Assembly: GCA_014323795.1 (NCBI GenBank)
Contig: JACONK010000027.1
Coordinates: 1 to 40,060 of the forward strand
Reading direction: 5' to 3'
Length of the DNA stretch: 40,060 nucleotides
DNA from: Paracoccaceae bacterium
Lineage (GTDB): Bacteria; Pseudomonadota; Alphaproteobacteria; Rhodobacterales; Rhodobacteraceae
Made by a program: the position numbers and the translations under genes. Positions 1 through 40,060 of this stretch are shown here, piece by piece; positions within the stretch are counted from its first letter, which is position 1; every line of letters begins with the position of its first letter. Under the pieces are notes generated by a model, which was given only the letters and a program-made list of their open reading frames with translations, was not told the origin of the DNA and did no database searches.

Positions 1-2513
1 TCGCCGTAACCGCCCCAGAGCAGGTCAGCACCGGCGGCACCGGTCAGCACGTCATCGCCAAACCAGCCGAACAGGGAATCGTCACCCCCGCCGCCAAACA
101 GCACGTTGTGGGAGCCATTGCCGTGCACCGTGTCCGCATGGGCAGAGCCGGTCAGGTTCTCAATACCCGTCAGAACATCGCCAGCCGCAGCACCGCCGCT
201 GTTCGCAACATTGCTGCCGGAAAGCGACACCCGCACACCGGCACCGGAACCGCTGTAATCAACCGTATCGACCCCCGCATTGCCATACAGGCGGTCCGAA
301 CCGGAACCGCCGATGAGCGTATCATCACCGGAACCGCCGATAACGATGTCATCACCGGAACCACCGGTGAGCGTGTTGCTGCCGTCACCGCCGCGCAGCC
401 AATCGTTGCCCGCACCGCCGTCCAGCACGTCATCCCCGTCCCCGCCAGCCAGCACATTGGCCGCACCATCCCCGGTCAGCGTATCGTTATGGGATGAGCC
501 GACAAGGCGCTCAATACCCTTCAGAACATCGCCCGCCGCAGCACCGCCGCTGCCAGTGCCGGCTTTCAGGTTCACCGTCACACCCGCATCGGACCCGCTA
601 TAGTCCGCCGTGTCCGTGCCATCCCCGCCGGTCAGCGTGTCCGCACCGGAACCGCCGTCCAGCACGTCATCCCCGGCACCGCCGGCCAGCACATTGGCCC
701 CGGCATCCCCGGTCAGCGTATCGTTATGGGATGAGCCGATAAGGCGCTCAATACCCGTCAGCACGTCGCCAGCGGCAGCACCGCCGCTGCCGGTGCCGGC
801 GGCCAGGTTCACTGTCACACCCGCATCGGACCCGGCATAGGTGGCCGTGTCGCTGCCATCCCCGCCGGTCAGCGTGTCGGCCCCGGAACCGCCGTGCAAA
901 ACGTCATCACCGGAACCGCCGTCCAGCACATTGGCCGCACCATCCCCGGTCAGCGTATCGTTATGGGATGAGCCGATAAGGCGCTCAATACCCGTCACCA
1001 CATCCCCCGCCGCAGCACCGCCGCTGCCGGTGCCGGCGGCCAGGTTCACCGTCACACCCGCATCGGACCCGGCATAGGTGGCCGTGTCGCTGCCATCCCC
1101 GCCGGTCAGCGTGTCGGCCCCGCTGCCGCCAATCAGCGTATCGTTGCCCGCACCACCGTGCAGCACGTCGGCACCTGCATCGCCGCGCAAAACGTCATCC
1201 CCGGCACCGCCGTCCAGCATGTTATTGCCGCCATTCCCGGTCAGCACGTCGTTATGATTTGAACCGGTCAGGTTTTCGATACCCGTCAGCACGTCGCCAG
1301 CGGCATCCCCGCCGCTGCCCGTGCCGGTGGCCAGGTTCACCGTCACACCGGCCCCGGACCCGGCATAGGTGGCCGTGTCCGTGCCATCCCCGCCGACCAG
1401 CGTATCGGCACCGGCACCGCCGTGCAGCGTGTCTTGGCCCGCATCGCCGCGCAGCGTATCGTTGCCCGCCCCGCCCTCCAGCACGTTGTCGCCGGCATCC
1501 CCGGTCAGCACGTCGTTATGGCCGGAACCGCGTATGTTCTCAATCCCGTGCAGCGTCCTTACGCCGGGATACCCGTCCCCTCCGGTGGTGGCGGTGCCGA
1601 GGGACAGGTGCACGGTCATACCGGCCCCCGCCCCGGCGTAACTGGCCGTGTCCCGGCCAGTGCCGCCAACCAGCGTGTCGGCACCCCCGCCGCCTTCCAG
1701 GGTGTCATCGCCCGCCCCGCCGAAAAGCCGGTTGTTGCCGGTATCCCCGGCCAGCACGTCGTTATGGGACGAGCCGATGAGTTTTTCGATATTGCGCAGG
1801 CGATCACCCGCCGCATCCCCGCCGCTGCCGGTGCCGTCTGCCAGGTTCACCGTCACGCCCGCATCTGACCCGGCGTAGCTGGCCGTATCCTGGCCGGCAC
1901 CACCATCCAGCGTGTCGGCCCCGGCCCCGCCGTCCAGCGTGTCATCGCCCGCCGCGCCGTTCAGCACGTTAGCCCCGTCATCCCCGGTCAGCGTGTCGCC
2001 AAAAGATGAACCGATCAGGTTTTCGATATTGCGCAGGTGGTCGCCCGCCGCATGGCCCCTAAACCCGCGGCCCGTGGCCAGGTTCACCGTCACGTTCCAG
2101 TTTGAACCCGCGTAGCTGACCGTATCGATACCATCCCCGCCGTCAAGGGTATTGGCCTCGGAATGGCTGATGAACGTGTCATCATACCTTGAGCCGCGCA
2201 GGTTTTCGATGCTGAGGAGTTTGTCACCGGCGGCATCCCCTCCAGTGCCAATGCCGAAGGGGTTGCCAGAATGCAGATTCACGGTGACGGCAGCGGCCGA
2301 CGTACTGTAATCAGCCCAGTCCTGGCCGGTGCCACCGATAAGTTCATCCGCCCCGGCCCCGCCGATGAGCGTATCATTGCCGGTATCGCCGTGCAGTATA
2401 TCGTTGCCTGCCCCGCCGTTCAGCACATCATTGCCGCCCCTGCCAAGGAGTGCGTCATTGCCATTCCCGCCGTTGATCGTTTCGGAGGTATCGGTTCCTT
2501 TTTGGAAAGTCAT
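1..2513 (-). CDS. RTX calcium-binding repeat protein, N-terminal 837 residues (3' end outside window)
   Basis: The reading frame opens at the ATG at 2513 ([16 protein letters not shown]...), with an AAAGGAAC ribosome site 8 nt upstream, and stays open to the window edge. The visible protein is made only of glycine/aspartate-rich nonapeptides of the GGxGxDxLx type, which form calcium-binding beta-rolls. These alternate with a spacer containing a Tyr-Ala/Ser-Gly-Ser core, a GVTVNL strand and a G-IE-L-GS-ND motif. The module recurs about every 79-97 residues. RTX proteins of this type are usually exported by a type I secretion system using a C-terminal signal, which would lie outside the window. 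No enzymatic domain is visible, and no hlyB/hlyD/tolC-type genes are nearby. It may be an adhesin, S-layer-like protein or exoenzyme; the sequence does not say which. Confidence 0.9.
487..1761 (-). repeat. tandem DNA repeat units inside the RTX gene
   Basis: The same TTATGGGATGAGCC-like block recurs at 487, 724 and 961 (exact spacing 237 bp, 79 codons), then at 1252, 1516 and 1762 (spacing 291, 264 and 246 bp). The 237-bp units are highly similar at DNA level. The longer units differ by whole multiples of 9 nt, as expected from gain or loss of nonapeptides by slippage or recombination. All spacings are multiples of three, so the frame is kept. Confidence 0.85.
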
Positions 2514-3258
2514 TGGGACAGGTTCCTTTCAGTTCAGTGGTGTGGATGGCAATCGCCAGTGTTCCCGAAAGCGTATACGGGCCTTGCCGGGCATATCAAG
2601 ATATTTTTCCGGTGCAAGGGGAAATTGTGTGATGCGCGGGATGCGCACGGCATCGGGACAGGGAAGGGCAGGCACCAGGTGACCCCGAATGACAGAAAAC
2701 AGCCGCCGGGGTGCCGTCCCCCTTGCAGTGTTCTGCAAGGCCGGTGTGGCGCACACGTGCGCTGACAGATATTGGGCCGGAACATCCGATCCGCATCCGG
2801 TAGTTGTGATTCTGCCAGCGTAATGCACCATGGTCGGCCCAGGATAGGGGACTTTCCCCTGGGTGCAAGGGGGGGCACGGTTTTTCGCGGTGTGTGCCTT
2901 TTATGGCCAGGACGCGGCGGGCAGCCCGGAGCATGACCCGGGGCATGAATTGCGCAGGAGCCTGCTGTCAGCGCGGCCCGGCGGACCAGGCAGCCGCCGG
3001 GAATGCCTGTCGTAATTTTCAGCCATGTCCCCGCGCCGCCGGTTTTGTGTCTGCCGCGTTTTCCGTTTCCGGCGGCGCGGGAACAAACAGACTGTCAGGC
3101 AGCAGTCATAAATATCCCGGGTATTTCGGGCAATTTCCATCTTCTGTCGGTTCGGGGCGTGATTGGGGTTTGAATATGCCCCGAAAGGTTATAAGTATAC
3201 AGCCGGTAAGGTTTTTACGGGGTGCCGGCCGCACCCCGGTTCAGGGAGACACCAAGAG
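2514..3258. other. intergenic region between divergent RTX gene and tatA
   Basis: About 745 bp separate the leftward RTX gene from rightward tatA. I see no convincing coding sequence. It should hold promoters for both genes, but I cannot pick clear -35/-10 boxes. The tatA-proximal part (about 3110-3200) is AT-richer than its surroundings. Confidence 0.5.
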
Positions 3259-3498
3259 ATGACATTGCCCCCCCTTTTGATCGGTAATATCGGGTGGACA
3301 GGTGCCGTGCTGATTGCAATCGTCGTGCTGGTGCTGTTCGGCCGCGGTAAAATTTCATCCATGATGGGCGAGGTCGGCAGGGGCATCACGTCCTTTCGCA
3401 AGGGTCTGGCCGAAGGCAGGGAAGAAGATGACCGGACTATCGGAGATGCCCCTGCATCGGAGGCGAAGGACATCACGCCTGACAAAGACAAGACCTGA
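3259..3498 (+). CDS. tatA: Sec-independent translocase subunit TatA
   Basis: A 79-residue protein. TatA oligomerises to form the variable pore element of the twin-arginine translocase, which exports folded proteins across the inner membrane. Visible features are one N-terminal membrane segment (about residues 9-27), the FG hinge (LFGRGKI) and the amphipathic helix ([16 protein letters not shown]), followed by a charged tail. The start at 3259 is chosen because TatA proteins begin just before the membrane helix and because an AGGGAGA ribosome site lies about 8 nt upstream. A longer frame from 3163 would add an unrelated N-terminus. First gene of a tatABC operon. Confidence 0.95.
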
Positions 3499-3519
3499 CC
3501 CGCCCCGGAACCATGCCTG

Positions 3520-3972
3520 ATGTTTGATATAAGCATGGCGGAAATGGCGGTGATCGGCGTGGTTGCGCTGATCGTCGTCGGGCCGAAGGATCTGCCGGGA
3601 ATGTTCCGGCGGGTGGGGCAGTTTGCGGGGCGCATGCGCGCCATGGCGCGGGATTTCCAGCGCGCCATGGACCAGGCTGCCGACGACAGCGGGCTAAGCG
3701 ACGTGGCCAAAACAGTCAGGACGGCTGCGACGATGAAAAACCTTGGGCTCGACGATGCGGCAAAATCCCTGGCCGCCGTGAACGAAGACTGGAAGGCCAG
3801 GCAGGATGCCGGGAAGATTGACCCGGCGGCGGAACACGCCGCACGGCAGCAGGCCGTGAAAGACGCCAACAGGGCGGCGGAGGAATGGGCCGGGCCGGAT
3901 GCGGCGGGTGTTGAAGACCCAGCCGTGAAGACCGCACCCGAAGAGCCCGAAGAGATTGATCCCAGGGTATGA
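3520..3972 (+). CDS. tatB: Sec-independent translocase subunit TatB
   Basis: A 150-residue protein. TatB forms the twin-arginine signal-peptide receptor together with TatC. The N-terminal membrane helix MFDISMAEMAVIGVVALIVV is followed by the GPKDLPG hinge, an amphipathic helix (MFRRVGQFAGRMRAMARDF) and a long Ala/Glu-rich polar tail, which separates it from TatA. It begins 21 bp after tatA and its TGA overlaps the tatC start (ATGA), so translation is probably coupled. Confidence 0.95.
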   Translation: MFDISMAEMAVIGVVALIVVGPKDLPGMFRRVGQFAGRMRAMARDFQRAMDQAADDSGLSDVAKTVRTAATMKNLGLDDAAKSLAAVNEDWKARQDAGKIDPAAEHAARQQAVKDANRAAEEWAGPDAAGVEDPAVKTAPEEPEEIDPRV

Positions 3973-4859
3973 CCATGGACGCCGAAGACGACGAAATGGA
4001 AGCTTCGTCCGCGCCATTGATTGAGCATTTGGCGGAGCTGCGGACCCGTCTGATCCGGTCCATCACAGCTGTTGTGATCGGCATTCTGGCAACTTTCGCC
4101 TTTGCGGAGTGGATACTTGATTTCCTGGTGGAACCCATTGCCCGGATTATGATCAAAAACGGGCAGAACCCGCAACTGATCTTTACCGCACCGCAGGAAA
4201 AATTCTTTGTGTTGTTCCGGATATCCGGGCTTGCCGGGCTTGCCTTTGCCTTTCCGGTGATCGCCCACCAGATGTGGCGATTCGTGGCACCGGGGCTCTA
4301 CAGGAACGAACGGAATGCCTTTCTGCCCTTCGTGGTCGCCTCACCCTGCCTGTTTGTCGCCGGGGCGGCTTTTGCGCACTATGTGGTCACACCGCTGGCC
4401 ATGAACTTCTTCATCGGGTTCGGCGATGTGCTCCCGACACTCCAGCAGCTGCTGACGGCCGACGAAAGCATGGCGGTTCCGACCGATGGGGAAACGAAAA
4501 CTGTATTCCTCGGATCCGTGCGCGAAAGCCTTGATATCACGCTGAAATTCATCCTTGCATTCGGCATCTGCTTTCAGCTGCCGGTGCTGCTGACGCTGAT
4601 GGGCATGGCAGGCCTTGTCAGCGCGGAAGGTTTGCGGAATGTGCGCAAATACGCTGTCGTCGGCATTCTGGTTCTGGCAGCAGTTGTAACCCCGCCTGAT
4701 GTGATAACGCAGGTGATTCTCTTTACAGTCGTCTACGCACTTTACGAAGTGTCGATTTGGCTCGTCGTCATGGTGGAAAATCGCCGGGAAGCGCGTCTGC
4801 GTGCCGAGGGCGGCCACGATGACGAAGGTCTGCCCCCCGAAAAGGCAGCCGACAATTGA
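3969..4859 (+). CDS. tatC: Sec-independent translocase subunit TatC
   Basis: A 296-residue polytopic protein and the core Tat receptor that recognises the twin-arginine motif. It shows the family N-terminal motif (LIEHLAELRTRLIRS), the FVAPGLYRNER loop and the TPPD motif (VVTPPDVITQ) before the last membrane segments; about six membrane segments are visible. A polar stretch near residues 162-190 (TADESMAVPTDGETK) lengthens a periplasmic loop. The start overlaps the tatB stop by 4 nt. An alternative start two codons downstream (MDAEDD) is equally compatible. Confidence 0.96.
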   Translation: MTMDAEDDEMEASSAPLIEHLAELRTRLIRSITAVVIGILATFAFAEWILDFLVEPIARIMIKNGQNPQLIFTAPQEKFFVLFRISGLAGLAFAFPVIAHQMWRFVAPGLYRNERNAFLPFVVASPCLFVAGAAFAHYVVTPLAMNFFIGFGDVLPTLQQLLTADESMAVPTDGETKTVFLGSVRESLDITLKFILAFGICFQLPVLLTLMGMAGLVSAEGLRNVRKYAVVGILVLAAVVTPPDVITQVILFTVVYALYEVSIWLVVMVENRREARLRAEGGHDDEGLPPEKAADN

Positions 4860-5012
4860 CAACGACAGGCGGGAAGATGTCAGACGCCTGAAAACCCTGG
4901 CCTGTTGCCGGATTTTACCGGGGGGTGCGGCGTGGTTCTGCCCGCTGTGGCGGGGACCGGGCAGGCTGTATCCCCCAAGTCAAGAGAAGAAAAACGCTTT
5001 CGGTGAGCAAAC

Positions 5013-5912
5013 ATGCAGAGGATAGGGTATAGGCCGGAATCACCCGGGGCAGACCCGGGGGATGTTGCGCTCCGGCGCATCGCGGCCGCGCTTGAACGCA
5101 TCAGCCCCCCGCCTTTTGAGGTGCCGGACTGGAACTCTGCCCCGGCCTTTGTCTGGCATGGGCAACCGGATTGGCTGGAGCCGGTGACCCGCATCAATCG
5201 CGTAGACCTGGGTCTGCTGGTGGGTATCGACCGGGCCCGGGATATCCTGGCGCAAAACACCCGGCAGTTTGCCGCCGGTCTGCCTGCGAACAACGCCCTG
5301 TTGTGGGGGGCGCGGGGGATGGGGAAGTCATCGCTCGTCAAGGCCGTTCATGGTGCGCTGGCGCATGATTTCGGCGGATTGAAAATTGTGGAGGTTCAGC
5401 GCGAAGACCTGCCGTCTGTCGGGCGGCTTCTGAATATCCTGCGCGGGGCAGAGGTGCGGTTTATCCTGTTTTGTGATGACCTGAGTTTTGGCCATGACGA
5501 CGCGCACTACAAAGCACTGAAGGCCGTGCTCGACGGCGGGGTCGGGGGGCGGCCCGACAACGTGGTGTTCTATGCCACATCCAACCGGCGCCACCTGATG
5601 CCGCGCGACATGATTGAGAACGAACGTTCCACCGCCATCAACCGGTCAGAAGCGGCGGAAGAAAAGATATCGCTTAGTGATCGTTTCGGGCTGTGGCTGG
5701 GCTTTCATCCCTGTAATCAGGATCAGTATCTGGCGATGATCAAGGGCTACTGCGGTGCGGCCGGTATCGATTTTACCGAAGAGGTATGTGCCGAAGCGCT
5801 CGAATGGCAGGTGACCCGTGGCAACCGGTCAGGCCGGGTGGCGTGGCAGTATGTCGTGGATCTTGCCGGGCGCCACGGGGTTTCCATCCGGGCCGATACC
5901 GCCCCCGGATAA
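5013..5912 (+). CDS. DUF815-family ATP-binding protein
   Basis: A 299-residue AAA-like P-loop ATPase of the DUF815 family. Walker A is GARGMGKSS (residues 99-107) and Walker B is FILFCDDLSF (about 150-159). The YATSNRRHLMPRDM segment fits sensor 1, and the DRFGLWLGF segment is typical of the family. The cellular role of DUF815 proteins is not established. It lies 153 bp downstream of tatC on the same strand and could be co-transcribed. The start follows an AGAGAAGAAAA purine stretch; no better start is visible. Confidence 0.88.
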   Translation: MQRIGYRPESPGADPGDVALRRIAAALERISPPPFEVPDWNSAPAFVWHGQPDWLEPVTRINRVDLGLLVGIDRARDILAQNTRQFAAGLPANNALLWGARGMGKSSLVKAVHGALAHDFGGLKIVEVQREDLPSVGRLLNILRGAEVRFILFCDDLSFGHDDAHYKALKAVLDGGVGGRPDNVVFYATSNRRHLMPRDMIENERSTAINRSEAAEEKISLSDRFGLWLGFHPCNQDQYLAMIKGYCGAAGIDFTEEVCAEALEWQVTRGNRSGRVAWQYVVDLAGRHGVSIRADTAPG

Positions 5913-5991
5913 CGGGGATCACATATTCGGGGCTCATATATTTGACCGTATGCAAATGGTCAAAATCATCTCTGGACAGCGGGCGCAAACC

Positions 5992-6400
5992 ATGGAACCC
6001 GACACTGTCTGGACCGGGGATAACCTGCCTGTCATGCGCAGAATTATGATTCCCGCATAGACCTGATTTATCTGGCCCCGTCTTTCACCTCCGACCCAAC
6101 TATTCCGCCCCCACGGGCTCAAGGGCCGCGGGAGCCTTTTCAAGGACACGCGAACCTTGTCTTGTGTGAATGTGCACGAACATGGCGAACCGGCAGACAG
6201 AAACCCCGGGGGCCCATGCGGTGATCGAGGCTGCCCGCCACACGCATGGCAAGGGCATGATGTCTTGCCTGTTCTTCATGGCCGTCAGGCTGCAGGAGGT
6301 GGAACGGGTGTTTAAACCCACCGGGGTATCTGGCTGCACTGCGATGATACGGCGGGGCATTATTTGGAATTGCTACCTGCAGTGTGGTAATAAAAAGCAG
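5992..6400 (+). pseudogene. decayed DNA methyltransferase (N4/N6 type) remnant
   Basis: Three pieces of a site-specific DNA methyltransferase are recognisable, in order but in different frames. The first is VWTGDNLPVMRR (5992-6045), the typical N-terminus. The second is RIDLIYLAPSFTSD (about 6051-6092), where the catalytic DPPF motif has become APSF. The third runs from about 6221 (AVIEAARHTHGKGM, then FMAVRLQEVERVFKPTG) and shifts frame near 6336 to give LHCDDTAGHYLELL. Stops, frameshifts and a missing central part mean no active enzyme can be made. The same family is represented by the longer gene at 18432-19718. The relic fills the gap between the DUF815 gene and hflK. Confidence 0.85.
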
Positions 6401-6534
6401 TGTGGCACGGAGGCCTCATGTGATTCCCCCGCATTCGGGGAAAAGGGGCAGAGTACTTGATTTTCGTGCAAAATCTGCCACCTATAAGGAAGAGAATCCC
6501 TTCAGACGTCTTTGACAAAGGAAAAACAGCAGAT

Positions 6535-7704
6535 ATGGCTTTCAAAAACTCAGGGGGCCCCTGGGGCGGCGGTGACAATCGCGGCGGGTCAAATGGAACG
6601 GGTAATGACGGGCCCGGACCGGACCGGGAGCAACGCCCCGGCGAAGGAAACCGGCCCCCGCAAATCCCCGAAATTGACGAAATCGTGCGCAAGGGGCAGG
6701 AGCACCTGCGCGTCCTGATGGGCGGGCGCGGCGGTGGCGGCACCGGGCGCGGCCCCGGCGGGGGCCTGCCTGGCGGCGGGCTCAACCGCATAACCGTGGC
6801 TATCGGCATCCTTGCCCTGATCGGGTTCTGGCTCTTTGCCTCGCTCTACCGGGTGGATACATCCGAACAGTCGGTGGAACTGCTGTTCGGTGAATACGTG
6901 CAGACCGGTAACGAAGGGCTGAACTTTGCCCCCTGGCCGATCGTGACCAGGGAAATCCGGGCGGTGACACGGGAAAATACCGAAGACATCGGTGTCGGCC
7001 GCGGGTCACGCTCTGACAGTGGCCTGATGCTGACCGGTGACGAAAACATCGTCGACATTGATTTCCAGGTTGTCTGGAACATCAGCGACCTGCAAAAATA
7101 CCTTTTTAACCTGGCGGAGCCGCAGGATACAATCCGTGCGGTCAGCGAATCCGCGATGCGCGAGATTATAGCCCGATCAAATCTGGCACCGATCCTTAAC
7201 CGTGACCGTGGCGTAATTGCCCAGGAGCTTGAGGAACTGATCCAGGCCACGCTTGACAGCTACAACAGCGGCGTGAACGTGGTGCGGGTGAACTTTGACA
7301 AGGCTGACCCGCCGCAAGAGGTGATCGATGCCTTCCGTGAGGTGCAGGCCGCCGAACAAACCCGCGACACGCTTGAAAAGCAGGCGGATGCCTATGCAAA
7401 CCAGGTGGTTGCCGCTGCCCGCGGGAAGGCCGCCCAATTGCTGGAAGAAGCCGAAGGCTACCGCGCAGAGCAGGTGAACCGGGCCGAGGGTGAGGCGCAG
7501 CGCTTTGTCGCCGTCTACGACGAATACGCCAAGGCCGAAGAAGTGACGCGCAAGCGCCTGTACCTGGAAACGCTCGAACGGGTGCTTGCCGGTGTTGACA
7601 AGATTATCATAGACGAAGGAACAGGCGGGCAGGGGGTTGTGCCCTACCTGCCGCTCAATGAACTGAACCGCAACCGCACGGCCAACAGCGGAGGATCCAA
7701 CTGA
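6535..7704 (+). CDS. hflK: HflK, SPFH-family membrane protease modulator
   Basis: A 389-residue protein. HflK and HflC form a membrane-anchored periplasmic complex that binds and modulates the FtsH protease. It has a Gly/Asn/Pro-rich cytoplasmic N-terminus (GGPWGGG...), one membrane segment (about residues 86-103), an SPFH/band-7 domain (SLYRVDTSEQSVELLFGEYV onward), then a long Glu/Ala-rich coiled coil (about 280-340). The ATG at 6535 is chosen because HflK proteins begin with this glycine-rich stretch; AAAGGA lies upstream. A TTG frame from 6457 would add an unrelated extension. The stop overlaps the hflC start by one base (TGATG). Confidence 0.95.
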   Translation: MAFKNSGGPWGGGDNRGGSNGTGNDGPGPDREQRPGEGNRPPQIPEIDEIVRKGQEHLRVLMGGRGGGGTGRGPGGGLPGGGLNRITVAIGILALIGFWLFASLYRVDTSEQSVELLFGEYVQTGNEGLNFAPWPIVTREIRAVTRENTEDIGVGRGSRSDSGLMLTGDENIVDIDFQVVWNISDLQKYLFNLAEPQDTIRAVSESAMREIIARSNLAPILNRDRGVIAQELEELIQATLDSYNSGVNVVRVNFDKADPPQEVIDAFREVQAAEQTRDTLEKQADAYANQVVAAARGKAAQLLEEAEGYRAEQVNRAEGEAQRFVAVYDEYAKAEEVTRKRLYLETLERVLAGVDKIIIDEGTGGQGVVPYLPLNELNRNRTANSGGSN

Positions 7705-8582
7705 TGCGACGTGTCCCCTATCTTCTTCCCGCCCTGGCCGTCGTTCTGTTTGTCGCCGCCAACGCCGTCTACATCGTGGATGAGCGGCAAAAGATCCTGC
7801 GGCTCTGGTTTGGTGAAGTTACCGCCGAGATCAGCGATCCGGGGCTCTATTTCAAGGTGCCGTTCTTCCACGAAATCGTGCGCTATGATGATCGTATCCT
7901 GGCACTTGATACAGAACCGCTGGAGGTTACGCCCGCTGATGATCGCCGTCTGGTGGTGGACGCTTTCGCCCGATGGCGGATAGCCGACGCCAAGAGTTTC
8001 CGCCGGGCCGTTGGTGCCAGTGGCGAGGACGGCGCACGCCCCCGGCTGGAACGCATCCTGAATGCGGAACTGCGCGAGGTGCTGGGAAGTGTGACATCCG
8101 GTACCGTGCTGTCCGCAGACCGGGTGGCACTGATGAATGCCATTCGCGACCAGTCACGCACACAGGCGGCAACGCTGGGCGTGGAAATCGTTGACGTGCG
8201 GATCAAACGCGCTGACCTGCCGCGCCAAAACCTCGACGCAACGTTTGAGCGGATGCGGGCTGAACGCGAGCGGGAAGCCGCGGACGAAATCGCACGCGGT
8301 AACGAGGCTGCCCAACGGGTTCGCGCCCAGGCTGACCGGACCGTGCGCGAAACCGTATCCGAGGCGGAAAAGCAGGCAGAGATCATCCGCGGTGAGGCAG
8401 ATGCAGAACGCAACCGTATCTTTGCAGAGGCGTTTTCGCGCGATCCGGAGTTCTTTGCTTTCTATCGCTCGCTCAGCGCGTATGAAGAATCGCTCAAGGG
8501 TACCAATTCCACCCTGGTGATTTCGCCTGACAGTGAATTTTTTGACTATCTGAAGTCTGATACGGGTGATGATTCGCAATGA
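7704..8582 (+). CDS. hflC: HflC, SPFH-family membrane protease modulator
   Basis: A 292-residue partner of HflK. It has an N-terminal membrane anchor (about residues 5-22), the band-7 start (NAVYIVDERQKILRLWFGEV), the GLYFKVPFFHEIVRYDDRIL segment, a coiled coil rich in Arg/Glu/Ala (about 185-245) and the C-terminal FFAFYRSLSAYEESL motif that is characteristic of HflC. Translation is coupled to hflK by overlapping stop and start codons. It overlaps the next small gene by 4 nt (ATGA). Confidence 0.96.
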   Translation: MRRVPYLLPALAVVLFVAANAVYIVDERQKILRLWFGEVTAEISDPGLYFKVPFFHEIVRYDDRILALDTEPLEVTPADDRRLVVDAFARWRIADAKSFRRAVGASGEDGARPRLERILNAELREVLGSVTSGTVLSADRVALMNAIRDQSRTQAATLGVEIVDVRIKRADLPRQNLDATFERMRAEREREAADEIARGNEAAQRVRAQADRTVRETVSEAEKQAEIIRGEADAERNRIFAEAFSRDPEFFAFYRSLSAYEESLKGTNSTLVISPDSEFFDYLKSDTGDDSQ

Positions 8583-8785
8583 TATGGCCAGTGATATGGA
8601 GGGATCTGGTGATGGCCCTTGGGCTGATGGCCGTGATTGAGGGGCTGGTGCTTGCACTGGCTCCCTTGCGCTTTGAGGAGCTGCTGGAGGCGTTGCGCTC
8701 CATGTCCCGGGGTCAGATTCAGACCATCGGTCTGTTGGTCATTGCCGCGGGTGTCGGCCTTGTCCGGGTCGCACAGGCACTTTGA
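8579..8785 (+). CDS. DUF2065 (YjeT-like) small membrane protein
   Basis: A 68-residue protein with two hydrophobic segments (about residues 8-28 and 47-66) around a short polar loop (RFEELLEALRSMSRGQIQTIG). This matches the DUF2065 family, whose genes commonly follow hflC. Function is unknown. It starts inside the hflC stop codon (ATGA), so it is probably translated together with hflKC. Confidence 0.85.
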   Translation: MIWPVIWRDLVMALGLMAVIEGLVLALAPLRFEELLEALRSMSRGQIQTIGLLVIAAGVGLVRVAQAL

Positions 8786-8924
8786 AAGCGGTCATGGCGA
8801 TCACCAATGCCGGTCCCTTTTGCGGGCGGAAGGATTGAATTCCGATGGCAACGCAACATATTTTCAGGGGCATCCTGCCTTTATGGCCACAGCATATGCC
8901 CGGACCTTTTCAGGGAGACCGACC

Positions 8925-10397
8925 GTGAGACCATCCCAGGCCCCGGCCACCGGGTGCACCAGCCCCTGCCCGATATTATATCGGGTGCCCGGCGCAGTTT
9001 TAACCGTGATACTTGTCTGCGCCCAGGTTCTGATGGCCCATGCGCGCAGCCCGGGCGAAAGTTTTGCGAACCTTGCAGAGCGGCTCAGCCCGTCGGTGGT
9101 GAACATCACCACCACCACCAGAATCGCGGGGCGTGACCAGAGCCTGCGCCCGCGGGTGCCGCGGGGCTCCCCGCTGGAAGATCTGTTCCCGGAACTTTTC
9201 GGCCCTTACGGCGATGAGAATAACAACCGGCCCAGCCACAGGCGCGCCAATGCGCTGGGTTCCGGATTCATAATTTCCGCTGACGGCCTGATCGTGACCA
9301 ACAATCATGTGATCGAGGGTGCCGACGAAATTCAGGCGGAGCTTTATTCCGGCAGTACGCTTGATGCGAAGCTGATCGGGACGGATGCAAAAACCGATAT
9401 CGCGCTCCTGAAGGTGGAGCCGGACAGCCCGCTGCCCTTCGTGGGTTTCGGTAACAGCGATGTGGCCCGGGTCGGTGACTGGGTATTGGCCATTGGCAAT
9501 CCGCTTGGTCAGGGCTTTTCGGTCAGTGCCGGGATAATCTCTGCCCGCAACCGATCCCTGCGGGGCACCTATGACGACTACATCCAGACGGACGCGGCCA
9601 TCAACAAGGGCAATTCGGGCGGACCGCTTTTTAACATGGAAGGCGACGTGATCGGCGTGAACACAGCGATCATTTCACCCACCGGCGGGTCCATCGGGCT
9701 TGGCTTTTCCATGTCCTCTAACGTGGTGATCCGGGTCATTGACCAATTGCAGGAATACGGCGAAACGCGCCGCGGCTGGCTGGGGGTGCGCATCCAGGAT
9801 ATAGACGAAGATGTGGCAGAGGCATTGGGGCTCAACTCTGTCGCGGGTGCGCTGGTCAGCGACGTGCCGGAAGGCCCGGCAGCGACCGCAGGTATCAGGG
9901 CTGGTGACGTGATCCTGTCCTTCGATGGGCGTGCGGTAGAAAACACCCGCGAACTTGTGAAATCCGTGGGGGCTGCCCCGGTCGGCAAGGCGGTTGAGGT
10001 CGTGATCTTCCGCGAAGGGGAGAAACAAACCCTGAAGGTCGTGCTGGGGCGCCGCGAAGACGCCGAACGTGACCCGGACGCGCCACAGCAGGAGAGCGAG
10101 CAGAAATTGATGGGTATGCGCCTGAGCTCCCTGACGGAAGATCTGCGCAGGGGCCTGGGGCTTGCCGCCGATGCCGAAGGCGTAGTGGTTCTTGAAATAG
10201 ACGAAACCGCGGACGCCTATGAAAAAGGTGTGCGCCAGGGCGACCTGATAGTGGAGGTTGGCCAGAAACCGGTCGATTCCCCAAAGGCCACCGCAGACGC
10301 GCTCAACACCGCACGGGATGCGGGGCGCAAGTCCATCCTGCTGCTCATCCGGCGCGACGGTGCCCCCCGCTTCGTGGCCCTTTCTCTGGTGGAATAA
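8925..10397 (+). CDS. degP: HtrA/Deg-family periplasmic serine protease
   Basis: A 490-residue protein with a hydrophobic export signal (about residues 17-40, possible cleavage after AHA), a trypsin-like domain and two PDZ domains (about 265-355 and 385-480). The catalytic triad is visible as His128 (TNNHVIEG), Asp158 (DAKTDIALLKV) and Ser231 (NKGNSGGPLF). Deg proteases degrade misfolded envelope proteins and act as chaperones. The GTG at 8925 is chosen because an AGGGAGA ribosome site sits 6-7 nt upstream; an in-frame ATG at 8883 lacks one. It lies downstream of hflKC/DUF2065 on the same strand. The symbol degP stands for the family; DegQ or MucD naming is equally possible. Confidence 0.93.
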   Translation: MRPSQAPATGCTSPCPILYRVPGAVLTVILVCAQVLMAHARSPGESFANLAERLSPSVVNITTTTRIAGRDQSLRPRVPRGSPLEDLFPELFGPYGDENNNRPSHRRANALGSGFIISADGLIVTNNHVIEGADEIQAELYSGSTLDAKLIGTDAKTDIALLKVEPDSPLPFVGFGNSDVARVGDWVLAIGNPLGQGFSVSAGIISARNRSLRGTYDDYIQTDAAINKGNSGGPLFNMEGDVIGVNTAIISPTGGSIGLGFSMSSNVVIRVIDQLQEYGETRRGWLGVRIQDIDEDVAEALGLNSVAGALVSDVPEGPAATAGIRAGDVILSFDGRAVENTRELVKSVGAAPVGKAVEVVIFREGEKQTLKVVLGRREDAERDPDAPQQESEQKLMGMRLSSLTEDLRRGLGLAADAEGVVVLEIDETADAYEKGVRQGDLIVEVGQKPVDSPKATADALNTARDAGRKSILLLIRRDGAPRFVALSLVE

Positions 10398-10463
10398 TCG
10401 CGATCCGACACGGAAAGCGGAAAGACCGCCCGGACGATGCCTTTCCACGGGACACGGGGAAGC

Positions 10464-11750
10464 TCAAACCAGCATGGTCATTGGATTTTCCATATAGTGT
10501 GCGAACGCTGCCAGCCACCGTGCGCCAAGAGCACCGTCGATCACCCGGTGATCCACAGACAGGGTAACTGACATAACCGTGGCCACACTGACAGTGCCAT
10601 CCTCTGCCACAACCGGCGTTTTTATGCCGGCACCCACCGCCAGGATGGAACCATGCGGCGGGTTGATCACCGCGTCGAAACTCTCCACCCCGAACATGCC
10701 CAGGTTCGATACGGCAAAACTGCCCCCCTGATATTCATGCGGGGCGAGCTTGCGAGCCCGTGCCCGGGTGGCGAGCTGCTTCATCTCTGTCGAAATGGCC
10801 GAAAGCGTTCTGGTTTCCGCGTCCCTGATGACCGGCGTGAATAGTCCGCCCTCGACGGCCACGGCCACGGCCACGTCGGAAGATTTCATCTGCAGCACCC
10901 GGTCTCCCGCCCAGACAGCGTTGGTATCCGGCACATCCTGCAGTGCCATGGCAGCTGCCTTGATGATAAAGTCATTCACGCTCAGCTTCACGCCGCTGTC
11001 GGCAATCTGGCTGTTCAGCCGGGATCGAAAGGCCAGCAGCGGGTCAAGCGTCACTGATCGCCGCAGGTAGAAATGCGGGATGGTCTGTTTGGCCTCCGTC
11101 AGCCGGGCGGCAATGGTTTTGCGCATGCCGTCGAGCATGACCTCTTCATATGCGCACCCGTCGTATATCTGTGCGACCTGATCCGCACCGGCTGATTGCG
11201 GTGCCGGGGCTGTCGTCCCGGGCCTGGCCTCCGCCACCGGGGCGGCAGCGGATTTCGCGGCCCCCGGTGGCCGGGCATCTTCCACATCCGCCTTCACGAT
11301 GCGCCCGTGCGGGCCGGACCCGGTGAGGGTGGCGAGGTCTACGCCCTTGTCGGCCGCAATGCGCCGGGCAAGCGGGGATGCAAAGATGCGCACACCCTTG
11401 TCGGTGCGCGCTGCCGCAGCCGCGGCGGCGGGGACCGGGTCGGGGAGTGCTGCCGAAGCCGCATCATGTCCCGGAGTAAAGGCCGCACCTATGTCCTCCG
11501 CGCTTTCGCCGTCCTCCAGCAGCACGGCGATGGGGGTGTTCACCTGCACCTTTTCGGTACCCTCTGCGACCAGCAGTTTGCCGATTATCCCGTCATCTAC
11601 AGCCTCAAGCTCCATTGTCGCCTTGTCGGTCTCGATCTCCGCCAGAAGATCACCGGAGGACACCCTGTCCCCTTCCGCCACGAGCCATTTGGCGAGTGTG
11701 CCTTCCGCCATCGTTGGCGATAGGGCGGGCATTAGAATTTCAGTAGCCAT
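10464..11750 (-). CDS. pdhC: pyruvate dehydrogenase E2, dihydrolipoamide acetyltransferase
   Basis: A 428-residue E2 core of the pyruvate dehydrogenase complex, which transfers the acetyl group from lipoate to CoA. The order is one lipoyl domain (residues 1-80, modified Lys43 in ETDKATMEL), an Ala/Pro-rich linker, a peripheral-subunit-binding domain (ASPLARRIAADKGVDLATLTG...), a second linker, then the catalytic domain ending with the DHRVIDGALGARWL active-site motif. The start at 11750 is set by the conserved [15 protein letters not shown]-terminus; AAGGGG lies upstream. Only 10 bp separate it from the end of pdhB. The E3 gene is not in the window. Confidence 0.96.
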   Translation of the reverse strand: MATEILMPALSPTMAEGTLAKWLVAEGDRVSSGDLLAEIETDKATMELEAVDDGIIGKLLVAEGTEKVQVNTPIAVLLEDGESAEDIGAAFTPGHDAASAALPDPVPAAAAAAARTDKGVRIFASPLARRIAADKGVDLATLTGSGPHGRIVKADVEDARPPGAAKSAAAPVAEARPGTTAPAPQSAGADQVAQIYDGCAYEEVMLDGMRKTIAARLTEAKQTIPHFYLRRSVTLDPLLAFRSRLNSQIADSGVKLSVNDFIIKAAAMALQDVPDTNAVWAGDRVLQMKSSDVAVAVAVEGGLFTPVIRDAETRTLSAISTEMKQLATRARARKLAPHEYQGGSFAVSNLGMFGVESFDAVINPPHGSILAVGAGIKTPVVAEDGTVSVATVMSVTLSVDHRVIDGALGARWLAAFAHYMENPMTMLV

Positions 11751-11760
11751 GTCTTGCCCC

Positions 11761-13086
11761 TTACCGATACGTGACCGCCTTGACGGCATCGATAACCTCC
11801 GCCGTGCTGACAAGCGCAAGCCGTTCCAGGTTTGCTGCATAGGGCATCGGCACGTCCTTGCCCGTGCAGTTGATTACTGGCGCGTCGAGGTGATCAAACG
11901 CCTCCTGCATCAGGATTGCGCTGATATGATTGCCGATGGAACAGACCGGGAAACCCTCTTCCACAGTCACGCAGCGGTTGGTTTTCCTTACGCTCCCGAT
12001 CACTGTTGCGGTGTCCATGGGCCGGAGTGAGCGAAGATCGATTACCTCTGCATCGAGGCCTTCTTCAGCCAGTTTTTCAGCCGCTTCTAGGGCGTACTGC
12101 ATGCCGATGCCGAAACTGACGATGGTTACATCGTTTCCTGCACGGGCGATGCGCGCCTTGCCGATAGGCACAGTCCAGTCTTTCAGGTTCGGCACCTCCC
12201 CCGAGCGGCCGTAAAGAATTTCATTTTCCAGGAAGATTACCGGGTTCGGATCCCGTATGGCCGATTTCAGCAGGCCCTTGGCGTCCGGTGCGCTGTAGGG
12301 CTGGACCACTTTCAGGCCCGGGATGTGCGAATACCACGCCGCGTAGTCTTGGCTGTGCTGTGCGCCCACCCGCGCCGCCGCACCGTTTGGCCCGCGAAAG
12401 ACAATGGCTGTGCCCATCTGACCGCCGGACATGTAAAGCGTTTTGGCGGCAGAGTTGATGATCTGGTCAATCGCCTGCATGGCGAAGTTGAAGGTCATGA
12501 ATTCCACAATCGGGCGCAGGCCCGCGAAGGCCGCACCGATGCCGATCCCGGCGAAGCCATGCTCCGTAATCGGCGTGTCGATGACGCGCCTGTCACCGAA
12601 TTCCTCGAGAAGGCCCTGGGATACCTTGTAGGCACCCTGGTACTCCGCCACTTCTTCCCCCATCAGAAAGATATCTCTGTCTGTGCGCATTTCCTCGGCC
12701 ATTGCATCGCGGATAGCCTCCCGCACGGTTTGTTTCCTGAAACTCGTGCCCTCCGGCACTTCCGGCCCCGGCGCGGCGGCAGCGATGACCGGAACTGCGG
12801 CGGGTGTTGCATCCGCCGGGGCAGAGGCAGCATCTGCGTCTTCGCCTTCGGCCAGAAGAATCGCAATCGCGGAATTCACGGCAACCCCTTCGGTGCCTTC
12901 AGACACCAGAATTCTGCCGATCACGCCGGCATCCGCGGATTCAAACTCCATAATCGCCTTGTCGGTTTCGATCTCGGCCAGGATATCGCCGCTTTCCACC
13001 TTGTCGCCTTCCCTGACGAGCCATTTGGCAAGCGTACCTTCCTCCATCGTCGGCGACAGGGCAGGCATCAGGATTTCAGTGGGCAT
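11761..13086 (-). CDS. pdhB: pyruvate dehydrogenase E1 component, beta subunit, with N-terminal lipoyl domain
   Basis: A 441-residue protein. Residues 1-80 are a complete lipoyl domain ([19 protein letters not shown], modified Lys in ETDKAIMEF), joined by an Ala/Pro linker to the transketolase-like E1-beta part ([20 protein letters not shown]... to the C-terminus). E1-beta with its own lipoyl domain is the usual arrangement in many alphaproteobacteria. With E1-alpha it decarboxylates pyruvate using thiamine diphosphate. The start is fixed by the lipoyl domain; AAGAGG lies upstream on the coding strand. Middle gene of pdhA-pdhB-pdhC. Confidence 0.96.
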
Positions 13087-13134
13087 ATGTTCAGACCTCT
13101 TGTTGGGGCACGGGCACCGGCGCGTCCGCAAACG

Positions 13135-14130
13135 TCAGGCGGTGGCCAGGATGTCGGTATAGAGTTCGGATACATCGGGCTCGGGTGAGGTTTGTGCGAA
13201 ATCCGCAGCCTCCGACACAATCGCCTTCACCTTTTTATCGATCCCCTTCAGTTCATCCCCGGTCGCGTGTTTGCCGATGATCAGCAGGTCGCGGACGTGA
13301 TCAATGGGGTCTTTTTCAGATTTCACCTTCTGCACCTCCTCGCGCGTACGGTATTTTGCCGGGTCAGACATGGAGTGCCCGCGGTAGCGATATGTCTTCA
13401 TCTCCAGGATGTAAGGACCCTTGCCTGCACGACAGTGGGCGGCGGCTTTTTCACCGGCGGCTTTCACGGCGAGCACGTCCATCCCGTCGACCTCTTCGCC
13501 GGGGATGCCGAAGGCCGCGCCGCGGGTATGAATTGCGGGGGTCGAGGTCGACCGCCGTTGCGCGGTGCCCATGGCATACTGGTTGTTTTCAATCACGAAA
13601 ACGCACGGAAGCCGCCAAAGAGCGGCCATATTAAAGGTCTCGTAGACTTGGCCCTGGTTGGCTGATCCGTCTCCGAAGTATGTGAAACTGACCGCGCCAT
13701 TATTGCGGTACCTGTTGGCAAAGGCCAGCCCCGCGCCGAGCGGAACCTGTGCGCCAACGATCCCATGACCGCCATAGAAATCCTTTTCCCTGGAAAACAT
13801 GTGCATGGATCCGCCCTTGCCTTTGGAATATCCACCCTCCCGACCCGTCAACTCTGCCATCACGCCTTTCGGATCCATCCCGCAGGCAAGCATATGACCA
13901 TGGTCGCGATAAGAGGTGATTCGCTGATCACCGGCTTTGGCTATGGTCTCCAGTCCGACAACAACGGCCTCCTGTCCGATGTAGAGATGGCAGAATCCCC
14001 CAATCAGCCCCATGCCGTAAAGTTGGCCAGCCTTTTCCTCAAACCGGCGGATCATCAGCATCTCTTTGTAATAGCGGGACAACTCGTCCGCAGAGATATT
14101 CGGCGTTTTCTTTTTCCTGGCTGTGACCAT
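13135..14130 (-). CDS. pdhA: pyruvate dehydrogenase E1 component, alpha subunit
   Basis: A 331-residue thiamine-diphosphate enzyme subunit. The cofactor motif runs from GDGSANQGQVYE to VIENNQYAMGT. The phosphorylation-loop-like segment YRYRGHSMSDPAKYRTREE is also present. The ATG at 14130 (MVTARKKKTPN) is preferred over an in-frame TTG at 14151, because Lys-rich N-termini of this kind are usual and GAGAG lies upstream. It is 48 bp ahead of pdhB. Confidence 0.95.
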   Translation of the reverse strand: MVTARKKKTPNISADELSRYYKEMLMIRRFEEKAGQLYGMGLIGGFCHLYIGQEAVVVGLETIAKAGDQRITSYRDHGHMLACGMDPKGVMAELTGREGGYSKGKGGSMHMFSREKDFYGGHGIVGAQVPLGAGLAFANRYRNNGAVSFTYFGDGSANQGQVYETFNMAALWRLPCVFVIENNQYAMGTAQRRSTSTPAIHTRGAAFGIPGEEVDGMDVLAVKAAGEKAAAHCRAGKGPYILEMKTYRYRGHSMSDPAKYRTREEVQKVKSEKDPIDHVRDLLIIGKHATGDELKGIDKKVKAIVSEAADFAQTSPEPDVSELYTDILATA

Positions 14131-14246
14131 GCGAGCACTCTCGTTACACAATTTCCAACATTAAATCCCTATGCTATCCCATTACGCAGGGAAAGGGTAG
14201 CCCTGATCCGTCAACATGCGCAGGATACCCGGATGCAGAAGCCAGC

Positions 14247-14272
14247 TTGCCCGGGACGTGCGATCCGGGCAA
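14247..14272 (+). promoter_or_regulatory. perfect 8-bp hairpin in the leader of the SMR gene
   Basis: TTGCCCGG (14247-14254) pairs with CCGGGCAA (14265-14272) around a 10-nt loop that contains GACG and TGCG. It ends 18 nt before the GGAGGA ribosome site of the SMR gene. SMR genes are sometimes under guanidine riboswitches, but the known guanidine-II and -III consensus sequences do not fit here as far as I can tell by eye. Confidence 0.4.
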
Positions 14273-14300
14273 CAATCACCCTGTCACCCCGGAGGAACTG

Positions 14301-14621
14301 ATGGCTTGGATATATCTTCTCGGTGCCATAGTGCTGGAGGTCGCCGGCACCTATCTTCTGAAACTTTCAGACGGGTTTGTCCGCTGGCAGTGGGGCGTTG
14401 CCTCTTTCGCCTGTTATTCCCTGTGCTTCTTCGCGCTCGCCCCTGCCATGAAAGTGTTGCCTGTGGGGGTAGTCTATGCCATCTGGGCAGGTGTTGGCAT
14501 TGTGGCTGCGGCCCTGATCGGCCTTTTTGCCTTTGACGAACGGCTCAGCGCGGTCCAGTTTGTCTGCATCCTTCTGGTGCTTGCGGGTGCTATCGGGCTA
14601 CGCCTGTCTACGCATGTCTGA
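14301..14621 (+). CDS. small multidrug resistance (SMR/EmrE-type) transporter
   Basis: A 106-residue protein with four membrane segments. It shows the SMR hallmarks: the essential membrane Glu (Glu13 in GAIVLEVAGTYLLKLSDGF), a YAIWAGVG segment in helix 3 and a C-terminal LVLAGAIGLRL helix. Such proteins export cationic drugs or guanidinium by proton exchange. A strong GGAGGA site 4-9 nt before 14301 fixes the start. It stands alone on the plus strand between the minus-strand ftsB and pdhA, so it breaks an otherwise collinear group and is probably a later insertion. Confidence 0.9.
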   Translation: MAWIYLLGAIVLEVAGTYLLKLSDGFVRWQWGVASFACYSLCFFALAPAMKVLPVGVVYAIWAGVGIVAAALIGLFAFDERLSAVQFVCILLVLAGAIGLRLSTHV

Positions 14622-14678
14622 AAGAATCACCTTGTGTCCCCGGAAGGGATATTTGTTCACCAGTCTGCCCGACGGTTT

Positions 14679-14984
14679 TTATCGGATTATAATTTCATCT
14701 CCTCTCGCCATACCCAGGATCCTGCGCGCACGCTCATCCAGCAGATCAAGGTCAAGGTATGTGTCTGACAGGCGCCGGGTCTTGTTTTCAAGTATCGCCC
14801 GTTCAGCCTTGAGCTGTGCCAGCTGTATCCGGAGTGCGGCCTCATCAGCCTCTGTCTGGATGCGTCGGAAATGTCCGTAATCGCCTTGTACCGCGGCGAA
14901 TATAAAATAAAATGCAGCACTCAGTCCGATGACAAAAACCATCACCGTTCCGGCGGCCGTTCTGTTGTTCGTGTGTTGGGACAT
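14679..14984 (-). CDS. ftsB: FtsB/DivIC-family septum formation initiator
   Basis: A 101-residue single-pass membrane protein with a membrane segment at about residues 12-33 followed by a coiled coil (RIQLAQLKAERAILENKTRRL) and the conserved LDLLDERARRILG end. FtsB-type proteins link FtsL/FtsQ in the divisome. A position between the class I aldolase gene and pdhA is common in Rhodobacterales. The family is short and divergent, so FtsB is a family-level call. Confidence 0.85.
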   Translation of the reverse strand: MSQHTNNRTAAGTVMVFVIGLSAAFYFIFAAVQGDYGHFRRIQTEADEAALRIQLAQLKAERAILENKTRRLSDTYLDLDLLDERARRILGMARGDEIIIR

Positions 14985-15201
14985 TGCCTGGGCCCTGATT
15001 CTTTTTCACCGATATGATGGTGGTTGCGACGCGGACCGTGCCACAGGTGATCCTTTTTGTGAATTCAAAAAACAGGTCAGATCGGCTGTTGTTCAGCATT
15101 AAAACGGAACTGCCCTGAATTCGGGCGCGATCTTCGGATTATTGCACGGCTCACTGCGGCGCAGGTCCGGGAAAGCCTGCAAAAGCCTGACGACCGGCGG
15201 G

Positions 15202-16095
15202 TTATCCGGCGTTTGACGCGGCGGCGATGCTGTCAATTGATGCGCTGATCGCTGCGTTGAACTCCTCAGCGCTTTGCCGGGCGGACAGGCCTTCGGTCAG
15301 TGCCCGGCTGAAGCTTGCGATCATACCCGCGTTTTGCGCCAGTTTTCGGTTTGCCTCGTCCCGGGAATATCCGCCTGACAGGGCCACGACTCGCATCACC
15401 CTGGGATGTGCTGTCAGATCTGCGTAGTGGTTGGCGTTGGTCGGGATTGTCAGCTTCAGCATGATCTGCCGGCCATCGGGCACGGTGTCCAGGCGGCTCT
15501 CTATTTCTGCCCGCAGGATCGCCTCTGCCTCCGCCTTGTCAAAGGCGTTGATGTCTGTCTCCGGCTCAAGAACAGGCACCAGCCCGTGGCTGAGGATCTG
15601 GTGACCCACCTCGAACTGCTGCTTCACTATGGCCGAAATCCCGGCCGCATTGGCTGATTTGATCACGGAGCGCATCTTGGTGCCGAAAACTCCGGAAGCC
15701 CTGGCCTGATCCAGCGTCTCGTCAAGTTTCGGTATCGGCTTCATCATTCGCACGCCGTCCGCCTCTGCCTCGAGGCCCTTGTCAACCTTCAGGAAAGGCA
15801 CAACACCGCGTTCTTCCCACAGGTATCCGGCTGATGGTTTGCCGCCGATTTCGCGGCCCATTGTCTCCTCGAACAGGATCGCACCGATAACCTTGTCGCC
15901 GGTAAACGCGGGTGCTGTCACGATGCGCGACCGCATGGCATGGATCAGGTCAAACATTTCCGCCTCGCCGGTGTATTGGTCCTCGTCCACTCCGTAGCGG
16001 CGCAGTGCCCCGGGGGTTGACCCGCCGGACTGATCCAGTGCCGCGATAAACCCGTGGCCGAAGCGCATCTGCTGCGTCATTGCAGAGGTGTTCAT
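15202..16095 (-). CDS. fba: fructose-bisphosphate aldolase, class I
   Basis: A 297-residue Schiff-base aldolase that cleaves fructose 1,6-bisphosphate to dihydroxyacetone phosphate and glyceraldehyde 3-phosphate. The sequence has the class I features ALDQSGGSTPGALRRYG near the N-terminus, KPSAGYLWEERGVVPFLKVDKG, the VLEPETDI strand and ALSGGYSRDEAN. The length is typical for the bacterial class I form. The ATG at 16095 is chosen over a TTG at 16101 because AGGGAGA lies 6-7 nt upstream. It follows the pgk stop by 2 bp, so the two genes are tightly coupled. Confidence 0.94.
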   Translation of the reverse strand: MNTSAMTQQMRFGHGFIAALDQSGGSTPGALRRYGVDEDQYTGEAEMFDLIHAMRSRIVTAPAFTGDKVIGAILFEETMGREIGGKPSAGYLWEERGVVPFLKVDKGLEAEADGVRMMKPIPKLDETLDQARASGVFGTKMRSVIKSANAAGISAIVKQQFEVGHQILSHGLVPVLEPETDINAFDKAEAEAILRAEIESRLDTVPDGRQIMLKLTIPTNANHYADLTAHPRVMRVVALSGGYSRDEANRKLAQNAGMIASFSRALTEGLSARQSAEEFNAAISASIDSIAAASNAG

Positions 16096-16097
16096 TG

Positions 16098-17282
16098 TCA
16101 ATCTCCCTGGTGAAGTGCGGCAACGCCGGGCAGGGTTTTCCCCTCAAGCCATTTGAGGAACGCGCCCCCGGCGGTAGAAATGTAGCTGAAATCCGCGGCG
16201 GCCCCGGTCCCGTTCAGGGCTGCAACCGTGTCGCCGCCCCCGGCAACGGAGCGCAGCTTCCCGGCTTTTGAAAGGGTTGCCGCATGGGCGGCACAGGCAT
16301 CCGTGGCCGCATTGAATGGCGCGATTTCAAAAGTGCCGAGCGGGCCGTTCCAGACGAGCGTACGCGCGTTATCAAAGGTGGCCTTGATGCGGGTCACGCT
16401 GTCGGGACCCGCGTCCAGGATCATCTGGTCCGACGGGCATGCGCTTGCGGGAAGGGTGGTGGCCACCGCATCTGCCGCAAATTCAGCTGCCACCACGATA
16501 TCGCTTGGCAGAATGATTTCGCATTTGTCAGCTTCCGCCCTGGCCATTATCTCCTGTGCCGTGTACGCCATACCATGTTCGCAAAGCGAGGTGCCGACTT
16601 CGTAGCCCTGCGCCACCAGAAACGTGTTGGCCATGCCGCCGCCGATTACCAGGTAATCTACGGGGCCAGTGAGGTTGCCGAGGAGTTCCAATTTGGTGGA
16701 AATCTTTGCCCCGCCCACGACGGCGACCAAGGGGCGGTCGGGTTCGGACAGCGTAGCCTCCAGGGCCTCCAGCTCTGCCTGCATAAGGCGTCCGGCGCAG
16801 GCGGGCAGGTGATGGGCAACCCCTTCGGTGGAGGCGTGTTTCCGGTGTGCACAGGAAAAGGCATCGTTGCAGTAGACGTCGCCGAGGGAGCCGAGGAAAG
16901 CCGCCATCTGCGGATCATTCGCCTCTTCCATCGGGGTGAAGCGTGTGTTTTCCAACAGGATAACCGCATCCGGCGGTTGTGCGTTGATCAAGGCCCGCGA
17001 CGGGCGTTCAATGAATGTAACCGGCCGTCCAAAAGCGGCTTCCAGTGCCGGTACAAGCGGCCGCAGGGACATTTCCGGCACGACCCTGCCTTTTGACCGC
17101 CCGAAATGTGCAAGCAGAATGGGGGAACCCCCCGCGCCCACGATGTGGTTGATCGTGGGCACGATCCGATCAATCCGCGTGGTATCGGTAACCGCGCCGC
17201 CTTTCATCGGCACGTTAATATCCACGCGCGTCAGGACGCGCCTGCCAGCCAGGTCAAACTGGTCGAGTGATTTCCAACCCAT
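16098..17282 (-). CDS. pgk: phosphoglycerate kinase
   Basis: A 394-residue glycolytic kinase that transfers phosphate between 1,3-bisphosphoglycerate and ADP. Visible motifs are the N-terminal substrate site ([22 protein letters not shown]), [19 protein letters not shown] and the C-terminal GGGDTVAAL nucleotide loop. The length is normal for bacteria. It sits between gap (113 bp upstream) and fba on the same strand. Confidence 0.97.
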
Positions 17283-17395
17283 GTTACCTCGTATCGCCGG
17301 AACGCGACATATTCACCGTCACCGGTCTGCGGGTCAATGACGAAAAGACCGGCGCACACGCCAGCCGCTTCTTTTAAGCCCTGCGGACCCGCTGC

Positions 17396-18397
17396 TCAGA
17401 TTAATTTTCCCATTGCTGCCGCTGTATCTGCCATGCGGCAGGAAAACCCCCACTCGTTGTCATACCAGGCCAGTACACGCACCAGATTGCCACCCGTCAC
17501 TGTCGTTTGCAGTGCCGCGAAGTTGGCGGAGTATTTGTTGTGGTTGTAATCCACGCTGACCGTTGGTTCGTCGCAGTACTCCACGATTCCTTTCATTCCG
17601 TTATCGGCTGCATGGCGTACGGCGGCGTTGATCTCTTCCACGCTTGTCGGGCGACCGGAGATGAAGTTGAGGTCCACCGCGGATACGTTGGGGGTCGGCA
17701 CCCGGATGGCCGCACCGTCAATCTTGCCAGCCAGTTCCGGCAGCACCAGGCCCACGGCCCTTGCGGCACCGGTTGTCGTCGGGATGAGCGACATGGCCGC
17801 CGCACGGGCACGATAGAGATCCTTGTGGCGGCGATCAAGCGTTGGCTGATCACCGGTGTAGGCGTGGATTGTGGTCATAAAGCCTTTTTCGATGCCAGTC
17901 CTGTCGTTCATGATCATGGCGATCGGGGCAAGGCAATTTGTGGTGCAGGATGCGTTGGAAACGATCAGGTCTTGCTCTGTCAGCACACCATGGTTCACGC
18001 CGTAAACGACTGTGCGATCCGCGTTTTTCGCAGGGGCAGATATAAGCACACGTTTTGCGCCGCGCGCCAGGTGCACGGCGGCGGCATCGCGGTTGTTGAA
18101 CTTGCCGGTGCATTCCAGAACGATGTCAACACCTTCCCAATCAAGTTCGGTCGGGTCGTAGGTGGAAAACATCCGCATGGGGCCTTGGCCCACGTCGAGC
18201 ATGCCGCCCCTGATCTTGATATCACCGGCGAAACGGCCGTGCACACTGTCGTACTTCAAAAGATGTGCTGTTGCTTCCAGAGGACCGGTGGCGTTCATCG
18301 CGACAACCCCGATATCGGCGCGGCCCGATTCGATGATATGAGACAAGATGGACCGGCCGATGCGCCCGAACCCGTTAATCGCTAATTTCAATACCAT
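17396..18397 (-). CDS. gap: glyceraldehyde-3-phosphate dehydrogenase
   Basis: A 333-residue enzyme that oxidises glyceraldehyde 3-phosphate to 1,3-bisphosphoglycerate. Catalytic Cys151 (NASCTTNCLAP) and His178 (TTIHAYTGDQ) are present, as is the WYDNEWGFSCRMADT C-terminal motif. The ATG at 18397 (MVLKLAINGFGRIGR) is preferred because AGGGA sits 8 nt upstream; an ATG at 18403 is too close to it. The residue that usually follows Asn in the NAD-specificity loop (NDLG) is Ala here (MNATGPLEATAHLL, Ala36), which removes the Asp that excludes NADP in most NAD-specific enzymes. Confidence 0.96.
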   Translation of the reverse strand: MVLKLAINGFGRIGRSILSHIIESGRADIGVVAMNATGPLEATAHLLKYDSVHGRFAGDIKIRGGMLDVGQGPMRMFSTYDPTELDWEGVDIVLECTGKFNNRDAAAVHLARGAKRVLISAPAKNADRTVVYGVNHGVLTEQDLIVSNASCTTNCLAPIAMIMNDRTGIEKGFMTTIHAYTGDQPTLDRRHKDLYRARAAAMSLIPTTTGAARAVGLVLPELAGKIDGAAIRVPTPNVSAVDLNFISGRPTSVEEINAAVRHAADNGMKGIVEYCDEPTVSVDYNHNKYSANFAALQTTVTGGNLVRVLAWYDNEWGFSCRMADTAAAMGKLI

Positions 18398-18431
18398 GAG
18401 CATGTTCCCTGTTTTCGGCTTCTTTTGGGGA

Positions 18432-19718
18432 TTATATGTTTGACCAGACACCCGAATACCGCACCCCGCACCGCATATATCCTTCCTTTTTGTTTTCCCT
18501 TTGCAGCCCGGAAAGCGTGAAGGTGTTGCTTTTCAGCCGGTTGCAGGGGCCGCACAGCAGGATACGGTTTGATATGTGATTCAACCCGCCGTCCGAACGG
18601 GGCGTGTTATGGTCCAGTTCCAGATAGCGGGGATCATCAAACTCCCGGTTACATCCCATACACCGCGGGCCGTGCTGGCCCAGCAAATGTTCATACATTT
18701 GCGCCCGCGTCCAGGGCGGCCCCTCCGGTTCCCGGACGCGCTCCCTGACGTGCAGGAAGGGTGCGGAGGTTTCCCCGCCATCGGTGCGCACAGGCGGTTC
18801 GTTGGTAAACGTCACCTTGCCAAACATCCCGGTCGCATCGGTCATACGCTGCTTTACCAGCTCATACGCCCCCTGCCATATATCAATCCCTGCCCAATTC
18901 CGTTTCAGCTTTTCAGCCGCGACAAGCGTGGTAGCACAACCGCAGAAGGGGTCCAGCACCATATCACCTTCGTTACTGGACGCAGTGATAATGCGTTCGT
19001 AAAGGGCCGGGGGTTTCTGCGTCGGTTATCCGGTTGCTTCCGCCCGGTTCCCGCGCAAGGCGGGGATGTCCCAATAATCCCGCATCCCTGTCAGAGTGTA
19101 GACGCCATGCGCATCTTCCATGATTTCGATATTTGAAAAGCCGTATTTGTGGGAAAGATAGGATTTTTCTTTCAAGGGATTGAAGGTGTAGGTATCGGTT
19201 TTGGTATAGAAAAGAATGGTATCATGCTTGCGTCCAAACCAGTGCTTGCTCGTACCCCCTGTCTTGTAGAGCCACACGATCTCATTCACAAACTGCTTCC
19301 ACCCGAAGATCGCATCCATAACGGCTTTCAGGTAATGGCCGGCTGTCGGGTCACAATGCAGGTAAATGCTTCCCGTGGGTTTCAATATCCGGTGCATCTC
19401 CAGCAGTCGCACCGCCATAAAGCAGATGTAGGCCCCCATGCTGTCGCTGTGGGTTGTGCGTATGCTTTCAAGCACATTGCGCAGGCGCGGCCAGTCATCC
19501 TCCAGCTGATCGATCCAGTCCTGATGCACATCCCGTTCCCATGACCATCGGTCCTGAAATTTTGCACCCTTTGCCAGGCTGTCCGGCGTGGCATGAAAAT
19601 CCCGTCCCTTGTTGAAAGGCGGGTCGGTGGCGATCAGGTCTGCCGATGCCGAATTCAGTGCCCGCAGGAAGGCAAGGTTATCCCCGTGCAACAGGGTACG
19701 GTTGACGCAGTTTATCAT
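18432..19718 (-). pseudogene. DNA methyltransferase-HNH endonuclease fusion, interrupted by one in-frame stop
   Basis: A single frame of 429 codons with one internal TAA at 19026-19028. The part before it (231 codons, start ATG 19718) carries the methyltransferase catalytic motif IV (IATDPPFNKGRDF), FMAVRLLEMHRILKPTG and LHCDPTAGHYLKAVMDAIFG. After the stop the same frame continues with PTQKPPALYERI, the SAM-binding motif (LDPFCGCATTLVAAEKL), then an HNH nuclease domain (CMGCNREF, LELDHNTPRSDGG, NRILLCGPCNRLKS). The family normally reads GYPTQKP, so the TAA replaces a Tyr codon by one base change. Motif order IV before I fits the beta class. The last codons lie 34 bp upstream of gap, inside the tkt-gap line. 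It could be a recent pseudogene, a sequencing error, or a readthrough product. Confidence 0.85.
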
Positions 19719-19845
19719 GGGGTGCGGGTTCCTTGCGTCATGAATCCGGTGCGGGTTCGTAGTGCCCGATGCATGCGGCCTTTATCCGCCGTATCTGACC
19801 CTTGGGATATTGCCGCGGTCACGTCTGTTCAACGGCCGGTTAATA

Positions 19846-21864
19846 TCAGAGCAGTGCTTTGGCTTTTTCCGCGACAGCGTCCGCCGTGATGCCGAATTGC
19901 TGATAAAGATCTTCTGCCGGGGCAGAGGCACCGAAACTTTCCATCCCGACAAACCCGGCCTTCGCTGCCTTGCCCCGCTCGCCAGTCAGCCACCGGTCCC
20001 AGCCCATCTGAACGCCCGCCTCCACCGCTACACGTACGGCACCGCCGGGCAGGACTTTCTTGCGGTAATTTTCGGGCTGCCGGGCGAAAATCTCCCAACA
20101 GGGCATGGAGACGACACGGGTACCGATGCCCTCTTCCTCAAGTGCGGCCCGGGCATCGAGCGCAATTTCCACCTCAGACCCCGTGGCCAGAAGCATGACC
20201 TGCCGTTTGGCCGTAGCCTCTGCAAGGATATAGGCACCTTGAGCAGTCAGGTTCCTGCGTACGTATCTGGTGCGTACGGTGCGCACGTCCTGGCGTGTCA
20301 GAGATAAAACTGAAGGGGCATCTTTCATGGTCACCGCAATCTCCCACGCCTCTGCCGTTTCCACGGTATCCGCGGGGCGAAAGACGTAGGTGTTGGGCGT
20401 CGCCCGGCTGATTGCCAGATGCTCCACCGGCTGGTGGGTCGGGCCGTCTTCGCCAAGACCGATGCTGTCGTGCGTCATCACGTAGACCACTGGCACACCC
20501 ATCAGCGCGGACAGGCGCATGGACGGACGTGCGTAGTCGGTGAAACACATGAACGTTCCGCCGTAGGGCCGGATGCCGCCGTGAAGCACCATACCATTCA
20601 TGGCGGCCGCCATCCCGTGTTCGCGAACTCCGTAATGAATGTGCCGCCCTTTGCGGTTGCCGGCATTGAAGGTTCCCAAACCATCGGTTAGCGTGTTGTT
20701 TGATCCGGTAAGGTCAGCCGAGCCGCCGACCATTTCTTTCATGATTGGATTGATCACGGACAAGGCTATCTCAGAGGATTTCCGCGTCGCTACTTTCGGC
20801 GCATCATCGGCTATAGTGCGCTTGAGCTGGCGAATCACCGCAGGCAGGTGCTTGGCTGGTTCGCGCGCCTGAACGCGCTCAAACTCCCTGAGCCTGCCAA
20901 TGCTGAGCCGGGCCAGGCGGAGCTCCCAGGCCTTGCGCTCTTCGGTGCAGCGGGTGCCGATTGTGCGCCAGGCGGTTTGCACGTCAATTGGCAGTTCAAA
21001 CGCCGGATGCGGCCAGTCATAGAATTCCCGCATCTGTTTCAGCTGATCATCCTTTATGGCATAGCCGTGGGCCCCGGGGGTGCCTTCCACCCCCTTCACG
21101 CCGTACGCGATACGGGTTTTGCAGGCGATTATCGATGGTGCGCCGGTCGTCTTCGCCGATTCAATCGCTGCATCAATTGCATCCGGGTCATGGCCGTCTA
21201 TGGCCTGCACATGCCAACCGGCCGCATGGAATCGCTGCGTCTGATTCGTGCTGTCGGCAATGGAAACCTCCCCGTCTATGGTGATGTTGTTGTCGTCCCA
21301 AAGCACGATCATCTTGCCGAGCTTTTGCGCCCCGGCGAGGCTGATCGCCTCGTGGCTGACGCCTTCCATCAGGCAGCCGTCGCCGGCAATGACATAGGTA
21401 AAGTGATCGACTACCGATTTGCCGAAGCGGGCCGCCAGCATCTGTTCGGCCATCGCAAAGCCCACGGCACTGGAGATGCCCTGGCCAAGCGGGCCGGTCG
21501 TTGCCTCAATGCCCCCGGCGTGGCCGTATTCCGGGTGTCCTGCGGTTCTGAACCCCCATTGCCGGAAGTTGCGGATATGGTCCATGGTCATGTCTTGGTA
21601 ACCGGTCAGATAAAGCAGTGCATAAAGCAGCATGGAGCCGTGACCCGCGCTGAGGATGAAGCGGTCACGATCCGGCCAGTCGGGGGCAGAAGCATCAAAT
21701 TTAAGGTGTTTCTCGAATAGCACAGTTGCGACATCGGCCATGCCGATGGGCATGCCCTGGTGGCCCGATGCGGCATTGTGCACCGCGTCCGCAACCAGAA
21801 TGCGGATCGCATTTGCACGTTTCCAGTGACCGGCATTTTTGGTGTTCTGTTCGGTGCTGGCCAC
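19846..21864 (-). CDS. tkt: transketolase
   Basis: A 672-residue thiamine-diphosphate enzyme of the pentose phosphate/Calvin pathways that moves two-carbon units between sugar phosphates. Motifs include [18 protein letters not shown], the cofactor motif [12 protein letters not shown] to DDNNITIDG, the [16 protein letters not shown] loop and a C-terminal [21 protein letters not shown]. The GTG at 21864 ([14 protein letters not shown]) is preferred because AAGGGGAG lies about 7 nt upstream and this gives the usual length. An in-frame ATG at 21909 would add 15 residues with no visible ribosome site. It heads the minus-strand carbon-metabolism line. Confidence 0.95.
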
Positions 21865-22083
21865 GTCTTGCTCCCCTTGCAGCAACGGCTCTGGCGTCCC
21901 TGATGACATGCATCGGGGGCGGTTAATCGGATCGGCACCGTTTTACATGAACTTTGTGGGGCAGGGAATTGCTTTCGCTCAAAATAAATGCGTAAATGCT
22001 GATAATGGCGTTCGATTCGACGGTGGAATGAATTGCGGTAATCGCAGGTTCATAATAAAGCGGGATAGGCAGCGGGAAAAATC

Positions 22084-22593
22084 ATGTCCGATATAAGCGA
22101 GTTGGAAGCGCGGTTTGAGGTTGCCCTCGCTGCGCTTTGCAAAGGCAATGGCAACGCTGAAACCCTGGAAAAACGGGTAAGGGAGTTGGAAAACGCGCTC
22201 GTCGCGGCAACCGGGACGGCTGACAAGGCGCAGAACACGCTGAAAGAAGCAAAGGCCGAACTGGCCGATCTGAAAAACGAGGTCAGTACCCAGGACGAAT
22301 TGGACAAGGAAGAGATGGAGGCCCTGAATCGCCGCGTCGAAAATCTGACCAAGGCGTGGGAGGATGCCTATGCTGACCGCCAGCGGGTCAGGCAGCATAA
22401 CCAGCACGTCCGCAGGCTGAACGGCGAATTGCGCAAAGCCAACGCAAACAACAGCGGCGACCCGGGTATGATAAATGAATCCCTGCAGGCGGAGGTGGAT
22501 TTTCTTAAGGCAGAACGCGAGAACGACGTGAAGGAAATCAACGGCATCCTCGCCCGGCTGAAACCCCTGGTGGAAGGTGCACCTGATGGCTGA
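22084..22593 (+). CDS. coiled-coil protein encoded just upstream of zapA
   Basis: A 169-residue, Glu/Ala/Lys-rich protein predicted to be almost entirely coiled coil (ETLEKRVRELENALVAATG, DELDKEEMEALNRRVENLTKAWEDAYADR). I cannot assign a characterised family. It starts at MSDISELEARFEVAL and its stop overlaps the zapA start region by 8 nt, so the two are translated together and a role with ZapA in cell division is plausible. It is divergent from tkt. Confidence 0.8.
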   Translation: MSDISELEARFEVALAALCKGNGNAETLEKRVRELENALVAATGTADKAQNTLKEAKAELADLKNEVSTQDELDKEEMEALNRRVENLTKAWEDAYADRQRVRQHNQHVRRLNGELRKANANNSGDPGMINESLQAEVDFLKAERENDVKEINGILARLKPLVEGAPDG

Positions 22594-23095
22594 GGTCAAG
22601 GTGTCTATCGGTGATCGCGAGTTTGAAGTCGCCTGCCGGGACGGGGAAGAGGGTTTCCTGCTGAGTGCTGCGGAACTCCTGAACAACGAAGCCGTCGCAT
22701 TGAAAGAATCTCTGGGGCGCCTGCCGGAAAACCGCATGCTGCTGATGGCGGGCCTGATGGTGGCCGATAAAACCGCCTCGCTCGAAGACAGGCTGAAATC
22801 CGGTCAGGTCGTGGAGCAGGGCGACGAGCAGGCGCGCAAACGAGTCAAAGATCTGGAAAAACAACTCGGTCGCGTTCAGGCTGCCCTCGCGGAGGCAAAT
22901 TCGAGGTTGTCAGAAGCGGGAACGAATAATGATGCGCAAAAAATGGTCATCAGGGAACGCGACAGTGCAATCGCGGTGCTGCAACGCCTGGTGGAAAAGG
23001 CAGAGGCCGCTGCCAGGGCGCAAATGACGGGCGGCGGCGCGGAGGGTGCCGTGCAAAGTCTGGCGGAAAAGGCAGAGGCCGCTGCCCGGGGCTGA
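22586..23095 (+). CDS. zapA: cell division protein ZapA-like, with extended coiled-coil tail
   Basis: A 169-residue protein. Residues 1-60 match the ZapA fold (MAEVKVSIGDREFEVACRDG, LLSAAELLNNEAVALKE, RMLLMAGLMVADK). The rest is a long coiled coil, making it longer than the roughly 100-residue enterobacterial ZapA. ZapA promotes FtsZ filament bundling at the division site. The ATG at 22586 fits the N-terminal motif and follows GGAAGG. The tail holds a duplicated EKAEAAAR segment, encoded by near-identical DNA at about 22993-23014 and 23066-23087. Confidence 0.82.
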   Translation: MAEVKVSIGDREFEVACRDGEEGFLLSAAELLNNEAVALKESLGRLPENRMLLMAGLMVADKTASLEDRLKSGQVVEQGDEQARKRVKDLEKQLGRVQAALAEANSRLSEAGTNNDAQKMVIRERDSAIAVLQRLVEKAEAAARAQMTGGGAEGAVQSLAEKAEAAARG

Positions 23096-23108
23096 CACTC
23101 CGCCCCGG
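23086..23108. terminator. hairpin between convergent zapA and grxD
   Basis: CCGGGGC (23086-23092) pairs perfectly with GCCCCGG (23102-23108) around a 9-nt loop that contains the zapA stop codon. The hairpin lies between the ends of two convergent genes, where a shared terminator is expected. There is no strong T tract on either side, so intrinsic termination is uncertain. Confidence 0.4.
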
Positions 23109-23113
23109 TGGTC

Positions 23114-23476
23114 TTATAAATTCGCTTCGCGGATCCTGTTGGCGGCTTCCTTGTCATAAGTGATGCTTCTTTCATCAAACATACGGTCAATTTCGCCGGA
23201 CATCGTCATCTCCGTGATGATGTCGCAGCCGCCTATGAACTCACCCTTGACGTAAAGCTGGGGGATTGTCGGCCAGTCAGAGAAATCCTTTATGCCCTGA
23301 CGCAGCCTGTCATCTGCAAGGACGTTCACGTCCGCATAGTCGACACCCATGTAGTTGAGCACACCCGCCACGCGGGATGAAAAACCGCATTGCGGCATGG
23401 CGGCTGTGCCTTTCATGAACAGAACCACATCGTTGCTGTCCACAGTTTCCTGGATTTGTGCACTTGCGTCGGTCAT
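23114..23476 (-). CDS. grxD: monothiol glutaredoxin, Grx4 family
   Basis: A 120-residue protein with the monothiol active site CGFS (Cys30), the MKGTAAMPQCGFS context, the cis-Pro segment WPTIPQLYVKGEFIGG and the CDI glutathione-binding end. Grx4-type proteins bind a glutathione-coordinated [2Fe-2S] cluster, often with a BolA partner. A BolA-like gene lies 91 bp upstream on the same strand, which fits that partnership. Confidence 0.96.
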   Translation of the reverse strand: MTDASAQIQETVDSNDVVLFMKGTAAMPQCGFSSRVAGVLNYMGVDYADVNVLADDRLRQGIKDFSDWPTIPQLYVKGEFIGGCDIITEMTMSGEIDRMFDERSITYDKEAANRIREANL

Positions 23477-23567
23477 ACCCGGTATCCTTTGCCCAGTGTG
23501 GCTTGGGTCAGAATATAGGCTTGTAAATGCGAAAGTGCAATCGGGTTTGGCTGTTATACCTGACCTT

Positions 23568-23804
23568 TCAGTCCGGTGCGCGGGTGGTCAGCGTCAAGGC
23601 GTGCAGTTCACCTGCCGGACCGTCCATTTTGCCCTTCATGGCCGCATAGACCATACGTTGCTGGGCCACCCGGTTTTTGCCGCGAAACTCTTCGGCCACG
23701 ACTTCAGCCGCCATGTGTACGCCGTCATGGCCTGAAACCCTGATGTCCGCGGTCGGAAAACTCTCCCGCAAAAGTGCCTTGATTTCGCTGGCAGACATAG
23801 GCAT
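23568..23804 (-). CDS. BolA-family protein
   Basis: A 78-residue BolA/IbaG-type protein. It shows the family features: an N-terminal helix (SASEIKALLRESFP), DGVHMAAEVVAEEFRGKNRVAQQRMVYAAM and the C-terminal HALTLTT strand. BolA proteins cooperate with monothiol glutaredoxins in Fe-S trafficking and regulation; grxD is directly downstream. The start may be at 23804 or two codons later (MSASEI). Confidence 0.93.
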   Translation of the reverse strand: MPMSASEIKALLRESFPTADIRVSGHDGVHMAAEVVAEEFRGKNRVAQQRMVYAAMKGKMDGPAGELHALTLTTRAPD

Positions 23805-23847
23805 GGTATCGGTTCCGTTCTTTTTTGCGCATCCCGGGTCAATGGCC

Positions 23848-24315
23848 TCAGGTCTTAAAGTCGCCGACCTGTGCGCCTGTGACGCGGTTTAAATCCTGCG
23901 GGTTTATGGGAAAGGCATGGCGTGGTGTACCAGCGGTGGCCCGGATTATATCGAACTCTGTCAGGTGCGGGTCGAGGCAGGCGCAGACCGGATTCAGATG
24001 TCTGACGGGGCTGACGCCACCGATGGCAAAGCCCGTTTGCGCACCAATCAGCCCCGCATCCGTCTTACCGGGCGGTTCCCCCGCCAGGGCGGAGGCCTTC
24101 GCCATGTCCACCTGATGGCCACCGGCTGTCAGAAACAAGATGGCCTGGCCGCTATTTTCGCCGCGCAAGATGATTGACCTGGCGATTTGATTGTTCTGCC
24201 CCCTAACCGTGTCAGCGGCCATCCGGGCGACCTTCGTCTCAAACGTTTCCACGACCCCGGTGGTCAGACCCGGCTCTTTTGCAGCCTGTTTCACGCGTTT
24301 CAGACTTTTGGACAT
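23848..24315 (-). CDS. ybaK: YbaK/ProX-type aminoacyl-tRNA deacylase-like protein
   Basis: A 155-residue protein of the YbaK fold, which normally hydrolyses mischarged Cys- or Ala-tRNA(Pro) in trans. The family layout is clear: QIARSIILRG, ILFLTAGGHQVD, TGFAIGGVSPV and CLDPHL. Two conserved positions differ. The family Lys in the I-x-K-S-I strand, considered catalytic, is Arg here (AGG codon). The Gly after GGVSPV is also Arg. It may have reduced or altered activity. The ATG at 24315 is chosen by family length. It is divergent from glnE, 74 bp away. Confidence 0.85.
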   Translation of the reverse strand: MSKSLKRVKQAAKEPGLTTGVVETFETKVARMAADTVRGQNNQIARSIILRGENSGQAILFLTAGGHQVDMAKASALAGEPPGKTDAGLIGAQTGFAIGGVSPVRHLNPVCACLDPHLTEFDIIRATAGTPRHAFPINPQDLNRVTGAQVGDFKT

Positions 24316-24389
24316 GGCCCTGCATGACGCGGCCGGGCAGGTGATGCAAGCGGGTTGACCGCACCCGGGGGGCACATAACTGTCGCATA

Positions 24390-27128
24390 ATGACGTTTTT
24401 GTCCCGCATAACCCGCGTACCCCTGGCCCTGAACCCGGATCTGGCGTGCGACTTGCCGATTTTGGATGCGACTCTGCGGGAACTGACCAATGGTATGGCC
24501 GGTTCGTCGCCCTATCTGCGCAGCCTGTTGCTGCGAGAGGCGGAATGGTTCTCGGACGCGGCCAGAAGGCCACCGGAGGAGATATTTGCCGACATCCTTG
24601 CATCGGTCCCCGAAGAGGCCCCGCTCAACACCCTGCGCCTGGCCAAACGGCGCGGGGCACTTTTGCTGGCGGCCTGTGACCTGGCAGGTGTCTGGACCCT
24701 GGAGGAGGTCACCGGGGCCCTGACACAACTGGCGGATTTAGCCGTGGGTCGGGCACTTGATGCGCGAATCGCAGCTCAGCATGCGTGCGGGCAACTGCCT
24801 TTTATAACGGCTGCCGCGGCGGGACTGGTCGTGCTCGCCATGGGCAAGATGGGGGCGAGGGAACTAAACTATTCCAGCGACATCGACCTGATCTGCCTGT
24901 TTGACGCCGAACGGTTGGAACCTGCTGATTACGAACATATTCGTTTTGTTTTTCAAAAGGTTGTACGCGATACGATGCATGATTTAAGTATGCAAAAAGG
25001 TGATGGATACGTCTTTCGAACAGACCTGCGGCTGCGCCCCAACCCGGCGGTCACACCCGTCTGTGTGCCTATCGACGCGGCGGAACGTTACTACGAATCC
25101 GAAGGCCGCACCTGGGAAAGGGCGGCCTTCATTAAGGCACGGGCCGCTGCCGGTGACCTTGCCGAAGGGGCTGCCTTCCTTGATCGGCTGAAACCGTTCA
25201 TTTGGCGTCGTCATCTCGATTTCAACGCGATTCGCGATGCCCATGACATGCGTCTTGCGATCAGGGAGCTTAGGAATCTCGCATGCCCGATTATTGTGTC
25301 GGGCCACGACATGAAGCTCGGGCGCGGCGGCATCCGGGAGATTGAGTTTTTTGCCCAGACCCGGCAGCTTATTTCCGGCGGACGCGACGCCGGCCTGCGG
25401 CAGCGCGGCACGGTGGGGGCCCTGGCCGCCCTCGCGGCAAAGTCCTGGATCACGGATGATGTGGCGCATACGCTAACCGCCGCTTATCGTGCGCATCGCG
25501 AAACCGAACACCGCATCCAGATGTTGCGCGATGCGCAGACCCACCAGATGCCCGCAGGCGGTGACGCGCTCGATCAGGTGGCACGGCTTTCGGGTTGGGC
25601 TGACACGTACGCTTACGCCAAAGATCAGCAGGCCCGACTGGAACAGGTCAACGCCATCATCGAAGGTTTCTTCACACCGCGCCCCATCGCGGCGGAATCC
25701 GCGCCAGAGATACCCCGACACAAAGCTATCATGGACAGCTGGAGTGGTCTGCCTGCCTTCCGGTCTGCCCGTGCGATAGAGGCTTTTGATCGCTTCCGCC
25801 CGGCCTTGGCCGTGCGGATCAACGGACGCAGCAATCCCGACGCCACGCTTGATGCCCTGGATACATTCATGCGAGGCCTGCCGGCAGGCGTACAACTCTT
25901 CGCGCTTTTTGAGGCCAAACCGCAACTGCTGGACCTGCTTCTGGATGTCTGCGCCACGTCACCTGCCCTGTCTGACTATCTGTCACGCAATACAAATGTT
26001 TTGGATGCGGTGATCAGCGGCGGCTTTTTTGATCTGCCCGATAGCCAGGATTGGCAGTCAAGCCTGTCGCTGACACTTCAGGCTGCGGGTGACTTTGAAG
26101 AGGCACTTTTGTGTGCGCGGTGCTGGCAGAAGGAACAGCATTTCCGCGTGGGTGTGCTGTTGCTGCGCCGGATGGCGGAACTGGAGGAAGTGGAAGCCGG
26201 GTATTCCGACCTTGCCCAGGCCGTGCTGTGCGCCCTGGTTCCGGTGGTGGAGGCAGAGGTCATCCGCCGTTACGGACGGTTTCGGTCGCAGTCGGTAGCT
26301 GTACTCGCCATGGGCAAGCTGGGCTCTGCCCAGATGACGGCGACATCCGATCTGGACCTGATTGTTGTCTACGACGCTGAAGGGGAGTGCGCCGATGGCA
26401 GGCAGGGGTTGGCCCCCCAGCAGTATTTCGCCCGTTTCACCCAGACATTGATCACGGCATTGAGCTCTGCCATGTCGGAAGGGCGGCTTTATGAAGTGGA
26501 TATGCGTCTTCGTCCGTCCGGGCGGCAGGGGCCGGTGGCTGTGTCACGCACTGCGTTTGACGATTACCAGAAAACCCGGGCCTGCACCTGGAAACGTTTG
26601 GCCCTGACGCGTGCACGATCCGTTGCCGGGCACCCCGGGTTGCGCGACATGCTGGAGGCGACCCGCCGTGAAGTGCTGGGAACCCCGCATGACCCGCGGA
26701 AAGTGCTCAGGGATGTGCGCGACATGCGTGTGCGGCTGACAAGTGCCAAGGGCGGGAAGGCTGATGTCTGGGAAGTAAAGGATCGTCCCGGCGGGCTTTT
26801 GGAACTGGAGCTGGCCGCCCAAACCCTGACCTTGATCGAAGGGAAGACAGAACGCTCTCCGCGGTCGCAGTTGCTGAATTCCAGGTACCTCAACAAGGCC
26901 ACGGCGGAGGTGCTTGTTGACGGGCACCGGTTTCTGAGCGCGGTGCAGCAGGCCCAGCGTCTGCTGGTGGACGGGGCGTTTGACCCCGCCAGGCTGGGTC
27001 AGGATGGGCAGGACTTTCTCTGCCGGTTCACCCGGCTCAACGACATTGACGCCGTATTGGCAAAGATGAATGAGGTGTGCGCCCGAAACGCCACAGCCGT
27101 GACGGAAATTCTACGTCAGCGGGCGTGA
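24390..27128 (+). CDS. glnE: bifunctional glutamine synthetase adenylyltransferase/deadenylylase
   Basis: A 912-residue GlnE, which adds and removes AMP on glutamine synthetase in response to PII and glutamine. The two nucleotidyltransferase domains are visible. One has AMGKMGARELNYSSDIDL (about residues 150-167) and the other AMGKLGSAQMTATSDLDL (about 639-656), each with the G-S/T-x-D-x-D core. Between and after them lie helical regulatory regions (GRGGIREIEFFAQ and RPGGLLELELAAQ). The length is slightly below the usual 920-980. It is divergent from ybaK and followed 62 bp later by a small gene on the same strand. Confidence 0.96.
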   Translation: MTFLSRITRVPLALNPDLACDLPILDATLRELTNGMAGSSPYLRSLLLREAEWFSDAARRPPEEIFADILASVPEEAPLNTLRLAKRRGALLLAACDLAGVWTLEEVTGALTQLADLAVGRALDARIAAQHACGQLPFITAAAAGLVVLAMGKMGARELNYSSDIDLICLFDAERLEPADYEHIRFVFQKVVRDTMHDLSMQKGDGYVFRTDLRLRPNPAVTPVCVPIDAAERYYESEGRTWERAAFIKARAAAGDLAEGAAFLDRLKPFIWRRHLDFNAIRDAHDMRLAIRELRNLACPIIVSGHDMKLGRGGIREIEFFAQTRQLISGGRDAGLRQRGTVGALAALAAKSWITDDVAHTLTAAYRAHRETEHRIQMLRDAQTHQMPAGGDALDQVARLSGWADTYAYAKDQQARLEQVNAIIEGFFTPRPIAAESAPEIPRHKAIMDSWSGLPAFRSARAIEAFDRFRPALAVRINGRSNPDATLDALDTFMRGLPAGVQLFALFEAKPQLLDLLLDVCATSPALSDYLSRNTNVLDAVISGGFFDLPDSQDWQSSLSLTLQAAGDFEEALLCARCWQKEQHFRVGVLLLRRMAELEEVEAGYSDLAQAVLCALVPVVEAEVIRRYGRFRSQSVAVLAMGKLGSAQMTATSDLDLIVVYDAEGECADGRQGLAPQQYFARFTQTLITALSSAMSEGRLYEVDMRLRPSGRQGPVAVSRTAFDDYQKTRACTWKRLALTRARSVAGHPGLRDMLEATRREVLGTPHDPRKVLRDVRDMRVRLTSAKGGKADVWEVKDRPGGLLELELAAQTLTLIEGKTERSPRSQLLNSRYLNKATAEVLVDGHRFLSAVQQAQRLLVDGAFDPARLGQDGQDFLCRFTRLNDIDAVLAKMNEVCARNATAVTEILRQRA

Positions 27129-27190
27129 TTTGACGGTTGCGGATGCGGGTTTCGAGGCCGGATCACGCAGATGTCTGCGCGGGGGCAAGC

Positions 27191-27466
27191 ATGGTAATGA
27201 AAGGCAACCTGGACTTTGATCCACGCGGTTTAATCTATGAGGCCTATCGGATGGATAATATAGATGAGAAAGAGTGTCGGACAATCTTTCTCGACTGGGT
27301 AATTAATACGCGACCAGGCGATGATATTCCGACCATGCTGCACGGATTCATGAAAGAATACGGCGAGGCGGCACCGGAACATCCCATGACCCGGGTGATC
27401 CGGGAAGGGCTTGGCCGGCCAGGGCAACCAAGAGGCCGCCGTGGCGGTGCCTCGTGGCGGCGGTAG
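27191..27466 (+). CDS. small conserved hypothetical protein
   Basis: A 91-residue soluble protein (MVMKGNLDFDPRGLIYEAYRMDNIDEKECRTIFLDWVI...) with a conserved-looking GLIYEAYR core, a HPMTRVIREGL segment and a basic Arg/Gly tail. I recall similar short proteins in Rhodobacterales next to other genes, but no function is known to me. The ATG at 27191 follows GGGGGCAAGC; ATG 27197 is an alternative. It lies 62 bp after glnE. Confidence 0.75.
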   Translation: MVMKGNLDFDPRGLIYEAYRMDNIDEKECRTIFLDWVINTRPGDDIPTMLHGFMKEYGEAAPEHPMTRVIREGLGRPGQPRGRRGGASWRR

Positions 27467-27626
27467 GCAACCCCTGTCCCTGTTCAGCAGGGCAGGATAT
27501 CCCGGAACCGATTGGCCAGTGCGGCTTGTCCGATACCTCAAGGCACAGGGGCACGGCCTTTCGGTGGTTGAATCGGTTTGAAGTCTGCCAGATAATCCTG
27601 AATGTGACTGGCGAAAGGGCAACGGC

Positions 27627-28631
27627 ATGTGGCGCATGATATCTCTCGCAATCTGGCTTGCTGCCCTGGCTGTAGCGGCTGTTCTTTTGGTTCTGTGGTA
27701 TACCCCTGCGCAAGGTCCGCGGTTTGTCATGCCGATCGGGTGTGAGTTGGGGAAAAACTGCTATCTGCAGCAGTTCGTGGATCATGATCCCGGCCCCGGT
27801 GCGCAGGATTTCACCTGTGGATCCGCCACGTATGACGGCCATAAAGGCACCGATTTTCGTATCAGCCGCCGCGACATGGAAGCGGGCGTGAACGTGCTGG
27901 CCCCGGCCCCCGGGCGCATACGCGCCCTGCGCGACGGAATGGCGGATATCCTGGCACCTGATCCGGCCTCTGTTCAGGACAGGGAATGCGGAAACGGGGT
28001 CTTAATTGATCATGCCGATGGCTGGTCATCCCAGTTGTGCCACCTGAAACAAGGCTCTGTTGCCGTTCATCAGGGACAACAGGTTGTGGCAGGGCAGATC
28101 CTGGGGCAGGTGGGCTTGTCAGGAAAGACCTCTTTCCCCCATGTGCACGTTACGTTTCGGCGGGATGGTGCCGTGGTGGACCCGTTTGCCCCGGATCTTG
28201 CCCCGGCCACCTGCGGCGGCGACGCCGGCACCCCGCTCTGGTCAGATACCGCATTGCGGGAAGAGGCGGCGCACCCGTCACGGCTGATCGCAGCCGGCTA
28301 CGCATCCCGCGCCCCGGCCCTTGACGATATCATGAACGGGGACTATGATACGGTGGCCCCGGTCAGCAACGCGCCCCTTGTTATTTGGGGCCTTGCCATC
28401 AACGGGCAACAGGATGATCAGCTTGTTATTGAGATCACCTTCCCCTCCGGCGAGGTTGCCGCGCCGCCGACTGAGGGGCTTGATAGAACCAAGGCCCAGT
28501 TTTTCCGGTTCTTTGGCAAGCGTGCCCCGGCCGGGGGGTGGCCTGCGGGTGACTACAGATGGTCGGTGAAACTGGTCCGTCAGGGGGCAGTGATCGATCA
28601 GCGGGACGGCTTTACCAAGATAGGAGGTTAG
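27627..28631 (+). CDS. M23-family (LytM-type) metallopeptidase, membrane-anchored
   Basis: A 334-residue protein with an N-terminal membrane segment or uncleaved signal (about residues 5-24) and an M23 zinc peptidase domain. Metal and catalytic residues are visible as His72 and Asp76 (GHKGTDF), His139 (SQLCHLKQGS) and His172/His174 (PHVHVTF). M23 enzymes cut peptidoglycan cross-bridges or act as division and envelope regulators. The start follows AAAGGG. The last base of its TAG stop is the first base of the IS5 relic's inverted repeat, so the C-terminus (GFTKIGG) may have been set by that insertion. Confidence 0.9.
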   Translation: MWRMISLAIWLAALAVAAVLLVLWYTPAQGPRFVMPIGCELGKNCYLQQFVDHDPGPGAQDFTCGSATYDGHKGTDFRISRRDMEAGVNVLAPAPGRIRALRDGMADILAPDPASVQDRECGNGVLIDHADGWSSQLCHLKQGSVAVHQGQQVVAGQILGQVGLSGKTSFPHVHVTFRRDGAVVDPFAPDLAPATCGGDAGTPLWSDTALREEAAHPSRLIAAGYASRAPALDDIMNGDYDTVAPVSNAPLVIWGLAINGQQDDQLVIEITFPSGEVAAPPTEGLDRTKAQFFRFFGKRAPAGGWPAGDYRWSVKLVRQGAVIDQRDGFTKIGG

Positions 28632-29198
28632 GGTCAGAACCCATTGGTTTTTATTTTCCGGTGTGGCTCGTGGTTGGGGAAGCTGCGCAGGTGGCCATGT
28701 CCGATCTGTTCCGGCTGACAGCGGCGCGGATGGTGCGCCACACCCTTTTTCCCAGGTTCCGCGGTAAGCCACGTGCTGATGGCCGGCGCGTTCCGGGCAC
28801 CACAGGCTTCATCAATCGCAATGGCTGACAGAGGCGAGATGCCCCGGCTGCCTGTGGTACGCACAAAACACCGTATAATCGTTGGAAATGGTGGAGTGCC
28901 GCGGGCATCCTGGCACGGATTGTGGCCAGTCTCGCCGCCGGGCGCGGCCCCGCCACAGCGGCCCCCGCCACAACCGGACAAAGGGATACGCACGTGCCTC
29001 CCTGGCCGAAACAAGCGCAGGAAAACCATCAGATACGACAGGCACCGATACAAAAAAACGCAACCGGGGCGGAATCATGTTCGGCACTCTGTGGGGATTG
29101 GCGGTGCGGTACCACCGGATACGGCAGATGCCCGAAGGCCTTCCTGCCGGCAGGCTCTCGCGCAGCACCCGTCATCTGTTGGATATGAGTCCTGACCC
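28631..29198 (+). mobile_element. IS5-family insertion sequence, internally deleted
   Basis: A 568-bp element bounded by imperfect inverted repeats. The left end is GGGTCAGAACCCAT (28631-28644) and the right end, read inward, is GGGTCAGGACTCAT (29198-29185), matching at 12 of 14 positions. TA lies outside both ends (28629-28630 and 29199-29200), as expected for IS5 relatives that target TA-containing sites. It carries a broken transposase. Full-length relatives are around 800-850 bp, so the centre has been lost. Confidence 0.85.
28697..29188 (+). pseudogene. IS5-family transposase relic
   Basis: The N-terminus MSDLFRLTAARMVRHTLFPR and GKPRADGRRV...FINRNG (28697-28825) ends at a stop. HKTPYNRWKWWSAAGILARI (from 28862) follows in another frame. 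The part that should hold the first catalytic Asp is missing. The C-terminal pieces KGIRTCLPGRNKRRKTIRYD (about 28981-29040), KKRNRGGIMFG and CPKAFLPAG...VICWI (to 29188) appear in shifted frames. It cannot encode an active enzyme. Confidence 0.85.
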
Positions 29199-29394
29199 TA
29201 ATCTTGCCCGGATCGTGCAGTGCAACGGGCAGGATCATCGCGTCGCGCAAAAGTTTATCGTAGCGAAAGGAATCAATCAATCTCTCCGCGACAGCTGCCA
29301 CATCCCGCATGTCATATACTGCCGGGTGTTCTGGCAGATCACTGCCTTCCGGGGGACTTTTACCCGGCCAGGCGGTAATTGCATTTTGGATCAT
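29199..29394 (-). pseudogene. cas3: cas3 N-terminal stump (type I-E-like HD domain)
   Basis: About 65 residues reading leftward from the ATG at 29394 match the start of Cas3: AITAWPGKSPPEGSD (family W-GKS), then VYDMRDVAAVAERLI (family YH-LDVAAVA), then LPVALHDPGKI (family ALHDIGK). It stops exactly at the IS5 relic boundary (29198), and no helicase part follows. Two HD-domain positions are altered (the His of YH is Asp; HDIGK is HDPGK), so it had also begun to decay. Cas3 is the nuclease-helicase of type I CRISPR-Cas. The type I-E assignment rests on the W-GKS...YH-LDVAAVA layout and the adjacent repeat. Confidence 0.72.
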
Positions 29395-29452
29395 GGGAAG
29401 TTTTTGATTCAATCGCCGCCTTGTATCTGATAGCCTGCGACACCGCCAGTAT

Positions 29453-29481
29453 CAGTTCATCCCCACGTGGGTGGGGAACAG
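29453..29481 (-). repeat. solitary type I-E-like CRISPR repeat (copy A)
   Basis: Read on the minus strand, the 29 nt begin CTGTTCCCCACCCACGTGGG and end GATGAACTG. Type I-E repeats have the same length and plan: GTTCCCC, a short centre, GGGGAT, AAC, G near the end. The stem is formed by TCCCCAC/GTGGGGA. It lies 58 bp upstream of the cas3 stump and 33 bp downstream of the stop of the 112-residue gene. There is no second repeat at the 61-bp spacing an array would need. An alternative reading is a transcription terminator, but no T tract follows. Confidence 0.6.
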
Positions 29482-29514
29482 TGCGGGCGTCTGGCGACGA
29501 CGCGGGATTTGTTT

Positions 29515-29853
29515 TCATTTGTATATCGAGCCATCCACTACGCGGAGTTTTACAATCCCACGGCGTCGTTTCAGTGAGGCATACTCGGCGTCCTTGCGGG
29601 TCTTGTATGTTTTCGCCAACAAACGCCACTGACCGTCAAAACGATACATGGCACCGAAAGGGCGGTGCTCCATTTCGGTGATCTGCCCCGGCCTTTGCAG
29701 CCTTGCTGCACCCGATAGTAGAATGGGCAGGCGGTATTCCAGCTTGGCAAGGCAGTTTGCCACGCTCTGGCGGTCTTCGAACACCCTGCGCACCAAAAAC
29801 CATCCCCGGTTGTCGTTCCGCAGCCGGTAGACCACTGCAAATTTATCCTTCAT
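29515..29853 (-). CDS. small hypothetical protein, 112 residues
   Basis: I do not recognise the family. The protein (MKDKFAVVYRLRNDNRGWFL...) is basic and contains two similar aromatic strand-like segments, NDNRGWFLVRRVFEDRQSVA and FDGQWRLLAKTYKTRKDAEY, which suggest an internal duplication of a small beta-rich unit. The ATG at 29853 is chosen because GAAGGG lies about 7 nt upstream. It is flanked by the two CRISPR-like repeats: copy A downstream of its stop, copy B 57 bp upstream of its start. Confidence 0.65.
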   Translation of the reverse strand: MKDKFAVVYRLRNDNRGWFLVRRVFEDRQSVANCLAKLEYRLPILLSGAARLQRPGQITEMEHRPFGAMYRFDGQWRLLAKTYKTRKDAEYASLKRRRGIVKLRVVDGSIYK

Positions 29854-29910
29854 TTCGTTGCCCTTCTTTCCTCTCTGAACCTGTATCCGCACTCAAGCGT
29901 CTGCCACAAA

Positions 29911-29936
29911 CTGTTCCCCACGTGGGTGGGGAACAG
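29911..29936 (-). repeat. solitary CRISPR-like palindromic repeat (copy B)
   Basis: A perfect inverted repeat with 11-bp arms CTGTTCCCCAC and GTGGGGAACAG around GTGG. It shares 24 identical bases with copy A (29915-29938 against 29460-29483). The copies are 455 bp apart and in the same orientation. Unlike copy A, its far end reads GGGGAACAG instead of GGGGATGAACTG. It begins 8 bp after the stop of the 80-residue gene, so it could also serve as that gene's 3' hairpin. Confidence 0.6.
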
Positions 29937-29944
29937 TGTGGTGT

Positions 29945-30187
29945 TCAATCGTATGTCATCGACAGATGATTGCCACTGAAGGTCAGGCTGACCCTTGGTC
30001 CATTTTCCGGTGGCGGGGTTTCACTGATCTCATACCCGATAACCTCTGCGCCATTCATGGTGCTGTTGCCTACGACAGCTTTCAGCCATCTTTCCAGTTC
30101 ATCCGGGGAGCCATCCGGCGGTGTGCATGATCCTGACGGGACAAGATCGCCATCGGCAGTCTTGATGCTCCAATAGAAAGTTGTCAT
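29945..30187 (-). CDS. small hypothetical protein, 80 residues
   Basis: Family not recognised. The protein (MTTFYWSIKTADGDLVPSGS...) is acidic, with a central DELERWLKAVVG helix and beta-strand-like ends (VIGYEISETPPPEN, RVSLTFSGNHLSMTYD). The start is supported by AAAGGAAG about 8 nt upstream. It belongs to a run of three small minus-strand genes and is followed directly by the palindrome at 29911-29936. Confidence 0.65.
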   Translation of the reverse strand: MTTFYWSIKTADGDLVPSGSCTPPDGSPDELERWLKAVVGNSTMNGAEVIGYEISETPPPENGPRVSLTFSGNHLSMTYD

Positions 30188-30316
30188 TGATTCGCTTCCT
30201 TTGCTTTTCTGCCCGGTGGCCGGCCGGGCGTTTGCTTTTCAGCGCGGGTGCCGCCCGCGGACACCTGTCCCGTGTGGGAGGGCAGGCGTTTTGCTTGTTC
30301 AGCCGCCCGGCACGGC

Positions 30317-30500
30317 GAGAACAGGATCCTGATGACAGACGCGCCCCGCCTCAGGGCTCACCGGACAGCGGTCGGCATGAGCGTGAAAAGGGGGCGTGGT
30401 CGCCTGATTGGCCGGACCAAAGGCGGCCTGAACGCCGGGCCGCAGGCACCCGCGCCAGTCAAGGCCTGCCTCTCGGGAACCATCAGGGCGGGCCTGTATT
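30317..30500 (+). pseudogene. IS5-family transposase fragment (central part)
   Basis: The translated stretch MTDAPRLRAHRTAVGMSVKR then GRGRLIGRTKGGLNA is recognisable as the central IS5-family segment that normally reads MIDATYLKAHRTA...GRLIGRTKGGMN. The Asp of the DDE triad sits in the MTD. The flanks are not transposase in any frame, apart from a short frame-shifted continuation. This is the part missing from the relic at 28697-29188. No inverted repeats were found around it. Confidence 0.7.
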
Positions 30501-30514
30501 GACAAAGCCGGCCG

Positions 30515-30569
30515 GGGCAACCCTCACCACCCGGGGGCAAGCCCGGGTGCAAAGAAGTGAGGGTTGCCC
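30515..30569 (-). terminator. nested two-stem hairpin downstream of the 64-residue gene
   Basis: The outer stem is GGGCAACCCTCAC (30515-30527) with GTGAGGGTTGCCC (30557-30569), 13 perfect pairs. The inner stem is CACCCGGG (30528-30535) with CCCGGGTG (30542-30549), 8 perfect pairs, stacked directly on the outer one. A 7-nt bulge (30550-30556) lies on one side only. It starts 14 bp after the stop of the 64-residue minus-strand gene. No T tract follows, so it may be an RNA 3' end, a processing or protection element, or a small structured RNA rather than a classical terminator. Confidence 0.55.
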
Positions 30570-30583
30570 ATGCCGAAGCAGCC

Positions 30584-30778
30584 CTAATCGAGATCTTTCA
30601 GGCAACCTTTGATTTCATTCAACGTGTCCTCGGAATGTTTGACTGCAGCCGTAAGCCACTCGCGTAACAGTCCCTTTGTGAGTTCTTCACGCTGGAAGTC
30701 ACTGCACGCCCTATCCATGGTACTCCACATGGAATCGAGGCATTCGACATGTCTGCCGATTGCAGATGCGTTTCTCAT
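30584..30778 (-). CDS. small hypothetical helical protein, 64 residues
   Basis: Family not recognised. The protein (MRNASAIGRHVECLDSMWST...) is predicted all-helical and mildly acidic, with two Cys near the N-terminus (positions 13 and 26) and one near the C-terminus (GCLKDLD). The ATG at 30778 is fixed by a strong AAAGGAGAAG site. A good sigma70-type promoter lies 73 bp upstream, and a nested hairpin follows the stop. This is the best-equipped gene for expression in the accessory region. Confidence 0.7.
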   Translation of the reverse strand: MRNASAIGRHVECLDSMWSTMDRACSDFQREELTKGLLREWLTAAVKHSEDTLNEIKGCLKDLD

Positions 30779-30850
30779 AATCTTCTCCTTTGGCGACATT
30801 GTGACATTATATGAGGCGGGGGGTGTCGCTGCGCCAAGCCTCACTTTGGT

Positions 30851-30880
30851 AATATATTGGTTTCTGAATCAGACTGTCAA
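30851..30880 (-). promoter_or_regulatory. sigma70-like promoter for the small-gene cluster
   Basis: On the minus strand TTGACA (30880-30875) and TATATT (30856-30851) are separated by 18 bp. Sequence upstream of the -35 box is AT-rich in an otherwise GC-rich window. It points at the 64-residue gene and possibly the two small genes further downstream. Confidence 0.65.
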
Positions 30881-31041
30881 TACATCTTTATTAAAGTATT
30901 TTTAGTCAATCCCGATACCAAGTGTGACACGACCGGATCAAACTACCCGGATCGGGCCGGATGTCCCGCCGCAGGATCACCGATGCCGGGCGCAAGGCGT
31001 TCAAATGGGCTATTGGCAGCCGGGTGTGCCACTGCCCCGGA

Positions 31042-31785
31042 TTACTTGCCAAGGGTTGCAACAATCGCCCCGAAGTCAGCAGCCTTCAGCGAAGCCCCCC
31101 CAACCAGTCCGCCATCCACATTCGTGACCGCGGTGATCTTTTCCACGTTTCGCGGAGTCATGGATCCGCCGTAGAGGATGCGGATCGCGTCACCGTCAGC
31201 CGCGCAACGGTTTGTCAGGCGGGATCGGATGAAATTGTGCACCTCCGCAATTTTAGCAAGTGACGGTGTTTTGCCGGTACCGATGGCCCAAACCGGTTCA
31301 TAAGCTATGACTGTGTTACTGCCACAGGCCCCGTCGGGAACGGAACCGGCAAGCTGCCTCCCCACGATATCAAGGGTGTTGCCAGCGTCGCGTTCCTTGG
31401 ACGTTTCGCCAATACACACAATGGCCGTGAGACCTGCAGCCCAAACCGCACGGGTTTTTGCGCATACCAGCGCGTCACTCTCCCCATAGGCGGCGCGGCG
31501 TTCCGAGTGGCCGAGGATCACATACCGCGCACCGGTATCCGCGATCATCGGGGCAGAGATGTCGCCGGTGTGGGCACCCGCCTCGTTTTCATGGCAGTCT
31601 TGGGCACCCACCTCGATGGCCATGGGCGCACAGATTTCTGCCATTTTGCACATCAGGGTGGCGGGCGGGCAGACCACGATATCGCAGCGGGGGGCGGGAT
31701 GGGCGGTGTGCAGGGTTTCCACCTCTGCCAAAGTCTGCATCAACCCGTTCATCTTCCAGTTCCCGGCGGCGAGTTTGCGTCTCAT
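31042..31785 (-). CDS. tpiA: triosephosphate isomerase
   Basis: A 247-residue TIM-barrel enzyme that interconverts dihydroxyacetone phosphate and glyceraldehyde 3-phosphate. Catalytic residues are visible: Asn/Lys in AGNWKMNG, His in ILGHSERR, and Glu in AYEPVWAIGTGKTP. The phosphate-binding end YGGSMTPRN and GGLVGGASL is also present. It lies apart from the other glycolytic genes. An AAGGAC site lies upstream of the ATG. Confidence 0.97.
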   Translation of the reverse strand: MRRKLAAGNWKMNGLMQTLAEVETLHTAHPAPRCDIVVCPPATLMCKMAEICAPMAIEVGAQDCHENEAGAHTGDISAPMIADTGARYVILGHSERRAAYGESDALVCAKTRAVWAAGLTAIVCIGETSKERDAGNTLDIVGRQLAGSVPDGACGSNTVIAYEPVWAIGTGKTPSLAKIAEVHNFIRSRLTNRCAADGDAIRILYGGSMTPRNVEKITAVTNVDGGLVGGASLKAADFGAIVATLGK

Positions 31786-32114
31786 GGAATGTGTCCTTCC
31801 AGGCCTTCCCGCCCATGTAGTGCGAGGATCCCCGCCATGAAACCGCTTGTCAAAAGAATTCCGCCCGTGCGGTCACACCTGTTCCGGAGCATCGGGCAGG
31901 TGCGCACCCGCGCCGCAGATGTTTTTAATTTGGCCGGCGGATGCTTTCGGCGAAAGTATTCCCTGGTATTTCCGCACAGGACAAGCCCGGGGCAGAGGCC
32001 AGGACAGCCCGCTGCTGTAAAAAGTTCGGCCCTTTTGCCAACACCTTCGTTTTTCAGCGACCCGTCGCACATTTTCACGGCGCAATCATGTCTGACCGGA
32101 AGATGCCGCGCCCG
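31786..32114. other. intergenic region between tpiA and the A-type Fe-S carrier gene
   Basis: About 330 bp with no convincing gene on either strand. It should contain the tpiA promoter; no clear boxes or hairpins were picked out. Confidence 0.4.
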
Positions 32115-32465
32115 CTACGTGCCTTCGAACCTGATCGATTCGCCGCAGCCGCAGGCCTCGGTTACGTTCGGGTTGTTGAAGACGAAACCTGATTCAAGAA
32201 GCGAGGTTCTGTAATCAATCCGGGTGCCGAAGAGGAACATCTGCGCCATGGGCGCGATCATGATACGGGCACCGTCCTGTTCGACCACCTCGTCATTGGG
32301 GTCAATCTCTTTAACATAGTCCATGGTGTATTCCATACCCGCGCAGCCGCCTTTCCGAACCCCCACGCGCAGGCCCTTGGTATTGCCCTTATCCATGAGA
32401 TTGCGAATGTGGCTGGCTGCTTTGTCGGTCATGGTGACCGCCTGCTTTCCGGGAATGGTGAACAT
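32115..32465 (-). CDS. sufA: A-type iron-sulfur carrier (SufA/IscA/ErpA family)
   Basis: A 116-residue protein with the three conserved cysteines of A-type carriers: Cys41 (KGGCAGMEY) and Cys105/Cys107 (ACGCGES). These proteins hold and deliver Fe-S clusters to apo-enzymes. Proximity to sufT supports the SUF assignment, but the sequence alone does not separate SufA from IscA or ErpA. It is separated from sufT by a MetE-like pseudogene. Confidence 0.92.
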   Translation of the reverse strand: MFTIPGKQAVTMTDKAASHIRNLMDKGNTKGLRVGVRKGGCAGMEYTMDYVKEIDPNDEVVEQDGARIMIAPMAQMFLFGTRIDYRTSLLESGFVFNNPNVTEACGCGESIRFEGT

Positions 32466-32524
32466 CTTCTGCGTCCTTGTGGTGGTGGGGACAACCTAAG
32501 CCTGGGGTAAGGGATTCTCAAGTG

Positions 32525-33085
32525 TCAGACGTTTGCGGTCACAACAGCGAGGTTGGCGCGCTTTCGGACAGCCTGTTCCGTGCCGGGAAGCCCTGGTCCG
32601 CAGTCCGGTGCACCGATCAGGCGGTCTTCGGGCAGGTGCAGCGGTACTTCCTGCACACGCCCGGCGACCATCTCCACAGGTTCTGCGCCGCTGACATCTG
32701 CATCAACAAAGCCCAGGATGGCGGTGAAGAATCTGAATTGCCCGGAAAGTGTCGGGTCGTTGAGGAAGTCAAATCCATGATCGTCGCTGGTTTCGGCACG
32801 GTCGTCTTGACCCGCGCAGAGCATGCGGTGGCCTGCGTCCCGCGCCAAAAGTGGTGCCACCGGCAGTGCAGACAGTTTTTGCGCCACACTCTGCGTCCGT
32901 TACGATGTCTGTGCCAGCGGTGATCTGTGCCTGCACGACCTCTGCCGTTCGTTGCCCGGGTGAAAGCCGCATTGTGGCCAGGGTCGTCTGTGTGGCACGA
33001 GATCACGTTGTCTGCGTAAGCAGCCTCACCAAGATACACCTGAAACCGGTCCCTGATTGGCACATGGTCATGTTTCGGGAAGGCC
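32525..33085 (-). pseudogene. decayed MetE-like (cobalamin-independent methionine synthase family) gene
   Basis: Pieces of the family appear in order on the minus strand but in different frames: VPIRDRFQVYLGEAAYADNV (from about 33063), TAEVVQAQITAGTDIVTDAE (about 32945-32885), VKTTVPKPATIMDLTSS (about 32815-32760) and LPEDRLIGAPDCGPG (about 32645-32600). Large internal parts, including the main catalytic region, are missing. The first piece continues into nonsense. Full-length relatives have around 340-380 residues. The relic sits between sufT and the A-type carrier gene. Confidence 0.7.
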
Positions 33086-33113
33086 TCGACGCAGGTGTGC
33101 GGATGGGCATGGC

Positions 33114-33476
33114 CTACATGAAGCCGAGCTCGAGCCGTGCCTCGTCGCTCATCATATCCATGCCCCACATCGGCTCCCACACCAGATCGACCTGGACGGA
33201 TTGCACACCGGGCACGAGCATGATCGCGTCTTCTACCCAGCCTGGCATCTCGCCTGCCACCGGGCAGCCGGGTGCGGTGAGCGTCATGATCACCTTAATC
33301 GCGTTCTCATCGTCTATCTCGATTGTATAGATTAATCCAAGATCGTAGATATTCACCGGGATTTCCGGGTCATGCACTGTCCGACAGGCCTCTGTCACCG
33401 CATCATAGAGCGGGTGATCTGTGGTCGACGGCCTGATAAGAGGTTCACATACCATGGGGGCAGGATCGTTGGGCAT
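33114..33476 (-). CDS. sufT: SUF system DUF59 (MIP18-family) protein SufT
   Basis: A 120-residue protein of the DUF59/MIP18 family involved in Fe-S cluster maturation. It has the conserved DPEIPVNIYDLGLIY motif (residues 36-50), the TAPGCP motif with Cys71 and an EPMWGMDMMSDEARLELG C-terminus. In Rhodobacterales this gene usually follows sufS and precedes the A-type carrier gene. The ATG at 33476 is chosen because AAAGGAG lies about 8 nt upstream; the longer open frame upstream does not resemble the family. Confidence 0.92.
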   Translation of the reverse strand: MPNDPAPMVCEPLIRPSTTDHPLYDAVTEACRTVHDPEIPVNIYDLGLIYTIEIDDENAIKVIMTLTAPGCPVAGEMPGWVEDAIMLVPGVQSVQVDLVWEPMWGMDMMSDEARLELGFM

Positions 33477-33821
33477 GGGTGCGGCTCCTTTGATTTTGAT
33501 ATATGTCCTGGCCAGGGATCCGTAAAGTGGTTGCCCGGCGTTTCCGTGCAGCCAGTCCACGTCTGCAAGGCAGAACCCGGCCGCACCGCACGGCTGGCGG
33601 TGTTTCGTTCGTCTTTGGTCATCTTTGCTTTCCGGAACGTGCCACCCCGGTGAAGACCGAGGCCAGATCAGCCCGACCGCACCATACACTGCACGGAGGC
33701 TACGAAAGGCAGCGTACCTCCTCACCCCGCCTCTTTTACGGATTGCTGATCAGGAACCCTGCCCTGGGCTGAAATCCCTTGTCGTGATTATGACCGGCCT
33801 GGCCTGCGCTATGCAAGCTAT
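33477..33821. other. region upstream of sufT with no gene
   Basis: About 345 bp. The usual sufBCDS genes are not here, and I found no recognisable remnant of them in any frame. Confidence 0.4.
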
Positions 33822-34230
33822 ATGACCGACGCAGAGTGTGAACCGATTGCGCCGTTTCCTGTGCCGCACCGCCAGGTTGGCCGCCCACGCGGGGTAAGCC
33901 TGTGCGATATCCGGGATGCGGTCCGGTATGGGACGCCCGTGGCGGGTGTTACCGACCGATTTCCCGCCGGTTTCGCCGGTGCAATATCATTTCCATCGTT
34001 TTCGGGGCGCAGGCCTGTTCGGCGTTATGAATGATGTTCTGAGCGTGACGTTCCGCGTTTTGGCCGGTCGTGATGCGATGCCCACGACAAGAGCAATCGG
34101 CACCCAATCCGCCACAACGACAGGGAGTGGCGGGCCGTGCGGGTTCGATACGGGCAGGAAAAAGAGTCGCAAGTGGCATATCATTACAGATACCGATGGA
34201 AATCTGCCCGACCTGGAGAAGAGGAACCGG
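33822..34230 (+). pseudogene. IS5-family transposase relic (a second subgroup)
   Basis: MTDAECEPIAPFPVPHRQVGRPRG begins at 33822 and is the typical N-terminus of an IS5-family transposase (MTDAEW...P..P...LGRPR). The frame then shifts. WRVLPTDFPPVSPVQYHFHR, GLFGVMNDVL and GSGGPCGFDTGRKKSRKWHI then TDTDGNL continue to about 34208 in another frame. The C-terminal half is absent. The DSQS-type catalytic Asp is lost (GTQSATTT). It differs in sequence from the relic at 28697, so the two come from different elements. Clear inverted repeats were not found. Confidence 0.82.
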
Positions 34231-34353
34231 TGGCGCGAAAATGTGGAAGTTTGATTTTCAGGCGACTTAATCGGGCATTTTCGACGGGTTTCCCGTTGGC
34301 TTCATCGGGCCGGATATGCAAATTGCCGCACATACTTGAGGGACCGATTGCGC

Positions 34354-35844
34354 ATGGCTGCCTTACTGGTGCTCGACAGTCTGACAAAGACCTATCCTGG
34401 TGTCGTGGCGAACAGTGCGGTGAGCCTTGAGGTGGGCCAGGGGGAAATTCACGCCCTGCTGGGTGAAAATGGCGCAGGCAAGTCCACGCTTGTCAGGATG
34501 ATCTATGGGCTGGTGCGTCCGGACAGCGGGACAATGACGCTTGATGGTGCGCCGTTCATGCCATTGGGCCCGCAGGCTGCGCGGACGGCGGGCATCGGGA
34601 TGGTGTTCCAGCATTTTTCGCTCTTTGACGCGTTGAACGTGGCGGAAAACGTCGCCCTTGGGATGGATGCAACGCCGCCGAACCTGGCCGGAAGCATCCG
34701 TAAAATAAGCACCGACTATGGCCTTGCTCTCGAACCCGACAGGCTTGCGGGCGACCTGTCCGCAGGTGAACGCCAGCGAGTGGAGATTGTGCGCTGCCTT
34801 TTGCAGAAACCGCGCCTTATGGTGATGGATGAGCCGACGTCGGTTCTGGCACCACAGGAGGCGGATAGACTCTTCCAGACCCTGCGCCGGCTGAGGGCGG
34901 AGGGCATGTCCATTCTTTATATCTCTCACAGGCTCAGGGAAATCCGGCACCTTTGTGATCGGGCGACGATCCTGCGCAGAGGCAAGGTTGCCGGCATCTG
35001 CATCCCGGCGGAAGAAAGTGTGCAATCGATTGCAGGAATGGTGGTGGGGACGCAGATGACATCCCCTGCCGGACGGGTCTATACGCCTGGGAAAGTACTG
35101 CTGTCTGTCACGCAACTTAGCCTGGGTTCTGACGATCCGTTTGGCCCTTCCTTGAAGGATGTGCGTTTTGACCTGCACGCGGGCGAGGTGCTCGGCATCG
35201 CGGGAGTGGCGGGGAACGGCCAGAACGAGCTGCTGGCCGCCCTGTCGGGGGAGGCGCGTACGCAGCCCGGCGCAATTTTAATGAAAGGCGAACCGGTGGG
35301 CGACCGGGGGCCGGACCATCGGCGTTTGCGGGGGTTGCTGGCCGCGCCCGAGGAGAGGCTGGGTCACGCCGCTGTGCAGGATATGTCGCTGACGGAAAAC
35401 GCGCTTCTGACCGGGTGGCAAGGGCTTCATAACCGCGGGTTCATCAATTGGGGGGCGGCCACCAGCTTCGCCCGTGCGGTTATTGAGCGGTTTGACGTGC
35501 GCCCGCCAAACCCCGCCAATGCGGCAAAGGTCATGTCGGGTGGCAATCTTCAGAAGTTCCTGATAGGGCGCGAGATTTTACAGCACCCCGAAGTGTTTGT
35601 TGTGAACCAGCCCACATGGGGCGTGGACGCGGCTGCCGCTGCCGCTATTCGCACGGCACTTCTGGAACTTGCTGACAACGGTGCGGGTGTTGTGGTGATC
35701 AGCCATGATCTGGATGAGCTCATGCAAATCTCGGATAACTTCGCGGTGCTCGCAGGCGGGCAGTTGAGCCCGGTCCAACGCACCTCCGGCGTGACCGCAG
35801 AAGATATCGGGGTTCTGATGGGGGGCACCCATGCTACGGCTTGA
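34354..35844 (+). CDS. ABC transporter ATP-binding protein, BMP-type nucleoside/sugar importer
   Basis: A 496-residue tandem ATPase. The first nucleotide-binding domain has Walker A GENGAGKST (residues 38-46), signature LSAGERQR and Walker B LMVMDEPTSVL. The second has a modified Walker A (GVAGNGQNELL), signature MSGGNLQK and Walker B VFVVNQPTWGVD, where Gln replaces the catalytic Glu; this is usual for the second domain in this transporter class. The ATG at 34354 is chosen by family alignment and follows GAGGGA. It overlaps the next gene by 14 nt. The family imports nucleosides or related sugars. Confidence 0.94.
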   Translation: MAALLVLDSLTKTYPGVVANSAVSLEVGQGEIHALLGENGAGKSTLVRMIYGLVRPDSGTMTLDGAPFMPLGPQAARTAGIGMVFQHFSLFDALNVAENVALGMDATPPNLAGSIRKISTDYGLALEPDRLAGDLSAGERQRVEIVRCLLQKPRLMVMDEPTSVLAPQEADRLFQTLRRLRAEGMSILYISHRLREIRHLCDRATILRRGKVAGICIPAEESVQSIAGMVVGTQMTSPAGRVYTPGKVLLSVTQLSLGSDDPFGPSLKDVRFDLHAGEVLGIAGVAGNGQNELLAALSGEARTQPGAILMKGEPVGDRGPDHRRLRGLLAAPEERLGHAAVQDMSLTENALLTGWQGLHNRGFINWGAATSFARAVIERFDVRPPNPANAAKVMSGGNLQKFLIGREILQHPEVFVVNQPTWGVDAAAAAAIRTALLELADNGAGVVVISHDLDELMQISDNFAVLAGGQLSPVQRTSGVTAEDIGVLMGGTHATA

Positions 35845-36916
35845 ACCGAGAGCGGAGCCGTCGCGGCTGATGACCGTGCTGGCACAGCTGATCGCGGTGA
35901 CGGCGACAATGGTGGCGGGGGGTATTCTGTTTTGGTTTTTGGGCAAGAATCCGTTTGAGGTGATCCGGATTATCTTCTGGGATCCGCTCTTTGACGAAAA
36001 CCTGTCATCCTATGCACGCCCTCAGCTGCTGGTTAAGGCCGCGCCGCTGATCCTGATAGCACTCGGTTTGTCGCTGGGTTTCCGTGCAGGCATCTGGAAC
36101 ATCGGGGCGGAGGGGCAGTTCATCATCGGTGCCATTTTCGGTGCGGGGGCGGGGCTTGCGTTTTACCCGGCAGAAAGCGCGATCATCTTCCCCCTGATGG
36201 TTTTCGCCGGGGCACTGGGCGGGTTTCTCTGGGCTATGATCCCGGCGATCCTGAAGACGCGGTTCAACACGAATGAAATCCTCGTCTCGTTGCTGCTCGT
36301 CTATGTGGCGGAGCTCATACTTGCCTCCATGTCTCTTGGCCTTATGCGTAATCCGGAAGGGTCGGGATTTCCCGGTTCGCGTAACTTCAGGTCTTATCCG
36401 TCTGCCCATAACGCGGAGCTGATTGCCAATACCGGTATCCACTGGGGGGTGATCACCACAGTTTTTGCTTTGGCTGTCGCCTGCGTACTGCTGCAACGGC
36501 ACATGCTGGGGTATCAGATCAGGCTGGCAGGGCAGGCGGCCCGTGCGGCCCGGTTTTCGGGCGTGAATCCGGCGGGGCTGGTCATCATCTGCCTTGGCAT
36601 CTCCGGTTCGGCTGCCGGGCTTGCCGGCATGTTCGAGGTATCCGGTCCCTCCGGGCAAATCTCTATAGATTTTAACGCGGGCTACGGCTTCACGGCGATC
36701 ATCGTGGCGTTCCTTGGACGACTTAACCCGATTGGTATAATGTTCGCCGGGTTGCTGCTGGCACTGACGTATATCGGCGGTGAGCTGGCGAGCTTGCGGC
36801 TCGGTCTGCCTTCCGCTGCGATCCAGGTGTTTCAGGGGATGTTTCTTTTCTTCATGCTGGCAACCGACGTGCTGGTCACCTTCTGCCTCCGATGGCGCAG
36901 TCGGATGGCGATATGA
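35831..36916 (+). CDS. ABC transporter permease 1, BMP-type importer
   Basis: A 361-residue polytopic protein with about 9-10 membrane segments. It matches the BPD_transp_2-type permeases: LGLSLGFRAGIWNIGAEGQF motif, TRFNTNEILVSLLLVYVAEL, and GYGFTAIIVAFLGRLNPIG near the C-terminus. With the next gene it forms the membrane channel. It overlaps the ATPase gene and the second permease gene, indicating one operon. Confidence 0.94.
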   Translation: MLRLEPRAEPSRLMTVLAQLIAVTATMVAGGILFWFLGKNPFEVIRIIFWDPLFDENLSSYARPQLLVKAAPLILIALGLSLGFRAGIWNIGAEGQFIIGAIFGAGAGLAFYPAESAIIFPLMVFAGALGGFLWAMIPAILKTRFNTNEILVSLLLVYVAELILASMSLGLMRNPEGSGFPGSRNFRSYPSAHNAELIANTGIHWGVITTVFALAVACVLLQRHMLGYQIRLAGQAARAARFSGVNPAGLVIICLGISGSAAGLAGMFEVSGPSGQISIDFNAGYGFTAIIVAFLGRLNPIGIMFAGLLLALTYIGGELASLRLGLPSAAIQVFQGMFLFFMLATDVLVTFCLRWRSRMAI

Positions 36917-37839
36917 CGGATTTTCCTATTCTTGCGCTTCTGGCCGGTATGATAGTCGCCGCCACACCGATCCTCCTGGCAGGCATCGGAGAGCTGGTCG
37001 TTGAAAAAGCGGGTGTGCTGAACCTGGGCGTGGAGGGCATGATGATCGTCGGTGCCATCTGCGGCTTCGCGGTTGCCTACGAGACGCAGAGCGTGACGCT
37101 CGGCTATCTTGGTGCCGCGATGGGCGGGGCCGCGCTGGCGCTGGTTTTCGGTGTGCTGACGCAGTTTCTGATGACCAATCAGGTTGCCACGGGGCTTGCG
37201 CTGACATTGACGGGCCTGGGTGTTGCCGCGCTGATCGGGCAGCCCTACATCGGCATCAGGGGGACCACTGTCGGTGCCGTGCCCCTGGGGCCCATGCGGG
37301 AAATCCCGGTGCTGGGGCCGGTGCTTTTCCGGCATGACGCGATGGTCTATATTTCTATCCTGATCGTGGCATGTGTCTGGTATGTGTTGCGGTTTACCCG
37401 CGCCGGTCTGGTGTTGCGCGCCATCGGTGAAAACCACCACGCGGCCCATGCGCTGGGCTGCAAGGTCATAGTGACCCGTCTTGCCGCCATCGTTTTTGGC
37501 GGGGTCTGTGCCGGATTGGGCGGGGCGTATCTGTCGCTTGTCCGTGTGCCGCAATGGGCGGAAGGCATGACTGCAGGGGCAGGCTGGATCGCGCTCGCGC
37601 TCGTTGTTTTCGCAGGCTGGCGTGCCTGGGGCGTACTCGTCGGTGCATGCCTCTTCGGCGGTCTGACGGCACTGCAGCTGTTTTTGCAAGCCGCAGGAGT
37701 GGCGGTTCTTGGCGAATACCTGTCCATGATTCCCTATGTTATGACCATCGTGGCACTTGTGATTATCTCTTCGGGGCGGGTCCGCGCCGCGCCGTGTGCG
37801 CCTGCGTCCCTGGGTCTTCCCTTTACTGCCGCAACCTGA
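36913..37839 (+). CDS. ABC transporter permease 2, BMP-type importer
   Basis: A 308-residue polytopic permease. It carries the paired motif ELVVEKAGVLNLGVEGMMIVGA, the TNQVATGLALTLTGLG segment and the RAIGENHHAAHALGC loop typical of this family. The ATG at 36913 overlaps the stop of permease 1 (ATGA); an ATG at 36892 inside the previous gene would add seven residues. The binding-protein gene starts 34 bp after its stop. Confidence 0.94.
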   Translation: MTDFPILALLAGMIVAATPILLAGIGELVVEKAGVLNLGVEGMMIVGAICGFAVAYETQSVTLGYLGAAMGGAALALVFGVLTQFLMTNQVATGLALTLTGLGVAALIGQPYIGIRGTTVGAVPLGPMREIPVLGPVLFRHDAMVYISILIVACVWYVLRFTRAGLVLRAIGENHHAAHALGCKVIVTRLAAIVFGGVCAGLGGAYLSLVRVPQWAEGMTAGAGWIALALVVFAGWRAWGVLVGACLFGGLTALQLFLQAAGVAVLGEYLSMIPYVMTIVALVIISSGRVRAAPCAPASLGLPFTAAT

Positions 37840-37873
37840 ACCTTCCAGCCCCTGTCCAACCGGAGGAGTACCC

Positions 37874-38956
37874 ATGAAAAAACGCTTATTCCTGGCCGCC
37901 GCGGCGGTCGTGCCGGCCCTTGTCGCAGGGGACGCGGCGATGGCGCAGGACAAAACGAAGGCAGGCTTTGTCTATTTCGGCCCCGTCGGCGACGGCGGCT
38001 GGACCTACGAACATGATCTTGGCCGCAAGGCTGTGGAAGCCGAATTCGGCGACAGGGTTGAGACGATCTACCAGGAAAGCGTCCCCGAAGGCGCGGATGC
38101 TGAACGGGTGATCACCCATATGGCACTCAGCGGTGCGGACATCATCTTTACAACATCTTTCGGTTACATGGACGCGACCAATGCCGTTGCGGCCCGTTTC
38201 CCGGAGGTGAAATTTGAACATGCCACCGGCTACAAGCGTGAACATCCGAACGTGTCAACCTACGCGGCCCGGTTCTACGAAGGCCGTGCAATCATCGGCT
38301 ACATCGCGGGCAGTATGACACGGACCAACAGAATCGGCTACATTGCGGCTTTCCCGATTCCGGAAGTGATCCGAGGCATAAACGCGTCCTACCTCTGGGC
38401 CAGGAAAGCCAATCCGGACGTTGAGATGACGGTGATCTGGGTCTACACTTGGTTTGATCCGGCCAAAGAGGCCGACGCCGCCCAGGCCCTGATTGACGCT
38501 GGTGCGGATGTCGTGATGCAGCACACGGATTCGACCGCACCGCAGGCCGTCGCACAGAAAGCGGGGACTGTTTGGACCTTTGGTCAGACGTCGGACGGGG
38601 CAGCCTTTGGCCCGAAACTGCGGCTCTCCTCAATCATCGACGACTGGGCACCCTACTACATTGACCGCGTACGCGCGGTCATGGATGGCACCTGGGAATC
38701 GTCCGCCACATGGGACGGCATCGACCAGGGCATGGTCAAAATCGGCGAGATCACGGATGAAGTTCCGGCGGAGGTGAAAGCCGGGGCACTCGCCCTGAAA
38801 GAGGCCATCGCCAGCGGTGAAACCCATGTCTTCACTGGCCCTGTCAACAGGCAGGATGGCTCCGTCTGGCTCGCTGAAGGGGAAACGGCGGACGACGCTA
38901 CGCTGCTGGGCATGAATTTCTACGTTGAAGGTCTGACCGGCACGTTACCGCGCTAA
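37874..38956 (+). CDS. BMP-family ABC transporter substrate-binding protein
   Basis: A 360-residue periplasmic protein with a clear signal peptide (MKKRLFLAAAAVVPALVAG, probable cleavage after AMA at residue 24). The BMP/PnrA family fold is recognised by KAGFVYFGPVGDGGWTYEHD, GADIIFTTSFGYMD, YEGRAIIGYIAG and ADVVMQHTDST. Family members bind purine nucleosides or related compounds; the exact ligand is not deducible. A strong GGAGGAG site precedes the ATG at 37874. Last gene of the four-gene importer operon. Confidence 0.95.
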   Translation: MKKRLFLAAAAVVPALVAGDAAMAQDKTKAGFVYFGPVGDGGWTYEHDLGRKAVEAEFGDRVETIYQESVPEGADAERVITHMALSGADIIFTTSFGYMDATNAVAARFPEVKFEHATGYKREHPNVSTYAARFYEGRAIIGYIAGSMTRTNRIGYIAAFPIPEVIRGINASYLWARKANPDVEMTVIWVYTWFDPAKEADAAQALIDAGADVVMQHTDSTAPQAVAQKAGTVWTFGQTSDGAAFGPKLRLSSIIDDWAPYYIDRVRAVMDGTWESSATWDGIDQGMVKIGEITDEVPAEVKAGALALKEAIASGETHVFTGPVNRQDGSVWLAEGETADDATLLGMNFYVEGLTGTLPR

Positions 38957-39739
38957 ATCCTGGGAGTGCACCGAAAGTTGAAATGCCCGGGTAGCCTGGT
39001 ACGTTTTTCTTCCTGTTGTCGTTTGCACGGCGCGGCATGGCTTTCAAAAGCTACAGGATTGTGGCCGTCAGATTTCAGAATACTGCAGCCAGACACGCGA
39101 AATCCACTGGTTTTATCCTGCATACGTGTCATTCTGCCCGCCGTGTCGGCTGTATCCGCCGGGTATAACAGGGAAAACGGCCCGGGTTGGGCTGATTGAC
39201 CATCCTGTTCATCGTGGCCGGTGCTGCTGCGGCACTTTCTTCGCTTCCCCCGCCTGCGCCATCGGATAGTCGCCGAATGTGGTGATAAAGGTGTCCGGCG
39301 TTCCGGAGATGTTGAACATGGTCGCCGGTACCTTGTTACGGGTTGTCTCGCCTTTTATGATACGGCTCAGAAGATTTTCTGTGATACAGATAAGAAAACC
39401 CGCCACAACCATCCCGTCCGGCCAGGCTGCCGCTTGCGGCGGTGCGTTGCCTTGGCCGAAAATATGCGAACCTCGTAAAAAGCCTTGCGGTTGTAGGGTG
39501 GGTATCTTAGCATGGCCCTGCCATGACTCTTTTGTGCCGACAGATCGCTGTGCCTGGTTTTCGTGATCTCCGGCCTGTGGCTTTGGCCAAAGCGGCATAT
39601 GCCGCCCCAAATTCCGCGCTTTCGGGGCGCGGACCTCTGCCCGCCTTCGGGCGGACACGGGGGAAGGGGCATTCATCGGTGGCCCGGCCCTGCCGCACCA
39701 TACACCAGAACCCGACCCGTAGACACGTAAGGGATGATC
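38957..39739. other. 783-bp region between the importer operon and the second RTX gene
   Basis: No gene is supported. A minus-strand open stretch at 39209-39415 (GMVVAGFLICITENLLSRII...) could encode about 68 residues, but it has no ribosome site and no family I know. A short palindrome GCGGCATATGCCGC lies near 39592-39605. The right part should include the promoter of the RTX gene. Confidence 0.4.
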
Positions 39740-40060
39740 ATGGCTGAAGGCATCGGAACCATAGATGGCGACAATCTGACCGGCACCCCGGATAATGACA
39801 TCATCCTGGGCCTCGCCGGGGATGACACGCTGACCGGCGGGGCAGGCGCGGATGTGCTGCGCGGCGGTTCCGGCGACGACGTGCTGGATGGCGGGGCCGG
39901 AAACGACGTGCTGCGCGGTGCGGGCGGTGCCGACGTGCTGCGCGGTGGTTCCGGCCGCGACAGGCTGGCCGGCCATGCCGGTGCCGATATGCTGGATGGC
40001 GGGGCAGGCATCGACCTGGCCGATTATGCCGGTTCCGGTGCGGGTGTGACCGTCAGCCTT
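39740..40060 (+). CDS. RTX calcium-binding repeat protein, N-terminal 107 residues (3' end outside window)
   Basis: The frame opens at the ATG at 39740 (MAEGIGTIDGDNLTGTPDND...) with TAAGGG 6 nt upstream. An ATG two codons earlier (39734) is in frame but overlaps that site. It runs to the window edge. Visible are six or more consecutive nonapeptides ([20 protein letters not shown]...) and then [13 protein letters not shown], the same spacer core as in the left-edge RTX protein. The two genes are therefore paralogues, oriented away from each other. The same type I secretion expectation applies. Confidence 0.88.
   Translation, partial: MAEGIGTIDGDNLTGTPDNDIILGLAGDDTLTGGAGADVLRGGSGDDVLDGGAGNDVLRGAGGADVLRGGSGRDRLAGHAGADMLDGGAGIDLADYAGSGAGVTVSL

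Follow-up and report, generated by a model that had tools for sequence, protein, structure and literature searches.

In some Salmonella and Shigella, a cas3 pseudogene was left behind after deletion of the type I-E operon, as far as the available part of the source describes it (PMC2886076). Likewise, insertion sequences, including IS5 in an experiment with E. coli, insert into type I-E cas genes and inactivate them, according to the accessible portion of a further report (PMC10359306). Here, a stretch of 40,060 nucleotides from a Paracoccaceae bacterium (hereafter the window) was analyzed, in which a remnant of a type I-E cas3 gene directly adjoins a decayed insertion sequence (Table 1). The relic is real, well delimited and ordinary, with a decay of known kind. 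A literature search on type I-E CRISPR-Cas and cas3 in Rhodobacteraceae found nothing, and this precise case is not claimed to be unpublished.

Table 1. Features in and around the cas3 relic (window positions).
Feature	Positions	Strand	Basis or remark
glnE, left flank of conserved neighbourhood	24390..27128	+	PF03710; synteny in relatives
M23 peptidase gene	27627..28631	+	PF01551; stop codon TAG overlaps left end of IS
Decayed IS5-family element	28631..29198	+	terminal GGGTCAG...CTGACCC; TA on both sides; 568 bp
cas3 5' stump, pseudogene of type I-E Cas3 HD domain	29199..29394	-	65 codons; profile and conserved-residue comparison
58-bp stretch between R1 and stump	29395..29452	-	homologous to stretch upstream of cas3 on contig C18
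Solitary type I-E CRISPR repeat R1	29453..29481	-	2 mismatches to C18 array repeat; stem intact
Orphan ORFb, between the two solitary repeats	29515..29853	-	112 aa
Second type I-E repeat R2	29908..29936	-	shares its 21-nt core with R1; array core differs at one position
Orphan ORFa	29945..30187	-	80 aa
Further small ORF beside tpiA	30584-30787	-	no PHROGs match
tpiA, right flank of conserved neighbourhood	31042..31785	-	PF00121

Identity and Decay of the cas3 Stump

All codons of the stump are open, and their translation contains WPGKS, DVAAVAERL and ALHDPGK, the motifs by which the first-pass annotation had correctly recognized a Cas3 HD domain. A profile was built from the Cas3 N-termini of relatives, excluding the stump itself and the Cas3 encoded on contig C18 of the same assembly. 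With this profile, the stump was the sole match among 854 six-frame segments of the window (E 2.2e-21) and reversed window segments gave 0 matches; thus, the likeness to Cas3 is not due to chance, and the stump is the 5' end of a type I-E cas3 gene. The curated models by themselves would leave room for a short reading frame resembling Cas3 by accident, as Pfam Cas3_HD (PF18019; E 0.0026; 18.3 bits, with the gathering score at 23.1) and TIGR01596 (E 0.028) both stayed under their cut-offs. A phmmer search of PDB sequences with the stump retrieved nothing up to E 1. Nevertheless, the profile match and a DNA identity of 84% to C18, which spans non-coding sequence and a CRISPR repeat in addition to coding sequence, refute such an accident, the probability of which is negligible. 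The Cas3 HD profile hit that had been proposed as a check was accordingly obtained with the profile of relatives, whereas the curated Pfam and TIGR models did not deliver it.

A tblastn search with the genome's own Cas3 recovered the stump at E 1e-25, in an alignment extending beyond 29199 to 29128. At the DNA level, homology to the C18 cas3 starts at 29198/29199, directly after the IS5-family remnant. Read in the direction of the gene, it ends there at codon 65, so that the helicase domain of a full-length Cas3 is absent; the earlier claim of a break exactly at the IS5 end is borne out to the base. Residue identity amounts to 78.5% over the 65 positions with the C18 Cas3 and to 60.7% with the best aligned relative.

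The stump deviates at four positions on which 66-74 of 74 relatives agree, which marks it as a pseudogene. These are H28D (H in 74/74 relatives), L30R (L in 73/74), L56P (L in 71/74) and L62P (L in 66/74), counted over the relatives having a residue at the respective alignment column; the residue of the stump occurs in 0/74 relatives at each of them. The C18 Cas3 retains the consensus at all four sites. The altered histidine belongs to the Y-H-x-L-D motif and presumably serves, together with the retained H60-D61, as a ligand of the HD metals, which leaves the set of metal-binding residues incomplete. In comparison with the C18 cas3, 9 synonymous and 15 non-synonymous changes were counted (pN 0.10, pS 0.19), corresponding to rough estimates of dS 0.22 and dN 0.11 from 65 codons only. 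As the helicase part is absent, the HD domain is present only in its first part and the conserved histidine is changed, the stump is presumably inert.

The IS5-Family Element

The element beside the stump is without an intact transposase frame. Its length also falls short of that of copy L182, which spans 836 bp and is the best preserved among ten fetched stretches. L182 features TA at both flanks and two ORFs matching DUF4096 ('IS4/5 family') and DDE_Tnp_1; in most other copies compared, the flanking TA is absent. The inverted ends, a right end common to 6/8 aligned copies within one base (window 29198-29200) and the transposase domains of L182 assign the window element to the IS5 family, of which it is, judged by sequence, a broken remnant. 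Other copies in the genome are many and mostly broken, with at least 39 matches (40/57 candidates scored), some of which are cas or repeat sequence.

In pairwise comparisons, the spans of which differ between pairs, the window element showed 74% identity to copy L173 on the left and 88% on the right (Fisher p 1e-4), and 75% and 87% to copy L174 (p 0.003), while L173 and L174 gave 87% and 86% with each other (p 0.7). This split towards both copies, in the absence of a split between them, suggests that the window element may be a mosaic resulting from recombination between two IS copies. Against L182 (69% left, 73% right) and L179 (73% and 77%), the halves differ little. The mosaic pattern could equally be explained by gene conversion in other IS copies, and the flanking TA, comprising just 2 bp, is likewise compatible with a plain insertion and a later deletion.

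A Fuller Type I-E Locus on Contig C18

Contig C18 carries the full set of eight type I-E cas genes, with cas1 frameshifted, together with a five-repeat array. Matches to NCBIfam models over cut-off were obtained for Cse1, Cas7, Cas5, Cse2, Cas6e, Cas1e (the part before the frameshift) and Cas2e. The uninterrupted cas3 encodes 841 aa and matches cas3_core and cas3_HD over their cut-offs, with the whole-length model PRK09694 below its own. The order is cas6-cas1-cas2-array, then small ORFs with two degenerate single repeats, then cas3-cse1-cas7-cas5-cse2; the array lies beside cas2 and features a spacing of 61-62 nt. The cas1 frame is shifted at a 13-bp tandem duplication (L014:5202-5228, equal to C18 230701-230727), and either spacer acquisition may be dead at this locus or the duplication may be an assembly or sequencing error. 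The small ORFs between array and cas3 (C18 228954-229830, L014:3455-4331) are set apart by single degenerate repeats, and one of them could start at an ATG within the last array repeat. Besides, a third CRISPR remnant on contig C28 (106775-106853, L169:8776-8854) consists of two I-E-like repeats just 21 nt apart, which are followed by a short stretch resembling sequence next to the cas2-proximal end of the C18 array.

With the seven other Cas proteins of C18 as queries (Cas1 represented by its first 200 aa), the window yielded nothing below E 0.16. The first-pass annotation had regarded the rest of cas3 and all other cas genes as absent and the stump as the footprint of a lost CRISPR-Cas system. 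The absence holds for the window and fails for the genome; likewise, a type I-E cas3 remnant it is, but in a genome retaining a fuller I-E locus. Overlooked at that stage were the cas set on another contig and the two repeats in the window.

Repeats and Reading Frames Shared or Orphaned

The stretch 29198-29481 (284 bp), composed of stump, 58-bp stretch and R1, is 84% identical in DNA to C18 228669-228954. This homology reaches from the IS5-family end to the end of R1 (29481), and in both copies a solitary repeat precedes cas3 by ~60 bp. As this repeat-before-cas3 junction is rare in relatives, the window copy and the C18 locus probably share an ancestor. The present C18 R1 differs from the array repeat at 4 positions, the window R1 at 2; copying from the more degenerate C18 repeat is therefore unlikely.

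R1 folds with -12.4 kcal/mol, equal to the array repeat, and R2, in which a changed 3' handle produces a longer hairpin, with -20.0 kcal/mol; the two single repeats on C18 fold differently. Instead of a CRISPR array of 29-nt repeats with ~61-nt spacing, the window site holds two solitary repeats 455 nt apart. When the 25-nt repeat core was searched in viral contigs, one contig (L172) matched, the first 29 bases of which (L172:1-29), at the very end of the contig, are this repeat type. Probably, this reflects an assembly join via a spacer matching the phage.

Orphan small ORFs sit between the solitary repeats, which is an oddity of the locus. Among curated family models, ORFb reached no family over cut-off and ORFa no family. 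Homologues of either were found in the own genome only (1/295 family genomes), with none in plasmids; for ORFb, there were also none in phages, and 9 pattern matches in viral contigs left 0 confirmed. ORFa showed a weak match of 26 residues (47%) in two viral contigs. Compared with the C18 inter-repeat stretch 228955-229224, the scores of three window ORFs did not exceed those of shuffled controls, being reached by 237, 883 and 546 of 1000 shuffles; no similarity to that stretch was seen for the ORF beside tpiA. Next to the C18 repeat at 229225, the 32 nt that follow it (L014:3694-3725) resemble window 30185-30216, just before ORFa, at 21/32 positions; this reflects either chance or a likeness between the 5' regions of two small ORFs.

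Occurrence in Relatives

Among the 24 other genomes of the same genus, 13 gave a strong M23 match (E 2.8e-71 or better), and a stretch around each was examined. In 6 of these 13 stretches, M23 is neighbored by tpiA, at a distance of ~1.65 kb, and by glnE on its opposite side. Between M23 and tpiA, all six carry a gene of ~370 aa with a DUF6456 match, convergent to tpiA; in the other 7, tpiA does not lie within the stretch. An intact cas3 had been expected here by the first-pass annotation, and the DUF6456 gene in its place is the sort of unrelated gene that it had named as speaking against its reading. Finding this gene at the site in six relatives suggests that cas genes may not be ancestral content of the M23-tpiA interval. 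A search for the DUF6456 gene elsewhere in the own genome, run without positive control, gave no match. At E 1e-40, Cas3 occurs in 7/121 genomes including this one and in 0/24 others of its genus. In view of this distribution and of the six relatives with DUF6456, the cas material is probably an arrival in this genome. A close relative having both loci was not found, so that the order of events cannot be dated.

A public genome collection was scanned with the genome's own full-length Cas3; 104 stretches contained a relative, and the best 80 of 104 were kept and supplied the N-termini for the profile described above. An open Cas3 frame of >600 aa is present in 75/80. The order cas3-cse1-cse2-cas7-cas5-cas6-cas1-cas2 is complete in 59/80, and the remaining 21 feature fewer genes in the same order where found. 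Cas genes upstream of cas3 were found in 0/80 relatives, 16 of which have <1 kb upstream. An array-like repeat follows downstream in 24/80, by position after cas2. Among the 64 relatives for which 1 kb or more precedes cas3, an I-E-like array lies there in one (L117, titled Novosphingobium); a further one (L103) has an upstream tandem repeat that is not I-E-like. A looser screen gave some upstream match in 6/64, namely L117, L093 and four that are chance-like by eye. In L093 (titled Rhodobacteraceae bacterium), a plausible single I-E repeat lies on the opposite strand ~150 nt before cas3.

Origin of the Relic

The best explanation, to which a probability of about 0.6 is assigned, is that the stump remains from a second, diverged I-E locus which was trimmed by recombination between IS copies. 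Accordingly, cas3 would have harbored one IS5-family copy and the 3' end of the M23 gene another; their recombination would have deleted the intervening DNA and left one mosaic IS. This would have removed the remainder of cas3, probably along with the other cas genes, and perhaps the DUF6456 gene as well. Counting against a second locus, no remnant of other cas genes lies beside the stump and a full second operon was never seen. The main rival is a partial duplication, in which nothing but the array-end/cas3 5' segment was copied or translocated beside tpiA, from the C18 locus or from its ancestor, a complete second operon never having existed there. The homology of only 284 bp, its end at a repeat, which is a natural recombination point, and the window free of other cas remnants all agree with this possible, if less favored, course. 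Still, it is the IS that defines the left end, so that sequence formerly beyond it cannot be read, and R1 of the window is nearer to the array repeat than R1 of present-day C18. That the host lost its CRISPR-Cas system and kept nothing else than the stump is true of the window alone; with the C18 genes and array in the same assembly, this reading is scarcely credible and is refuted unless C18 represents contamination, for which the assembly estimate is 0.47%.

The solitary repeats invite two further readings. It is improbable, though conceivable, that the array moved before cas3 in this lineage and that orphan genes became lodged between single repeats at both copies, the repeats being Cas6e sites or recombination points. 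If true, Cas6e processing sites would lie in a shared array-ORF-cas3 transcript, or cassette-swapping recombination points would explain why the homology between the copies stops exactly at R1. A guide of the CreR or CreTA type follows a solitary repeat and matches a promoter in its vicinity, and R1 and R2 might similarly control cas3 or the small ORFs: the stem of R1 is kept, that of R2 is stronger, and each precedes reading frames on the same strand. Nevertheless, such regulatory repeats are very unlikely. A scan with the 32 nt after R1 or R2 (full 7-position seed and at least 16 matches, or at least 20/32, among the best matches listed) was empty in window 28.6-31 kb, where promoters are unmapped, and its C18 matches were limited to the homologous R1 stretch and a seed-poor match in cas3 at 228206. 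Moreover, R1 is followed by a dead gene, and neither single repeat of C18 shares the fold of R1.

Comparison With Known Systems

The locus illustrates that the reading of a single window can suggest the loss of a system which persists elsewhere in the genome. It further exemplifies, resolved to the base, how an IS can delimit what remains of a redundant CRISPR-Cas copy in a genome where a fuller one survives. Only two parts might be pursued by a specialist, namely the array-before-cas3 order and the presence of orphan ORFs between single repeats. Within the genome, the C18 locus resembles the window in the 84% identical 5' end of cas3, in repeat type and in the repeat ~60 bp upstream; it differs in its full-length cas3, its other cas genes, its array and its more degenerate solitary repeats. 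With the relics of Salmonella and Shigella, as portrayed in the available part of the source, the window shares a lone cas3 pseudogene at the site (PMC2886076). In contrast to what that part describes, a fuller I-E locus persists here and six relatives of the genus carry DUF6456 at the site (PMC2886076). Compared with cas genes inactivated by insertion sequences, in the portion of that report accessible, the IS itself has decayed here and the cas sequence beyond it is gone (PMC10359306).
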